This document shows positions 1-64,000 of a stretch of 64,000 nucleotides of DNA, in pieces. The position numbers and the translations under genes were made by a program. Source of the DNA: Peptostreptococcaceae bacterium (GTDB lineage: Bacteria > Bacillota > Clostridia > Peptostreptococcales > Acidaminobacteraceae); contig JAMOQG010000145.1 of assembly GCA_027064135.1 (NCBI GenBank), forward strand, positions 1-64,000. Reading direction: 5' to 3'. The notes beneath the pieces are model-generated. The model saw nothing but the letters and a program-made list of their open reading frames with translations, had not been told where the DNA came from and searched no databases. Numbering within the stretch: the stretch's first letter is position 1; each line of letters begins with the position of its first letter.

Positions 1-64
1 TGTTCTTATTATGATTCGTTCAGGTCACATAGATCATTTAAGAGCTTTTAAAACGGTTGCTTAA
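1..64 (+). CDS. 3' end of an unidentified plus-strand gene (partial)
   Basis: An open frame enters from the left edge and ends at TAA (62-64), giving the C-terminal residues VLIMIRSGHIDHLRAFKTVA. I do not recognise the family from 20 residues. It is the only plus-strand coding sequence in the first 27 kb and converges on the minus-strand genes that follow. The next ~135 bases hold no gene that I can see, only a weak AACTTG/CAAGTT inverted repeat (114-138). Confidence 0.4.
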   Translation, partial: VLIMIRSGHIDHLRAFKTVA

Positions 65-200
65 TTTATTACTTATTCATATTTGAAAAACTTAATATCT
101 ACATTCTTAGTTTAACTTGCTTATTTTAATAACAAGTTGTTAATAGTCTGTTTCGCAATTGCCTAATCGATACATATCATCACTGTATATATACCAAAAA

Positions 201-241
201 AAAAATTAGATACTCAAAAATATTTTTAATATCTAATTTTT
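201..241. terminator. Bidirectional intrinsic terminator
   Basis: A 12-bp perfect stem (AAAAATTAGATA paired with TATCTAATTTTT, 201-212 and 230-241) with a 17-nt loop. On the minus strand it is followed by a run of T, so it should end the GH18/small-protein transcript. It could also serve the plus-strand gene arriving from the left edge. Confidence 0.65.
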
Positions 242-248
242 ATACTAT

Positions 249-440
249 TTAATTTTCATCGTAAATTATATTCTTAATTTCAACCATACCTAAATCTTTT
301 GCTCTTTCTATAATTTCACTATCACTAAGTTCTTTATTAAACCGTTCAGCAGCTATATTTAAAATACCAAACATAATTAAACTCATACCCATAATCAAAA
401 TTAAAAAATAATATGAAAGTTTTTTATAATTCAATTTCAT
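249..440 (-). CDS. Small single-pass membrane protein, 63 aa
   Basis: The protein has a basic start (MKLNYKKLSYY), one hydrophobic helix (about residues 10-30) and a polar tail with the pattern SDSEIIERAKDLGMVE. That tail resembles the short EIIERAKELGM-type segment found in small clostridial proteins sometimes labelled MltG-like, but it is far too short to be a lytic transglycosylase. The ATG directly abuts the GH18 stop codon at 441-443, so the two are probably translated from one mRNA. The terminator follows about 10 bases later. Function is unknown. Membrane location is inferred from hydrophobicity only. Confidence 0.6.
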   Translation of the reverse strand: MKLNYKKLSYYFLILIMGMSLIMFGILNIAAERFNKELSDSEIIERAKDLGMVEIKNIIYDEN

Positions 441-2066
441 TTAATCACCAACTTCATCTGAAATAATTTTCCAAATATTTTCTGTTTCAAATCCTTTAGA
501 CCACATTGCAACACCTGCTAAATTTAATTCATTTACAAGTTTTGTTTTTTCTTTTATTGATATCTCTTCTTCAAGCCATACTTTTTTTACTTTTGAATCT
601 TTTATATAACTAACAAAAAACTGCTTTGCCTTATCATCCCAAATAGGCTTAACATCAATATCATTTAATAAATTTCTTTGCCCTTTTAAAGTTATAGTTT
701 TTGATGTTACATCCATTTGATTAACTACTGTTTTTGAAGGAACTTCATACCATATTCTTGTGAAAAAGGGTATTCCCATAATAATTTTTTCGCTATCAAC
801 AATTTCAATAATTTCATTTAATGAATCTTTAACCCAATTGTAAGAAGCAACTGAGCCACTTTCTTTTGAACTTGCCCAATGTTCATCATATGTCATAATA
901 ACTAAATAATCAACTAGCTCTGAAATGCGTAATCTATCATAACATAAAGACCAATTTTCACTTCCACCCATTACTGTAACATCAACACTTACAATAATAT
1001 TCTTTTTAGAAAACTCATAACTTAACTCTGAAATAAACTGAGTAAATTTATCTTTATCTTTCATGTAAATATTTTCGAAATCAATATTAATTCCTTCAAA
1101 TTCATGCTTTTCAAATTCCGTTATAAGATTTTCAATAAATAATTTTCTGCTATTTGAATTATTTAAAAATCTTGACGTCATTTCGATATCACCAAATGTA
1201 TTTGAAACTAGAGGCCATATTTTATAATTGTTATCTTTTGCTGAATTAATATAGTTTTCACTTGATATAGAACTAAAATCTCCAGAATCTGAAGTTAATT
1301 TATACCACGTTGGAGAAATTATATTTAACCCTTTAATTCCACTAATTGTTCTTGAGTCCGAATAAGAATAAATTTGATCCCAAGTCATTATAATTTTATC
1401 CTTATTAGAAAGAGCTAATTCTTTTTTTGCTTTTATTTCAGTTATATTTTTTAAATCATCTTTTTTAATATAACCATATTCAAAGTTTTCATTATAACCA
1501 TAATACCAATTTTCATCTACTTCTGAAACTATAAATTCCTCATCAAGTATTACTACTTTAGTTTTATCACTTTCAATATTATTATATTTATATAAAAACG
1601 CTTCTTTATTTATTTTACCTTTTAAACTATTTCCATTTTCATTTTTAATTAATACTAATTTGTTATCTTCACTATAATATGATTTAATACCAAATTCTCT
1701 TTCAAGTAAATTATAATCAATAAAAACTTCACCTTTAATAATTTTAATATTCTTATCATCTAGGTCAAATCTAAATAACTTATCTCTATTTGAAAGAGTT
1801 ATTATCTTATTATTAAAATCGAAATCATAATCTACATTCCTATTATTTATCAATTTAATAGGTAAATATTCAATTTCATTATTATAAATAATTTGATTAA
1901 AATAATTCTCACTTTTAATAAAAGTTTTTAATTCAAAATCATTTTCAACAATTATTTTAAATTCATCACATTTTGTAATTTTTATAGTATTATCCTCATA
2001 GTTAATATAATAATAAGCTAAGAACCCTATTACTAAAATTAAAATAAAAATTATTATTTTTTTCAT
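441..2066 (-). CDS. Membrane-anchored GH18-family glycoside hydrolase with stalk and SH3 domains
   Basis: Predicted extracytoplasmic hydrolase acting on cell-wall or chitin-like GlcNAc polymers. An N-terminal hydrophobic segment (IIIFILILVIGFLAYYYI) acts as anchor or signal. About residues 55-145 resemble the copper-amine-oxidase N-terminal-like stalk domain, about 155-205 an SH3-like domain, and the rest a GH18 barrel. The GH18 motif DxxDxDxE appears as GINIDFE near residue 330, ending in the catalytic Glu, and the strand MTYDEHW also fits. The ORF track starts at GTG 2075. I prefer ATG 2066, which has a GGGG just upstream, but neither start has a strong ribosome binding site. This architecture recalls spore or cell-wall GH18 proteins of Clostridia. 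The substrate is inferred. Confidence 0.8.
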   Translation of the reverse strand: MKKIIIFILILVIGFLAYYYINYEDNTIKITKCDEFKIIVENDFELKTFIKSENYFNQIIYNNEIEYLPIKLINNRNVDYDFDFNNKIITLSNRDKLFRFDLDDKNIKIIKGEVFIDYNLLEREFGIKSYYSEDNKLVLIKNENGNSLKGKINKEAFLYKYNNIESDKTKVVILDEEFIVSEVDENWYYGYNENFEYGYIKKDDLKNITEIKAKKELALSNKDKIIMTWDQIYSYSDSRTISGIKGLNIISPTWYKLTSDSGDFSSISSENYINSAKDNNYKIWPLVSNTFGDIEMTSRFLNNSNSRKLFIENLITEFEKHEFEGINIDFENIYMKDKDKFTQFISELSYEFSKKNIIVSVDVTVMGGSENWSLCYDRLRISELVDYLVIMTYDEHWASSKESGSVASYNWVKDSLNEIIEIVDSEKIIMGIPFFTRIWYEVPSKTVVNQMDVTSKTITLKGQRNLLNDIDVKPIWDDKAKQFFVSYIKDSKVKKVWLEEEISIKEKTKLVNELNLAGVAMWSKGFETENIWKIISDEVGD

Positions 2067-2087
2067 TTTCCCCACTTTATCCCAAAT

Positions 2088-2197
2088 TGTGGATAACTTG
2101 TATTGTTTATGCTATTTTATCCACATTTCATTATTTTTTTTTTAAGTAAATATCCACTTTTCTTAAAGTTTTCAACACTATTCACATCTTATCCACA
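2088..2197. promoter_or_regulatory. Cluster of DnaA boxes
   Basis: The 122-bp gap between the AMMECR1-fusion gene and the GH18 gene holds three perfect copies of the consensus DnaA box TTATCCACA: 2117-2125 and 2189-2197 on the plus strand, and 2088-2096 on the minus strand. Near matches with two mismatches lie at 2150-2158, 2169-2177 and 2178-2186. A T/A-only stretch lies at about 2130-2150. Three perfect 9-mers in so short a space are not expected by chance. The cluster covers the likely promoter region of the GH18 gene. Confidence 0.75.
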
Positions 2198-3610
2198 TTA
2201 TTTATGTCTAGTTACCCTGAACTTTTCCACAATATAATCCTCAGTTTTATTAATTCCTGCTTTTCTTAATACAATATCAAGTTGTTTTTCTACCGTATCA
2301 ACACCATCTAAATTTGGTAGCAAAAGTCCTCTTTTATAACCGCTTTCAACAATTATTCCATACTTTTTAACATCTAATTCTTTTAAATCATTTACTTTTT
2401 CACTTTTTTCTAAAATATCCACAGAAATTACTAACTCATTTAATTCATATTCTTCAACTTCATTAAATCTAGGATCTTTAGTTGAAGCTTCAATTGCATT
2501 TCTTACAATTTCTTTTGCAATATTTTTTTCTACACCCATACCAGTGGTTCCAATACACCCCCTTAATAAAGAATGCTTTTTAATCGATACAAAAACACCG
2601 GCTCTTTTTTTTAGCATTTCAACCGGTAAATTCATGTTAAAAACATCTATTTTCTTTCCATTTTTAATATATTCTTCAATTGTAGTTCTTGCGAGTTTCA
2701 CATACTCATCTTCATTTTCAACAATTTTTTTCTGCTTTATTATTTCATCATTTAATAAAATATCATATATCTTTTTAGAATTATTATTAATAAAATTTTT
2801 AAAAGAAACTACTCCATAGCCAACACCAAAAGATCCTTCATATGATAAGACTTCAGATTCATAATCATAACCATCAAGAGTTCCAAGCAATGTATCTATT
2901 GATCTTTTTCCGCATTCTGAAGCTTCATTTACAAAATAAGCATCCATATTTAAAATACTTCTTATATCTTTTTCATTTAAATAATTAATTATTTTCTTAT
3001 CAAATAAAACACCATTTGGAGAATAAGTATACGGACCTTTATTTGACAATTTATGTGATAAATCTCCACTTGCAATAAATACAATTTTTTTATTAGTATT
3101 TTCACAAGCTTTTCTAATCGCCATTCCAAATTTATAATGTTCTATATATGAAAGTCCACTGTAATTAATATGAACAAGATTATAATTACTATATATTTTT
3201 TCAATATAATATAGCGGTACAATTATTCCGTGATCAATTTCATCAGTTATATTAAAACGTTTTACTAAATCGTTATCAAGTTTTGCAATAGGTATATTTT
3301 CTAATAAACTTTCAGCAAATATTTCTTCAACTAGAGAAATTTCATTTTCTTTTTTTAATTCAATATTTTCATATCCAAATTTTCCTAAATTACCATATAG
3401 TGAATCTTTATAATTAATAGTAAAAGCATCTGAAAAAACCGTTCCATGTGGAGTAATAACAATAATTGTATCAGGTTTCATATTTTTAATTTCATTTGCG
3501 ATCTTTTCTATAGCATCTTTTGTTTTTTTAACAACTAAAACATCCTCTTTACCTATCATATCAATTATAATAGGGGGATGAGGCATAATGTAACCTGCTA
3601 TTATTGACAT
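2198..3610 (-). CDS. Fusion of a LigB/MEMO-type domain and an AMMECR1 domain (AmmeMemoRadiSam system)
   Basis: Residues 1-270 resemble the class III extradiol dioxygenase (LigB/MEMO) fold, with candidate metal-binding histidines in MPHPP (H11), TPHG (H55), DHG (H127) and SGDLSH. Residues about 300-470 are an AMMECR1 domain with the hallmark LRGCIGT (349-355) and a RVTRHK end. The family is one part of the AmmeMemoRadiSam set, normally with a radical-SAM protein. The biochemical role is not something I can state. It is last in an operon with the MazG-like gene (7-nt gap) and the alanine-dehydrogenase-like gene. Its stop codon abuts a DnaA box. No radical-SAM partner is in this window. Confidence 0.85.
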   Translation of the reverse strand: MSIIAGYIMPHPPIIIDMIGKEDVLVVKKTKDAIEKIANEIKNMKPDTIIVITPHGTVFSDAFTINYKDSLYGNLGKFGYENIELKKENEISLVEEIFAESLLENIPIAKLDNDLVKRFNITDEIDHGIIVPLYYIEKIYSNYNLVHINYSGLSYIEHYKFGMAIRKACENTNKKIVFIASGDLSHKLSNKGPYTYSPNGVLFDKKIINYLNEKDIRSILNMDAYFVNEASECGKRSIDTLLGTLDGYDYESEVLSYEGSFGVGYGVVSFKNFINNNSKKIYDILLNDEIIKQKKIVENEDEYVKLARTTIEEYIKNGKKIDVFNMNLPVEMLKKRAGVFVSIKKHSLLRGCIGTTGMGVEKNIAKEIVRNAIEASTKDPRFNEVEEYELNELVISVDILEKSEKVNDLKELDVKKYGIIVESGYKRGLLLPNLDGVDTVEKQLDIVLRKAGINKTEDYIVEKFRVTRHK

Positions 3611-3617
3611 ATTCTCA

Positions 3618-3935
3618 CTATCCTTTCATATATCCTTTCTTAATTAATTTTTCTATATGTTTACTTATTTTCGCGTCAATATCAATATCATACTTTTCTT
3701 CAAGCACAAACATCATGGAAATTGCAACTTGTGCAACATCTAGAAGTTCCATACTAATTTTATCATAAATTTCTTCATGTTCCATAATCACATCTTCGCC
3801 ATTCATTCCTCTAAATTTTCCAATTACTTGAGCAAGTTCACCAGCTTCTTCCATTAATTTTAATGCTGTAGATTCTAAATTAGGTTCTAGATTGTTTAAT
3901 TTTGGTAAACTTATGCTTTTATATTCTTTAGTCAT
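3618..3935 (-). CDS. MazG-like nucleotide pyrophosphohydrolase domain protein
   Basis: A 105-aa all-alpha protein of the MazG/NTP-PPase superfamily, expected to hydrolyse a nucleoside triphosphate (or relative) to the monophosphate and pyrophosphate. The Mg-binding pattern is visible as KLMEEAGELAQ near residues 27-37 and as MELLDVAQVAISM near 80-92. The length suits a single-domain form. It sits 8 nt after the alanine-dehydrogenase-like gene and 7 nt before the AMMECR1 fusion, so the three are cotranscribed. The substrate is unknown; it may be a housekeeping enzyme for non-canonical nucleotides. Confidence 0.75.
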   Translation of the reverse strand: MTKEYKSISLPKLNNLEPNLESTALKLMEEAGELAQVIGKFRGMNGEDVIMEHEEIYDKISMELLDVAQVAISMMFVLEEKYDIDIDAKISKHIEKLIKKGYMKG

Positions 3936-3943
3936 ATTTTCTC

Positions 3944-5047
3944 CTAACTTTTTTTATAAAACTCATACGAAGATCTATATAATGCACGTTCATAATATAT
4001 ATTTGATTTAATATTTAAATCCTTATATCCTTTATTAATTAAAACTTTCAAAATTGGTAACATTTGTTTACCATATCTTTTCATTGATGGTATTGGATAA
4101 ACTCCAGGCCAAGCATTGCAGCTTACTACAGTTCGTCTATTATCGGTACACACTAGTTTTTCTACTTCACCATATATTTTATCATTTTCATTAAACACAT
4201 ATTGATCAAGTGTCCCAGTTGGAATTCCTTCAATTGCTTTCACTTGCGGAGGATATTTTTCAAAATCATATGGATCTGCAGTAATATCTAAAATAACTGC
4301 ATCCTTTTTTAAAATGCCAATCATTTCATTATTAATTATAAATTCAGAGGTGTCTCTTCTTGTAGATGCATCAACAATAATATCTAAACTTTTCAATTCA
4401 TTTTCAAATAATTCCATATTGCTAGTAATACTTCTATTCAAAAAAATAATTCTCATACCAAAATAAGCCTCTTTGAATTCTTTTAGTCTCATATTTGATA
4501 ACTCTTTAAAAGCTTTTGCAACATTTAATCCTACATTACCCATTCCAATTATTCCAACATTAACAGTTCTTGGAATAAATTTATTCTTAAACTTTTTTTC
4601 TAATTCATTAAGTGCACTGTTCGCACCATTAAAAGCTGTAAAATATGCATTAACAACTATACGCTTATTATCATCATCCAACATTGTATCCATTGAAAAT
4701 GAAATAATCCCAAATTTTTTTAATAATAAATTTCTTCTTTCACGAGTAATATAATGTAACATTGAAATGAGAACGGCTCCACGCTTTAAATTTTTCAATT
4801 CATCATTTTCTGGTGCTCTTAGAACTATCACATAATCCATAGAAAAAACTTCTTTTCTTGATGCAAATTTTATATTTTTATTCGCATTGTAATAATCTTT
4901 TTCTGTAAACCCTATCTTAAATCCATAATCGAATTCAAGCCAAATATCAATATCAAACTCTTCTAACTTTTTAAAAAAATCAGGTAAAAAAGCACGTTTT
5001 TCATTAATTTCTTTAGCAATTCTTAAAAATCCAAAACTTTTTCTCAT
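3944..5047 (-). CDS. Alanine dehydrogenase/PNT-like NAD(P)-binding oxidoreductase
   Basis: The N-terminus (KEINEKRAFLPDFFKKL) resembles the substrate domain of the alanine dehydrogenase/pyridine nucleotide transhydrogenase family. A Rossmann dinucleotide motif GIIGMGNVGLNVAKAF follows near residue 170. N5-(carboxyethyl)ornithine synthase and similar amino-acid dehydrogenases belong to the same superfamily, so the exact reaction is open. ORF-track start 5053 is unlikely: GAGGAG touches that ATG, whereas ATG 5047 has a 6-nt spacing. It is first in a three-gene operon with its own promoter (5077-5104). Confidence 0.65.
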   Translation of the reverse strand: MRKSFGFLRIAKEINEKRAFLPDFFKKLEEFDIDIWLEFDYGFKIGFTEKDYYNANKNIKFASRKEVFSMDYVIVLRAPENDELKNLKRGAVLISMLHYITRERRNLLLKKFGIISFSMDTMLDDDNKRIVVNAYFTAFNGANSALNELEKKFKNKFIPRTVNVGIIGMGNVGLNVAKAFKELSNMRLKEFKEAYFGMRIIFLNRSITSNMELFENELKSLDIIVDASTRRDTSEFIINNEMIGILKKDAVILDITADPYDFEKYPPQVKAIEGIPTGTLDQYVFNENDKIYGEVEKLVCTDNRRTVVSCNAWPGVYPIPSMKRYGKQMLPILKVLINKGYKDLNIKSNIYYERALYRSSYEFYKKS

Positions 5048-5076
5048 TTTCATCTCCTCGTATTATAACTAATTTA

Positions 5077-5104
5077 ATTATATCATACATGAAAAGTTTT
5101 ACAA
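5077..5104 (-). promoter_or_regulatory. Promoter of the AlaDH-like/MazG/AMMECR1 operon
   Basis: On the minus strand TTGTAA (5099-5104), a 16-nt spacer and TATAAT (5077-5082) fit a vegetative sigma-A promoter, about 25 nt before the first start codon. The -35 overlaps the end of the T-run of the rpsI terminator. Confidence 0.55.
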
Positions 5105-5134
5105 AAAATAAAAAAGCACCGCATAAAACGGTGC
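5105..5134 (-). terminator. Intrinsic terminator of rplM-rpsI
   Basis: The minus strand reads GCACCG, a 7-nt loop, CGGTGC, then a long T-rich tract (5105-5115), 9 nt after the rpsI stop codon. Confidence 0.85.
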
Positions 5135-5142
5135 ATATTTCT

Positions 5143-5535
5143 CTATCTTTTTGAAAATTGTGGTGATTTTCTTGCTTTTTTCAAACCATATTTCTTTCTT
5201 TCTTTCATTCTTGCATCTCTTGTTAAGAAACCTTCAGCTTTTAAAGTAGGTCTTAACTCAGCATCAAATTGTAATAACGCTCTTGAAATACCATGTCTGA
5301 TAGCTCCAGATTGTCCTTGAAAGCCACCACCTTTTACAGTTACAATAACATCAAATTTATCTAATGTATCAGTAATTTTAAGCGGTCTTTTTAAATCATT
5401 TATTAAAGTCTCGTAGTTAAAATACTCATCTACTTCTCTTTTATTAACTGTTATATTGCCTGTTCCTTCAATTAGTCTTACTCTCGCAACTGATTTTTTT
5501 CTTCTACCAGTTCCTAAATATTGAACTTTAGCCAT
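5143..5535 (-). CDS. rpsI: 30S ribosomal protein S9
   Basis: The start ([20 protein letters not shown]), the central [21 protein letters not shown] and the basic tail [16 protein letters not shown] are diagnostic of S9. The C-terminal SKR is the residue set that reaches toward the P-site tRNA in the ribosome. The length of 130 aa is normal. The gene follows rplM by 15 nt, preceded by a good GGAGGG, and ends at an intrinsic terminator, giving the usual two-gene rplM-rpsI unit. Confidence 0.97.
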
Positions 5536-5550
5536 TTATATGCCCTCCTT

Positions 5551-5979
5551 TTATAACTCAATTTTAATTGGATTTTGTGCTTCGTGTTGATGTTCATTTC
5601 CAGCATAAACTTTAAGTTTTTTACCCATTGCGTTTCCAAGTTTTGATTTTGGAAGCATGCCTTTAATAGATTTTTCCAATACTTTTTCAGGTTGATTTTC
5701 AAGCATATAGCCATATGATCTTTCTTTTAACCCACCCATGTAACCAGTATGCCATCTAAACATTTTATCAGCTTTTTTATTTCCAGTTAATCTAACTTTC
5801 TCAGCGTTTAAAACAATAACATAATCTCCAGTATCAACATATGGAGTGTAAGTTGGTTTATTTTTTCCAGTTAAAATTGGAGAAATTTTAGAAGACAATC
5901 TACCTAAAGTTTGACCTTCTGCATCAATAACGTACCAATTTCTTTTAACTTCTTCTTTCTTTGCCATAAAAGACTTCAT
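5551..5979 (-). CDS. rplM: 50S ribosomal protein L13
   Basis: The protein (142 aa) has the L13 signature segments [22 protein letters not shown]-like [19 protein letters not shown] and [11 protein letters not shown]13 is an early assembly protein of the large subunit. An AGGAGG lies 5 nt before the ATG. It is the first gene after a 123-bp gap that holds a promoter-like sequence, so rplM-rpsI can be expressed separately from the upstream truA gene. Confidence 0.97.
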
Positions 5980-6057
5980 TGTTACCTCCTAAATTTTTCA
6001 TTTACTTTATATATTTACCTCCGGGAAAGGAATTATAATTATATTTTTACCTATTAT

Positions 6058-6085
6058 AGTTTACCATATTTGTAACTTTTGTCAA
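6058..6085 (-). promoter_or_regulatory. Likely promoter and short leader of rplM-rpsI
   Basis: The minus strand has a perfect TTGACA (6080-6085), then TAAACT at 16-nt spacing (6058-6063) inside TAAACTATAAT. The stronger-looking TATAAT (6053-6058) sits at 21 nt, which is too far for a normal promoter. The ~70-nt leader contains an extra GGAGG about 35 nt before the real one. L13 leaders are known in Firmicutes, but I cannot show a matching fold. Confidence 0.5.
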
Positions 6086-6102
6086 GATTTTAAAAAAGTT
6101 AT

Positions 6103-6837
6103 TTAATATTCAACTTTCTCTAAATAAAGACCATTTGCAGGTGCTGTAAATTTTGCTTTTTTTATATCTTTTTCATTAATAATTTTTTCTAATTCATCCG
6201 CTGTAATTAACCCTCTGCCAACATCTATAAGATTTCCAACAATAGTTCTAACCATTTTATATAAAAACCCATCTCCAATTATCACAATATCAATAAATGA
6301 ATCTTTTTTTATAATAGTAATACTTTCTATCGTTCTAATAGTATTTTCTTTATTTACAGATTTTGCAACAAAACTTCTAAAATCTTTTTTGCCAATAATT
6401 TTCTTAGAAGCTTCAATCATTTTATCAATATCTAATTCATAGGGAAAGTGATAATAATAATTATTAAGAAACACATCTTTTTCAATACTATTATAAATTT
6501 TATATCTATATGTCTTTTTTTTAGCGCTAAACCTTGCATGAAATTCTTTATTAACTTCTTCAATATTTTTTATAAAAATATCATCCGCTAAATTTTTATT
6601 TAAAATATACTTAAATTTCTCAAGTGGTATTTTTAAATCCATTTCAAAACTTGCAACCTGTCCAATGCTATGAACAAATTTATCAGTTCTTCCTGAACCA
6701 TGTACTCTTATATTTTGATATGTTATTTTCTTAAATATTCTTTCAATTTCTTTTTGAACAGTTCTTTTATCATTTAATTTTTGCCATCCATAAAACTTGG
6801 ATCCATCATACTCAATCGTCATTCTATAATTTTTCAT
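6103..6837 (-). CDS. truA: tRNA pseudouridine synthase A (positions 38-40)
   Basis: Converts uridines 38-40 in the anticodon arm of tRNAs to pseudouridine. The core MTIEYDGSKFYGWQ, the catalytic aspartate in GSGRTDKFVHS (D52) and KMVRTIVGNLIDVGRG are all present. The usual GRTDAGVHA reads GRTDKFVHS, a small deviation that keeps the Asp. The ORF-track start at 6876 would overlap ecfT; ATG 6837 (MKNYRMTIEY) gives the normal N-terminus 1 nt after the ecfT stop, so the two are translationally coupled. Confidence 0.95.
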   Translation of the reverse strand: MKNYRMTIEYDGSKFYGWQKLNDKRTVQKEIERIFKKITYQNIRVHGSGRTDKFVHSIGQVASFEMDLKIPLEKFKYILNKNLADDIFIKNIEEVNKEFHARFSAKKKTYRYKIYNSIEKDVFLNNYYYHFPYELDIDKMIEASKKIIGKKDFRSFVAKSVNKENTIRTIESITIIKKDSFIDIVIIGDGFLYKMVRTIVGNLIDVGRGLITADELEKIINEKDIKKAKFTAPANGLYLEKVEY

Positions 6838-6838
6838 A

Positions 6839-7639
6839 TTACCAAACCATTTTAAAAGCAAATAAAAAAGCAACATATAAAATTAGAACAAAACTTCCAA
6901 TTAAATCTTTTTTTGTATATTTTAAAACTTTCAATTGAGTTCTATTATCTCCACCTCTATAACATCTTGCTTCCATAGCCATAGCTAAGTCATCAGCTCT
7001 TTGAAATGCTGAAATGAATAATGGTACTAACAAAGGAATTAATCCTTTAGCTCTACTAATTATACTCCCGCTTTCAAAATCGGCGCCCCTAGCCATTTGT
7101 GCTTTCATAATCTTATCAGTCTCTTCTAAAAGAGTTGGAATAAATCTTAAAGAAATTGTCATCATCATAGCTAGTTCATGCGCTGGCAAACCAATTCTTT
7201 TAAATGGATTTAGAAGTTTTTCAATACCATCTGTAAGTTTTAATGGTGAAGTTGTTAAAGTTAAAAGTGATGTGCCTATAATCAGAAATACAAGTCTTAT
7301 TGCCATAAAAAACCCTCTATATAAACCTTCATCAGTAATTTTAACTATTTTATATTGAAAAATTATTTTACCTGGAGTAAAAAAAACATTAATTACAAAC
7401 GCAAATATAATAATCAACATTATTGGTTTTAATCCTTTTAAAATATATTTAACAGGAATTTTTGACATCTTTATTAAAAGTGCAATAAATAATGTAACAA
7501 CACCATATCCAATAATATTTTCAACTGCAAATATTGAAATCATATATATGAAACTGGCAATTATTTTAAACCTTGGATCTAAATCATGTATAACAGATTC
7601 ACTCGGGTAATATTGACCAACCGTAATATCTCTAATCAT
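6839..7639 (-). CDS. ecfT: ECF transporter transmembrane subunit EcfT
   Basis: Integral membrane scaffold that joins the two ATPases to exchangeable vitamin- or metal-binding S-components. Five or so hydrophobic helices are visible, and the coupling signatures AQMARGADF and AMEARCYRGG (the Ala-Arg-Gly-type motifs contacting EcfA) are intact. The start at ATG 7639 is favoured over GTG 7648 because AGAGGTGAT sits at the right distance. This overlaps the ecfA2 stop. No S-component gene is next to it, as is usual for the group II ECF module. Confidence 0.93.
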   Translation of the reverse strand: MIRDITVGQYYPSESVIHDLDPRFKIIASFIYMISIFAVENIIGYGVVTLFIALLIKMSKIPVKYILKGLKPIMLIIIFAFVINVFFTPGKIIFQYKIVKITDEGLYRGFFMAIRLVFLIIGTSLLTLTTSPLKLTDGIEKLLNPFKRIGLPAHELAMMMTISLRFIPTLLEETDKIMKAQMARGADFESGSIISRAKGLIPLLVPLFISAFQRADDLAMAMEARCYRGGDNRTQLKVLKYTKKDLIGSFVLILYVAFLFAFKMVW

Positions 7640-8495
7640 CACTATCACCTCTTAAATGTTTTAAAATAACATTTTTTGCTTCTTCAACATTTAAAACAGT
7701 TTCATTTATATTATAGCCTCTTAAATTAAGTTTATTAATCAATTCTGTAACCTGAGGAACTCCAAGACCAATATCCGTTAATAATTCATATTCTTTAAAA
7801 ACAGAGCGTACATCACCATCTAGTACTTTCTTCCCTTTATCAAGAACTATAAGTCTATCAACTAAATTAGCTACTTCATCCATAGAATGTGAAATTAATA
7901 AAACTGTAACTTTTTTCTTTTTATTAAGCAATTTAATTTGTTTAAGTATTTCATCTCTAGCTTTTGGATCTAATCCTGCTGTTGGTTCATCAAGTATTAA
8001 AACTTCAGGATTCATTGCTAAAACTCCTGCAATGGCAACTCGCCTTTTTTGACCTCCACTTAATTCAAAAGGAGAAACTTGATTAAGCTTTTCAAAATCA
8101 AGCCCTACAAGTTTCATTGATTCTCTTACTCTAATATCTATTTCATCAGCTTTTAAATTTAAATTTTTAGGACCAAATGCAATATCCTTATAAACAGTTT
8201 CCTCAAAAAGTTGATATTCTGGATATTGAAATACTAAACCAACTTTTTTTCTTATATCACTTTTTTTAACCTTTTTATCGGTTAAATCAATATCGTTAAT
8301 AAATATTTTACCTTTTGATGGTTTATAAAGACCATTAATAGTTTGAATTAAAGTTGATTTTCCAGACCCTGTATGTCCAATAATTCCAACAAATTCTCCG
8401 TTTTCAACATCAAAACTAATATTATTAACTGCAATAGTTTCAAAAGGCATTCCTTCATCATATATATAACTTAAATTTTCTATTTTAATTGACAT
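7632..8495 (-). CDS. ecfA2: ECF transporter ATPase EcfA2
   Basis: ABC ATPase powering the ECF importer. Walker [10 protein letters not shown], signature [14 protein letters not shown] and Walker [11 protein letters not shown] are intact, followed by the switch His in LLISHSMDE. It starts 16 nt inside the upstream ATPase gene and overlaps ecfT at its end, so ecfA1-ecfA2-ecfT-truA are tightly coupled. Paralogue assignment follows the usual gene order (A1 first, A2 second). Confidence 0.93.
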
Positions 8496-9298
8496 AATTT
8501 TTCCACCATTTCATCAATCTTAATAATATCGTCGTCTATGTTTATACCTTCTTCTTTTAGCATATGCGCAAGCAAAGTAACTTGAGGTACATCCAAACCA
8601 AGATTTCTTACATCTTTTACTCTTGAAAATATCTCTTTTGGCGTTCCTTCCATTATTTTTTTACCCTGATCCATAACAATAATTCTATCTGCATCAACCG
8701 CTTCATCCATAAAATGAGTAATATGAACAATTGTAATTTTCTCTTCTTTATTAAGTTTATGAATTGTTCTCATCACATCTTTTCTTCCTACTGGGTCTAA
8801 CATTGCTGTAGGTTCATCAAGAATTATACATTTAGGGTGCATTGCCAAGATACCTGCAATAGCAACTCTTTGCTTTTGCCCTCCTGATAAGGAAGTAGTA
8901 GGTTTTTGAATATAATCAAACATCCCTACTGTTTTAAGTGATTTATCAACTCTTTTTCTTATTTCTCTTCTTTCAATTGCCAAATTTTCCGGACCAAAAG
9001 CTACATCATCTTCAACAATTGTTGCAACAATCTGATTATCTGGATTTTGGAAAATCATTCCTGCTGATTTTCTGATTTCCCAAATAAGATCTTCATCTGC
9101 TGTATCCATTTTATTAACATAAATTTTTCCTGAATTCGGAAGATATATACCATTAAATAATTTAGCAAGTGTAGACTTTCCAGAACCGTTATGTCCTATA
9201 ATTACTACAAATTCACCATCTTTAATTTTTATATCCATGTTTTCTAATTTAAAACTACCATCTTCATATTCAAAATTTAATTTATCTGTTTTTATCAT
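8480..9298 (-). CDS. ecfA1: ECF transporter ATPase EcfA1
   Basis: The first of two ABC ATPases of the ECF module. Walker [11 protein letters not shown]-loop region [27 protein letters not shown], signature [14 protein letters not shown] and Walker [12 protein letters not shown] are all visible. Only a weak AGGG-type ribosome binding site precedes the ATG, and a long inverted repeat lies 18 nt upstream. The gene follows rplQ after a terminator, so its expression depends on read-through or an unseen promoter. Confidence 0.93.
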
Positions 9299-9316
9299 AA
9301 TATCCCTACTTTATAC

Positions 9317-9355
9317 TTATTTATTAAGTTCCAACTTTTAGAACTTAATAAATAA
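9317..9355. repeat. 15-bp inverted repeat upstream of ecfA1
   Basis: Arms 9317-9331 and 9341-9355 are perfectly complementary (core TTTATTAAGTTC / GAACTTAATAAA) around a 9-nt loop. It lies after the rplQ terminator and about 18 nt before the ecfA1 start. It has no T-run, so it is not a standard terminator. It could be an mRNA hairpin that limits ecfA1 translation, a processing site or a protein-binding palindrome. Confidence 0.6.
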
Positions 9356-9357
9356 AT

Positions 9358-9383
9358 TTAAAAGGAGCTAAAATTTTAGCTCC
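9358..9383 (-). terminator. Terminator after rplQ
   Basis: A perfect 20-nt palindrome (GGAGCTAAAATTTTAGCTCC, 9364-9383), starting 6 nt after the rplQ stop codon, is followed on the minus strand by TTTTAAATTTATTT. It should end much of the S10-spc-alpha transcript before the ECF genes. Confidence 0.75.
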
Positions 9384-9389
9384 AAATAA

Positions 9390-9731
9390 TTATACTAATT
9401 CTAATATACTCATTTCACTATTATCTCCACGACGAGGTTCTAATTTTAAAATTCTTGTATATCCACCATTTCTTTCAGAATAGTTTACTGCAATTTCAGT
9501 AAATAATTTATTTAATACTTCTTTGTCATTAATATCTTTTGCAATTTTTCTTCTAGTATTAAAGTTATCTTCTTTAGCAACGGTAATAAGTTTTTCAGCA
9601 AATCTTCTTGCTTCTTTTGCCTTAGCTTGTGTAGTTGTAATTCTGCCATTTTTGAATAACGCTATCGATAAACTTCTCAACGTAGCTATTCTATGTGAAG
9701 AATCGCGACCAATTCTGCCATACTTAGCCAT
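9390..9731 (-). CDS. rplQ: 50S ribosomal protein L17
   Basis: The short bacterial L17 (113 aa): GRIGRDSSHRIATLRSLSIALFKNGRITTTQAKAKEARRFAEKLI is typical, as is the GGYTRILKLEPRRGDNSEMSILELV end. L17 sits near the exit-tunnel side of the large subunit. It is the last gene of the alpha operon, 15 nt after rpoA, and is followed by an intrinsic terminator. Confidence 0.97.
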   Translation of the reverse strand: MAKYGRIGRDSSHRIATLRSLSIALFKNGRITTTQAKAKEARRFAEKLITVAKEDNFNTRRKIAKDINDKEVLNKLFTEIAVNYSERNGGYTRILKLEPRRGDNSEMSILELV

Positions 9732-9746
9732 ATTTTCCCTCCTTTG

Positions 9747-10697
9747 CTAATCTTGCTTAATTTTCAAATTTAATTGAAATTCAATCAATTTTTGTTTAAT
9801 CTCTTTAAGAGATTTTTTTCCAAGATTTCTGATATTCATCAAACCATCTTCAGACTTGCTTAACAAATCACCAACAGTGTTAACACCAGCTCTTTTTAAA
9901 CAATTATAAGAGCGAACAGAGAAATCAAGTTCTTCGATAGTCATATCGTAAACTTCATCTTCCTCTTCAGCTACTTCTTCTTCAATGATTTCAACATTAT
10001 TGATTTCATCTGTTAAATTAATAAACAAATTTAAATGCCCTGATAATATTTCAGCAGCTAATGAAATTGATTGCTCTGGAAGTATCGAACCATCAGTCCA
10101 TACTTCTAAAATCAATTTATCGTAATCTTCTTTTTGACCAACTCTAGTATTTGATACATTATAGTTTACTTTACTAACCGGAGTAAATAATGAATCTACA
10201 GGAATTACACCAATTGGTAATCCTGGCTCTTTATTATCTTCAGCAGAAACGTAACCTCTACCTCTTACTAAACCAATCTCCATATTGAAAGTTGAATTTT
10301 CCTCCAAAGTTGCAATATGCAAATCAGTATTTAAAATTTCAACATCAATATCAGAAATAATATCACCAGCAGTAATTTCTCCTGGTTCAGACATTTCAAT
10401 TCTCAATATTTTTTCTTCATCACTTGAATTTATTTTAGCCGATAAATTTTTCAAATTTAATATGATATCTACAACATCTTCTTTTACACCATTTACTGTT
10501 GTAAATTCGTGAAGTACAGTATCAATTTTAATCCATTTAACAGCAGTTCCAGGTAATGATGATAGCATAAGTCTTCTTAAACTATTCCCTAAAGTAATAC
10601 CGTAGCCTCTCTCAAGAGGCTCCACTACAAACTTACCATATCTACCTTCATCATCTTTCTCTAAACACTCAAATTTTGGTTTTTCAAATTCTATCAC
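9747..10697 (-). CDS. rpoA: RNA polymerase alpha subunit
   Basis: Alpha dimers nucleate RNA polymerase assembly and contact UP elements and activators. The N-terminal domain has [33 protein letters not shown] linker rich in Glu follows ([41 protein letters not shown]), and the helix-hairpin-helix C-terminal domain ([16 protein letters not shown]) is complete. The length of 316 aa is normal. It lies between rpsD (46-nt gap) and rplQ (15-nt gap). Confidence 0.98.
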
Positions 10698-10743
10698 TAT
10701 TAATAAACCTCCCTACAATATAACTGAGGGATAAACCCTTTTT

Positions 10744-11364
10744 CTACTTAGAATAAAGTTCGACAATTAAATGTTCTGCAATTGGTAAATCAATGTCAGC
10801 TTTTGTTGGTTCAGCAACAATTTCACCAGCAAATTTTTCTTTATCAACTTTAACCCAACTAGGTGTGCTTACAGATGCTTCCAAAATACTTTTAATTTTT
10901 TCAGATTTTCTACTTTTTTCTTTAATTGTTAACACATCTCCAACTTTTAAAGTCATTGAAGGAATAGTTGCTTTCCCATCATTTAATAAAAAATGTCCGT
11001 GATTAACTAACTGTCTAGCTTCTTTTCTTGAACTAGCAAAGCCTAATCTGAAGATAACATTATCTAATCTTAATTCTAATAAACGTAAGAAGTTTTCGCC
11101 TGTTACGCCTTTAACTTTTTCTGCTTCTTCAAAGATTGATTTAAATTGTTTTTCCAACAATCCATAAAATCTTTTAACTTTTTGTTTTTCTCTTAATTGA
11201 ATACCGTAGTTTGACAATTTAGTTCTACCTGTACCGTGCATACCTGGTGCAGTAGCTTTTCTATTTAAAGCACATTTATCGCTATAACATCTTTCGCCTT
11301 TTAAAAATAACTTTTGTCCTTCTCTACGGCATAATCGACACGATGGTCCTGTATATCTTGCCAT
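10744..11364 (-). CDS. rpsD: 30S ribosomal protein S4, zinc-binding form
   Basis: A primary 16S rRNA binder in 30S assembly. The N-terminus is the four-cysteine version (C9, C12, C26, C31 in [11 protein letters not shown]...CYSDKC), the C+ zinc form, so growth under zinc limitation could favour another paralogue. The S4 RNA-binding domain is seen at [32 protein letters not shown]4 represses its own operon in some bacteria; no specific target structure is evident to me here. Confidence 0.97.
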
Positions 11365-11386
11365 TAATTACACCTCCTGATTTTTA

Positions 11387-11782
11387 TTATGGTCTTCTTC
11401 TCTTAGGTGGTCTACACCCATTATGAGCATGTGGAGTTACATCTTTGATAGACTTAACATCTAGCCCAGCAGCCTTTAATGATCTTAATGCTGCTTCTCT
11501 ACCAGAGCCTGGTCCTTTTACAAATACGTCCACAGTTTTTAATCCATGATATTTTGCTTTTTCAACAGCTTGTTCAGCAGCTAATTGAGCCGCAAATGCA
11601 GTTGATTTTCTTGAACCTTTGAAACCTGCTGTTCCAGAACTTGCCCAAGCGATTGTACCGCCTTGCATATCAGTTAAAGTAACAATAGTATTATTAAAAG
11701 TTGCTTTAATATGAGCTTGTCCACGTTCAATATTCTTTTTAGTACGCTTTGCTCTACGTACTTTTCTTTTAGTTTTAGCCAT
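11387..11782 (-). CDS. rpsK: 30S ribosomal protein S11
   Basis: Platform protein of the small subunit. The conserved segments [43 protein letters not shown] and [18 protein letters not shown] are complete. The ORF track begins at TTG 11788; ATG 11782 ([10 protein letters not shown]) has AGGAGG at 6 nt and is the better start, giving 131 aa. It lies 11 nt downstream of rpsM. Confidence 0.97.
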
Positions 11783-11793
11783 GTTCAACCTCC

Positions 11794-12153
11794 TTACTTA
11801 ATCAGTCCTTTATTAGGTCCTTTTCTTGTTCTTGCATTTGTTTTAGTTCTCTGTCCTCTTAAAGGTAATCTGCTTCTATGTCTGATTCCTCTATAACAGT
11901 TAATATCTTTTAATCTTTTAATATTTTGTCCAACTTCTCTACGTAAATCTCCTTCAACCATATAGTCGTTTTCAATAACTTTTCTTAAGTCACTTACTTC
12001 ACCCTCAGTCAAATCGTTTACTCTAGTATCCGGATTAATATTTACTTTTTCTAAAATAACATTTGCAGTTGATCTTCCTATACCAAAAATATAAGTTAAA
12101 CCAATTTCAACTCTTTTCTTACGTGGTAAATCGATACCAGCAATTCTTGCCAT
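11794..12153 (-). CDS. rpsM: 30S ribosomal protein S13
   Basis: Head protein of the 30S subunit that contacts the 50S subunit and the P-site tRNA. The family marks are [26 protein letters not shown], the helix-turn-helix region and the basic tail [18 protein letters not shown]. At 119 aa its length is normal. It follows rpmJ by 46 nt and is preceded by a GGAGG. Confidence 0.97.
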
Positions 12154-12199
12154 TTTACACCTCCTACAGTTTAATTTTTATATTAAACAGCCACGTTTA

Positions 12200-12313
12200 T
12201 TAACCTTGTCTTTGCTTGTGTTTTGGATTCTCACAAATTACCATTACTCTACCTTTACGTCTGATAACTTTACATTTATCACACATAGGTTTTACAGATG
12301 GTCTAACTTTCAT
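12200..12313 (-). CDS. rpmJ: 50S ribosomal protein L36, zinc-binding form
   Basis: Too short for the ORF track. The frame from ATG 12313 to TAA 12200 reads [37 protein letters not shown] (37 aa). The Cys-X2-Cys ... Cys ... His set is the zinc ribbon of the C+ form of L36. It is located in the standard place between infA (12 nt upstream) and rpsM, with an AGGAGG before its ATG. Confidence 0.95.
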
Positions 12314-12325
12314 CGTTATACCTCC

Positions 12326-12550
12326 TTAATTTTTAATGCCTCGCCATATAATTCTGCCTTTATCTAAATCATAAGGTGATAACTCTACAGTCACTTTATC
12401 TCCTGGTAAAATCTTAATATAATTCATTCTAAGTTTTCCAGAAATATGACCAAGTACTATATGTCCATTTTCAAGTTCCACCTTAAATTTTGTATTTGGT
12501 AATGCTTCAACAACCGTACCAACAACTTCAATCGCTTCTTGTTTCGCCAT
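12326..12550 (-). CDS. infA: Translation initiation factor IF-1
   Basis: A 74-aa OB-fold protein that binds the 30S A site during initiation. It is recognised by [59 protein letters not shown]. It sits between the KOW protein gene and rpmJ as in other Firmicutes, with GGAGG upstream. Confidence 0.97.
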
Positions 12551-12565
12551 TAAATTATTACCTCC

Positions 12566-12853
12566 TTATTTTGTATCACTTAATCTGAGTTTAATTATTT
12601 CCTGGTTAATCATAAAATCACTTATTTTTTTACTATTGTTAAGCACTTCTTGAATAACAGCGCTTACTTTATTAATAATCTGTAAATGTTTTATATTTTT
12701 AACTTTGGGATTGTTAACTTTTCTCAAATCACCATCAACTAATTTTACATGTTTATCATTAACAACCTCAGTCACAATAAAAATATAATTTTTATCTCTT
12801 CCTTTGATTGATTTAACATATTGTCCTACCGTTACTTTTGAGGTATCATTCAT
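12566..12853 (-). CDS. KOW-domain RNA-binding protein (L14e/L6e/L27e-like)
   Basis: A small protein whose first ~50 residues (VTVGQYVKSIKGRDKNYIFIVTEVVNDKHVKLVDGDLRKVNNPKVKN) form a KOW/L14e-like RNA-binding fold. The rest is a charged helix. Proteins of this type are found between map and infA in many Firmicutes and are thought to be ribosome-associated; the exact function is not established to my knowledge. ATG 12853 has AAGGTGG at good spacing, so I choose it over the track's GTG 12862. It begins 11 nt after the map stop. Confidence 0.8.
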   Translation of the reverse strand: MNDTSKVTVGQYVKSIKGRDKNYIFIVTEVVNDKHVKLVDGDLRKVNNPKVKNIKHLQIINKVSAVIQEVLNNSKKISDFMINQEIIKLRLSDTK

Positions 12854-12863
12854 ATTAACCACC

Positions 12864-13613
12864 TTATACCATTGTCAATATTTCAGGTTCTCCATCAGTA
12901 ATAGCAATCGTGTTCTCATAATGCGCTGAATAACTACCGTCTATAGTTACAACAGTCCATTTATCAGCTAATGTTTTTACTTCGAACGATCCCATGTTTA
13001 CCATTGGTTCAATAGCCAACACCATACCTTTTTGAAGTCTTGGACCACGTCCAGGTCTACCAAAATTTGGTATTTGTGGTGGTTCATGCAAATTTCTTCC
13101 AACGCCGTGACCAACATAATCTCTCACAATTGAAAAACCATTTTTCTCACAATGTTCTTGAATAGCATGTGAAATATCCGAAAGTCTATAACCAACTTTT
13201 GCAAATTTCAATCCTTCAAAGAAACTCTCTCTAGTTACATCAATTAATTTTTGTGTTTCATCAGAAACTTTTCCAATCGCATGTGTTCTAGCAGCATCTC
13301 CGTAAAAGCCATCTATATAAGAACCAAGATCCACACTTACAATATCGCCTTCTTTAACGATTCTATGTTTCGAAGGAATTCCATGAACAACTTCGTCATT
13401 CACTGAAACACAATTGTTTCCTGGAAAACCACCATAACCTTTAAATCCTAATTTAGCGCCATGTTTTAAAATCACTTGACTAGCAATTTGATCTATTTCA
13501 TAAGTACTCATGCCAGCTTTAATATTATTTTTAATCGCTTCATGAGCTAAACCCACGATTTTACCAGCTTTTCTTAATTTTTCAATTTCCAACTCAGATT
13601 TAATTATAATCAT
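12864..13613 (-). CDS. map: Methionine aminopeptidase, type I
   Basis: Removes the initiator Met from nascent proteins. All five metal ligands are visible: the Asp pair in VSVDLGSYIDGFYGDAA, His in GHGVGRNLHEPP, Glu in MVLAIEPM and Glu in HYENTIAI. The length of 249 aa and absence of an SH3-like N-terminal extension mark the bacterial type Ia. Its ATG overlaps the adk stop by one base, so adk-map are coupled. Confidence 0.97.
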   Translation of the reverse strand: MIIIKSELEIEKLRKAGKIVGLAHEAIKNNIKAGMSTYEIDQIASQVILKHGAKLGFKGYGGFPGNNCVSVNDEVVHGIPSKHRIVKEGDIVSVDLGSYIDGFYGDAARTHAIGKVSDETQKLIDVTRESFFEGLKFAKVGYRLSDISHAIQEHCEKNGFSIVRDYVGHGVGRNLHEPPQIPNFGRPGRGPRLQKGMVLAIEPMVNMGSFEVKTLADKWTVVTIDGSYSAHYENTIAITDGEPEILTMV

Positions 13614-14254
13614 TATTCCACTTCCTTAACAATTTGATTGAAAACATCATCTATACTTTGTTCTCCATCAATTATTTTTAGAACATCACGATTCGTGTAA
13701 TACTCAACAAGTGGTGTTGTTTGTTCGATATATACATTTATTCTATTTCTAACAACATCCTCATTATCATCAGATCTCTGATATAACTCACCATTACATA
13801 AGTCACAAACATCTGATTTTTTTGGTTTATTAAAATCAACATGATATGTAGCACCACATTCTTTACAGATTCTTCTTCCTGTAATTCTAGTAACTAATAA
13901 ATCAAGATTAACTTTTATTTTAACTACAGCATCAAGCTTCATATTACTGTTAATTAACATTTCATCAAGTGCCATAGCTTGTTCCAAAGTTCTTGGAAAA
14001 CCATCTAATAAAAATCCGTTTTTAGTGTCATCTTGAATAATTCTATCTCTAACAATATCCATAACAAGACCATCTGGAACAAGTTCACCATTATCAATAT
14101 ATTTCTTAGCAAGTATACCTAATTCAGTATTATTTACTATATTAGCTCTAAATATATCTCCAGTTGAAATATGTGGTATATTATATTTTTTAGCAATTTT
14201 TCCTGCCTGCGTACCTTTACCAGCACCAGGAGGCCCTAAAAGTATTAATCTCAC
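13613..14254 (-). CDS. adk: Adenylate kinase with zinc-binding lid
   Basis: Interconverts ATP + AMP and 2 ADP. P-loop GPPGAGKGTQ, AMP-binding ISTGDIFRANI and GFPRTLEQA are intact. The lid carries four cysteines (CKECGATYH ... CDLC), the zinc-binding form typical of Gram-positive bacteria. 213 aa. It lies 13 nt after secY and overlaps map by one base in the standard secY-adk-map order. Confidence 0.97.
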   Translation of the reverse strand: MRLILLGPPGAGKGTQAGKIAKKYNIPHISTGDIFRANIVNNTELGILAKKYIDNGELVPDGLVMDIVRDRIIQDDTKNGFLLDGFPRTLEQAMALDEMLINSNMKLDAVVKIKVNLDLLVTRITGRRICKECGATYHVDFNKPKKSDVCDLCNGELYQRSDDNEDVVRNRINVYIEQTTPLVEYYTNRDVLKIIDGEQSIDDVFNQIVKEVE

Positions 14255-14267
14255 ATTTTCCCTCCTA

Positions 14268-15533
14268 TTAATCTAAGAAACCTTTATAATGTCTCATCAT
14301 CATTTGGGCTTCAATTTGTTTAGTAGTTTCTAATGAAACACCAACCGCAATTAATAATGAAGTTCCGCCAAATCTTATTTGTAAAGAACCAAGTGCCAAA
14401 ATAATATTTGGTAAAATAGCAATCGCAGCTAAGAAAACTGCACCAGCTAAAGTAATTCTTGTTAATGTTCTACTTAAATAATCAGATGTTGGTCTTCCAG
14501 GTCTTATTCCTGGAATATATCCTCCATTTTGTTTCATATTATTAGAAACTTCAATTGGATTGAATGTAACTGATGTATAGAAATATGTGAAGAATATAAT
14601 TAATATTGCATAAAGTACATTATACAAAATTGTTTGTACACCCATATAATTCTTAATCCAGAAATAGAATCCACTTTGTGGCCAAAACTGGGCAATTGTT
14701 ATGGGGAACATTAATAGTGACATCGCAAATATTACCGGAATAACACCTGCTTGATTCACTTTTAATGGAATATGAGTGCTTTGTCCACCATACATTTTTC
14801 TTCCAACAACTCTTTTAGCATATTGAACAGGGATTTTTCTTTTTCCTTCTTGGATATATATTACTGCAACAATTACTATTACAGCAATCACTAAAAACAC
14901 CAATAAATTCAATATATTTACGTCACCTGTTTGAATTTTTTGAACAGTACTTATTATTCCGCCAGGCAATCTTGAAATAATACCTGCGAATATAAATAAT
15001 GAAATTCCATTTCCAATTCCATTTTCAGTAATTTTTTCACCTAAGTACATTAAAAATGCAACACCTGCAGTTAAAGTTAAAACAGAAACAACTATTGATA
15101 ACGTTCCTGGATTAACAAAAGCATTTCTGAAAATCCCAACACTATATCCAAATCCTTGAATAAGTGCTAAAACAACAGTTCCATATCTTGTATATCTAGC
15201 CATTTTCTTTCTTCCAACTTCGCCCTCTTTAGCTAAAGCTTCTAACGAAGGAATTGCAATTTGCAATAAATTCATTATGATTGAAGCTGTAATATAAGGT
15301 GATATTCCCAAAGCAAATATCGTGAAATTTTTAAAAGATCCTCCAGACATTAAGTTGAAAAAGCCAATTAATCCATCTCCGCTGTTTGAAAATAACTCAG
15401 CTAATTTTGTTTTATCAATTCCTGGTACAGGTATTGTTGCGCCTAATCTGAATATAACAATCATCATCATAGTATATATTAATCTTTTTCTTAAATCAGG
15501 TATTTTCCAAGCATTTCTTAATGTAGTAAGCAA
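14268..15533 (-). CDS. secY: Protein translocase subunit SecY
   Basis: The central channel of the Sec translocon. The start MLTTLRNAWKIPDLRKRLIYTMMMIVIFRLGATIPVPGID, the plug region, ten hydrophobic segments and the cytoplasmic loop GRKMYGGQSTHIPLKVNQAGVIPVIFA are typical. 421 aa. It follows rplO with a 1-nt gap. The secE partner is in this window at 44.5 kb; secG is not. Confidence 0.98.
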   Translation of the reverse strand: MLTTLRNAWKIPDLRKRLIYTMMMIVIFRLGATIPVPGIDKTKLAELFSNSGDGLIGFFNLMSGGSFKNFTIFALGISPYITASIIMNLLQIAIPSLEALAKEGEVGRKKMARYTRYGTVVLALIQGFGYSVGIFRNAFVNPGTLSIVVSVLTLTAGVAFLMYLGEKITENGIGNGISLFIFAGIISRLPGGIISTVQKIQTGDVNILNLLVFLVIAVIVIVAVIYIQEGKRKIPVQYAKRVVGRKMYGGQSTHIPLKVNQAGVIPVIFAMSLLMFPITIAQFWPQSGFYFWIKNYMGVQTILYNVLYAILIIFFTYFYTSVTFNPIEVSNNMKQNGGYIPGIRPGRPTSDYLSRTLTRITLAGAVFLAAIAILPNIILALGSLQIRFGGTSLLIAVGVSLETTKQIEAQMMMRHYKGFLD

Positions 15534-15534
15534 A

Positions 15535-15975
15535 TTAAATCACCTCTGCCTTTCCACCTGCTGCTTCAATAATTTGAATCGCAGATTTTGAGAATTTATT
15601 TGCTTTAACAGTAATTTTTTTAGTTAATTCACCATCACCTAAAATTTTAACACCGTCATTTAATTTTTTAATCATTCCCTCTTCTAATAATAATTCTGGT
15701 GTTATAACATCACCATCATCATATGCTTCTAAAGCTTGAACATTTAAGATTGAATAATTTTTTCTGAATTTATTTGTAAAACCAACTTTTCCAAGTCTTT
15801 TGAATAATGGAGTTTGTCCACCTTCAAAACCAGGTCTTGTTCCACCACCAGATCTAGAGTTTTGACCATTTTCACCTCGACCTGCAGTTTTTCTTAAACC
15901 AGATCCAGGACCACGTCCAACTCTTTTTCTTTTCTTTGTTGAACCTTCAGCTGGGCTTAATTCATGTAATCTCAT
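15535..15975 (-). CDS. rplO: 50S ribosomal protein L15
   Basis: Late-assembly large-subunit protein. The Gly/Arg-rich N-terminal extension ([50 protein letters not shown]) and the C-terminal globular domain ending [12 protein letters not shown] are complete (146 aa). It is 12 nt downstream of rpmD and nearly touches secY. Confidence 0.97.
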
Positions 15976-15987
15976 GATTTCACCTCC

Positions 15988-16170
15988 TTATATTTCTTCA
16001 ACTTCTACTAAATAGTCTACTACTCTAACCATACCTCTCATTTGAGGGTTGTCTTTCTTTTCAACTACTTGTCTAATCTTCTTTAAACCTAAAGCTTTTA
16101 AAGTTTTTCTTTTCTTTGGTTTTTCTCCAATTGGACTTTTTATCAATTTTATTCTAATTTTGTCAGCCAA
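15988..16170 (-). CDS. rpmD: 50S ribosomal protein L30
   Basis: The short bacterial L30 (60 aa): KIRIKLIKSPIGEKPKKRKTLKALGLKKIRQVVEKKDNPQMRGMVRVVDYLVEVEE shows the usual ferredoxin-like fold pattern. It lies between rpsE (11-nt gap) and rplO in the spc operon. Confidence 0.96.
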   Translation of the reverse strand: MADKIRIKLIKSPIGEKPKKRKTLKALGLKKIRQVVEKKDNPQMRGMVRVVDYLVEVEEI

Positions 16171-16181
16171 GAAAATTCCTC

Positions 16182-16688
16182 CTAACCTAGAATTTCTTCT
16201 TTAGAAATACCTCTAAGATTTGCAACCTCTTCGATAGTTCTTAATCTGCTTAATCCTTCAACTGTAGCTCTAACTAAGTTACCCGGATTATTACTTCCTA
16301 ATGATTTTGCTCTAATATCTTGTATTCCAGCTAATTCTAAAACCGAACGAACAGGACCCCCAGCGATAACTCCAGTACCTTGAGATGATTTCATCATAAA
16401 TACTTTGCTAGCACCAAACGCACCTTTAACGTCATGAGGTATTGTTGTTTCCACTCTTGACACTGACATCAAATTGTTTTGAGCATCTTGAACCGCTTTT
16501 TTAATAGCAGCAGGTACTTCTAAAGCCTTACCTGTTCCTATTCCAACATGTCCATTATGGTCTCCAACAACTACTAAAGCAGAAAATCTAATATTTCTAC
16601 CACCTTTCACAACTTTAGTAACTCTTCTAATATCTATTACCTGTTCTTCGAGGTCTAAGTTTTTAGCATCTATAAATTCACGACGCAT
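16182..16688 (-). CDS. rpsE: 30S ribosomal protein S5
   Basis: Small-subunit protein important for decoding accuracy and mRNA unwinding at the entry pore. It has the double-stranded-RNA-binding-like N-domain ([46 protein letters not shown]) and a C-terminal domain with [19 protein letters not shown]. 168 aa. No residue change typical of spectinomycin resistance is obvious in the TKVVKGGR loop. Confidence 0.97.
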
Positions 16689-16703
16689 GCAAGTACCTCC
16701 TTA

Positions 16704-17072
16704 TTAAAATACTAATCCGCTTTCTCTAGCAGCTTCTGCTAAAGCTTTTACTCTTCCATGATACTTATATCCTGCTCTATCAAAAACAACTGTTGTTATT
16801 CCTTTTTCTAAAGCTCTCTCTGCAACAAGTTTCCCTATTACAGATGCAGTAGCAACATTTCCTGTATGACTAAATTGTGATTTAACCGCTTCTTCTAATG
16901 AAGATGCTGAAACAATTGTCTTGCCAGAAACATCATCTATAATCTGAGCATAAGTATTATTTAAACTTCTAAAAACATTTAATCTAGGTCTATCTTGAGT
17001 ACCGAATACTTTAGCTCTTACTCTTTTTTGTCTAGATTTACGTGCATCACGTTTACTAACTTTTGAAGCCAT
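16704..17072 (-). CDS. rplR: 50S ribosomal protein L18
   Basis: Binds 5S rRNA together with L5. The basic N-terminus ([42 protein letters not shown]) and the end [26 protein letters not shown] are canonical (122 aa). It lies between rplF and rpsE with short gaps and a clear ribosome binding site. Confidence 0.97.
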
Positions 17073-17092
17073 AAATAATCACTCCCTTCCTA

Positions 17093-17632
17093 CTAATTTG
17101 CTAACTTACCTTCTTTTCTTCTAATGTGTTCATTTTCATATTTAATACCTTTGCCTTTATAAGGCTCAGGTTTTCTCCATGCTCTTATTTTTGCAGCGTA
17201 GTTACCTACTAACTGTTTATTAATACCTTTAACAATTATAGTTGTATTTTCTGGACATTCTGTTGTTATTCCATCAGGATCTATCATAATAACTTGATGA
17301 GAAAACCCTAAACTAAGTTCTAATTTAGAACCTTGTTTCTTTGCACGATATCCAACACCATTAATTAACAATTTTTTTTCATAACCATTAGTAACACCTT
17401 CAACCATATTTGCAATTAAGCTTCTAGTTAAACCGTGTAATGATCTAGATGTTTTAGTGTCATCAGGTCTTTCAACTATAATGTTACCGTCCTCTTCTTT
17501 GATAGTAAGTGTGTTATTAAATGTATCAGTTAACTCACCCATTTTACCTTTTACTACTAAAGTATTTCCTTCTTTAATAGTAACAGTTACACCATCAAGA
17601 ATTTTAACAGGCATTTTTCCTATTCTAGACAT
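17093..17632 (-). CDS. rplF: 50S ribosomal protein L6
   Basis: Two-repeat protein near the GTPase centre and sarcin-ricin loop. The marks are MSRIGKMPVKILDGVTVTIKEGNTLVVKGKMGEL and the C-terminal GYAAKIRAWRKPEPYKGKGIKYENEHIRRKEGK-like segment (here NYAAKIRAWRKPEPYKGKGI). 179 aa. It starts 24 nt after rpsH. Confidence 0.97.
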   Translation of the reverse strand: MSRIGKMPVKILDGVTVTIKEGNTLVVKGKMGELTDTFNNTLTIKEEDGNIIVERPDDTKTSRSLHGLTRSLIANMVEGVTNGYEKKLLINGVGYRAKKQGSKLELSLGFSHQVIMIDPDGITTECPENTTIIVKGINKQLVGNYAAKIRAWRKPEPYKGKGIKYENEHIRRKEGKLAN

Positions 17633-17656
17633 TGTATACCTCCTACTAAATCTTTG

Positions 17657-18055
17657 TTACCAAACGTAACAAATTACTTCTCCACCAACGCCTAATTCTC
17701 TAGCTTTTCTATCTACTATTAAACCAGAAGATGTAGAAATAATCGCGATTCCTAATCCACCTAAAACTTTAGGTACTTCGTCTTTTTTTGCATAAATTCT
17801 TAATCCTGGTTTTGAAATTCTTTTTAAACCAGAAATTACTTTTTTATCATTTGCATATTTTAAAGTTAAACGCAATACACCTTGAAATTCATCTTCGATA
17901 AAATCTACATTACTTACAAAACCTTCATCTAAAAGTATTTTTGCAAGATTTTTTTTCATTTTTGAAGATGGAATATCAACTGTTTCGTGATTAACTGCAT
18001 TTGAATTTCTAATACGTGTTAACATATCTGCTATCGGATCTGTTGTTATACTCAT
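17657..18055 (-). CDS. rpsH: 30S ribosomal protein S8
   Basis: Primary binder of the central domain of 16S r[33 protein letters not shown] at the start and [27 protein letters not shown] at the end are diagnostic (132 aa). S8 is the spc-operon repressor in E. coli; I did not find a clear S8 target near rplE here. Confidence 0.97.
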
Positions 18056-18083
18056 TAGAAAATACCTCCTCTCAAACCGTTGT

Positions 18084-18269
18084 CTACCAACTTGCTTTTC
18101 TTACACCAGGGATTTGACCTTTATGAGCTAATTCTCTAAAACAAATACGACATACACCGAATTTTTTTAAATAGCCATGTGGTCTACCACATATTGAACA
18201 TCTATTATATTCTCTAGTTGAGTACTTTTGTTTTCTTTGTTGCTTAATTTTTAAAGACTTTTTAGCCAC
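18084..18269 (-). CDS. rpsN: 30S ribosomal protein S14, zinc form (type Z)
   Basis: Short 61-aa S14 with four cysteines in [38 protein letters not shown], the zinc-binding type used by Gram-positive bacteria. It sits between rplE (11-nt gap) and rpsH. Together with zinc-type S4, L36 and L33 in this window, it indicates a zinc-replete ribosome protein set; no C-minus paralogue is seen here. Confidence 0.97.
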
Positions 18270-18280
18270 AACTACACCTC

Positions 18281-18820
18281 CTATTTAGCGAATGGCATTC
18301 CGAATAAACTTAATAATTTTTTTGCCTCTTCATCACTTTTTGCAGAAGTTACAATTGTAATATTCATGCCTCTGATAGCTTCAACGTCATCATAAGTAAT
18401 TTCAGGAAATAACAATTGCTCTTTTAATCCCAAAGAATAGTTTCCTCTACCGTCAAAAGCATTTGCTTTTACACCTTTAAAGTCTCTTACTCTAGGTAGT
18501 GCAATTGTAATAAGTTTATCAAGGAACTCATACATTCTTTCATTTCTTAAAGTAACTTTAGCACCAATTTGCATACCTTCTCTAAGTTTAAAGTTTGCAA
18601 TTGATTTTTTAGCTTCCATTACAACTGGAGCTTGACCAGTTATTTTTCTAATTTCTTCAACTGCGTTTTTTATAACATTTTTATTTTCTTTAGCTTCTCC
18701 TAAACCCATGTTTACAACAATTTTTTCGATTTTAGGAATCTGCATAACACTTTCATATTTAAATTCTTCAATTAACTGTGCTTTAATTTCAGAATTAAAT
18801 TTTTCTTTAAATCTTGCCAT
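18281..18820 (-). CDS. rplE: 50S ribosomal protein L5
   Basis: 5S rRNA-binding protein of the central protuberance. [74 protein letters not shown] and [20 protein letters not shown] are characteristic. 179 aa. It is 27 nt downstream of rplX. Confidence 0.97.
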
Positions 18821-18847
18821 AATTAATTACCTCCTTTCAATTAGTAA

Positions 18848-19159
18848 TTAATCTAATACTTCGCCTGATTTTACTGAAACTCTTACTTTAGTTCCATCTT
18901 CTAATATATCATGCTTCACTCTTGTTCCTGTCTTACTCTTAGGATCATAAAGCATAACGTTAGATACATTAATCGAAGCTTCCTGGTGAACTCGTCCACC
19001 TTGCTGCATTTGTCTTGATGGTTTAACATGCTTTGTAATCATGTTTACACCTTCAACAATAACTCTATTTTTTTTAGGGAAAGATTGTAAAACTTTACCT
19101 TTTTTACCTTTATCTACCCCAGAAATTACTACAACCATATCATCTTTCTTAACGTGCAT
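18848..19159 (-). CDS. rplX: 50S ribosomal protein L24
   Basis: Assembly initiator of the large subunit with an N-terminal KOW motif ([45 protein letters not shown]). 103 aa, normal length. It lies 15 nt after rplN and is preceded by GGAGG. Confidence 0.97.
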
Positions 19160-19174
19160 TTATTTCACCTCCTG

Positions 19175-19543
19175 CTATAATACTTCAGGTGCTAAAGAAA
19201 CAATTTTCATAAATTTATTATCTCTTAACTCTCTTGCAACAGGCCCAAATATTCTTGTTCCTACAGGAGCGTTATTATCATCAATGATTACTGCCGCATT
19301 ATCATCAAATTTTAAATAAATTCCATCATTTCTTTTAATTCCATATACAGTTCTTACAACAACAGCTTTTACAACATCACCTTTGCTAACAACTCCGCCT
19401 GGTGTTGCCTTTTTTACAGAAGCTACTATTATATCACCAATGTTCGCGTATCGTCTTCTTGATCCGCCTAAAACCTTTATAGTTTTAATTATCTTAGCAC
19501 CAGAGTTATCAGCAACTTTTAAACTAGTTTCCTGTTGTATCAT
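19175..19543 (-). CDS. rplN: 50S ribosomal protein L14
   Basis: Beta-barrel protein at the subunit interface. It is recognised by [50 protein letters not shown] and the end [24 protein letters not shown] (122 aa). It lies 28 nt after rpsQ. Confidence 0.98.
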
Positions 19544-19571
19544 AATACTGACCTCCTATTTAACACTTTGC

Positions 19572-19817
19572 TTATTTAATAATCTCAGCAAGTCTCCATC
19601 TTTTTGTTTTACTTAATGGTCTTGTTTCAATAATTTTTACTTTATCGCCAATTTTAGCATCATTGTTTTCATCGTGAGCTTTAAATTTGTTGTGTTTTTT
19701 AACACGTTTACCATAAAGGTAATGTTTTTGAGTTCTCGCAATTTCAACAACGATTGTTTTATCCATTTTATCGCTTACTACCATACCGATTCTTTCTTTA
19801 CGGTTATTTCTTTCCAT
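19572..19817 (-). CDS. rpsQ: 30S ribosomal protein S17
   Basis: OB-fold primary binder of 16S r[74 protein letters not shown] is canonical (81 aa). It lies 14 nt after rpmC in the usual rplP-rpmC-rpsQ order. Confidence 0.97.
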
Positions 19818-19831
19818 GAACTAAACCTCCT

Positions 19832-20026
19832 CTACGCACTTATTCCGCGTTCTCTTAAGATTGTCTTAGCTCTTGCTATATCTATCTTAACAGCTTTAAT
19901 AACCATAGGATTTTCTAATTGCCCAGTAGCTAACTGAAATCTTAAGTTAAATAATTCATTTTTAAATTCATCAATTTTGTGATTTAATTCTTCAGTAGTA
20001 AATTCTCTTAACTTACTTGCTTTCAT
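19832..20026 (-). CDS. rpmC: 50S ribosomal protein L29
   Basis: Small helical protein near the polypeptide exit tunnel. The true start is ATG 20026 ([40 protein letters not shown]), giving 64 aa, with GGCGGTGG upstream; the longer track ORF from 20062 runs inside rplP. With this start it overlaps the last 14 nt of rplP, so the two are coupled. Confidence 0.95.
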
Positions 20027-20453
20027 TAACACCACCGCCTTCTTGCTCTTTTCTTGTAACAAACTTAGTTTTAATAGGTAATTTCGCAGCAGCTAATCTA
20101 AACGCTTTACGAGCATCCTCTTCAGGGACTCCACCTAATTCAAACATTATTCTATCTGGTTTAACTACAGCCACCCAATATTCAGGTGCACCTTTTCCTG
20201 CTCCCATTCGTGTTTCTGCAGGTCTTGCAGTAACCGGTTTATCAGGAAAAACATTTATCCATAATTTACCTTGTCTTTTCAAACTATTTCTAATTGCAAC
20301 CCTCGCAGATTCAATTTGATTTGCAGTTATCCAATGTGGAGCTTGTGCAACTAATGCAAACTCACCTCTTGTAATAATATTACCTCGAGTAGCTCTACCT
20401 TTCATTCTGCCTCTATGAACTCTACGACGCTTAACCCTTTTTGGTTGTAACAT
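20013..20453 (-). CDS. rplP: 50S ribosomal protein L16
   Basis: Contacts A-site tRNA at the central protuberance. [56 protein letters not shown] and [29 protein letters not shown]-like text (here [12 protein letters not shown]) are diagnostic (146 aa). It is 20 nt downstream of rpsC. Confidence 0.98.
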
Positions 20454-20473
20454 CTTGGATTGCCTCCCTTCGT

Positions 20474-21154
20474 TTATTTATTTTCGTAATCTTTTCTGAT
20501 TAGTTTTTTACCCTCACCAGGTTGTGCTAAAACTTCACCTTTATTGACCCAAACTTTTACGCCAATAATACCGTAAGTTGTATTTGCTTCAGCAAAACCA
20601 TAATCAATATTCGCTCTTAATGTAGATAACGGTACATTTCCTTCAGTGTATTGCTCAACTCTAGCCATTTCAGCTCCATTAAGTCTTCCAGAAACCATTA
20701 CTTTAAAACCTTTAGCTCCAAATCTCATAGCTCTTCCCATAGATTTTTTCATAGCTCTTCTAAAAGATACTCTTCTTTCTATAGAAGAAGCAATTTCTTC
20801 AGCAACTAATTGAGCATCTGTACTAACGTTTTTAACTTCAGAAATATCAACTTTAACAGTTCTTCCAGTTAACTTTTCTAAGTCTGATTTTAATGCTTTA
20901 ATACTTGCTCCGCCTTTGCCAACTAGAATTCCTGGCTTAGCCGCAAAAATATTAACGCTAACTTGCTTTGAAGTAGCTCTATCAATATACATTCTTGTTA
21001 TTCCAGCAATGTACATTTTATTTTTAATGAATTTTCTTATATCATAATCTTCTTTGATTAATTCAGGTACTTCTTTTCCTTCCGCATACCATCTAGAGTC
21101 CCAGTCTTTAATAACTCCAACTCTAAAGCCATGAGGATTAACCTTTTGCCCCAT
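20474..21154 (-). CDS. rpsC: 30S ribosomal protein S3
   Basis: Shapes the mRNA entry channel together with S4 and S5. It has [24 protein letters not shown], a KH domain with [24 protein letters not shown], and the C-terminal domain ending [15 protein letters not shown]. 226 aa. It lies 21 nt after rplV. Confidence 0.98.
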
Positions 21155-21175
21155 TAATTTACCTCCTTCTTTTTA

Positions 21176-21511
21176 TTAATTTCTTTCTTTTACAACAACA
21201 CCTAAATGGCTTGTTCTTTTTAATATAGGCTTAGCACGTCCCATAGCTCCAGCTCTGAATCTCTTCATTGTCGGTCCTTGGTTTGCATATACCTCAGAAA
21301 CATATAAGTTTTCTAACTCCATATGATTATTATTTTCAGCATTAGCGGCAGCAGAATTTAATACTTTTAAAAGTAATTTTGCTCCTTTTCTAGTTGTAAA
21401 TCTTAAAATGATTTGAGCTTCTTCTACGCTTTTTCCTCTAATTAAATCATTAATAGGTTTCATTTTCTTAGCAGAAGTTCTTACATTTTTTGCAATTGCT
21501 CTAGCTTCCAT
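21176..21511 (-). CDS. rplV: 50S ribosomal protein L22
   Basis: Lines the exit tunnel; its hairpin is where macrolide-resistance changes arise. MEARAIAKNVRTSAKKMKPINDLIRGKSVEEAQIILRFTTRKGAKLLLKVLNSAAANAENN and a hairpin GPTMKRFRAGAMGRAKPILKRTSH are present. The hairpin has no obvious insertion or deletion. 111 aa. Confidence 0.97.
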   Translation of the reverse strand: MEARAIAKNVRTSAKKMKPINDLIRGKSVEEAQIILRFTTRKGAKLLLKVLNSAAANAENNNHMELENLYVSEVYANQGPTMKRFRAGAMGRAKPILKRTSHLGVVVKERN

Positions 21512-21535
21512 TCTTACCTCCTCTCAAAAGAAAGA

Positions 21536-21868
21536 TTACTCTCCTGAGCTAACCTCATCTTTAAAATCATCCCACACCACAGATGATGATGCAGCTGATC
21601 CGCCTGATGTAGTTGCTTTTCCTTTAACTCCGTGTTGTCTGAATGTTCTTGTTTTCGAGAACTCTCCAAGTTTATGTCCAATCATGTCCTCAGTAACAAA
21701 TACAGGGATATGTTTTTTACCATTGTGAACACCAATTGTATGTCCAACTAGTTGTGGATATATCATCGATGATCTAGACCAAGTTCTAAAAGGTCTTTTT
21801 TTACCTGATTTATTCATTTTTTCAATTTTCTTCAAGATACTTGGGTGTATATAAGGTTTCTTTGGCAT
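21536..21868 (-). CDS. rpsS: 30S ribosomal protein S19
   Basis: Head protein of the 30S subunit. [53 protein letters not shown] is typical. The C-terminal tail ([31 protein letters not shown]) is ~30 residues and richer in Ser and acidic residues than the basic short tail of most S19 proteins, making the protein 110 aa instead of about 92. Confidence 0.95.
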
Positions 21869-21886
21869 CTTTGACCTCCTTTCAGA

Positions 21887-22717
21887 TTATTTCTTTCTTC
21901 TCTTAACAATAAATTTATCTGATTGTTTACGTTTCTTTCTAGTTTTGAAGCCCATTGCTTTTTGCCCCCAAGGAGATACTGGTGAAGGTCTTCCAATTGG
22001 AGCACGACCTTCTCCACCACCGTGTGGGTGATCGTTTGGATTCATTACAGAACCTCTAACATGTGGTCTTCTTCCTAAGTGACGCTTTCTTCCAGCTTTT
22101 CCTATTACTACGTTGTTATGTTCATCATTTCCAACACGTCCGATAGTAGCACGACATGCAGCTAATATCTTACGAACCTCGCCTGATGGTAATTTAATAA
22201 TAACGTATTTGTTATCTTTACCAAGTAATACAGCTTCATTTCCAGCCGATCTTACTAGCTGTCCACCTTTACCGGGTTTCATTTCGATATTGTGAATCGG
22301 AGTTCCATCTGGAATATTTCTTAATTCCATTGCATTTCCAACTTCAATATCTACTTTTGCACCAGACATAATTTTATCTCCAGTAAATAATTTCTTTGGA
22401 CATATGATATATCTTTTTTCACCATCCGCATAGTGAATAAGTGCAATATTTGCTGATCTGTTTGGATCATATTCAACTGCAGCTACAGTTCCAACTACAC
22501 CATCTTTGTTTCTTTTAAAATCAATAATTCTATATTTCTTCTTCGCTCCTCCGCCTCTGTGACGAACAGTAATCTTACCTTGATTATTTCTTCCTGAAAA
22601 CTTGTTCATTGCAACTACCAATGATTTCTCAGGTCTTTTATCCGAAACTTTTTCATTTTTGTTTACTGTCATAAAACGACGGCCAGCTGAAGTAGGTCTA
22701 AAACTTTTAATTGCCAT
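21887..22717 (-). CDS. rplB: 50S ribosomal protein L2
   Basis: One of the most conserved ribosomal proteins, close to the peptidyl-transferase centre. Ends such as [44 protein letters not shown]-like text and [27 protein letters not shown], with the functional His, are complete (276 aa). It lies 24 nt after rplW. Confidence 0.98.
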
Positions 22718-22741
22718 TATATTTACCTCCTCTTCCGTTTA

Positions 22742-23032
22742 TTAAGCCATTCCTTCGAAAAGCTCGATTTTACTTCCTGGAGCTAATTTTACAATAGCTT
22801 TCTTCCAGTTAGGTCTTTTACCTTCATTTTTACCCATTCGCTTAACTTTTCCTTTTACTATTAATGTGTTAACACTAACAACTTCAACTTTGAAAAGTTC
22901 TTCGATTGCTTTTTTTACTTCTGTTTTGTTTACGTCTCTTCTTACTTTGAAAGTATACTTATTTTCTTCCATGTTAGCCATACTTGCTTCAGTAACAATT
23001 GGTTTAATGATAATATCATATGATGTTTTCAT
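22742..23032 (-). CDS. rplW: 50S ribosomal protein L23
   Basis: Exit-tunnel rim protein and docking site for trigger factor and [62 protein letters not shown] is typical; the exposed Glu of the docking loop region is plausible in EENK. 96 aa. Its ATG overlaps the rplD stop by one base. Confidence 0.97.
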
Positions 23033-23673
23033 TAAGCGTACACCTCCTCAAGTTTGTCAATTGCGCCTTTAGTAATTACTACTTCATCATGATTTAATAA
23101 ATCATAAACATTTAGCATTCCAATATAAGTAACTTTTACTTTTGGAATATTATTAGCTGATAATATAACATTTTCGTTTTTATCTGCTAATACAATTAGC
23201 GTCTTAGTAATATCTTTTGTTGTATTCTTTTCAGATACATTAACTAATACGTTAATCATATCTTTTGTTTTAGGTGCATCTAAGTTTAATTCATTTAATA
23301 TGATAAATTCATTATCTTTAACTTTTCCACTTAATGCTGATTTCATTCCTAAAACTTTCACTTTCTTTGGTAACTTGTAGCTATAATCTCTTGGTTTTGG
23401 TGCAAATATAACTCCACCACCTCTGTTAATTGGTGACTTTAAAGAACCTTGTCTAGCTCTACCTGTTCCTTTTTGTCTAAAAGGCTTTGATGTAGTACCA
23501 GTAACTTCAGCTCTAGTTTGTGCAGATTGAGTACCTTGTCTTTGGTTTGCTAAGTAATTCTTAACAACCTCATGAAGTACACTCATATTTGGCTCAATAC
23601 CGAAAATACTTTCATTTAATTCTATACTGTCAACTGTTTCTCCTGAAACATTTAAAATATCTAATTTAGGCAT
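23032..23673 (-). CDS. rplD: 50S ribosomal protein L4
   Basis: Tunnel-constriction protein (213 aa). The tunnel loop is seen as [48 protein letters not shown]4 is the S10-operon repressor in gamma-proteobacteria; that mechanism is not established for Firmicutes. It is 14 nt downstream of rplC and coupled to rplW. Confidence 0.97.
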
Positions 23674-23687
23674 TTTTGACCTCCTCC

Positions 23688-24317
23688 CTATTTAGATTCT
23701 TTTGATACTGTAATACGTACTAATCCTTTTTTAGGACCAGGTACAGCACCTTTAAGTAAAAGTAAGTTTCTTTCAACATCAACTTTTACTACTTCTAAAT
23801 TTTTAACTGTAACTTGCTCATGTCCCATTCTACCAGCCATTTTCATACCTTTAATAACTCTTCCTGGATATGAAGCTTGACCAATTGAACCTGGACGTCT
23901 ATGGTAATGTGAACCGTGTGTTTCAGGTCCTCTTGACTGATTCCATCTCTTAATTGGGCCAGCAGTTCCTTTACCTTTTGATGTACCAGTTACATTAACT
24001 TTTAACGCATTGTCTAAAACATCAACTTTGATAACTTGTCCTAAAGTATATTCACTAACGTCTTCAACTCTGAACTCAACAAGATGTCTTTTTACATTTA
24101 CATCAGCTTTTGCAAAGTGACCTTTTTTCGGTTTAGTAGCTCTATGTTCTTTCATATCGCCAAAACCAACTTGTATAGCATTGTATCCGTCTGTTTCAAC
24201 AGTTTTGATTTGAACAACGTATATCGGTCCAGCTTCAACAACTGTTGTAGGGATAACTCTTCCATCTTCATTGAAGACTTGAGTCATACCAATTTTTCTT
24301 CCTAAAATGCTTTTCAT
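23688..24317 (-). CDS. rplC: 50S ribosomal protein L3
   Basis: Assembly initiator with an extension reaching the peptidyl-transferase centre. [31 protein letters not shown] and [56 protein letters not shown] are diagnostic (209 aa). A 91-nt structured gap separates it from rpsJ, unusually long for this operon. Confidence 0.98.
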
Positions 24318-24344
24318 TAAGCACCTCCTAATAATTTTGCATTG

Positions 24345-24403
24345 GATTACATAATGTAATCTTACTAAAATCCTTAGGCTTATAAATAAACCATGTTTTT
24401 AGT
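24345..24403 (-). promoter_or_regulatory. Structured rpsJ-rplC intercistronic RNA
   Basis: In the 91-nt gap the minus-strand RNA can form a two-step hairpin: outer stem ACTAAAA/TTTTAGT (24397-24403 with 24364-24370) enclosing GGTTTA/TAAGCC (24387-24392 with 24377-24382, one G-U). It is followed by a 17-nt palindrome GATTACATAATGTAATC (24345-24361). Other gaps in this operon are 1-46 nt. No T-run follows, so it is not a simple terminator. It may be a regulatory or processing element. Confidence 0.45.
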
Positions 24404-24408
24404 ATTTC

Positions 24409-24723
24409 CTATAATTTGATTTCTATATCTACTCCAGCTGGTAAATTCAATCTCATCAATGAATCTACAGTCTTTTGAGTAGGATTAGTAATATCAATCA
24501 ATCTTTTGTGTGTTCTTCTTTCGAATTGCTCTCTAGAAGTTTTGTTAATGTGAGTTGATCTTAGAATCGTAATTATTTCTTTTTTAGTTGGTAGTGGAAT
24601 CGGTCCAGCTACCTCAGCTCCAGTTTGAGTAACAGATTCAACTATTCTTGAAGCAGAATTGTCTAATAACTGATGATCAAAAGCTTTTAATTTAATTCTA
24701 ATTTTTTGTCCTTTACTTGCCAT
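24409..24723 (-). CDS. rpsJ: 30S ribosomal protein S10
   Basis: Head protein of the 30S subunit and NusE partner in antitermination. [78 protein letters not shown] is canonical. The start is ATG 24723 with GGAGGG upstream; the longer track ORF from 24741 is not needed. First gene of the S10 operon, behind a long structured leader. Confidence 0.98.
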
Positions 24724-24912
24724 TTTTTCCCTCCTTTTCAAATCGTAATTTAAACACGCCTACGATTCAAGCTCAGCACACAGTACCTGGTGTTCAAATA
24801 TTGTGCTAAACCTACGCCCGTTTCTAGAACGGACAATTCTCGATAGAAACACCAAGAAACTCTAGTTTCTTGCAACCTCCTATCTCATCGCGTAAAGCAG
24901 TGAAACACATAC
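24724..24912 (-). ncRNA. Structured 5' leader of the S10 operon
   Basis: About 190 nt separate the predicted start site from rpsJ. The RNA can form, in order, CAAGAAAC/GTTTCTTG with loop TAGA (24853-24872), CCGTT/AACGG with a 5-nt loop (24818-24832), and AATCGTA/TACGATT with a 13-nt loop (24741-24767), the last just before the ribosome binding site. I see no T-box core and no intrinsic terminator. The remaining bases up to argJ (24948-25029) hold only the argJ terminator. Confidence 0.55.
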
Positions 24913-24918
24913 TTGAAC

Positions 24919-24947
24919 ATTATACTTCATATTTTATTAAATTGCAA
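24919..24947 (-). promoter_or_regulatory. S10 operon promoter
   Basis: The minus strand reads TTGCAA (24942-24947), 17 nt, then a perfect TATAAT (24919-24924). It is placed after the argJ terminator and ahead of the structured leader, so it should drive the whole S10-spc-alpha operon. Confidence 0.75.
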
Positions 24948-24977
24948 TAGTTTTTTTATTATTTTTTTACTATAAAA

Positions 24978-25009
24978 ACAAGAAAAAGAAAGTCCTGTGA
25001 AGAACTTCC
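24978..25009 (-). terminator. Terminator after argJ
   Basis: On the minus strand GGAAGTTC, loop TTCACA and GGACTTTC (25002-25009 with 24988-24995; two G-U pairs) are followed by a T-rich run TTTTTCTTG. It starts 21 nt after the argJ stop. Confidence 0.65.
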
Positions 25010-25029
25010 TTTCAATTAATTTTAATATC

Positions 25030-26232
25030 TTAACTACGATACTCTGCATTTATTTTTACATAATCATATGTTAAATCACATCCCCATGATTTCGCATTAA
25101 ATTTTCCATCATTCATATTAACTTTAATTTCAATTTCAGAATCTGATAATATTTTTGAAGCTACTTTTTCGTTAAATACTAAAGGCTCACCATTTTTCAT
25201 TAACTCTATTTCACCAAAACTACTTTTAAAAATTAAACCAACTCTATTAGGATCCATCTGAGCTCCAGAAGCGCCAAGTGAACTTAACACCCTTCCCCAA
25301 TTTGCATCTTCTCCAAAGAAAGCAGATTTTACAAGACTTGAAGTAATTATTGCTTTCGCAAGAATTTTTGCATCTTTTAAACTTTTTGCATTAATCAAAT
25401 CAACTTTTAATAATTTAGTAGCACCTTCACCATCTCTAGCTATCTCAATTGCTAAAAACTCAGCCAATTCATATAATGCATTTAAAAATTTCTTATAATC
25501 ATCATTTTTCTCTTCTATTAAAGAATGTTTTGCATTTTGATTACTCAGAAGTATGACCATATCATTTGTTGAAGTATCACCATCCACAGAAATCATATTG
25601 TAAGTTTTATCAACCACTTCCGAAAGTGCTTCTTGCATTAACTCTCTAGAAATATTGATATTAGTAATCATAAACCCTAGCATAGTTGCCATATTAGGAT
25701 GTATCATCCCTGATCCTTTCCCCATTCCATTAATAATAATTTCTTCATCTTCAATAAAAAATGAAATATTTCCTTTTTTTTCAAAAGTATCGGTAGTCAT
25801 TATTCCTTTAGGAACTTTATTTAAATTTTCTTCTGACAGTGTATTTTTTAATTTTGAAATTCCGTTTTCAATTTTCTCCATAGGTAATTTTACACCAATT
25901 ACACCTGTAGAAGAAACAAGAACAGAATCTGAATTAATTTTCAATTGCTCTGAAATCAAATCACACATTCTATTCCCATCTTTTATTCCTTGATTCCCGG
26001 TTACTGCATTTGCATTTCCTGAATTTACAATAATCGCTTGAATAGAATTTTTAATTTTTTCTCTACTTATAATAACAGGAGCAGCCACCGTTTTATTTGT
26101 TGTAAACGACCCCGCTGCAATACACGGAGTTTCCGAATAAATGACAGCAAGATCTAAATTTTTGTATTTTATTCCTGAATGAATACTATTTCCTATAAAT
26201 CCATTTATTGTTTTTAAATAGTTATTAATCAT
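25030..26232 (-). CDS. argJ: Glutamate N-acetyltransferase / ornithine acetyltransferase
   Basis: Recycles the acetyl group of N-acetylornithine to glutamate and, if bifunctional, also uses acetyl-CoA. The autoprocessing site with the nucleophilic Thr is in GMIHPNMATMLGFM, and the upstream oxyanion region VSSTGVIGVKLPMEK is intact. The C-terminal AEYRS follows WGCDLTYDYVKINAEY as in the family. 400 aa. It lies 12 nt after argC in a two-gene operon under a candidate ARG-box promoter. Its presence explains why no argA or argE is needed. Confidence 0.96.
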   Translation of the reverse strand: MINNYLKTINGFIGNSIHSGIKYKNLDLAVIYSETPCIAAGSFTTNKTVAAPVIISREKIKNSIQAIIVNSGNANAVTGNQGIKDGNRMCDLISEQLKINSDSVLVSSTGVIGVKLPMEKIENGISKLKNTLSEENLNKVPKGIMTTDTFEKKGNISFFIEDEEIIINGMGKGSGMIHPNMATMLGFMITNINISRELMQEALSEVVDKTYNMISVDGDTSTNDMVILLSNQNAKHSLIEEKNDDYKKFLNALYELAEFLAIEIARDGEGATKLLKVDLINAKSLKDAKILAKAIITSSLVKSAFFGEDANWGRVLSSLGASGAQMDPNRVGLIFKSSFGEIELMKNGEPLVFNEKVASKILSDSEIEIKVNMNDGKFNAKSWGCDLTYDYVKINAEYRS

Positions 26233-26244
26233 ACTTTTCTCTCC

Positions 26245-27282
26245 TTAAATATAATATAAATCGAAATCAATTCCTTTTTTCTCATCAATCCCATACATAA
26301 TGTTCATATTTTGAATCGCTTGTGAAGCCGCACCTTTCATTAAATTATCAATTGCCGAATATAAAATTAAAGTTTTTGAAAACTCATCATAATAATATGA
26401 AATAAAAACTTTATTAGAACGATTTACATCCTTGGTAGAAGGAATGTGGTTTACGATTTCGATAAAATATTCGTTTTCATAACATTCAAAAAAAGCTTTT
26501 TCAATATCTTCCATTGTAACTTGATCTTTTAAACTAACATAAATCGTTGAATATATTCCTCTACTAGAAGGAACAATATGAGGACTAAACAACAAATCAA
26601 TTTTATTTCCCGTTAATTGTCCTAGAATTTCTACAACTTCCGGACTATGACGATGAGATCCAGTTTTGTATGCATAAGTATTATCCTGAATTTCAGTAAA
26701 AAGAAAACTTTCATTTGCTTTTCTTCCTGCTCCACTTACTCCTGTTTTTGAGTCAGCAATAATTTTCCCTTTTAAAAAATTATTTTTTAAAATTGGATAT
26801 AATGGCAAAATCATTGATGTAGGAAAACAACCTGGATTTGCAACATAATTTGATAATGAAATTTCATCTCTAAAAATTTCTGGCAATCCATAAACAAAGT
26901 CTTTAATCATACCTTTTGAAGTATGTTTAAATTCATACCAACTCTCATATATTTTTACATCTTTAATTCTATAGTCTCCTGATAAATCAATAATTTTTAT
27001 TTTTTTTGAATATGCTCTTATTTTTTCAACATATTTCATACTTATTCCATGTGGCAAAGCTAAAAATATCAAATCTACAAATTCAAGTTTTTCCATTGCT
27101 TCTTCCTCATCTACAAGAATACCGTCAATTTTTCCTGAAAACTTTGGATAAATTTCTGAAAACAATTTTCCAGAAAATCTTTTTGAACTCATAAACACAA
27201 TATCAACATCTGCATGTTTTTTTAATAGTGCTATTAATTGCATTCCACCATATCCAGTAGCACCGTAAATACCAACTTTCAT
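26245..27282 (-). CDS. argC: N-acetyl-gamma-glutamyl-phosphate reductase
   Basis: Third step of ornithine synthesis: NADPH-dependent reduction of N-acetylglutamyl phosphate. The nucleotide motif GIYGATGYGGMQLI is at the N-terminus and the catalytic Cys lies in VANPGCFPTS. The ORF-track start at 27300 is upstream of a GGGGTGA; ATG 27282 (MKVGIYGATG) is the correct start. 345 aa. Confidence 0.97.
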   Translation of the reverse strand: MKVGIYGATGYGGMQLIALLKKHADVDIVFMSSKRFSGKLFSEIYPKFSGKIDGILVDEEEAMEKLEFVDLIFLALPHGISMKYVEKIRAYSKKIKIIDLSGDYRIKDVKIYESWYEFKHTSKGMIKDFVYGLPEIFRDEISLSNYVANPGCFPTSMILPLYPILKNNFLKGKIIADSKTGVSGAGRKANESFLFTEIQDNTYAYKTGSHRHSPEVVEILGQLTGNKIDLLFSPHIVPSSRGIYSTIYVSLKDQVTMEDIEKAFFECYENEYFIEIVNHIPSTKDVNRSNKVFISYYYDEFSKTLILYSAIDNLMKGAASQAIQNMNIMYGIDEKKGIDFDLYYI

Positions 27283-27302
27283 ATAATCACCCCTTAACAT
27301 TT

Positions 27303-27316
27303 TGTATAATTATACA
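27303..27316. promoter_or_regulatory. ARG-box-like palindrome on the argC promoter
   Basis: TGTATAATTATACA is a perfect 14-bp palindrome of the size and AT-rich character of ArgR/AhrC boxes. It covers the -10 of the argC promoter, so binding of an arginine repressor would block transcription. No argR gene is in the window. Confidence 0.6.
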
Positions 27317-27337
27317 CATAAATTACTAAATATGCAA
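27309..27337 (-). promoter_or_regulatory. argCJ promoter
   Basis: Minus-strand TTGCAT (27332-27337), exactly 17 nt, then TATAAT (27309-27314). It starts transcription about 25 nt before argC. Confidence 0.75.
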
Positions 27338-27353
27338 ATTATTTAGAATTATA

Positions 27354-27382
27354 TTGCATATTAATACATTTTAGTGTATAAT
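27354..27382 (+). promoter_or_regulatory. argBD promoter
   Basis: Plus-strand TTGCAT (27354-27359), exactly 17 nt, then TATAAT (27377-27382), the same -35, spacing and -10 as the facing argC promoter. Confidence 0.75.
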
Positions 27383-27388
27383 TATCGA
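27355..27388. promoter_or_regulatory. Tandem ARG-box-like sites on the argB promoter
   Basis: TGTATAATTATCGA (27375-27388) matches the argC-side palindrome at 12 of 14 positions and covers the -10. TGCATATTAATACA (27355-27368) matches at 11 of 14 and covers the -35. They start 20 bp apart, about two helical turns, as expected for two boxes bound by one ArgR hexamer. Confidence 0.5.
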
Positions 27389-27414
27389 CAATTACTATAA
27401 ATGGAGATGATCTT

Positions 27415-28281
27415 ATGTATAAAAAAAAAGAAATGGTTAACAATTTAATTGAAGCATTACCGTATATAGAAAAATTTAGAAATAAAATTTTTGTTATCAA
27501 ATATGGCGGTAGTATTATTGGAGATAATGTAAATAAAATTGCATTTGCTAAAGACATATCTCTACTAACACATTTAGGAATGAAAACAATTATAATTCAC
27601 GGAGGTGGCAAACATATTAACAAACATCTTTTAGAAAAAGGAATTAAATCAACTTTTCACAAAGGTTATAGAATTACTGATTCAAATACAATAAACGAAG
27701 TTGAAATGGTTCTTTCAGGGCATCTTAACAAAGATATTACTTTGCTTCTTAATAATTTTGGAACTAAAGCAGTAGGTATCAACGGAAAAGATGCCGGACT
27801 CATAAAAAGCAAAAAGAAAATTATAGACGATGAAGTTGATATAGGTCACGTCGGAGAAATTATAAATATTAACACTGAATTTTTGGAGTTATTATTAGAA
27901 AAAAATTATATTCCCGTTATTTCTCCAATTGGATATGACAAAGAAGGAAACACTTATAATATTAATGCTGATGATGTTGCAAGTGAAATTGCAAATAGCA
28001 TGAAAGCTGAAAAATTATTTCTAATAAGTGATATTAATGGTATATATACAGATTTAAATGATGAATCAACATTTATAAGCAGATTAAATATAAGCGAATC
28101 AAAAAAGCTAATTATAGATGGCTTAATCAACGGAGGTATGATTCCTAAAATGAATTCATGTATTAATTCCATTGAAAACGGTGTAAAAAGTGTTCACATT
28201 ATTAATGGTAAAATAACACACAGTATTTTACTTGAAGTTTTTACCGATCAGGGAATCGGAACTATGATTGAGGAGTGTTAA
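27415..28281 (+). CDS. argB: Acetylglutamate kinase
   Basis: Phosphorylates N-acetylglutamate. The amino-acid-kinase motifs FVIKYGGSIIGD, IIIHGGGKHINKHL, NINADDVASEIANSMKAEKLFLISDINGIY and GGMIPKMNSCINSIENGV are intact. The N-terminal helix MYKKKEMVNNLIEALPYI is the type found in arginine-sensitive hexameric enzymes, so feedback inhibition by arginine is possible. 288 aa. ATG 27415 has GGAGATGA upstream. Divergent from argC. Confidence 0.96.
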   Translation: MYKKKEMVNNLIEALPYIEKFRNKIFVIKYGGSIIGDNVNKIAFAKDISLLTHLGMKTIIIHGGGKHINKHLLEKGIKSTFHKGYRITDSNTINEVEMVLSGHLNKDITLLLNNFGTKAVGINGKDAGLIKSKKKIIDDEVDIGHVGEIININTEFLELLLEKNYIPVISPIGYDKEGNTYNINADDVASEIANSMKAEKLFLISDINGIYTDLNDESTFISRLNISESKKLIIDGLINGGMIPKMNSCINSIENGVKSVHIINGKITHSILLEVFTDQGIGTMIEEC

Positions 28282-28282
28282 A

Positions 28283-29440
28283 ATGAGCTTAATGAAAACA
28301 TATAAAAGATTTAACTTAAATTTTGTAGAAGGTAGTGGAGTTTTTCTTATTGAAAAAAATGGAGAAAAATATCTTGATTTTGTAGCTGGTGTTGCAGTAA
28401 ATGTTCTGGGTCATTCAAATCCAGAAATTGTAAATGTTATTAAAAATCAAGCTTCAAAATTAATTCATATTTCAAATTTATATTATGATGATAATCAATT
28501 ATCATTAGCCGATAAACTTGTTGGTCTTTCTGGCTTTTCATCTGTATTTTTTACAAATAGCGGAACTGAATCAATTGAAGGGGCATTAAAAATCGCTAAG
28601 AAATATGGTAAAAATAAAAGAAAAGATAAAATTATATATATGAATCAATCATTTCACGGAAGAACACTTGGCGCTCTTTCTGTAACAGGACAAGAAAAAT
28701 ATCAAAAAGATTTTACTCCTTTAATCAAAAATGTAATCCCTGTAAACTTTAACGATGTTGAGGATTTAAAAAATAAAATGAATAATGAAGTATCAGCTGT
28801 TATTGTTGAACCTATTCAAGGTGAAGGCGGAATAAATGAAATTAATAATGATTTTCTAAATGAAATAAGATCGTTATGCGATAAATATGATTCGCTTTTG
28901 ATTTTTGATGAGGTTCAAGCTGGTGTTGGAAGAACTGGAAAGTTTTTTGCTTTTGAAAATTATAATATCAAACCTGATATTATCACCATGGCAAAAGGCC
29001 TTGGCGGCGGTGTTCCAATAGGAGCATTAATTGCAAATAAAAAAGCCGATGTTTTTACTTATTCAGATCACGGATGTACTTTTGGCGGAAATCCTCTTGT
29101 AACTGCTGTTGGAAATAAAATCGTAGATATCGTTAGTAATAAAGAATTTCTAGAAGAAGTTGTTACAAAAGGAGATTATTTAAAAATAAAACTTACTGAA
29201 TTAAGTGGAAATTTCGATTTCGTAAAAAAAGTTAAAGGAAAAGGATTAATGATTGGCGTAGAAATAGATACAAGTAAAGTTGCTATAAAGAAAATTGTTG
29301 AAACTGCAATTACAAACAAACTTCTAATAATTGGTGCTGGTTCTAACACAATTCGTCTTGTTCCTCCGCTAACTGTAACTATTGAAGAAATAGATTTATT
29401 TATTAAATTATTCGAAAAAACGTTAAAAACATGTTATTAA
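28283..29440 (+). CDS. argD: Acetylornithine aminotransferase
   Basis: PLP enzyme making N-acetylornithine. It shows the PLP-binding motifs: FTNSGTESIEGALKIAKKY, NQSFHGRTLGALSVTGQ, LIFDEVQAGVGRTGKFFAFE and the Schiff-base Lys in ITMAKGLGGGVPIGA. ATG 28283 (MSLMKTYKRFN) has GAGGAG at 7 nt and begins 1 nt after the argB stop; the track start at TTG 28268 lies inside argB. 385 aa. argF, argG and argH are not in the window. Confidence 0.95.
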   Translation: MSLMKTYKRFNLNFVEGSGVFLIEKNGEKYLDFVAGVAVNVLGHSNPEIVNVIKNQASKLIHISNLYYDDNQLSLADKLVGLSGFSSVFFTNSGTESIEGALKIAKKYGKNKRKDKIIYMNQSFHGRTLGALSVTGQEKYQKDFTPLIKNVIPVNFNDVEDLKNKMNNEVSAVIVEPIQGEGGINEINNDFLNEIRSLCDKYDSLLIFDEVQAGVGRTGKFFAFENYNIKPDIITMAKGLGGGVPIGALIANKKADVFTYSDHGCTFGGNPLVTAVGNKIVDIVSNKEFLEEVVTKGDYLKIKLTELSGNFDFVKKVKGKGLMIGVEIDTSKVAIKKIVETAITNKLLIIGAGSNTIRLVPPLTVTIEEIDLFIKLFEKTLKTCY

Positions 29441-29446
29441 ACAAAA

Positions 29447-29485
29447 AAACTATCGTATAGCAATCAGATTACTATACGATAGTTT
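29447..29485. terminator. Bidirectional terminator between argD and tuf1
   Basis: A 14-bp stem (29447-29460 with 29472-29485; core AACTATCGTATAG) with an 11-nt loop. A-rich sequence on the left and T on the right make it usable for both convergent genes. Confidence 0.8.
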
Positions 29486-29491
29486 AAAGTT

Positions 29492-30702
29492 TTAATTATT
29501 CAATAATAGAAATAATAGATCCAGCGCCTACTGTTCTTCCACCTTCACGAATTGAGAATTTTACGTTTTCTTCAATTGCGATTGGTCCTATTAATTGGAT
29601 TTCCATTTCTACGTTATCTCCAGGCATACACATTTCTACGCCTTCTGGCAAGTTTACTTCACCAGTGATATCTGTTGTTCTGAAATAAAATTGTGGTCTG
29701 TATCCGTCAAAGAATGGTGTATGTCTTCCGCCCTCTTCTTTTTTAAGTACATATACTTGTGCCATAAATTTTGTATGTGGGTGAATTGATCCAATTTTAG
29801 CTAATACTTGACCTCTTTGGATTTCTTCTCTTTTGATTCCTCTTAATAATAATCCTACGTTGTCTCCCGCTCTTCCTTCATCCAATAACTTCTTGAACAT
29901 TTCAACGCCTGTTACTACTAACTGTCTTGTTTCTGGGTGTAATCCTACAAGCTCTACTGTATCTTGTACTTTTACTATTCCTCTTTCGATTCTTCCTGTA
30001 GCTACTGTTCCTCTTCCTTTGATTGAGAATACATCTTCTACTGGTAATAAGAAATCTTTATCTGTTTCTCTTACTGGTTCTGGTATATACGAGTCTAAAG
30101 TAGCTGCTAATTCCATTACTTTATCTCCCCATTCACTTGCTGGATCTTCTAATGCTAATAATGCTGATCCTCTTATGATTGGTGTTTCTTCTGAATCAAA
30201 TCCGTACTCTTCTAATAATTCTTGTACTTCCATCTCTACTAATTCTAATAATTCTTCGTCGTCTACCATATCACATTTGTTTAAGAATATGATTAATGCT
30301 GGAACACCTACTTGTCTTGCTAACAAGATATGTTCTCTTGTTTGTGGCATTGGACCGTCTGCTGCTGATACTACCAAAATCGCTCCGTCCATTTGTGCTG
30401 CTCCTGTGATCATGTTTTTAACGTAATCAGCATGGCCTGGGCAATCTACGTGTGCGTAGTGTCTATTTTCTGTTTCATATTCTACGTGAGCAGACGAAAT
30501 TGTGATTCCTCTTTCTCTTTCTTCTGGTGCTTTATCGATGTTTTCAAAATCAACTTTTTCACCTAATCCTGTTCTTACGTTTAATACTTTTGTTATTGCA
30601 GCTGTTAATGTAGTTTTACCGTGATCTACGTGTCCAATTGTTCCTACATTTACATGTGGTTTATTTCTTTGAAATGTTTCCTTTGCCATTTTAATTCCTC
30701 CT
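29492..30702. repeat. Direct repeat copy 1 (tuf gene)
   Basis: A segment of about 1,211 bp that reads the same as 45049-46259. The match begins at TTAATTATT just past the stop codon and ends within the AATTCCTCCT ribosome binding site; flanks differ immediately outside. The shadow ORFs on the other strand are identical as well, which supports identity of the DNA, not only of the protein. Confidence 0.9.
29496..30689 (-). CDS. tuf: Elongation factor Tu (copy 1, str operon)
   Basis: Delivers aminoacyl-tRNA to the ribosome. G motifs [23 protein letters not shown] and NKCDMVD are intact, as is the C-terminal barrel ending [18 protein letters not shown] 30689 ([16 protein letters not shown]) is the start; the track extension to 30740 only reads into the spacer and fusA. 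397 aa, identical to the protein at 45053-46246. It is the last gene of rpsL-rpsG-fusA-tuf, 22 nt after fusA, followed by a terminator. Confidence 0.98.
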
Positions 30703-30711
30703 CTATTTTTC

Positions 30712-32778
30712 TTAATTAACTTCCAATATTTTTTCAGCAATTGAATTAGGCACTTTTTCGAAGTGACTAAATTGCATTACATAATTTCCTCTACCTTGTG
30801 ATTTAGATCTTAAATCAGTTGCATATCCGAACATTTCAGATAATGGTACTTGAGCTCTAATGATTTGTGCACCATGAGCAGCTTCCATACCTTCAACTTT
30901 TCCTCTTCTAGAACTAATATCGCCCATAACATCACCCATATATTCTTCAGGTACTGTTACTTCAACAGCCATAAATGGCTCTAATAATATTGGATCTCCA
31001 GCTCTCATAGCTTTCTTAAATGCTGCAGCTGCAGCTAATTTAAAGGCCATTTCAGAAGAGTCAACATCATGAGACGAACCATCATATAATTCAAATTCAA
31101 CGTCTACAACTTCATATCCACCTAAAACACCACATGACATTGAAGCGTGTAACGCTTGATCAACAACACCGATGTATTCTCTAGGTACTGTTCCACCTTT
31201 AACAGAATCAGTAAATTTATATCCTCCACCAACTTCCATAGGTTTAACATTAATTTTAATATGACCATATTGCCCACGTCCACCTGATTGTTTTTGATGT
31301 TTATGATCAATACTAACAGGTTTTTGAATAGTCTCTTTGTATGAAACTTGTGGCTTACCTATATTTGCTTCTATTTTAAACTCTCGAAGTAATCTATCTA
31401 CAATTATTTCTAAATGCAATTCGCCCATTCCCGCGATTATTACTTGTCCAGTTTCTTTATCTGTATATGCTTTAAACGTTGGATCTTCTTGAGCAAGTTT
31501 TGCTAATGCAACACTCATTTTCTCTTGTCCAGCTCTAGTTTTAGGTTCAATTGCAACCTTAATAACTGGCTCTGGAAATTCCATTTTTTCTAAAACAACA
31601 ACATTATTCATTTCACATAAAGTATGTCCAGTAGTTGTATACTTTAATCCAATTGCAGCTGCAATATCTCCAGAATAAACAGTTTCAATTTCTTCTCTTT
31701 TATTTGCATGCATTTGAAGTATACGTCCGATACGTTCTTTTTTCTTTTCGTTTGAGTTCAATACATATGAACCCGAATCTAATTGTCCAGAATACACTCT
31801 AAAGAAAGCTAATTTACCAACATATGGATCAGTCATAATCTTAAACGCTAAAGCAACAAAAGATTCTTCATCAGAAGCTTTAACAAATATTTCTTCTCCA
31901 TTAGCGTCTACACCCTTAATAGGCTTAACATCCAAAGGAGATGGCATATAATCTATTACAGCATCTAACATTAACTGAACACCTTTGTTTTTATAAGCAG
32001 AACCACATAAAACAGGGACCATATCGTTTGCTATAGTAGCAACTCTAACGCCTTCTTTAATTTCCGCTTCAGTGAATTCTTCTCCTTCTAAGTATTTTTC
32101 CATAAGTTCATCATCAGTTTCAGCAACAGCTTCAATTAACTTAAGTCTATACTCGTCAGCTACTTCTTTATAGTCATCAGGAATCTCACGCAATTCCATC
32201 TCTGTTCCTAATTCATCTTTATAGTAAATTGCTTTCATAATAACTAAATCTATAATAGCTTCAAATGTCTCTTCAGCACCAATAGGAATCTGAACTGGAA
32301 CAGGATTAGCTTTTAATCTATCAGCTATCATATTTACAACTCTAAAATAATCTGCACCAACAACGTCCATTTTATTAACAAATGCCATTCTTGGAACTTC
32401 ATATTTATTAGCTTGTCTCCAAACAGTTTCTGACTGAGGCTCAACTCCACCTTTTGCACAGAAAACTGCAACAGATCCATCTAATACTTTTAACGATCTT
32501 TCTACTTCAACAGTAAAGTCAACGTGTCCAGGCGTATCTATAATATTTATTCTGTTTTCTTTCCAAACACATGTAGTAGCAGCAGAAGTAATTGTAATGC
32601 CTCTTTCCTGCTCTTGCTCCATCCAATCCATTTGTGAAGCTCCATCATGAGTTTCACCAATTTTGTGACTCTTACCACTATAATATAAAACTCTTTCCGT
32701 AGTAGTCGTTTTACCGGCATCAATGTGAGCCATAATACCAATATTTCTTGTTTTTTCTAAAGAATAGGCTCTAGCCAT
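30712..32778 (-). CDS. fusA: Elongation factor G
   Basis: Ribosomal translocase GTPase. It has [45 protein letters not shown] and [14 protein letters not shown], and the domain IV-V region through [26 protein letters not shown]. 688 aa, full length. It is 27 nt after rpsG. Only one EF-G gene is present here, so it should serve both translocation and recycling unless a second copy lies elsewhere. Confidence 0.98.
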
Positions 32779-32805
32779 AATCTCCTCCTTAAAAATTTGT
32801 TCATA

Positions 32806-33288
<483 letters not shown>

Positions 33289-33293
33289 TTAAA

Positions 33294-33381
33294 AATAAAT
33301 TAATCTCAACGGTACTCGACAGTTTCCTGTCGCAAGCAGCAATCTAATTTATTCAATATGCCCCATCATCAGATGAGGCAT
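33294..33381 (-). promoter_or_regulatory. Structured rpsL-rpsG intercistronic RNA (candidate S7 target)
   Basis: The 121-nt gap can fold into two elements. One is a hairpin TGCCTCATC/GATGGGGCA (33359-33380, one G-U). The other is a long-range stem AATAAATTA/TAATTTATT (33345-33353 with 33294-33302) closing over CGACAG-GAAA-CTGTCG (33317-33332), a stable tetraloop hairpin. The second ends at the rpsG ribosome binding site. In E. coli S7 regulates the same gene junction, but no shared structure is proven here. Confidence 0.5.
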
Positions 33382-33397
33382 TTAATTTAAATAATAA

Positions 33398-33805
33398 TTA
33401 AGCTTTTTTTGTTCCGTACTTAGATCTTCCTTGTTTTCTTTCATCAACGCCTGCAGTATCCAAAACACCTCTAATTACATGATATCTAACACCTGGCAAA
33501 TCTTTTACTCTTCCACCACGGATTAAAACTATACTATGTTCCTGTAAGTTATGACCTTCTCCTGGAATATAAGCAGTTACCTCTAATCCATTTGTTAATC
33601 TAACTCTTGCAACTTTTCTTAAAGCTGAGTTAGGTTTTTTTGGAGTAATAGTTTTAACAGCAGTACAAACACCTCTTTTTTGTGGTGATGATACTGTAGA
33701 ATAAGTATTTCTTACCGAGTTGTGCTTTCTGTGTAAAGCAGCTGAAGTAGATTTTTTTGAAGAACTTTTTCTTCCTTTTCTTACTAACTGGTTAATAGTT
33801 GGCAT
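33398..33805 (-). CDS. rpsL: 30S ribosomal protein S12
   Basis: Decoding-centre protein. [42 protein letters not shown] and [17 protein letters not shown] are present; the lysines in TPKKPNS and RVKDLPG, where streptomycin-resistance changes occur, are the wild-type residues. 135 aa, with KYGTKKA at the end. Confidence 0.97.
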
Positions 33806-33824
33806 ACGACACCTCCTTCTCTTT

Positions 33825-34079
33825 TTATTTTTTTATAACAACTGCAATTGCAGTACTTATATCAATTTTGCAAATTTCGCCTAATTCTTCCTTCGTTGAA
33901 ATTTCAACGATTTCAATAGCTTTTTCTTTAGCTATTTCAATAGGAATTCTAGTAATAAAACTATCTGCATCTTTTGCAACAAACATAATAATTACGTTAT
34001 CATGTTTTAATTCAAACAAGGATTGTTTTAACCCAACCTTGTAATTAGTTTTATCATCAAATAGAGAATAATCAAACAT
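33825..34079 (-). CDS. L7Ae/L30e-family kink-turn RNA-binding protein (YbxF-like)
   Basis: Small protein of the L7Ae/L30e/S12e superfamily, as found between rpoC and rpsL in Firmicutes. Members bind kink-turn RNA. The pattern [69 protein letters not shown] fits (84 aa). ATG 34079 has AGGAGG upstream; the track start at 34118 would extend into the promoter region. 19 nt before rpsL. Confidence 0.85.
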
Positions 34080-34103
34080 AATATACCTCCTATTTAACGC
34101 ACC

Positions 34104-34138
34104 ATTATATAATAACATTCAAACAGTATGTCTGTCAA
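34104..34138 (-). promoter_or_regulatory. Candidate str-operon promoter
   Basis: In the 64-nt gap after rpoC the minus strand has TTGACA (34133-34138) with TTATTA at 17 nt, overlapping TATAAT at 23 nt (34104-34109). The combination suggests a promoter, though the best -10 is not at ideal spacing. Confidence 0.45.
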
Positions 34139-34143
34139 TTACT

Positions 34144-37100
34144 TTATTCGTTAATATCATTTTTGTTCTGAATTGCAATATCTTGGTATCTTTTCAATCC
34201 GGTTCCAGCAGGAATCAACTTTCCGATAATAACATTTTCTTTCAAACCTTCTAAATTATCAACAGCGCCTTCCATTGCAGCAGCAGTTAATACCCTTGTA
34301 GTTTCTTGGAACGAAGCAGCAGATAAGAATGAATCTGTAGCTAGCGAAGCTTTAGTAATTCCCTGAATTATTCTTTCGCCTACCATCGGCTCTTTTCCTT
34401 CTCCTATAAGTTTTTTATTAATTCTTTTAAACTTAGAAAAATAAAGTTCTTCAGAAGGTAAATAATCAGAATCTCCGGCTTCAGTAATTCTAATTTTATT
34501 AAGCATCTGTTTAATAATTATTTCAGTATGTTTATCTGCAATTTCAACACCCTGCAATCTATAAACTTTTTGAATTTCTTTAACAATATATTCTTGTACT
34601 GCTTTAACTCCATTTATTACAAGTATTTCTTTAGGATCTGCAGCACCTTCAGTTAAATATTGACCTTTTTCAACATAGTCGCCTTCATTTACTTTTAATT
34701 TAGCATTAAACGCAAGTCTTGCAACTGAAGTATTTCCTTCATCATCTGTAATTAATACTTCTCTTTTATTACGTCTTGTTCTTAAAATCACCTTGCCTGA
34801 TTGTTCAGCTATATTTGCTAAATATTTTGGTGTTCTAGCTTCAAATAACTGCTCAATTCTTGGTAAACCTTGTGTAATATCGCCTCCAGCAACACCACCC
34901 GTATGGAATGTTCTCATTGTTAACTGAGTACCTGGCTCACCAATTGATTGAGCTGCAATAATTCCAACAGCTTCACCAACATGTACTGTTTTACCAGTAG
35001 CCATATTAAGACCATAACATTTTGAACAAACACCTTTATTAGCTTCACAGCCTAAAACTGATCTTACTTCAATTTCATCATATCCTGCATTTACAACTTC
35101 TTTAGCTAATTCTTTTGTAAACATTTCATCTTTTGAAATAATCAAATCTGATGTTCCAGGATAATACATATCAACCATCGGATATCTTCCATATATTCTT
35201 TCTTCTAAAAGTTCAATTACTTCATTACCTTCTCTAATTTCCGAAAGAAGAACACCAGAAGAAGCTCCACAATCAAGTTCTCTTACAATTACATCTTGAC
35301 TTACATCAACAAGTCTCCTAGTTAAATAACCAGAATCGGCAGTCCTAAGAGCTGTATCTGCAAGACCTTTACGAGCACCAGTAGTCGAAATAAAATATTC
35401 AAGTACTGTAAGGCCCTCTCTAAAGTTAGATGTAATCGGAATCTCAACTGTTTTACCAACCGCATTCGCCATAAGTCCACGCATTCCCGCTAACTGACGA
35501 ATCTGGCTTCTTGAACCCCTTGCTCCTGAATCAGCCATGATATTAAGACTATTCATATATGTTAAGTTATCCATCAAAGCATCAGTAACATCTTCAGTAG
35601 TTTTTGCCCACTGTTTAATAGTTTTTTCATAACGTTCATTATTAGAAATCAATCCACGTAAATAAGCTTCTTGATACCTATCTACTATTTTATGAGCCTC
35701 AGCCAAAAGTTCAACTTTCTTTTCAGGTATTTTCATATCTGTTACCGAAATTGAAATAGCAGTTTTTGTAGAATATTTAAATCCTGTATCTTTAATATAA
35801 TCAAGTACTTGTGCTGTAATAATATTTCTATGAATTTTGAAACATCTAGCAACAATATCTGCTAATTGTTTTTTACCAGCTAAGAAATCAATTTCAAGTG
35901 AATAAGGATCTTTTTCTCTATCAACATATCCCAAGTCTTGTGGAATACCCTCATTAAAAATAAATCTACCTACTGTACTTTCAACTAATTTACTTTTTCC
36001 AGTAACTTCAGAGTATAATCTAACTTTAACAACAGAATGTAATTTAACATAATCGTTTTGATATGCCATATACATTTCATTAAAATCTTTAAATATTTTA
36101 TTTGTAACAAAACCTTCTTCTTCAGTTCTCTTAATAGTTAAGTAATAAGCTCCCAAAATCATATCCTGAGATGGCAATGTAATTGGCTCTCCATCTTTTG
36201 GAGCTAATATATTGTTAACTGATAACATTAAGAATCTTGATTCAGCTTGTGCTTCAACAGAAAGCGGTAAATGAACAGCCATTTGATCGCCATCAAAATC
36301 GGCATTATATGGCGGACATACTAAAGGATGAAGTCTAATAGCTTTACCTTCAATAAGTACTGGCTCAAATGCTTGTATACCAAGTCTATGAAGTGTAGGT
36401 GCACGGTTTAAAAGAACCGGATGGTTTTTAATTACATGCTCAACTACTGGCCAAACTTCAGGTTTCATTTTTTCAATTATTCTTTTTGCACTTTTAATAT
36501 TGTGAACTATTCCATCAGCAACAAGTTTTCTCATAACAAATGGTTTAAATAATTCAAGCGCCATTGTTTTAGGAAGTCCGCACTGATAGAATTTTAAAGT
36601 AGGTCCAACAACAATTACCGAACGCCCTGAGTAATCAACACGCTTTCCAAGTAAGTTTTGTCTAAATCTACCTTGCTTTCCTTTTAACATATCAGATAAT
36701 GATTTTAATGGTCTATTACCAGAACCAGTAACAGGTCTTCCTCTTCGCCCATTATCTATAAGTGCATCAACAGATTCTTGCAACATTCTTTTTTCGTTTC
36801 TAACAATAATTTCTGGAGCTCCTAATGAAGATAATCTTTTCAAACGATTATTTCTATTAATAACTCGTCTATATAAATCATTTAAATCAGAAGTTGCAAA
36901 ACGTCCACCATCTAATTGAACCATTGGTCTAATATCAGGTGGTATTACTGGTAGTACATCAAGAATAACCCATTCTGGTTTATTACCTGATTTCGAAAGC
37001 GAACGGAGCAATTTTAATCTTCTTAATACTTTCTTTCTTTTTTGACCTTTAACATCATCAACACTTGCAGTTAACTCAACCATTTCAGCTTCAACATTTA

Positions 37101-37641
37101 AATTCTTTAAAATTTCTTTAATTGATTCAGCACCCATGCCAGCTCTAAAGTCATCGCCAAATTTTTCTTTTGCTTCAGAATATTCTTTTTCGGTCAATAA
37201 CTGTTTATAAGTTAATGATGTATCTCCTGAATCAAGTACAATATACGATGCAAAATAAAGCACTTTTTCTAAACTTCTTGGTGACATATCAAGTAATATT
37301 CCAAGCTTAGAAGGAATTCCTTTAAAGAACCATATATGAGATACTGGCGCAGCTAACTCAATATGTCCCATTCTTTCTCTTCTTACTTTTGATTTTGTAA
37401 CTTCAACACCACATTTTTCACAAACAACACCTTTATAACGTATTCTTTTATATTTTCCACATGCGCATTGAAGATCTTTAGTTGGTCCAAATATTCTTTC
37501 ACAAAACAATCCGTCATCTTCTGGTTTCAAAGTTCTATAGTTAATTGTTTCTGGTTTTTTAACTTCCCCGTAAGACCATGATCTGATATCTTCTGGTGAA
37601 GCAAGTCCAATTTTAATCCTATCAAAATTTTTAAATTCCAT
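34144..37641 (-). CDS. rpoC: RNA polymerase beta' subunit
   Basis: The clamp and catalytic subunit. The N-terminal zinc ribbon [19 protein letters not shown], the Mg-binding [12 protein letters not shown] and the second zinc site (CGASSG ... [11 protein letters not shown]) are all intact, as are bridge helix/trigger-loop segments such as [32 protein letters not shown]. 1,165 aa, close to the Firmicutes length without the large proteobacterial insertions. It follows rpoB by 48 nt. Confidence 0.98.
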
Positions 37642-37689
37642 CTAGGGCAACCTCTCCCTTCATATAATTACCGATTAATTTAATCAAAT

Positions 37690-40600
37690 TTATTCTTCAT
37701 CCTCATCAATATCAATATCGATTTCAAGATCTATCATTTCACTGTTATTAATTTCATCAACATCAACGTCAAATTTAGCATTATCCAAATAAACTTCATT
37801 CACTTCGTCATCAATTTCATCATCAAGAACTTCTTCTTCAGGATGATCATTTATCAATTCAACTTTCAAGCAAAGTGATTGGAATTCTTTTATTAATACT
37901 TTGAATGATTCAGGTATTCCAGGTTTAGGTATATTTTCACCTTTTACAATAGCTTCATAAGCTTTAACACGACCAACCACATCATCAGATTTAATTGTTA
38001 ACAATTCTTCTAATGTATGAGCCGCACCATATGCTTCTAACGCCCAAACTTCCATTTCACCAAATCTTTGTCCACCAAATTGAGCTTTACCTCCAAGCGG
38101 TTGTTGTGTTACTAACGAATAAGGTCCTGTAGCTCTTGCATGTAATTTATTATCTACCAAATGGTGAAGTTTTAAAATATACATATAGCCAACAGTAACT
38201 CTATTATCGAACAATTCTCCTGTACGTCCATCTCTTAATTGCAATTTACCATCTGTTGGTAATCCGCTTTCTTCTAGTAAATCAATAATTTGATTTTCTT
38301 TTGCACCATCAAACGCTTCAGTAGCAATTAACCAATTCCTTTTATTTGCCACTAATCCTAAATGCACCTCAAGTACCTGTCCAATGTTCATTCGCGATGG
38401 TACACCTAATGGATTAAGTAAAATTTCAAGCGGTTTTCCATCTTCAGTAAACGGCATATCTTCTACAGGTAATACTCTAGAAATTACACCTTTATTACCA
38501 TGACGTCCAGCAATTTTATCTCCAACTCTAATCTTTCTTTTTTTAGCAACATATACTCTTATTAAAGTATTAATTCCAGGTGCTAATTCATCTCCATTTT
38601 CTCTATCGAAAACTTTAACATCTACAACAATACCATTTTGTCCATTTGACACTTTAAGAGAATTATCTCTAACTTCTCTTGCTTTTTCTCCAAATATAGC
38701 ACGTAACAATCTTTCTTCAGCAGTAAGTTCAGTTTCACCCTTAGGTGTTACTTTACCAACAAGGAAATCTCCCGGGTTTACTTCTGCACCAATTCTGATT
38801 ATTCCACGTTCATCCAAATCTTTCAACGCTTTATCACTAACATTTGGAATTTCTCTTGTAATTTCTTCAGAGCCAAGCTTAGTATCTCTTGCTTCTATTT
38901 CATACTCTTCAATATGAATTGAAGTCAATCTATCTCTTTTAACAATTTCTTCACTTATTAAAACAGCATCCTCAAAATTATACCCATCCCAAGTCATAAA
39001 TCCGATCATAATATTAGTTCCAATTGCAAGTTCACCATCATCAATCGAATAACTACTAGTCAATGAATGATCCGCTTTAATTTTTTGTCCTTTTGATACT
39101 ACAGGCTTTTGATTTAATGTAGTTCCTTGATTTGAACGTCTAAATTTAATTAAATTATGAACTTCTTTTGAATTATCACTGTCTTTTCTTATGACAATTT
39201 TATCTGCTGAAACATATTCAACAACGCCATCATTTTGTGCTAATTCAACCATTCCTGAGTCATGAGCAACAATATATTCCGTACCAGTTCCAATTATTGG
39301 AGCTTGTGGTCTCATTAAAGGAACAGCTTGTCTCTGCATGTTGGCACCCATCAAAGCACGATTGGCATCATCATTTTCTAAGAAAGGTATCAAAGCTGTT
39401 GAAACAGAAATCATTTGTTGTGGTGCAACTTCAACTAAATCAACTTCATTAATTCTAAATTCAGCTATATCTGATAATTTTCTTCCTACAACTTTATCAT
39501 TAACAAATTTATCATTTTCTACAGGTTCATTTGCCGGAATTACAACACTTCCGTCTTCAATATCAGCACTAATATACTCAATATCATTTTTATTAATTAT
39601 CCCTGTAGATTTATTATATTTCATATATGGTGTACTAATAAATCCATACTGATTTAATTTAGCAAATGTACTTAAAGAACCAATAAGACCAATATTTGGT
39701 CCCTCTGGAGTTTCAATAGGACACATTCTACCATAATGAGAATAATGTATATCTCGAACCTCAAATCCCGCTCTTTCCCTTGATAATCCACCAGGTCCTA
39801 AAGCCGAAAGTCTTCTTTTATGTGTAAGCTCAGATAATGCATTCGTTTGATCCATAAACTGAGAAAGTTGAGAACTTCCAAAGAATTCATTTATAGCAGC
39901 AACAACCGGCTTAATATTTATAAGCTTATGTGGTGTAATTGCTTCCATATCTTTAATAGTCATTCTTTCACGAATAACTCTTTCCATTCTTGAAAGACCA
40001 ATTCTAAATTGATTTTGTAAAAGTTCCCCAACTGCACGTATTCTACGATTTCCTAAATGATCTATATCATCTGTTTTACCTATTCCGTGATTTAAATTAA
40101 AACCATAACTTACAGACGCAAAAATATCAGCTAAAATTAAATTTTTAGGAATCAATTCTCTATATCTAGCCTTTATTGCTTTATCAATTTCTTCTTTTGT
40201 TTCATGAGTATCAAGTATCTCTCTTAATACTGGATAATATACTCTTTCTCTTAAACGCAATTCTAGAGCGTTTTCAATGTAATAATTTGCATCAACAAAA
40301 TTATTGCTAATTATAATTACATCTTCACCTCTATCACCTTTAACAACAACTCTAGCAATTCCTCTGTTTTCAATTTCAATTGCCATTTCCTTCGGAACAG
40401 ATTTTCCTTTTTCCAGAATAATTTCACCAGTATGAGCATCAACAACATCATTAACTAAAACTCTATTAACAATTCTTCCAACCATTCCTAATTTCTGATT
40501 GAATTTATATCTTCCCACTCTTGCTAAATCATATCTTTTGGGATCAAAAAACATAGACTTTAATAAACTCTCAGCACTATCTACTGAAGGTGGCTCACCA

Positions 40601-41325
40601 GGTCTGATTTTCTTATAAATTTCAAGTAATGCTTCATCCTTATTTGTTGTTTTATCCTTTTCGATAGTTTTCAACATTTTTTCATCTTCGCCAAACATAT
40701 CGAAAATTTCTTGATCTGTTTCTACTCCCATAGCTCTTAAAAACACAGTAATAGGCATTTTTCTTGTTCTGTCAATTCTAATTGCAAATACATTTCTAGC
40801 ATTTGTTTCATACTCTAACCAAGTTCCCCTATTAGGAATAATAGTAGCAGAATACAATTCTAATCCTGTCTTTTTTTCTTTCTCAACAGAAAAATAAGGA
40901 GCAGGCGATCTAACTAACTGACTTACAATAACCCTCTCCGCACCATTAATAATAAAAGTACCTTTATGAGTCATCATCGGGAAATCTCCCATAAAGACTC
41001 TCTGTTCTTTCACCTCGCCGGTTTCCATATTAATGAATCTTACTTTTGCATACATAGAGCGCGCATATGTTACATCTCTATCCTTGCACTCATACATCGA
41101 ATACTTCGTTTCATTTTCAAACTCGTAATCAATAAACTCCAAGATAAGACTATCAGTATAATCCTTAATTGGCGATATATCTTCGAAAGCTTCCATTAAA
41201 CCTTCTTCCAAAAACCAATCATAAGAATTCTTCTGAATCTCAATCAAATTTGGTCGTTTGATTTTTGCTTCAACATTTGAAAAAAACATCCTAGTTTTAT
41301 TACCAAGTTTTCTAGGTTGTGGCAT
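37690..41325 (-). CDS. rpoB: RNA polymerase beta subunit
   Basis: Catalytic subunit (1,211 aa from ATG 41325; the GTG-type extension to 41343 lacks support, and GAGGGGTGAG precedes ATG). The rifampicin region [32 protein letters not shown] has the sensitive-type Asp, His and Ser. The C-terminal ~45 residues ([13 protein letters not shown] ... [13 protein letters not shown]) form an acidic tail longer than in most relatives. rpoBC has its own promoter after the rplL terminator. Confidence 0.98.
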
Positions 41326-41427
41326 TAAACACTCACCCCTCAATCAACAATTCATTTAATATCTATAATAAAGGAAAATTCCTTTTATTCAAAAAATGCA
41401 AAATGCAGCATACTTATGCATTTTGAA

Positions 41428-41456
41428 ACTATATCACACAATAATGCTTTAGTCAA
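41428..41456 (-). promoter_or_regulatory. rpoBC promoter and leader
   Basis: Minus-strand TTGACT (41451-41456), 17 nt, TATAGT (41428-41433). The ~95-nt leader contains hairpins CAAAATGCA/TGCATTTTG (41399-41425, overlapping the start-site region) and AAAGGAA/TTCCTTT (about 41371-41386). Together with the terminators just upstream, it separates rpoBC from rplJL. Confidence 0.65.
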
Positions 41457-41465
41457 TTTCTTTTT

Positions 41466-41496
41466 ATTAAAAAATTATAGCTTATAATTTTTTAAT
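41466..41496 (-). terminator. Second hairpin of the rplL terminator region
   Basis: A 14-bp perfect AT-rich stem (ATTAAAAAATTATA/TATAATTTTTTAAT) with a 3-nt loop, directly after the main terminator. It may serve as a back-up terminator or protect the mRNA end. Confidence 0.5.
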
Positions 41497-41527
41497 AAAA
41501 AAAGGCTTCAGATAATTCTGAAGCCTT
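41494..41527 (-). terminator. Terminator after rplL
   Basis: An 11-bp stem AAGGCTTCAGA/TCTGAAGCCTT with a 4-nt loop, followed on the minus strand by TTTTTTTATT. It starts 14 nt after the rplL stop. Confidence 0.9.
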
Positions 41528-41540
41528 CTACTATTGCAAA

Positions 41541-41903
41541 TTACTTAACTTCTATGCTTGCGCCAGCAGCTTCTAATGCAGTTTTCACTTCTTCCGCTTC
41601 TTCTTTAGAAACTCCTTCTTTAACAGGAGCAGGTACTCCGTCAACTAAAGCTTTAGCTTCTTTTAATCCTAAACCAGTGATTTTTCTCACTTCTTTAATA
41701 ACAGCAATTTTCTTAGCTCCAGTTTCAGTGATGATTACATCAAATTCACTTTGCTCAGCTGCTGCTTCGCCAGCTACCGCTACACCAGCTACTGCAACAG
41801 GTGCTGCAGATACGCCAAACACTTCTTCACATTCTTTTACTAAATCATTTAATTCTAATACAGTCATCGCTTTTATTGCTTCAATTATATCTTGTTTATT
41901 CAT
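41541..41903 (-). CDS. rplL: 50S ribosomal protein L7/L12
   Basis: Stalk protein that recruits translation factors. The N-terminal dimerisation domain ([30 protein letters not shown]), the Ala-rich hinge and the C-terminal factor-binding domain ([59 protein letters not shown]) are complete (120 aa). It is 25 nt after rplJ. Confidence 0.98.
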
Positions 41904-41928
41904 TTATAAACACCTCCAAGTATTTTAA

Positions 41929-42429
41929 TTACGCTTCTTCACTTTCCATTTTTTCACTAATATTATTCAACAAGTAAACAAAATTGTTTACAGGAGATTT
42001 AATACTTCCCAAGAACTTAACAATTAATTGATCTTTAGATGGTAATTCAGCAATCTCAAGCATCTTAGCCACTTCATAATATTCGCCTTCAATAACACCA
42101 GTTTTTAAAGTTAATTTGTCATTTGTTTTTGAGAAATTCTTAATTACTTTTGCAGGGATAACTGGATCATCATATCCAAATGCAATTGCGTTTGGTCCAA
42201 CTAAATCTTTTGCTAATTCCGCAAATTCAGTTCCTTCGATAGCAAGTTTAACCAAATTATTTTTATAAACTTTGTATTCAACACCAGCTTCTCTAAAATT
42301 CTTTCTTAACTCTGAAGTTTCAGTAACATTTAATCCACGATAATCAGATAATACAACTGATTTAGATTTCGCCAATTTTTCTTTTATTTCTTCAACAACT
42401 TTTTTCTTCATTTCAAAATTACTACTCAT
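41929..42429 (-). CDS. rplJ: 50S ribosomal protein L10
   Basis: Anchors L7/L12 dimers to 23S rRNA. KKKVVEEIKEKLAKSKSVVLSDYRGLNVTETSELRKNFREAGVEYKVYKNNLVKLAIEG is typical. ATG 42429 (MSSNFEMKKK) has GAGGAGG upstream; the track ORF from 42480 extends into the leader. 166 aa. L10 (with L12) represses its own leader in many bacteria; a long leader precedes it here. Confidence 0.97.
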   Translation of the reverse strand: MSSNFEMKKKVVEEIKEKLAKSKSVVLSDYRGLNVTETSELRKNFREAGVEYKVYKNNLVKLAIEGTEFAELAKDLVGPNAIAFGYDDPVIPAKVIKNFSKTNDKLTLKTGVIEGEYYEVAKMLEIAELPSKDQLIVKFLGSIKSPVNNFVYLLNNISEKMESEEA

Positions 42430-42535
42430 AGTCCACCTCCTCGTCTGATAATGCAGATGATTAATATCCATTAACAACATCTGTTTTCAATCTTAAAACT
42501 ATCTGCAAACTTATCAATTGAACAATACTAAACTC

Positions 42536-42568
42536 CATGTACAACACTTTGTTTTTAGCATATCATCC
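42536..42568. repeat. 33-bp direct repeat, copy 1 (rplJ-proximal)
   Basis: Identical to 42648-42680 (plus strand begins CATGTACAACACTTTG). On the minus strand it contains AGGATGATATG and opens a tiny ORF, MLKTKCCTWSLVLFN. The copy lies a few bases after the hairpin at 42582-42597. Confidence 0.9.
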
Positions 42569-42581
42569 TAAAAAGAACACC

Positions 42582-42597
42582 GCCAAAATCCTTCGGC
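42582..42597. repeat. Hairpin between the two 33-bp repeats
   Basis: GCCAAA/TTCGGC with a 4-nt loop (one G-U). On the plus strand it is followed by TTTTTTCG, so it would be a better terminator for an antisense transcript; on the minus strand TTCTTTTT starts only 5 nt later. Direction of use is uncertain. Confidence 0.45.
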
Positions 42598-42647
42598 TTT
42601 TTTCGTTTGGTCTATTAACTTAATAATATTTCCAAATAAGCAAGCCA

Positions 42648-42680
42648 CATGTACAACACTTTGTTTTTAGCATATCATCC
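42648..42680. repeat. 33-bp direct repeat, copy 2 (promoter-proximal)
   Basis: Identical to 42536-42568, offset by 112 nt, with unrelated flanks. On the minus strand it opens the tiny ORF MLKTKCCTCGLLIWKYY and begins 3 nt after the attenuator T-run. Confidence 0.9.
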
Positions 42681-42683
42681 AAT

Positions 42684-42710
42684 AAAAAAGCCTTTCAAAT
42701 ATAGAAAGGC
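42684..42710 (-). terminator. Attenuator terminator in the rplJ leader
   Basis: Minus-strand GCCTTTC, 7-nt loop, GAAAGGC, then TTTTTTATT. It lies about 90 nt after the predicted transcription start and over 250 nt before rplJ, so it should be conditional. Confidence 0.75.
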
Positions 42711-42802
42711 ATAATTAGGCATAAATAAATTTATTTAATACCTCGGTAGGAAATTAAGCTTTCGCACCTACTGTCTACAGCCAATATTCATTTTCAATAA
42801 AT

Positions 42803-42831
42803 ATATTACCATCAAAGGCAATATATGTCAA
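42803..42831 (-). promoter_or_regulatory. rplJL promoter
   Basis: Minus-strand perfect TTGACA (42826-42831), 17 nt, TAATAT (42803-42808). The -35 begins 1-2 nt after the rplA stop codon. Confidence 0.7.
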
Positions 42832-42832
42832 A

Positions 42833-43525
42833 TTAAAATGATGTTTCGTCTAATTTAATTCCAGGTCCCATTGTTGAAGCAATAGTAACTCTTTTAATAT
42901 ACTTACCTTTTGAAGCAGCAGGTCTATCGTGAATTAAAGCTCCCATCATTGTATTTAAATTTTCTAACAATGCATTTTCATCGAAAGAAATTTTACCAAT
43001 AGCTACATGAATTAAGTTTGCTTTCTCAACTCTATATTCAACTTTACCAGCTTTGATTTCTTTTACAGCATTAGTAACATCAAAAGTTACAGTTCCTGAT
43101 TTTGGACTAGGCATTAAACCTTTAGGTCCTAAAACTCTACCTAAACGACCAATTTTACCCATCATATCTGGTGTAGCAACAATTACATCAAATTCAAACC
43201 AGTTTTCCGTTTGAATTCTTTCAACCATATCATCTGCGCCAACAAAATCTGCTCCAGCTGCTCTAGCTTCATCAGCTTTGTCGCCTTTTGCAAGAACTAA
43301 CACTTTTGTTTCGTTTCCAGTACCGTTAGGTAATACAATCGCGCCTCTTACTTGTTGATCAGCGTGTCTACTATCAACGCCAAGATTAACGTGCAACTCA
43401 ACACTTTCGTCAAAATTAGCAGTTGCTAATTCTTTCATTAATTTAATTCCAGCTTCAGGACTAAATATTTCTTGTTTATCAAATTTTTCTAACATTTCTT
43501 TTCTTTTCTTAGATAACTTCTTCAT
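42833..43525 (-). CDS. rplA: 50S ribosomal protein L1
   Basis: L1-stalk protein that moves E-site t[72 protein letters not shown] and the second domain [25 protein letters not shown] are canonical. ATG 43525 has AGGAGG upstream; the track start at 43567 is too early. 230 aa. It lies 48 nt after rplK. Confidence 0.97.
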
Positions 43526-43573
43526 GTTTCCTCCTTTGTGGTATAACGGAAATTCCTCCCACAACAAACGTGA

Positions 43574-43996
43574 TTATTCCACTTCAATTCCCATGCTTCT
43601 AGCTGTACCTGCAATCATTCTTTTTGCAGCTTCTAAACTTGCAGCATTTAAATCTGGTTCTTTTGTTTTAGCAATTTCTTCTAATTGAGCATCAGTAATA
43701 GTTCCAACTTTAGTTGCTTTTGGATCACTTGAACCCGATTTAAGTCCTAAAGCTTTTAAAATTAATACTGCTGCCGGTGGAGTCTTTGTAATGAATGAGA
43801 AAGATCTATCAGCATATACTGAAATTTCTACCGGAATAATCATTCCCATTTGATCTGATGTTTTTGAATTGAAATCCTTACAAAATTGCATAATATTCAA
43901 ACCATGTTGTCCTAACGCAGGACCTACTGGCGGAGCAGGATTTGCTTTTCCAGCTTCGATTTGAAGTTTAATTACCGTTTTAACTTGTTTTGCCAT
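43574..43996 (-). CDS. rplK: 50S ribosomal protein L11
   Basis: GTPase-centre protein, also needed for RelA sensing of uncharged t[41 protein letters not shown] with the conserved prolines and ARSMGIEVE at the end are complete (140 aa). 19 nt after nusG. Confidence 0.98.
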
Positions 43997-44015
43997 TTCT
44001 TTGCCTCCTTATATC

Positions 44016-44540
44016 TTATTTCTTTACTTGATGAAAATCAAGTTCTACTGGTGTTTCTCTTCCAAACATTGAAACTAGAACAACAACAGTGCCGTGTTCT
44101 GGAAAAATTTCTGAAATAACACCCTTAAAACTTTCAAAAGGACCTTCTGTCACCTCAACTTTATCACCTACCGCAAGGTTAATCTTAGCAACATGCTTTC
44201 CTTCTTCTAAGCCCATATTAATTACTTCTGCGTTAGTTATCGGAACAGGTTTTGCATCAGGACCAACAAATCCTAATACCCCTTTTACATTCCTAACAAC
44301 ATACCACGAATCATTAGTAATTATCATTTTTACAAGTACATATCCAGGCAAAATTTTTCTTTCGATAATTTTCTTCTTCCCGTTAGTAGTTTTAACAACT
44401 TCTTCAGTAGGAACAACAACTTTAACGATTAAATCTTCCATGCCTTTATTAAGTACTAGCAATTCTAAACTCGTTTTCACTTTTTTCTCGTGGCCAGAAT
44501 ACGTATGAACGACATACCATTTTGGTTCTTCAGTCATCAT
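44016..44540 (-). CDS. nusG: Transcription termination/antitermination factor NusG
   Basis: Binds RNA polymerase and affects elongation and pausing. The NGN domain (EEPKWYVVHTYSGHEKKVKTSLELL ... LPGYVLVKMIITNDSWYVVRNVKGVLGFVG) and the KOW domain (AVGDKVEVTEGPFESFKGVISEIFPEHGTVVVLVSMFGRETPVELDFHQVKK) are full length (174 aa). Two adjacent ATGs (44540, 44537) follow AGGAGG; the second has the better 7-nt spacing. 8 nt after secE. Confidence 0.97.
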   Translation of the reverse strand: MMTEEPKWYVVHTYSGHEKKVKTSLELLVLNKGMEDLIVKVVVPTEEVVKTTNGKKKIIERKILPGYVLVKMIITNDSWYVVRNVKGVLGFVGPDAKPVPITNAEVINMGLEEGKHVAKINLAVGDKVEVTEGPFESFKGVISEIFPEHGTVVVLVSMFGRETPVELDFHQVKK

Positions 44541-44548
44541 AGCGCCTC

Positions 44549-44746
44549 CTACTTTAATAAGAAGTCCAATCCAACTCTAAATACTGAGTCAGCAATCCAA
44601 ATTCCAAAAGCAACTAATACACATACAACAATTACTACAACTGTATATGAATATAATTCTTTTTTATTTGGCCAACTTACTCTTTTCAGCTCAGATTTAA
44701 CTCCCTTAAAAAAATTGCCTATTTTACCTTTACTTTTTGCAGCCAT
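44549..44746 (-). CDS. secE: Protein translocase subunit SecE
   Basis: Single-helix Gram-positive SecE (65 aa): amphipathic [22 protein letters not shown], then the membrane helix [23 protein letters not shown]. It clamps SecY. It is located between rpmG and nusG as usual. Confidence 0.96.
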
Positions 44747-44767
44747 AAAAACACTCCTTCAACAAAC

Positions 44768-44917
44768 TTATTTAGTCTCCTTATGATTAGTATGTTTCTT
44801 GCAGAATTTACAATACTTCTTCATTTCAAGTCTTTCAGGATTATTCTTCTTATTCTTAGTAGTGTTATAATTCCTGCGATTACATTCTTCACATGCAAGT
44901 GTCACTTTTACTCTCAT
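44768..44917 (-). CDS. rpmG: 50S ribosomal protein L33, zinc form
   Basis: Too short for the ORF track. From ATG 44917 to TAA 44768 it reads [49 protein letters not shown] (49 aa). The CEEC and CKFC pairs form the zinc site of the C+ form. An AGGAGG lies before the ATG, and secE follows by 21 nt. Confidence 0.95.
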
Positions 44918-44973
44918 GCTTACACCTCCTAGCAAATTACTTATATTAATTCAGTCTTAAACATCACCTGTTA

Positions 44974-45002
44974 ACACTATCATAGGAATATAATATTGTC
45001 AA
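44974..45002 (-). promoter_or_regulatory. Candidate promoter for rpmG-secE-nusG-rplKA
   Basis: Minus-strand perfect TTGACA (44997-45002) with TAGTGT at 17 nt (44974-44979), a weak -10 next to TATGATAG. It sits after the hairpin that follows tuf2. Confidence 0.5.
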
Positions 45003-45018
45003 TTTTTATTATTTTTTC

Positions 45019-45045
45019 GTGGCAAGAATTTTTTATCCTTGCCAC
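45019..45045. repeat. Hairpin downstream of tuf2
   Basis: GTGGCAAG/CTTGCCAC with an 11-nt loop, 8 nt after the tuf2 stop. On the minus strand it is followed by GAAAAAATAATAAAAA and no T-run, so it does not fit an intrinsic terminator; an mRNA-end or processing hairpin is more likely. Confidence 0.6.
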
Positions 45046-45048
45046 ATA

Positions 45049-46259
45049 TTAATTATTCAATAATAGAAATAATAGATCCAGCGCCTACTGTTCTTCCACC
45101 TTCACGAATTGAGAATTTTACGTTTTCTTCAATTGCGATTGGTCCTATTAATTGGATTTCCATTTCTACGTTATCTCCAGGCATACACATTTCTACGCCT
45201 TCTGGCAAGTTTACTTCACCAGTGATATCTGTTGTTCTGAAATAAAATTGTGGTCTGTATCCGTCAAAGAATGGTGTATGTCTTCCGCCCTCTTCTTTTT
45301 TAAGTACATATACTTGTGCCATAAATTTTGTATGTGGGTGAATTGATCCAATTTTAGCTAATACTTGACCTCTTTGGATTTCTTCTCTTTTGATTCCTCT
45401 TAATAATAATCCTACGTTGTCTCCCGCTCTTCCTTCATCCAATAACTTCTTGAACATTTCAACGCCTGTTACTACTAACTGTCTTGTTTCTGGGTGTAAT
45501 CCTACAAGCTCTACTGTATCTTGTACTTTTACTATTCCTCTTTCGATTCTTCCTGTAGCTACTGTTCCTCTTCCTTTGATTGAGAATACATCTTCTACTG
45601 GTAATAAGAAATCTTTATCTGTTTCTCTTACTGGTTCTGGTATATACGAGTCTAAAGTAGCTGCTAATTCCATTACTTTATCTCCCCATTCACTTGCTGG
45701 ATCTTCTAATGCTAATAATGCTGATCCTCTTATGATTGGTGTTTCTTCTGAATCAAATCCGTACTCTTCTAATAATTCTTGTACTTCCATCTCTACTAAT
45801 TCTAATAATTCTTCGTCGTCTACCATATCACATTTGTTTAAGAATATGATTAATGCTGGAACACCTACTTGTCTTGCTAACAAGATATGTTCTCTTGTTT
45901 GTGGCATTGGACCGTCTGCTGCTGATACTACCAAAATCGCTCCGTCCATTTGTGCTGCTCCTGTGATCATGTTTTTAACGTAATCAGCATGGCCTGGGCA
46001 ATCTACGTGTGCGTAGTGTCTATTTTCTGTTTCATATTCTACGTGAGCAGACGAAATTGTGATTCCTCTTTCTCTTTCTTCTGGTGCTTTATCGATGTTT
46101 TCAAAATCAACTTTTTCACCTAATCCTGTTCTTACGTTTAATACTTTTGTTATTGCAGCTGTTAATGTAGTTTTACCGTGATCTACGTGTCCAATTGTTC
46201 CTACATTTACATGTGGTTTATTTCTTTGAAATGTTTCCTTTGCCATTTTAATTCCTCCT
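45049..46259. repeat. Direct repeat copy 2 (tuf gene)
   Basis: Second copy of the ~1,211-bp segment at 29492-30702. The two copies are in the same orientation 15.6 kb apart, with fusA, rpsG, rpsL, rpoBC and rplJL-rplKA-nusG-secE-rpmG between them. Confidence 0.9.
45053..46246 (-). CDS. tuf: Elongation factor Tu (copy 2, sigH-rpmG junction)
   Basis: Identical in amino-acid sequence to the str-operon copy (397 aa, [27 protein letters not shown]). It sits 26 nt after sigH and upstream of rpmG-secE-nusG, the second standard tuf position in Clostridia. Having two copies should raise EF-Tu dosage, the most abundant cell protein. Only the last few bases of the ribosome binding site are shared upstream, so the two genes have different transcription signals. 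Confidence 0.98.
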
Positions 46260-46272
46260 TGAACATTGTCTA

Positions 46273-46902
46273 TTAACTATATAAATGCTTATTCAACTTC
46301 TTTTTAACTCGTTGCAAAGCATTATCCACTGATTTTACTTTTTTATCTAAATCTTTAGAAATCATTTTATATGAATCACCTTGTAGATGTCTTAATAACA
46401 CTTTAAGTTCAAATTTACTTAAAATTGTATCCATTTTTCCTTCAATTTTTTTTAAATTTTCATCTGAAATAATCATTTTTTCCGGATTAATATCGTTTTC
46501 TTTCCATAAAGTATCTAGTAAAGTCATTGATGCCACTTTACCATTTAAAGGTTCATTTAATGAAATTGATAAATTTAAAGGAGAATGTTTTTGTCTTGTC
46601 GCTTTTTTTATAGCTGTAATTATTTGTCTTGTTACGCACATATTTACAAAAGGGGCAAAAGAATCATTCTTTGTTTCATCATAATCATTAATAGCTTTAA
46701 AAATACCAATCATGCCTTCCTGAATAATATCCTCTTTTGAACCTCCAACAATGAAATATATTTTTGTTTTGCTTTTGACAACCCCCATATATTTTCTAAT
46801 TAAATATTCCTGAGCAAAAGGGTCATTAGTTTTAGCCATTTTTACTAATTTTTTTTCATTAATACCTTCATATTTCTTTTCTAAACTTTCTAAATCTAAC
46901 AA
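46273..46902 (-). CDS. sigH: RNA polymerase sigma factor SigH (Spo0H-like)
   Basis: Sigma-70-type factor of the SigH group. Region 2 is seen as [78 protein letters not shown] and region 4 as [44 protein letters not shown] place the start at TTG 46902: GGAGGG lies 6 nt upstream, whereas ATG 46920 (ORF track) has no ribosome binding site and almost coincides with the predicted transcription start. SigH drives early sporulation or competence genes in relatives; the target set here is unknown. Confidence 0.85.
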
Positions 46903-46928
46903 CAAATCCCTCCATGCCATTTCGCCTA

Positions 46929-46958
46929 ATTATACCTTAAAAATCATTGTTTCGTCAA
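46929..46958 (-). promoter_or_regulatory. sigH promoter
   Basis: Minus-strand TTGACG (46953-46958), 18 nt, perfect TATAAT (46929-46934), overlapping the end of the upstream NYN gene. Predicted start of transcription is about 46922. Confidence 0.6.
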
Positions 46959-47498
46959 GTTTTGCTTAGCTTTAAAACTCTTTATCTTCTTAATGATTTC
47001 ATCATCAATCATATTCTCAATTAAATTTTCTTTTGACTTTTTATTCTCTTCTTCCACATAAATAAGTTTAAGTCTTTTTTCAGTATCAATAAGCCTATAT
47101 TTAAATTCTTCAGGAGTAACTCTAATAGCACCACTGCCTAAAATATTTTGCTGCTCAGCGTAATCATATGTCACCACTTTAATAACATTTCTTTTATCCA
47201 TTGCAAGCCTTTTAACAATTTCTTCAATATATGAATCAGCATTAATTTTTTCGCGTGTATAAACTACTTTAACACCTTTTATATTCACTTCAGTTCCTTT
47301 ATTATCTTTTACATAATTTGCATCAAAAACCAAAATTACTTTCCCACCGGTTACATATTTATAATTTATAACTTTATCAATTAATAAATCTCTTGCATGT
47401 TCCAAATCAGTTCCAATATATTTTTTTAATTCATCCCATGCATTTATCACATTGTAACCATCTATAATAGTAATAGTCTTCCTATTTATCCTAGCCAT
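46944..47498 (-). CDS. NYN/PIN-like ribonuclease domain protein (YacP/Rae1-like)
   Basis: Family of PIN-like RNases; the B. subtilis relative Rae1 cleaves mRNA on the ribosome. TITIIDGYNVINAWDELKKY carries the first acidic site, with GGKVILVFDANYV and VVTYDYAEQQNILGSGAIRVTPEEF supplying the rest. ATG 47498 overlaps the rlmB stop (ATGGCTAG), which would allow coupling; the upstream ATG 47519 lacks a ribosome binding site. About 184 aa. Confidence 0.8.
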   Translation of the reverse strand: MARINRKTITIIDGYNVINAWDELKKYIGTDLEHARDLLIDKVINYKYVTGGKVILVFDANYVKDNKGTEVNIKGVKVVYTREKINADSYIEEIVKRLAMDKRNVIKVVTYDYAEQQNILGSGAIRVTPEEFKYRLIDTEKRLKLIYVEEENKKSKENLIENMIDDEIIKKIKSFKAKQNLTKQ

Positions 47499-48216
47499 TA
47501 TTTTGTCTAAGAACTTCATACATTAAAATTGAAGCTGCAACAGATGCATTTAAAGATTCTATTTTACCTTTCATAGGAATATTTACAATAAAATCACATT
47601 TATCTTTAACAAGACGTCTTATTCCACTTCCTTCACTACCTACTACTATAGCAATATTTCCTTTTAAATCAGATTCAAAATATGGTTTTTCTCCATCCAT
47701 ATCAGCTGCTGTAATCCAATAACCTTTTTCTTTTAATTCATCAATCGCTCTAGCTATATTTGTAACTTTACAAACAGGAACATATTCTGAAGCACCTACA
47801 GAAACTTTAGTTACAATAGGTGTAATTTCAACAGATCTGTTTTTAGGAATCACTACAAGATCCACTCCTGTTGCATCAGCTGTTCTTAAAATTGCTCCAA
47901 AATTATGAGGATCCTGAATATTATCACAAATTAATATAAATCCATTTCCTTCAATTTTATTAATAGCAATATTAAAATTACTATAATTATAATTTTCAAC
48001 TTCAGCAATAACACCTTGATAATTTTCAATTGTAGCAATTTTTTCGATTTCTTCTTTTTCTAAAAAGCTTAACTTAATTTTTCTTTCTTTTGCGATTTTT
48101 TCGATTTCACGAATAGATTCTTTTTTTACATTAAGTGAAATGAAAATTTCATAAACTTTTTTTTTAGTTTTTAAAAATTCATATACTGCATTTCTTCCTT
48201 CTATTTTTCTATTCAT
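47491..48216 (-). CDS. rlmB: 23S rRNA 2'-O-ribose methyltransferase, RlmB/TrmH family
   Basis: SpoU-class knotted methyltransferase. Motif 1 NIQDPHNFGAILRTADATGVDLVVI, motif 2 IAVVGSEGSGIRRLVK and motif 3 IPMKGKIESLNASVAASILMYEVLRQ are intact, and the N-terminal L30e-like RNA-binding domain (NRKIEGRNAVYEFLKTKKKVYEIFI) is present. 241 aa. By analogy it methylates G2251 (E. coli numbering) of 23S rRNA. It lies 9 nt after thyX. Confidence 0.93.
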   Translation of the reverse strand: MNRKIEGRNAVYEFLKTKKKVYEIFISLNVKKESIREIEKIAKERKIKLSFLEKEEIEKIATIENYQGVIAEVENYNYSNFNIAINKIEGNGFILICDNIQDPHNFGAILRTADATGVDLVVIPKNRSVEITPIVTKVSVGASEYVPVCKVTNIARAIDELKEKGYWITAADMDGEKPYFESDLKGNIAIVVGSEGSGIRRLVKDKCDFIVNIPMKGKIESLNASVAASILMYEVLRQNNG

Positions 48217-48225
48217 TATTTCTCC

Positions 48226-48984
48226 TTATATATTTTTAAATTTCTCTCTCACTTCATTTATTTTTCCACAAGTCATATTTCCTTCAGGACATATCCCATT
48301 CATACAACTTGGACCAGCATTTTTGAAAAGTACAGGAGAAACTGATTTCACTTGTCTTAAAACTTCAATAGCCATTTCCCTTATTTCCCACTGAGCTCTA
48401 TTACAACATCTATGTTTAAAGAAATTCATTAAACTTCGAGCATTCATTGTAAAAACAATTTTCGTTTCACATGCATTCGGAAAGACAAAACGAGCATCCT
48501 CAATTGCTTTTTTAGTTGCAAGACTCATAGCTTTTTTTTCACTATTACCTTCTTTAATAAAAGTTTCAATATGTTCTTTAGCTAAAATATCAACTAATTT
48601 ATTATAATATTTCTGATCATTTTCCATTGCTTCAATAAATATTTTTTTTGCAATATCATTTTTTTTAATTTCAGGCGGAATAATATATTCAAATTGTTCA
48701 AGTTTTACATACCTCTGAGATTGTTGAGAATAACTTGCAAGCCTATGCCTAACCAACTGATGCGTAAGAACTCTACTTACACCTTCAATAGCAAATGTAT
48801 AAGATACATGTTCAATTGGTGATTCATGACCAATATCCATTAACATATTTACAAATTTCTCAGTATTCTTCTCTGTTAAGTTATTTTGAATTTCATCAAC
48901 ACCAACAGCTGAATAACATAATTTTGCTGCAGATGCCACAACTTTCTCAGCGTCCGGAGTGTAAGCTATTAATTTAACTTTCAT
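48226..48984 (-). CDS. thyX: Flavin-dependent thymidylate synthase
   Basis: Makes dTMP from dUMP using FADH2 and methylene-THF. The ThyX motif RHRxxSxxxxSxR is seen as [14 protein letters not shown] near residue 80, with [14 protein letters not shown] before it and the C-terminal [26 protein letters not shown]. 252 aa. Its presence means thyA may be absent. The start overlaps the end of the upstream small gene by 11 nt. Confidence 0.96.
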
Positions 48985-49300
48985 TTTTCACCTTACTTTC
49001 ATCATACTCAATTTTTATTTTAATATCTGAAAAAGGAAGTACCCCTAAAATATATTTTCTGATTCTACCAATATAAATAATTTTATCATCTTCAGTTTTT
49101 TCTTCTTTAGTAATTTTTACTAATCTATATTTAATAATTGTATTATTATAAGTTTGTTCAATCGTTTTCTCAATATCTTCTTTAAATACAATATCAAAAC
49201 CATCTAAATTTTTCACTTCATCAAAATACAAAGATTTTGAAAACAACAAAAACATGCTTACTACTATAATTACAAGTAAACTCCATTCTCTATTATTCAT
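48974..49300 (-). CDS. Small membrane-anchored protein of unknown function
   Basis: One N-terminal membrane helix ([22 protein letters not shown]) and an outer domain with an alternating beta-like pattern ([44 protein letters not shown]). ATG 49300 follows AGGAG; the track start at 49318 is earlier in the mrnC gene. It overlaps mrnC by 8 nt and thyX by 11 nt, so it belongs to the cysS-mrnC-thyX-rlmB operon. I do not recognise the family. Confidence 0.7.
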
Positions 49301-49727
49301 CTTCACTCCTTGCATCAATTAATTTAATGCTTTCTTTAATAATTTGAAAAATCCTATTATTATTACCAGTTAGATATAAATATCCTAAAAGAGCTTCAAA
49401 ACCAGTTGCGTATTTATAGTCACTTACATTCGCATTTTTTGGCGGCGTTGATTTCTGATTCCTGCCTCTTTTTATAATAGACCATTCTTTTTCAGTTAAA
49501 AAGTTTTCTAAATTTCTAGCCACATATCCTTGAGAAGATGCATTTACATACGATACAGCCATTTTATTAAGCTCATGTATTTTCGACTTTTGTGTATTAA
49601 TTAAATACGTTCTAATATGAACTTCATATATTACATCACCTAAATATGCTAATTTAATAGGGCTTGTCATAGTAAGTTCATCACCAGATAATTTTTCGAT
49701 TCCCATTACTTCTAAAAAACTTTCCAT
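49293..49727 (-). CDS. mrnC: Mini-ribonuclease 3
   Basis: Dimeric RNase III-fold enzyme without the dsRNA-binding domain; matures 23S rRNA ends in Firmicutes. The signature SPIKLAYLGDVIYEVHIRTYLI has the catalytic Asp, and YKYATGFEALLGYLYLTGN has the paired Glu. About 144 aa. The start may be GTG 49733 or ATG 49727; neither is strongly favoured. Placed after cysS as in most Firmicutes. Confidence 0.93.
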   Translation of the reverse strand: MESFLEVMGIEKLSGDELTMTSPIKLAYLGDVIYEVHIRTYLINTQKSKIHELNKMAVSYVNASSQGYVARNLENFLTEKEWSIIKRGRNQKSTPPKNANVSDYKYATGFEALLGYLYLTGNNNRIFQIIKESIKLIDARSEDE

Positions 49728-49733
49728 ATCCAC

Positions 49734-51119
49734 CTACTTAATAATTCTCCACTTAACACCTTCAGGCGTATCCATCAATTCTATTCCTCTTGAATCTAAC
49801 TCACCTCTTATTTCATCAGCTAATTTATAATCTTTATTTTTTCTAGCATCTTGTCTTTTTTTAATTAACTCTTCAATTTCTGCATCAACATCTTCAGCTT
49901 TATTAACAATACCCAAAACATCAGTAAGTTCATTAAACATATCAATTGCAAACCCAACAGTTTCTTTTGAAATTTTTGAATCTAACATAATATTCATATC
50001 TTTTGCTAGCTCAAAAATAACAGCTATACCATTTGCAGTATTAAAATCATCATCCATTTTTTCAATGAATTCTTCTTTACGTTTAAGAATTTGAGCTTTA
50101 ATTTCTGAATCAATTTCTCCTGATATTGCATTTTCAAATAAAAACTCCAAATTATTTTTTGCATTATACAGTCTATCCAAACCTTTTTGAGAACTTATTA
50201 TTAAATCTTCACTAAAATTAACAGGACTTTTATAATGAGCTGAAAGTAAAAAGAATCTAATAACTTCAGCATCGTATTTTTCTAAAATTTCTCTAACAGT
50301 AAAGAAATTTCCTTTTGATTTACTCATTTTTTTATTATCAATATTAATATATCCATTATGCATCCAATAATTTGCATAAGGTTTTGAAGTTTTTCCTTCA
50401 CTTTGAGCAATTTCATTTTCATGATGCGGGAAAATTAAATCTTGTCCACCAGCATGAATATCAAAATTATCTCCTAATAAAGTAGTACTCATTACAGAAC
50501 ATTCAATATGCCATCCAGGTCTTCCTTCTCCCCATGGGCTTTCCCAACTAGGTTCACCAGGTTTCTTATTTTTCCATAAAACAAAATCCATCGGACTTTT
50601 TTTATCAGTATTTATTTCAACTCTTGAACCTGCTCTAATTTCATCAATATTCTGTTTTGACAATTTTCCATAATCTTCAAATTTTTCAACACTATAATAT
50701 ACATTTCCATTTACTTCATATCCATAACCTTTTTCAATTAAAGCTTCTACAAATTCAATTATTTCATTAATATACTCAGAAACTTTTGGATGATGTGTAG
50801 CTCTTTTGATCCCAAGAGCATCAGCATCTTTAAAATATTCCTCAATATATCTTTCGCTTACTTCTTTTGAACTAATATTTTCCTCAATTGATTTATTAAT
50901 TATTTTATCATCTATATCAGTAAAATTTTGAACATAATTTACAGTATATCCCTTATATTCCATATATCTTCTAAAAGCATCAAACATTAAAAAAGGTCTC
51001 GCATTACCAATATGAAAAAAATTATAAACAGTTGGTCCGCAAACATACATATTTACAATGTTTTCATTCATTGATTTAAACTCTTCTTTCTTTCTTGTCA
51101 ACGTATTATATATTTTCAT
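49734..51119 (-). CDS. cysS: Cysteinyl-tRNA synthetase
   Basis: Class I synthetase. The HIGH motif appears as FFHIGNARP, the KMSKS as [10 protein letters not shown], and zinc ligands lie in [10 protein letters not shown] and [10 protein letters not shown] with HHENE. The start is ATG 51119 ([14 protein letters not shown]), with the track's upstream ATG 51128 less likely. 461 aa. First gene of a long operon reading toward sigH; its own promoter is at 51177-51205. No cysE lies beside it. Confidence 0.97.
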
Positions 51120-51176
51120 ATTAATCATCCTTCTTCTCTTAATAAATCCAACTTACTACTATATTCTTGTGCATTT

Positions 51177-51205
51177 ATCTTAACAAAGATTTATGTTTAT
51201 ATCAA
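51177..51205 (-). promoter_or_regulatory. cysS promoter
   Basis: Minus-strand TTGATA (51200-51205), 17 nt, TAAGAT (51177-51182). About 60 nt upstream of cysS. No T-box leader is seen. Confidence 0.6.
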
Positions 51206-51224
51206 GTTTTACTTTCTTTACTTC

Positions 51225-51253
51225 TTGTTTTTTATCTTCATAACTTATATAAT
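51225..51253 (+). promoter_or_regulatory. Promoter of the Cys-rich protein gene
   Basis: Plus-strand TTGTTT (51225-51230), 17 nt, perfect TATAAT (51248-51253). Transcription would start right before the ribosome binding site GGGGTGA, giving a very short leader. Confidence 0.5.
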
Positions 51254-51269
51254 ATTGTGGGGTGATTAT

Positions 51270-51533
51270 ATGAGCGAATATTATAAGTTTTTTCAAAATT
51301 CTAAATGCGAATATTTTCCATGTCATAAAGGTGTAAAAGAAGAAGATTTCAATTGTCTTTTCTGTTACTGTCCGCTTTATATGCTCGGCGAAGATTGTGG
51401 TGGTAATTTCACTTACACACATGGAATAAAAGATTGTTCAAAATGTACGATTCCGCACCAAAAAAACAGCTATAGTTATATAATGAGTAAAATGGATCTT
51501 GTAATTAATAGAACTATGAAAAAAGAAGATTAA
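51270..51533 (+). CDS. Cysteine-rich small domain protein (PF04071-like)
   Basis: An 87-aa protein with nine cysteines in a conserved layout: NSKCEYFPCHKGV ... FNCLFCYCPLYMLGEDCGGNFTYTHGIKDCSKCTIPH. This is the Cys-rich small domain common in anaerobic Firmicutes, probably metal-binding; its function is not known, though relatives sometimes sit near cobalamin genes. ATG 51270 has GGGGTGA at 5 nt; the track start (51225) is inside the promoter. The stop codon lies within the terminator stem. Confidence 0.85.
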   Translation: MSEYYKFFQNSKCEYFPCHKGVKEEDFNCLFCYCPLYMLGEDCGGNFTYTHGIKDCSKCTIPHQKNSYSYIMSKMDLVINRTMKKED

Positions 51534-51550
51534 TATTTCTTCTTTTTTTG
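51519..51550 (+). terminator. Terminator overlapping the Cys-rich gene stop
   Basis: An 11-bp stem AAAAAAGAAGA/TCTTCTTTTTT (51519-51529 with 51538-51548) followed by T-rich sequence. The rest of the gap to gltX (51551-51584) is almost all T and A. Confidence 0.7.
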
Positions 51551-51584
51551 ATTTTTGATTTTTTTTATTTTTTTTATTTTTTTC

Positions 51585-51613
51585 TTAACAATATTTCAAT
51601 CTTATTATATGAT
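51585..51613 (+). promoter_or_regulatory. gltX promoter
   Basis: TTAACA (51585-51590), 17 nt, TATGAT (51608-51613), about 37 nt ahead of gltX. Confidence 0.6.
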
Positions 51614-51650
51614 ATTAAAAGTGTAAAATGTAATAAGGAGGAAGAAGAAT

Positions 51651-53126
51651 ATGACGGTAAGAGTAAGATTTGCGCCAAGTCCAACAGGATATGTTCATAT
51701 AGGCGGTTTAAGAACAGCTTTATATAATTATTTATTCGCAAAAAAAATGAATGGTACTTATTTAATGAGAATAGAAGATACTGATAGAACAAGATATGTT
51801 GAAGGTGCAATAGAAAATTTAATTCACGCAATGGAATGGTCAGGAGTTATTCACAGTGAAGGCCCATTTATAGAAAATGGCGAAATTGTTCAAAAAGGTG
51901 AATTCGGACCATATATTCAATCAGAAAGATTAGGTCTTTATCAAAAATATGTTGATCAATTAATAGAAGAAGATAAAGCATATTACTGTTTCTGTACAAA
52001 AGAAAGACTTGAAAATGTTAGATCTATTCAAAAGGCTCAAGGAAAAATCACTAAATACGACGGCTTCTGTAGAGGTATTGATAAAGAAGAAGCTAAGAAA
52101 CGTGTTGAAAACGGAGAAGATTATGTTATAAGACTTAAACTTCCAGCAAATAAAATAATAGAATTTGAAGATGTTGTAAGAGGAAAAGTTTCTGTAAATA
52201 CAAATGACCTTGATGATCAAGTGTTAATGAAAAGCGATGGATTCCCAACATATCATTTAGCAGTAATAGTTGATGACCATTTAATGGGCATTACTCATAT
52301 TATTAGAGGTGAAGAATGGCTTCCATCAACACCAAAGCATGTTTATCTTTACGAAGCATTTGGATGGGATTCACCAAAATATGTTCATTTGCCAAATATA
52401 TTAAATGATGAAAGAAAAAAATTATCAAAACGTCAAGGCGATGTTGCTGTTGGTGATTTCAGAAAAAAAGGTTATTTAGCTGAAGGTTTAATAAACTATA
52501 TTTCACTTGTTGGTTGGACTCCAGATGATAATGAAGAAATTATGAATATGGACGAATTGATTGAAAAGTTTAGTCTTGAAAGAGTTTCGAAATCAAGCGG
52601 AGTATTTGATGTTAAAAAACTTAACTGGGTTAATGCTCACTATATTAAAAAATTAGATGTAGATGATTTAACAAATAGATGTATTCCATATTTCATTGAA
52701 GAAGGCATTATTAACGAAGACGAAAAAGATTCAAAATATGAATGGATGAAAAAAATAGTTTCTATCAGTCAAGAAAACATTTCTTATTTAGCAGAAATTA
52801 TTGATAGAGCTCAAATTTTTTTAGGAGAAGAAGTTAAACCAGAGGATGATAATGCTGCTGAAACTTTAAAATTGCCTCACGTTCCTGAAATGCTTAAAGT
52901 ATTTAATAAACATATTCAAGAAAACGAACTTTCAGATGAATTTTTAAAAGGTATTTTCAAGCTAGTTCAAACCGAGACAGGTCATAAAGGGAAAAATCTA
53001 TTTATGCCAGTTAGAATCGCATTAACAGGTCAAAATCATGGTCCTGATATGAAAGCAACAATTAGCATTCTTGGTAAAGAATTAATAGAAAAAAGAATAA
53101 ATTACTCAATTAACAACTATTGTTAA
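51651..53126 (+). CDS. gltX: Glutamyl-tRNA synthetase
   Basis: Class I synthetase charging tRNA-Glu (and possibly tRNA-Gln when GatCAB is used). The HIGH motif is [27 protein letters not shown] and KMSKS appears as [40 protein letters not shown] marks the anticodon-binding half. 491 aa, with AAGGAGGAAG before the ATG. It stands alone with its own promoter and terminator instead of the common gltX-cysE-cysS arrangement. Confidence 0.96.
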
Positions 53127-53130
53127 TATG

Positions 53131-53162
53131 AAAATAGAGCTCAAAATGAGCTCTATTTTTTT
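53131..53162. terminator. Bidirectional terminator between gltX and the phosphohexomutase gene
   Basis: A 12-bp stem AAAATAGAGCTC/GAGCTCTATTTT with a 5-nt loop, flanked by T-runs on both sides. It overlaps the stop codon (TAG) of the convergent minus-strand gene. Confidence 0.9.
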
Positions 53163-54817
53163 ATTGCTTCAACAAAATAATTTTTAATATTTTTTAACCT
53201 TCCAATACTTTCAGTTTTATTCTCACCTTTAACAGAAAAATATATTTTAAGTTTTGGTTCAGTTCCTGAAGGTCTTAAAGCAACCCATGAATCATTTTCA
53301 AGAAAATATTTAATAACATTTTCTTTTCTTAATCCTGTATTATCATACAGATAATCTATTTTACTAACTACGGTTTGATTTAACATTTCTTTTATTTCTT
53401 TTTCTCTAAATGTTTTCATGATATTTTTAATTTTTTTATTTCCTTCAATTCCTTCAAATTTAAAAGACTCTAAATCCTCTGAATAATAACCATATTTTTT
53501 ATACATTTCTTCAATTTTTTCATATAAACTATAACCTTCATTTTTATAATATGCAGCCATTTCTACAATTAGCATAGATGAAATCACACCATCTTTATCT
53601 CTAACCTCAGTACCATATAAATAGCCAAAGCTTTCTTCATATCCAAAAACAAATTCATCCTCTGTTGAATCAAATTCAGTAATTTTTTCACCTATATATT
53701 TAAAACCTGTTAAAGTAGAAAAACTTTTAATCCCATATTCATTCGCAATTTTTTCGCCAATTGTAGAAGTTACAATTGTATTAAGAATCACTCCATTTTT
53801 AGGTAAATCTTTTTTTGTTGATAAAATATATTCAGCTAATAATGCTCCAATTTGATTTCCTGTTAAATTTATATATTCATTATTATCATTTTTCACCATA
53901 ACTCCAACTCTATCACAATCTGGATCTGTTGCTAAAATTAGATCATAATCGTTTTTTTCTGCTTGTTTTAATGCTAAAGTATACGATTCTCTTTCCTCAG
54001 GATTCGGAACATTTACCGTTGAAAATTTAACATCTTGTTCCATTTGTTCTTTAACAACATCTAATTTTTTCAATCCTCTTCGTCTTAAAATTTTAGGAAC
54101 TGGTATTTTACCTGTTCCATGAAGCGGAGAATATAAAACTTTAATATCAGAATTTTCTATAGAATCATTAATTTTCATAGAATAAATATAATCTAAAAAA
54201 TCATTTTCATTATTTTCTAAAATCATTTCTAATTTATTGTTTTTAACTGCTTCTTTTTCATTAATATTTAAAACATCCTTAAAAATATCCGAATTATTAA
54301 TTTCAGAAATTATTTGATTTGCTACTTCAGGATCTATTTGATACCCATCACTATTATAAACTTTATAACCATTATAAATCGAAGGATTATGAGAAGCAGT
54401 AATTACAACTCCCATAGTAGCATTTAATTTTCTAACAGCAAATGATAATTCAGGTACAGGTCTTGCTTCTTTAAATAAATACACTTTAATATTGTTAGCT
54501 GCCAATACTAATGCAGTTTTTTTTGCAAACTCTTTGGATTTATATCTAGTATCATATGCAATTACAACAGTTGGATTAGCACCTTTTATAATATTGTTAA
54601 TGTAATTTGCAACACCTTGAGTCGCTCTTGAAACTGTATATTCATTAATTCTATTTGAACCAATACCAATAATCCCTCTTAAACCACCTGTTCCAAATTC
54701 TAAATTTTTATAAAATCTTTCTTTAATTTCATTTTCATTATCTGAAATGTTCATTAATTTACTTTTATCATTTTCATTTACATTTTTTAACCAATAATCA
54801 AATTCTGTTTTATACAT
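53153..54817 (-). CDS. Phosphoglucomutase/phosphomannomutase (alpha-D-phosphohexomutase)
   Basis: Moves phosphate between C1 and C6 of glucose or mannose. The phosphoserine loop is VVITASHNPSIYNGYKVY, the metal loop ATDPDCDRVGV, the sugar-specificity loop FGYEESFGYL and the phosphate loop RPSGTEPKLKIYF. 554 aa from ATG 54817, which has AAAGGAC upstream. In this locus it probably links Glc-1-P or Man-1-P to glycolysis. The exact sugar preference cannot be read from sequence. Confidence 0.93.
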   Translation of the reverse strand: MYKTEFDYWLKNVNENDKSKLMNISDNENEIKERFYKNLEFGTGGLRGIIGIGSNRINEYTVSRATQGVANYINNIIKGANPTVVIAYDTRYKSKEFAKKTALVLAANNIKVYLFKEARPVPELSFAVRKLNATMGVVITASHNPSIYNGYKVYNSDGYQIDPEVANQIISEINNSDIFKDVLNINEKEAVKNNKLEMILENNENDFLDYIYSMKINDSIENSDIKVLYSPLHGTGKIPVPKILRRRGLKKLDVVKEQMEQDVKFSTVNVPNPEERESYTLALKQAEKNDYDLILATDPDCDRVGVMVKNDNNEYINLTGNQIGALLAEYILSTKKDLPKNGVILNTIVTSTIGEKIANEYGIKSFSTLTGFKYIGEKITEFDSTEDEFVFGYEESFGYLYGTEVRDKDGVISSMLIVEMAAYYKNEGYSLYEKIEEMYKKYGYYSEDLESFKFEGIEGNKKIKNIMKTFREKEIKEMLNQTVVSKIDYLYDNTGLRKENVIKYFLENDSWVALRPSGTEPKLKIYFSVKGENKTESIGRLKNIKNYFVEAIKK

Positions 54818-54831
54818 TATAAGTCCTTTCA

Positions 54832-55764
54832 TTAATTATAAATATTTAAAGCCATTAATGCAGCCCCAACCACTGGAGAATGCTCTAAATCAACTATTTC
54901 AACATCATCAATATTATTTAATAATTTTTTATTAAAAATATTATCAAAAACATCCGAATCAAAATTTCCTCCAACTTTTACAATTTTTATTATTTCATTT
55001 TCAATGCGAATTTTATTATTTACAGCTTTTACCATATTTATAAGCGCATCGATACCATTATTTAAAATTTCAATTGCAGAAATTTCTCCTTCATCTGCAC
55101 ACTCAATTACGACTTTTGAAAGTTGAGCAATTTCAGTTCTATTAAGTTTTTTTTCATATAACATTTTATTAATAATAAATTCATCATCCTCATTTAAATA
55201 TTCTTTAATTCTTCTTGCTAATAAATCTTTTTCATTTCTTCCATCAAAGCATTTTAACATATGTGATATAGCTTTTAAACCAAAATAATAACCACTACCT
55301 TCATCATCAGCAATATATCCCCATCCACCTGATCTAAAAGTAACATCGTTAATGTTTTTTCCATAACAAACAGACCCAGTACCACTAATTAACAAAATTC
55401 CTGCTTCTCCAGATAACCCACCATAAAGCGCAATTTCAGCGTCATTTACAATACGGATTTTATTATTTTCTATTAAATTATATTTCGAAAAAAGTTTTTT
55501 AATGATTTCTAAATCTTTTTCAGTAGAAACTCCACCTAATCCAATAACTAAATAATCTAATTTCTTTTTAATTATTTTAGAATTAGTCCAAGCATTATTA
55601 AGAGCTAGTATTATATTCTCTTCAGTTTCTTTTAAAATTACAGTATCAATACTAGATGCTCCTGATTGTCCTGTCCCTAAAATTTCACCTAATTCATTCA
55701 TTAAAACAGCTCTTGTATTAGTTCCTCCACCATCAATTCCTGCCACAATAATGTTGCTTTTCAT
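54832..55764 (-). CDS. BadF/BadG-type sugar kinase (N-acetylglucosamine kinase-like)
   Basis: ASKHA-fold ATPase. The phosphate-1 motif GIDGGGTNTRAVLMNELG, the catalytic region NDAEIALYGG and the phosphate-2 motif LISGTGSVCYG, then GSGYYFGLKAISHML, match the BadF/BadG/BcrA/BcrD family, whose non-benzoyl members phosphorylate GlcNAc or related hexoses. 310 aa. Placed between manA (12 nt) and the mutase (14 nt). It is a plausible kinase for sugars released by the hydrolases of this locus. Confidence 0.8.
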   Translation of the reverse strand: MKSNIIVAGIDGGGTNTRAVLMNELGEILGTGQSGASSIDTVILKETEENIILALNNAWTNSKIIKKKLDYLVIGLGGVSTEKDLEIIKKLFSKYNLIENNKIRIVNDAEIALYGGLSGEAGILLISGTGSVCYGKNINDVTFRSGGWGYIADDEGSGYYFGLKAISHMLKCFDGRNEKDLLARRIKEYLNEDDEFIINKMLYEKKLNRTEIAQLSKVVIECADEGEISAIEILNNGIDALINMVKAVNNKIRIENEIIKIVKVGGNFDSDVFDNIFNKKLLNNIDDVEIVDLEHSPVVGAALMALNIYN

Positions 55765-55776
55765 TATATCAACTCA

Positions 55777-56754
55777 CTAATATCTAATATTCTCAATAAT
55801 TTCATTTTCAATTTTTTTAATATCCGGTACATAAGTTTTTAAAATTTCAAGTTCTCCTACAATTTTATAATCACCTAAAGTTGCAGGAATCATTACTGTT
55901 TCACCAATATTTATCGTTTCAGTTCCTAAATCATATTCAATAATACCATTTCCACCAATACATGTGATTAAATAAAATCTTTCGTTATCGCTTTTTTCTT
56001 CAATTTTTGTTTTAATAATATATTTTTCAAGCATAAAGTTTTTATCGTAACAATAATAAATTTTCTTATAATCATCATTTTCATAGGATAATCCATAACT
56101 TTTTTCAGCTAATAAACTCAAATCAATTACATCCATTGCTTTTTTAATATGTAATTTTCTTCCATTATCTCCATCATAAACTCTATAAGTGACATCAGAA
56201 TTTTGTTGTATTTCTAAAACTAACACACCTTTCATCGAATGTATTAATCCACTTTTAATAAAATAAACATCGCCTTCTTTTACATTTACTTTATTAACAT
56301 ATTTTTTAATTTCATTATTTCCGATTGCTAACTCTAATTCCTCTTTATTACAATCTTTCGCTCCAAGATACATATATGCGTCTTTATCAGCTTTTAAAAC
56401 AACCCACGCTTCAGTTTTACCTAAATCATTTTCATTTTCAATTGCATATTTATCATCCGGATGAACTTGAATAGATAATTCAGTACTAGAATCAAGAAAT
56501 TTTAATAATAAAGGAAATCTATCTACATCAATTTTATTGCCAATTAATTTTTCTTTTTCAATATCAATTATTTCTTGTAAATTTTTCCCATTATATTTAC
56601 CATTTGTAATAATATTTTTTCCGTTTTGTCTGCAACTCACTTCCCAACTTTCACCTATCTGATATTCTGAATTTATATCTGTTTTTATTTCTTTTAATTT
56701 ATTACCAGCCCACACTTTATTAACATAAATTGATTTAAATTTTAATGGATACAT
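55777..56754 (-). CDS. manA: Mannose-6-phosphate isomerase, class I
   Basis: Converts mannose 6-phosphate to fructose 6-phosphate. Zinc ligands are in LSIQVHPDD, LGKTEAWVVL and SGLIHSMKGVLVLEIQQNSDVTYRVYD. It starts YPLKFKSIYVNKVWAG, typical of the short Firmicutes form (325 aa). AAAAGGAG precedes ATG 56754. Its place in the GH92 locus supports mannose as a product. Confidence 0.95.
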   Translation of the reverse strand: MYPLKFKSIYVNKVWAGNKLKEIKTDINSEYQIGESWEVSCRQNGKNIITNGKYNGKNLQEIIDIEKEKLIGNKIDVDRFPLLLKFLDSSTELSIQVHPDDKYAIENENDLGKTEAWVVLKADKDAYMYLGAKDCNKEELELAIGNNEIKKYVNKVNVKEGDVYFIKSGLIHSMKGVLVLEIQQNSDVTYRVYDGDNGRKLHIKKAMDVIDLSLLAEKSYGLSYENDDYKKIYYCYDKNFMLEKYIIKTKIEEKSDNERFYLITCIGGNGIIEYDLGTETINIGETVMIPATLGDYKIVGELEILKTYVPDIKKIENEIIENIRY

Positions 56755-56797
56755 TTTTTGCTCCTTTTCAAGTTACACTCACTTATCATAACATATT

Positions 56798-57991
56798 TTA
56801 TCTTGACATATTACCGGATTGCTTTTCTCCAAATAAAATTGAAAGAACCTCTTTCCAATCATTTCGCTGCTTTTTATACTTAGCAATAAAATCAATTCCC
56901 GCTCTTTTACCATCAAAAATAATTTTCATATTTTCCATAGTTCCTTGATAGTTTTCAATTTCTCCTTGCGCTAGATAATGCATGCCCAACATTTGCATAT
57001 AATCTTTAGCACGCACTTCAAAATCATCTTTAATAAATATACCTGGATATAACATCATATCATCAATAGTAATTTGTTCTAACTCAAAATGCTTCTGCAA
57101 TGATTTTAATTTTTGCCTAGCATATTTAAATCTGTAAAAATCAGCTCTTGCCTTTTTCCACTCTACACTATGATATTTTGGAGGCATATGAGTAATTTTC
57201 AACTGATTATCAAAAAGAATATTATATCCAAACATTCGAGCATTAAATAAATAATCCATATCTTCTCCACGATGTACATAAATATCATAACAAATATCCT
57301 TTGTTACGTTTTTTGTTAAAACCATATTTCCACCTAAAGCAATTGCTGTTGGTGCAAATCTTTCTTCTGATTCAATTAAAGCTTCAAATGTATCATTCAT
57401 ATACTGTGCTTTATTCCAACCACCATATCGCCAAAATGGCAAATTATCTGTAGACACCTTATAGCTTCCATCTGTAAGATAATAACCAGCTTTTCCATAA
57501 AGTTTTCCATATTTTGTTTCTTCATTTATTGATTCTAATGCTTTCTTAAAATAATCCCTATCTTCAATTATTTCATCATCATCTAAGAATATAGCTAGAT
57601 CAATATCATTCATTATAACTGGAAGAAGCGAAAAATTTCTTGCTTGCGAATATCCCTTAAATTCAAAAAGATAAGCCAATTCTTTTTTATCACCAAGTTT
57701 CCTAATACATTCCAGTAAATAATTATATGAAAACAACTCTATTTTTAACTTCCCCTTATACGGTTTTAGATATTCATCTAAATATTTTTGCACTTTTTCA
57801 TTCAAAACACTTTTATTACTAATTCCAATAATATATATTGGTATATTTTCCATTTCTTTAAACGTCACCAAATTATCTAATAACTTAAATAAAGTTCCTT
57901 TAGTATTTAGCGGTGTTGGATGATCAAAAATTACTTCTTCTCCTGCATTTAACTCTCCCCAATATGTTGGAACAACAACTACTGTTTTCAT
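56798..57991 (-). CDS. GT-A-fold glycosyltransferase-like protein
   Basis: A 397-aa soluble protein. It starts like a family 2 transferase (MKTVVVVPTYWGE) and carries a DDD metal-binding motif in DLAIFLDDDEIIEDRDYF (137-139), followed by GGNMVLTKNV and HRGEDMDYLFNARMFGYNI. No membrane segment or signal is seen. Sugar donor and acceptor are unknown; its place in a catabolic locus is odd and it could act in reverse or make a storage glycan. It lies 43 nt before manA. Confidence 0.65.
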   Translation of the reverse strand: MKTVVVVPTYWGELNAGEEVIFDHPTPLNTKGTLFKLLDNLVTFKEMENIPIYIIGISNKSVLNEKVQKYLDEYLKPYKGKLKIELFSYNYLLECIRKLGDKKELAYLFEFKGYSQARNFSLLPVIMNDIDLAIFLDDDEIIEDRDYFKKALESINEETKYGKLYGKAGYYLTDGSYKVSTDNLPFWRYGGWNKAQYMNDTFEALIESEERFAPTAIALGGNMVLTKNVTKDICYDIYVHRGEDMDYLFNARMFGYNILFDNQLKITHMPPKYHSVEWKKARADFYRFKYARQKLKSLQKHFELEQITIDDMMLYPGIFIKDDFEVRAKDYMQMLGMHYLAQGEIENYQGTMENMKIIFDGKRAGIDFIAKYKKQRNDWKEVLSILFGEKQSGNMSR

Positions 57992-58021
57992 TTTATTTAA
58001 ACTCCTTCGTTCTGCTATTAA

Positions 58022-58513
58022 TTAACCTTTTATTCCACTTCGAGATGCATTTTCAATAAATTTTCTCTGTGCAATAATAAACAAAATAACTACAGGTAAT
58101 AACGCATCAAACTCGTGGCCATCATCTCAGGCCATTGCGTTAGCCCTTCCTTATCAGAACTAAATCTTGCAATACCTAGCGAAAGCATTTTCATTTTATC
58201 AGAATTTGTTACAATAAGCATCCATATAAAATCATTCTATTAACCTTCGAATAAAAATGTTGCCAATGTAGCTCAACTTGAGAAAGCATAATTGGCCAAA
58301 ACAATCTAATCGGACCTGCTCTATCAATGATTGCTGCTTCTTCCAATTCTCTTGGTATACTTTGAAAATTCTGCTTAAGTAAAATATAATAAAAGCACCA
58401 CCAAACGCACCAAGCATCTGAGGAATAGTCAAAGCTTGATAAGTATCAATGCAACCAAAGTTTTTTATAATCATAAATGATGGAAACATAATAACATATA
58501 CCGGAATCATCAT
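58022..58513 (-). pseudogene. Decayed sugar ABC transporter permease (MalG-like), C-terminal remnant
   Basis: Segments of one protein are spread over three frames. First comes IPVYVIMFPSFMIIKNFG ... GGAFIIFYL. After a shift near 58375, [30 protein letters not shown] contains the EAA loop that docks the ATPase. A second shift near 58270 is followed by [40 protein letters not shown] after two in-frame stops. After a third shift near 58105, ALLPVVILFIIAQRKFIENASRSGIKG runs to TAA 58022. The N-terminal half is missing too. This stretch explains the otherwise odd 93-aa ORF in the track. Confidence 0.85.
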
Positions 58514-58540
58514 TTACTTTTTTCATAAATTGCCCCTTTT

Positions 58541-60664
58541 CTACTTATATATTAGTTCAAGTTCTCCACCTTTAATAATTTCATTATATTTAATTCTATA
58601 ATCATTTAATTCAACACCATTTAAAATTGCTTTTTCAATATTTGTACCATTATTATTATTTTCAATAATAATTTTAAAATTTTTCATATTATTAGTTTTT
58701 ATTAAAACTTCATCAAATTGACAATATGCTATTAAATATTCAGGAATTCCTGGAGCAAATTGATAAATTCCAATACTACTTAGTATATACCACGCTGCCA
58801 TACTTCCATTATCTTCATCACCTGGAAATCCATCAACTTCATATGAAAAAGCATCATTTAATATTTTTTTCACATAATAATTCGATCTGTTCACTTCATT
58901 TAATTCAGCAAATATATATGGAATATGAAAACTCGGTTGATTAGAAATTGCACATTGTCCAAAATTCGAACATGCCATTTCACTCATTTCATGAATTTCT
59001 TTTTCATAAGATCCAACTTCAAAATCAGGTTTCATTTTAAAAAGATTATCTATTTTATTTAATAATATATCTTTTCCACCTAGTAATTCACTAAAATTTA
59101 TCATATCATGAGGTACAAACCAACTATTTTGATACGCACTTCCTTCACAATAATCGCCACCCCAAGATAATGCATTAAAATTCTCTTTAAATTTTCCGTT
59201 TTTATCTTTACCACGCATTAATCCAGATTTTATATCAACTAGATTTTTATAGTTTTTAGATAATTTTAAAAATTTTGATTCAATTTTTTTATTATTTATA
59301 TTTTTAGCAAATTGAGCAATACAAAAATCTCCATATGAATAATCTTGAGTTATATTTACATTTTCTTTATGTTCATTTATTACATATCCAAATTTTAAAT
59401 ACTCGTCTATAAACGGCCTTCCATTTCTAGCATTATTAAGTAAAGCATTAAAAATTTCCTCTTTTTCAATATTTAAATTTTTAGTTACAGCATCTGCCAT
59501 TACAGCATCAATAAGAGTTCCAGGCATTGCTCCTCTTTCACTTGGAGCTAACCATTTAGGTAAAAACCCTGTATCTTTATAATAATTTATAAATCCATTT
59601 ATCATTTTTTCAACTTCAATTTTTCTAGTTATTGTCATAAGTGGAAAAAGAGTTCTAAAAGTATCCCAAAAACCAATATCAACATACATAAATCCTTTTG
59701 AAATCCCACCATTTTCTAAATTGAAATGAATAATCTCATTATTTTCATTATATTCATAAAATTTATGAGGAAATAAAAGTGTTCTATATAAACTTGAATA
59801 AAATGTTTTTAATTTATTTTCATCATTTGTTTTAACATCAATTTTATTTAATTCATTCTCCCATATTATTTCACTATCATTTAATAAATCATTAAATGAT
59901 TTATTTTTTAATTCTTTATTATAATTAATTTTTGCTTGATTAATAGAAATATAAGAAATAGCCATTTTAAATTCTACTTCTCTTTTTTTTAATAAATCAA
60001 ATTTAATTAATGCACCAATTTCATAGCCTTCATACTCTTTTATATCTATATCATTAAATTCATTTTCTTTAAAAACATAACTTTCTTTTAAAAGCTTATT
60101 ATCAAATTTCATATAGAAATATTCTTTTAAATCTGCTTTAACCGTATCATCTACATTCTTTGTATAGCCAGAAATAGAATTATCTAATAAATCAATTTTT
60201 ATTTTAGTAATTTTATTATAATCATTATAACTTTTTATTATTAAATGTCCATTATCTTCAGAGTACGATATTCGTTGAATACATCCTCTTGTCGTTGGGA
60301 CTAAAGAGTACTGAATATTATTTCTATTTAAAAAAACTTTCATATAATTTGGTTTTAATATTGTTTTTTCTTTATCAATTGAAGAAGACTGAAAATCATT
60401 TCCAATTAAAACTTCACCACTTTGAGGCATAAATAAAAGTTGCCCATAATCTCTAATCCATGGGCTTGGTTGATGCGTTAATCTAAAACCTTCAATTTGA
60501 TAATCATCAGGATGGAAAAACCACGAACCATCATTACCCCTAGTTTGAATTGAAAATGCAGCCATTCCATTTGGCATTTGAATTAGAGGTAAAGTATTCC
60601 CATTAGAAAACCTTTTATTTGATTTAGTTCCTTGTAAAATATTTATATATTCTATTTTTTTCAA
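58541..60664 (-). CDS. GH92-family alpha-mannosidase, predicted cytosolic
   Basis: Exo-acting alpha-mannosidase family, usually Ca-dependent. The marks are LTHQPSPWIRDYGQLLFMP, the barrel signature MYVDIGFWDTFRTLFPLMT, the acid-bearing GDYCEGSAYQNSWFVPHD and the end GFPGDEDNGSMAAWYILSSIGIYQFAPG. 707 aa, complete. There is no signal peptide, unlike many GH92 enzymes of Bacteroidetes, so it should act on imported oligosaccharides. Linkage specificity (1,2, 1,3, 1,6) cannot be told. Confidence 0.92.
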   Translation of the reverse strand: MKKIEYINILQGTKSNKRFSNGNTLPLIQMPNGMAAFSIQTRGNDGSWFFHPDDYQIEGFRLTHQPSPWIRDYGQLLFMPQSGEVLIGNDFQSSSIDKEKTILKPNYMKVFLNRNNIQYSLVPTTRGCIQRISYSEDNGHLIIKSYNDYNKITKIKIDLLDNSISGYTKNVDDTVKADLKEYFYMKFDNKLLKESYVFKENEFNDIDIKEYEGYEIGALIKFDLLKKREVEFKMAISYISINQAKINYNKELKNKSFNDLLNDSEIIWENELNKIDVKTNDENKLKTFYSSLYRTLLFPHKFYEYNENNEIIHFNLENGGISKGFMYVDIGFWDTFRTLFPLMTITRKIEVEKMINGFINYYKDTGFLPKWLAPSERGAMPGTLIDAVMADAVTKNLNIEKEEIFNALLNNARNGRPFIDEYLKFGYVINEHKENVNITQDYSYGDFCIAQFAKNINNKKIESKFLKLSKNYKNLVDIKSGLMRGKDKNGKFKENFNALSWGGDYCEGSAYQNSWFVPHDMINFSELLGGKDILLNKIDNLFKMKPDFEVGSYEKEIHEMSEMACSNFGQCAISNQPSFHIPYIFAELNEVNRSNYYVKKILNDAFSYEVDGFPGDEDNGSMAAWYILSSIGIYQFAPGIPEYLIAYCQFDEVLIKTNNMKNFKIIIENNNNGTNIEKAILNGVELNDYRIKYNEIIKGGELELIYK

Positions 60665-60685
60665 AAAACCATCCCATTTCTTTGA

Positions 60686-61840
60686 TTATTTATAATAATA
60701 TTCTATTTTATTTGGGCTAATATAAGCAATTACATAATCTTTTTCAATTATTAAATTATCATTCGTTCTTGCTTTATAATTAAAATATATAAAATAGTTA
60801 TTGTTTATTTTAAATGTATAATCATATTTCTCAGCTGTTAGATCATTAAAAGTAAATTTCACATCATTTGTATTTTTAAATTCATTAAAATCCTCATTAA
60901 CAATATTAGGTAAATTTTCTAAATATTTATTATAATTAATTTCAAATTCATCATAGCTTATATTAGCTTCACAATTAATTAATGGTATTTTATATAATAA
61001 GTTTTTATACATATTATTTTCAGTTTGTGAATCCCTAATTAAATTAACATTATTTCTATCTGCATAATCTAATAGTAGCATTCCAATAATTTTATATTCA
61101 TCTTCTTTTTCAAAAAAACCATATTTATTTCTTTTATTTTCAATATAATTATTTAAATTAAAGTCTTTAATATTTTTTCTTTTAACTTTAATTTTATAAT
61201 ATTCTTTTGATCCTTCATAATAATCATAATGCGCAACATTATTATAATCATCTGAATTATAATTTTCCCATTCACTGAAAAAACATTTTACTCTTTTTAT
61301 GTCTCCTTTTTTCTTTAAAAGTTCATCAATTATCATGTTTCTATAATATCTCAACTTAACATCTTCATTCTTAGATGTAAAATAATCTATTTCAAAAGGA
61401 TTTAATTTATTTTGAGATAAAAACAAATATCTATAGCTTTCACTAATCATTCTTTCTTCTAAATTACCAATTAAAGGATCTATATTTATAATCATTGTGT
61501 TTTCATTATTTATTTCTAAATAAAAAGAATTGGTTTTAGTAATGTTTTTTGGAATATCATCATATTTTAAACTACTAATTTTTCCTTTAGAATATATTGC
61601 TGCATTTTTATTAACATTATCAATTAACAATATTGATAATGCATTAATAAATTTAAATTCATTTTTATTATCTTTTCTAATAATATCTATCGCATTATTA
61701 ATTAATGCATTGTCATTATTATATTCATATGTATCAATTTTATATGATTCATTTTGAAGTGATATAAAAGCACTTCTAATAAAAAACCCAAATAAAACCA
61801 GTAAAATTATAAGTATAAACACCATTTTTTTAGAACTCAT
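60686..61840 (-). CDS. Membrane-anchored protein of unknown function, 384 aa
   Basis: Starts with a short basic segment and a hydrophobic helix (MVFILIILLVLFGFFIRSAFI), then a long Asn/Lys/Tyr-rich domain without cysteine clusters. The segment MISESYRYLFLSQNKLNPFEIDYF, followed by RYYRNMIIDELL, loosely recalls zinc-peptidase-like HEGFHY sequences, but no HExxH is present, so I make no enzymatic claim. It lies between GH92 (21-nt gap) and the DUF1861 gene (24-nt gap), implying a role on the same substrate, perhaps at the cell surface. Confidence 0.6.
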   Translation of the reverse strand: MSSKKMVFILIILLVLFGFFIRSAFISLQNESYKIDTYEYNNDNALINNAIDIIRKDNKNEFKFINALSILLIDNVNKNAAIYSKGKISSLKYDDIPKNITKTNSFYLEINNENTMIINIDPLIGNLEERMISESYRYLFLSQNKLNPFEIDYFTSKNEDVKLRYYRNMIIDELLKKKGDIKRVKCFFSEWENYNSDDYNNVAHYDYYEGSKEYYKIKVKRKNIKDFNLNNYIENKRNKYGFFEKEDEYKIIGMLLLDYADRNNVNLIRDSQTENNMYKNLLYKIPLINCEANISYDEFEINYNKYLENLPNIVNEDFNEFKNTNDVKFTFNDLTAEKYDYTFKINNNYFIYFNYKARTNDNLIIEKDYVIAYISPNKIEYYYK

Positions 61841-61864
61841 TTTATCACTTCCTATTGTTAAGTA

Positions 61865-62761
61865 TTAGCTGATAAATGGATTAAGTATTTCAATCATTTG
61901 TGCTTGACAATCCCCTATTCCTGCAAACAATTTCACTTTATCACTAAAATAATTAGAAATTCCACCAGGAAACACAATATCTTTTAAACTTTCTTTTTTA
62001 AATTCTTTATTATTAAAATCATCACTTTTAGCAACAATTTTTAAATTCCTAATTGTAAATTCATTATAATTAAAAATAAATGTTATAGGATAATAATGTT
62101 TTATTGTTTCTTCAGTATATTTTGCAATATGGCCTAAAACAAAAATTTCATTTTCATTATATTTTTTAGCCTCATTAACTCCGCCCCATTCTTCATTGTT
62201 AAATAAATCAAGAATTTTAGCTTCGTTAATAATATTTTCGGTTAATTCATCTAAACTATTAATTAATATAAAACCAATTTTGCCTCTTTTGTAAATTCCA
62301 TTTTGAGGACGAGTAAATACTCCGATTTTTTCATCTAACTCAACTAATCGAACATCTTTCATTCCAACAGGTGAAGATGCAAATTCGACTAATTCATTTA
62401 AAGATTTTCCTTTATAAAAAACAGTTTTCCATATTAAATGATTATTATTTTTAGTTACTTTTACACCACCAAAAACAAACTCATCTTTTATTTTTACAAT
62501 AAATGGATCTTCTAAATTGAATTTTGGTAAATCATTACATAATTCATAACTAGTTTCCTGAATTTGTTTAAAAAAACAACTTTTAGCTTCAATATTATTT
62601 CGAGATTCTAATCGCCCAACAATATATTTAGAATTTTTATAATTAAAAGGCGCCGAAATATTATAAACATCTTTATCTAGCACATTTATAAATTTAATTA
62701 TATCAGATTGATTATAATAATCTTGATTTTCTATTAGTAAATCATTTACTGTTTTATTCAT
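61865..62761 (-). CDS. DUF1861-family protein, GH43/GH130-like beta-propeller
   Basis: Belongs by overall pattern to DUF1861, proteins predicted to be five-bladed propellers related to glycosidase or phosphorylase clans. KYIVGRLESRNNIEAKSCFFKQ, NLEDPFIVKIKDEFVFGGVKV, GMKDVRLVELDEKIGVFTRPQ and EWGGVNEAKKYNENEIFVLGHIA show repeating blade-like strands with conserved acidic residues. ATG 62761 has AAGGAGG upstream and overlaps the GH13 stop by 8 nt; the track start 62791 is inside GH13. 298 aa. A beta-mannoside or glucoside activity is a guess. Confidence 0.7.
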   Translation of the reverse strand: MNKTVNDLLIENQDYYNQSDIIKFINVLDKDVYNISAPFNYKNSKYIVGRLESRNNIEAKSCFFKQIQETSYELCNDLPKFNLEDPFIVKIKDEFVFGGVKVTKNNNHLIWKTVFYKGKSLNELVEFASSPVGMKDVRLVELDEKIGVFTRPQNGIYKRGKIGFILINSLDELTENIINEAKILDLFNNEEWGGVNEAKKYNENEIFVLGHIAKYTEETIKHYYPITFIFNYNEFTIRNLKIVAKSDDFNNKEFKKESLKDIVFPGGISNYFSDKVKLFAGIGDCQAQMIEILNPFIS

Positions 62762-64000
62762 TAATAACCTCCTTAAAAACTTGAACCTCATAAGGCATTA
62801 ATTTATCTAAATAACATTTTTTATAATTTCCAATTATCTTTTTACCATAACAACTTAAATCTACATATTTTATTTTATTTGAATAATTGCCAATTACAGT
62901 TATTTTTTTATTATTAGATCGTCTATTATAAGCAATTAATTCATTTCCTAAATCAATTTCATTAGTTTTACCTTCAATTAATATTTCTTCAGTTTTTCTT
63001 AAATTTATTAGTTTTTTATAATAATTTAAAATCGAATTATCATCAGAAATTTGTTTTTTTACATTTACTGAATCGTAATTAACATTCTCTTTAATCCAAG
63101 GTTTTATATTTGAGAATCCTGCATATTTTGAATCATTCCATTGCATCGGAGTTCTTGCATTATCCCTTGAAATTTTCTGAATATCTTTAAAAACTTCATC
63201 TTTTTCTTCATTTTCAGATATTCTTTTATAATAATAATCTTTAGTTCTAATATCACTATAATCATCAATTAAATTATAATTAGCATTTGTCATACCAATT
63301 TCATCGCCCATATAAATTATTTGGGCGCCTCTTAAAAACAATTGGACTGTAGCTAACATTTTTACTGATTTTTCAAAATAATCTTTATTACCATAATGTG
63401 ATGCCATTCTCGGTAAATCATGACTTCCTAAAAAAACTGTATTAATTAATTTTCCATCATAAGCCTTTTGCCATTTGAAAATAATAGATTTAAATTTTTC
63501 TAGATTAAATTTTTTTAAAGTTCCTAAAGGTCCTTTATCCATATCGGTATGTTCAAACTGCAAAAACAAATCAAGTTGCCTTTTTTCATCTAAAGTATAT
63601 TTATATGCTTGCTCGGTATTTACTCCGCTAGTTTGTCCAATTAAAAGGCAATTAGGATACTCTTTTTCAATTTCTTTTCTAATATTATGAATATAATCAT
63701 GTACCTCAGGTTGGTTTTCAAAATATAATTCAGCATAACCATTTTCTACATTTTTAGCAACATCAGGTAATCCGTCTTTTTTTGAAATTTTATTAATTAC
63801 ATCTAATCTGAAAGCATCAACACCAAAATTTAGCCAAAATTTCATTATTTTAAGTATCTCTTTTCTTAAATTTTCATTTCTCCAATTCAGATCCGGTTGA
63901 TGTGGTGTATATAAATGCAAATAATACGAATTAGTTTCTTTAACATATGTCCAAACTGATTTTCCAGTTCTAGAACTAATCCAATTATTTGGAAATCCAC
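62754..64000 (-). CDS. GH13-family alpha-glucosidase-like protein (5' end outside the window)
   Basis: C-terminal ~415 residues of an oligo-1,6-glucosidase-type (GH13_31-like) protein. The frame runs upstream past the track's TTG start: GFPNNWISSRTGKSVWTYVKETNSYYLHLYTPHQPDLNW continues to the right edge. Catalytic nucleophile region GVDAFRLDVIN and transition-state Asp in FLGSHDLPR are present, but the third region reads LLIGQTSGVNTEQA where the family has GE, so the acid/base Glu is replaced by Gln (codon CAA). The rest (RTPMQWNDSKYAGFS) is normal. Confidence 0.85.
   Translation of the reverse strand, partial: GFPNNWISSRTGKSVWTYVKETNSYYLHLYTPHQPDLNWRNENLRKEILKIMKFWLNFGVDAFRLDVINKISKKDGLPDVAKNVENGYAELYFENQPEVHDYIHNIRKEIEKEYPNCLLIGQTSGVNTEQAYKYTLDEKRQLDLFLQFEHTDMDKGPLGTLKKFNLEKFKSIIFKWQKAYDGKLINTVFLGSHDLPRMASHYGNKDYFEKSVKMLATVQLFLRGAQIIYMGDEIGMTNANYNLIDDYSDIRTKDYYYKRISENEEKDEVFKDIQKISRDNARTPMQWNDSKYAGFSNIKPWIKENVNYDSVNVKKQISDDNSILNYYKKLINLRKTEEILIEGKTNEIDLGNELIAYNRRSNNKKITVIGNYSNKIKYVDLSCYGKKIIGNYKKCYLDKLMPYEVQVFKEVINE

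Follow-up and report, generated by a model that had tools for sequence, protein, structure and literature searches.

The region between argC and argB most plausibly forms a divergent, ArgR-controlled double promoter in which each promoter would carry two ARG boxes, one on its -35 and one on its -10 element (probability roughly 0.88). What can be read directly from the DNA comprises genes, promoter-like elements and four boxes, the way these boxes are spaced and conserved, and the presence of an ArgR gene. From these we infer that ArgR binds the boxes, that it needs arginine to do so and that repression is the outcome. The finding is ordinary in kind, a textbook type of control, with a layout that is unusually clean and conserved: repressor site and promoter appear to occupy the same letters, the -35 and the -10 each being half of an ARG box at the spacing of a single hexamer.

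Two promoters and four boxes between argC and argB

The argC-argB intergenic region is 132 bp long and has a GC content of 20%, compared with 30% for the window (the whole stretch of DNA analyzed, 64,000 nucleotides). Both promoters read TTGCAT-N17-TATAAT, leftward for argC and rightward for argB (Table 1). In its exact form this arrangement is found in the window at these two sites only, against an expectation of 0.087 from hexamer counts. The earlier note had described the same -35, spacer and -10 in opposite directions, with a palindrome or a close relative of it on each -10, and its letters and coordinates are right: TGTATAATTATACA is perfect at argC, and TGTATAATTATCGA at argB agrees with it at 12 of 14 positions, differing by two letters.

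Table 1. Features of the argC-argB region and of the related arginine loci. Positions refer to the window unless a locus or contig is named.
Feature	Location	Strand	Remarks
argJ, ornithine acetyltransferase / N-acetylglutamate synthase	25030..26232	-	TIGR00120
argC, N-acetyl-gamma-glutamyl-phosphate reductase	26245..27282	-	TIGR01850; start codon ATG at 27282, leftward
ARG box on argC -10, TGTATAATTATACA	27303..27316		perfect palindrome, 7/7 symmetric pairs
argC -10, TATAAT	27314-27309	-	17-nt spacer from -35
Weaker ARG box on argC -35, TGCATATTTAGTAA on minus strand	27323..27336		less conserved than the argC -10 box
argC -35, TTGCAT	27337-27332	-	TTGATT in 4/7 genomes
argB -35, TTGCAT	27354-27359	+	same in 7/7 genomes of the clade
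ARG box on argB -35, TGCATATTAATACA	27355..27368		11/12 against the consensus; TGCATAAATAT at this place in other families
ARG box on argB -10, TGTATAATTATCGA	27375..27388		5/7 symmetric pairs
argB -10, TATAAT	27377-27382	+	17-nt spacer from -35
argB, acetylglutamate kinase	27415..28281	+	TIGR00761; start codon ATG at 27415, rightward
argD, acetylornithine transaminase	28283..29440	+	TIGR00707; start ATG at 28283 picked by comparison with relative L017
ArgR gene	L034:5290-5739 (G000:C62)		AhrC-like
argG ARG-box pair	C60:1387-1420 (L070:1154-1187)		upstream of argGH-carAB; 20 bp centre-to-centre
argG T-box leader	L070:1237-1450 (G000:C60)		Rfam RF00230, 122.8 bits vs gathering score 93
ARG pair and T-box in G001	L144:1501-1534 and 1586-1798 (G001:C134)		near-identical cassette; 120.2 bits, AGA

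The boxes on the -35 elements, which were absent from that note, better explain why one and the same -35, off the consensus, recurs at both promoters. TTGCAT probably makes up one half of an ARG box, namely a T followed by the half-site TGCAT, and this would account for its departure from the usual TTGACA at both promoters. Published ARG boxes have half-sites TGAAT and TGCAT in their consensus sequences (PMC5291005), overlap -10 and -35 elements and bind the hexamer as pairs (PMC5291005, PMC6640053, PMC9245794). The half-site consensus from L. lactis is WGHATADW, which TGTATAAT and TGCATATT fit (PMC6586332). Measured against the box consensus TGNATWWWWATNCA, itself shaped partly by these very sites, the box at 27303 matches at 12/12 positions, those at 27355 and 27375 at 11/12, and the argC -35 box at 10/12. 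The distance from the -35 box to the -10 box is exactly 20 bp centre-to-centre at argC and at argB alike, and these are the two best 20-bp pairs of the window (22/24 each; next best 17).

A mirror layout could also arise in the absence of any regulator, by inverted duplication or because two AT-rich promoters happen to look alike, and both the low GC content of the region and its 46-nt arms, which are 74% complementary in this genome, are compatible with such an origin. We consider this exceedingly improbable. A pair score of 22 was reached by 0 of 300 shuffles of the same intergenic region, and the likeness of the arms is lost in relatives while the box letters are kept: the 35-bp stretches of argC and argB agree at 27/35 positions here, as against 16-21/35 in six relatives, including G001 of the same genus. 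On these alignments, it is the boxes that are conserved and not the overall mirror likeness.

The argJC/argBD genes are located between rpsJ and tuf (window 24741-29496), where they split the ribosomal gene clusters str and S10. Clostridiaceae bacterium HSG29 (L017), the closest named relative, has these genes in the same rpsJ-argJC/argBD-tuf order, whereas in G029 and G017 argB lies at most 10 kb from argG and carA. Where argD and tuf converge, a long stem-loop of 18 pairs (29447-29485) is likely a two-way terminator. Elsewhere in the window, a match to Rfam RF00557, the ribosomal protein L10 leader, lies at 42675-42798 on the minus strand.

Conservation of the boxes in relatives

Seven genomes from four genera were compared. 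Besides this genome they comprise six relatives, whose ArgB proteins share 64-92% identity with the one encoded here. In the alignment every column of TGTATAATTATACA at the argC -10 is invariant in all seven, an invariance that extends to 8 positions outside the -10 hexamer, including the arm TGTATA. At argB the left arm and centre of the -10 box are conserved, while the downstream arm varies (TTATCGA, TTAACAA, TTATTTA, TTATCAG). Because TATAAT itself lies within the palindrome, it is hard to tell operator constraint from promoter constraint at argB.

A variable arm that leaves mainly the promoter hexamers conserved could mean that the argC operator alone is real, that the argB box is a half-site-like -10 and -35, and that argB is constitutive or only indirectly affected. 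We regard this as unlikely, given that the invariant argB -35 is TTGCAT rather than the usual TTGACA, that the TG preceding the argB TATAAT is also invariant in the seven genomes, and that the argB pair score of 22/24 equals that of argC. Moreover, in other families of the order, in which the -35 position reads TTGCATAAATAT or TTGAATAAATAT, the argB -35 box position continues as TGCATAAATAT, which fits an ARG box. Control of both promoters by ArgR is the reading that we carry forward, with the argC operator probably the tighter of the two. The earlier suggestion that the two promoters are matched in strength is not supported: the argC -35 departs from TTGCAT in four of the seven genomes (Table 1), the argB -10 box varies in its downstream arm, and identical hexamers alone do not set strength.

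ArgR and a predicted arginine regulon

The earlier note had made shared arginine control hinge on an ArgR gene, and a search of the genome found one, with both of the expected domains over cut-off: PF01316 (N-terminal, DNA-binding) and PF02863 (C-terminal, arginine-binding and oligomerisation). The protein also exceeds the cut-offs of the NCBIfam argR models NF001680 and TIGR01529 and aligns over nearly its full length with the solved AhrC-type structures 1f9n and 1b4a. The recognition-helix stretch TQATVSRDIKEL is common to this ArgR and AhrC-type proteins, in full with 1f9n, as is a GDDT stretch. The gene order is dxs-argR-recN, dxs and recN having been named by reading their translations. 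ArgR is present in relatives G003, G004, G017, G029 and G002; none turned up in G001, the nearest relative (genome 86% complete), or in G023 (62% complete). Upstream of dxs-argR-recN we also observed an OLE RNA (Rfam RF01071, 350 bits; L034:2342-2859, G000:C62), flanked by a polyprenyl synthetase-like gene and a small membrane-protein gene.

The spacing of the boxes was compared across arginine loci. In this analysis 14-mers were scored against TGNATAWWTATNCA, and the scores of two boxes were added for all spacings between 14 and 40. For the argC/argB regions the mean of the best pairs peaks sharply at 20 bp (20.8, with other spacings at most 18.6), and the argG regions, taken separately, also peak at 20 bp (21.0, others at most 18.8). 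Since the argG pairs lie off the -35/-10 frame, a 17-nt promoter spacer does not impose the distance of 20 bp.

We also scanned the seven whole genomes with the pair pattern, allowing up to three mismatches. In this genome it matches at four places, argG (1 mismatch), argC (2), argB (2) and one other (3), while the reversed control gives one match and the pattern at 21-bp spacing gives none. The fourth pair (C19:144826), flanked by genes resembling a sigma-54-type activator and a dehydrogenase, is likely due to chance because the reversed control also yields one. No convincing box was found upstream of argF or argR.

Single boxes are a poorer guide. The 2.68-Mb genome contains a single exact copy of the 14-mer TGTATAATTATACA, the one at argC, and an exact-text literature search for this palindrome returned only an unrelated LexA table. 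A genome search for single boxes at up to two mismatches gives background levels (68 matches vs 69 in the reversed control), and loose single-box copies therefore carry no meaning. The one-mismatch boxes at C44, C124, C128 and C143 fall inside unrelated genes or next to them. We set aside a TGNATAWWTATNCA match at C149, within a radical-SAM-like gene, and another at C123 (L132), which precedes an ArsR-like gene and a metal ATPase, all of these names coming from sequence reading. As a full match, the latter would suit a palindrome-binding regulator other than ArgR acting at the argC -10, and AT-rich palindromes do serve many regulators. We nonetheless think such a regulator very improbable, since 20-bp pairs in this genome are limited to arginine genes and one doubtful site, and ArgR is present.

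Taken together, the ArgR gene, the invariant palindrome, the 20-bp pairs and a pair of the same kind at argG give good support at the sequence level to the shared ArgR control that had been proposed for the two operons. A box spacing of 20 bp, or about two helical turns, would be the layout occupied by one arginine-bound ArgR hexamer. When arginine is plentiful, one hexamer per pair could cover the -35 and -10 and so keep RNA polymerase off argCJ and argBD at the same time; with arginine in short supply, both would be released. It is very probable that one repressor shuts both promoters under arginine plenty. The predicted ArgR regulon of this little-studied clostridial genus is small, consisting of argCJ, argBD and argGH-carAB.

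One branch of this predicted regulon apparently has a second, RNA-based arginine sensor. In this genome argG heads an argG-argH-carA-carB operon (carB being read from position and sequence only), and its promoter, TTGACT-N17-TATACT, sits between the ARG pair and a T-box leader. Alignment to the Rfam model gives the T-box specifier as AGA, arginine, and the same reading gives ATC at ileS leaders in this genome and in G001. In relatives G003, G004, G017 and G029 the ARG pair lies just past the argG -10, and at E values up to 1 their argG regions show no match to the T-box model.

G001 carries a near-identical cassette of ARG pair and arginine T-box. The gene that follows it has the basic amino acid antiporter YfcC as its best family, below the family cut-off; no homologue of this YfcC-like protein was found in our genome, and a search of G001 for argG turned up no full gene. 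Among the readable T-box loci, the roughly half of those fetched that have an exact TGGNACCGCG core, an ARG pair is found at these two only (scores of 22 and 23 vs at most 19). The occurrence of such a cassette in front of an antiporter-like gene in the sister genome suggests that repressor site and RNA sensor may move together as a single unit. We lean somewhat toward a composite arginine control in this genus, with argCJ and argBD governed by ArgR alone, and argGH-carAB by an ARG pair, a promoter and a T-box responding to uncharged tRNA-Arg. The open literature yielded nothing relevant on a combination of ArgR with an arginine T-box, which is no proof that it is undescribed.

Comparison with known arginine operators

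In the bipolar argE-argCBH system of E. coli, one repressor controls divergent arginine genes, whose promoters point toward each other with a common operator between them. The argC-argB region resembles that system in having divergent arginine genes under what would be a single repressor. It differs in that the promoters here stand back to back, each with a separate box pair.

The pairs themselves are similar to the ARG-box pairs of E. coli, in which two 18-bp boxes lie 3 bp apart and are bound by the hexamer (PMC6640053). Both involve paired boxes for one ArgR hexamer and overlap with the promoter (PMC6640053), although the centre-to-centre distance is 20 bp here versus 21 in E. coli. The TGTATA half-sites found here also differ from the TGAATA of E. 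coli and B. subtilis.

The other close parallel is the argCJBD-carAB-argF/AhrC system of B. subtilis, in which the operator lies over the argC -10 and -35 (PMC9245794). The present region shares with it an AhrC-like repressor and a predicted operator overlapping both argC promoter elements (PMC9245794). Unlike in B. subtilis, argCJ and argBD are divergent here and each has its own box pair, no internal argC operator was seen at a match of at least 11/12, and the half-sites read TGTATA or TGCATA rather than TGAATA.
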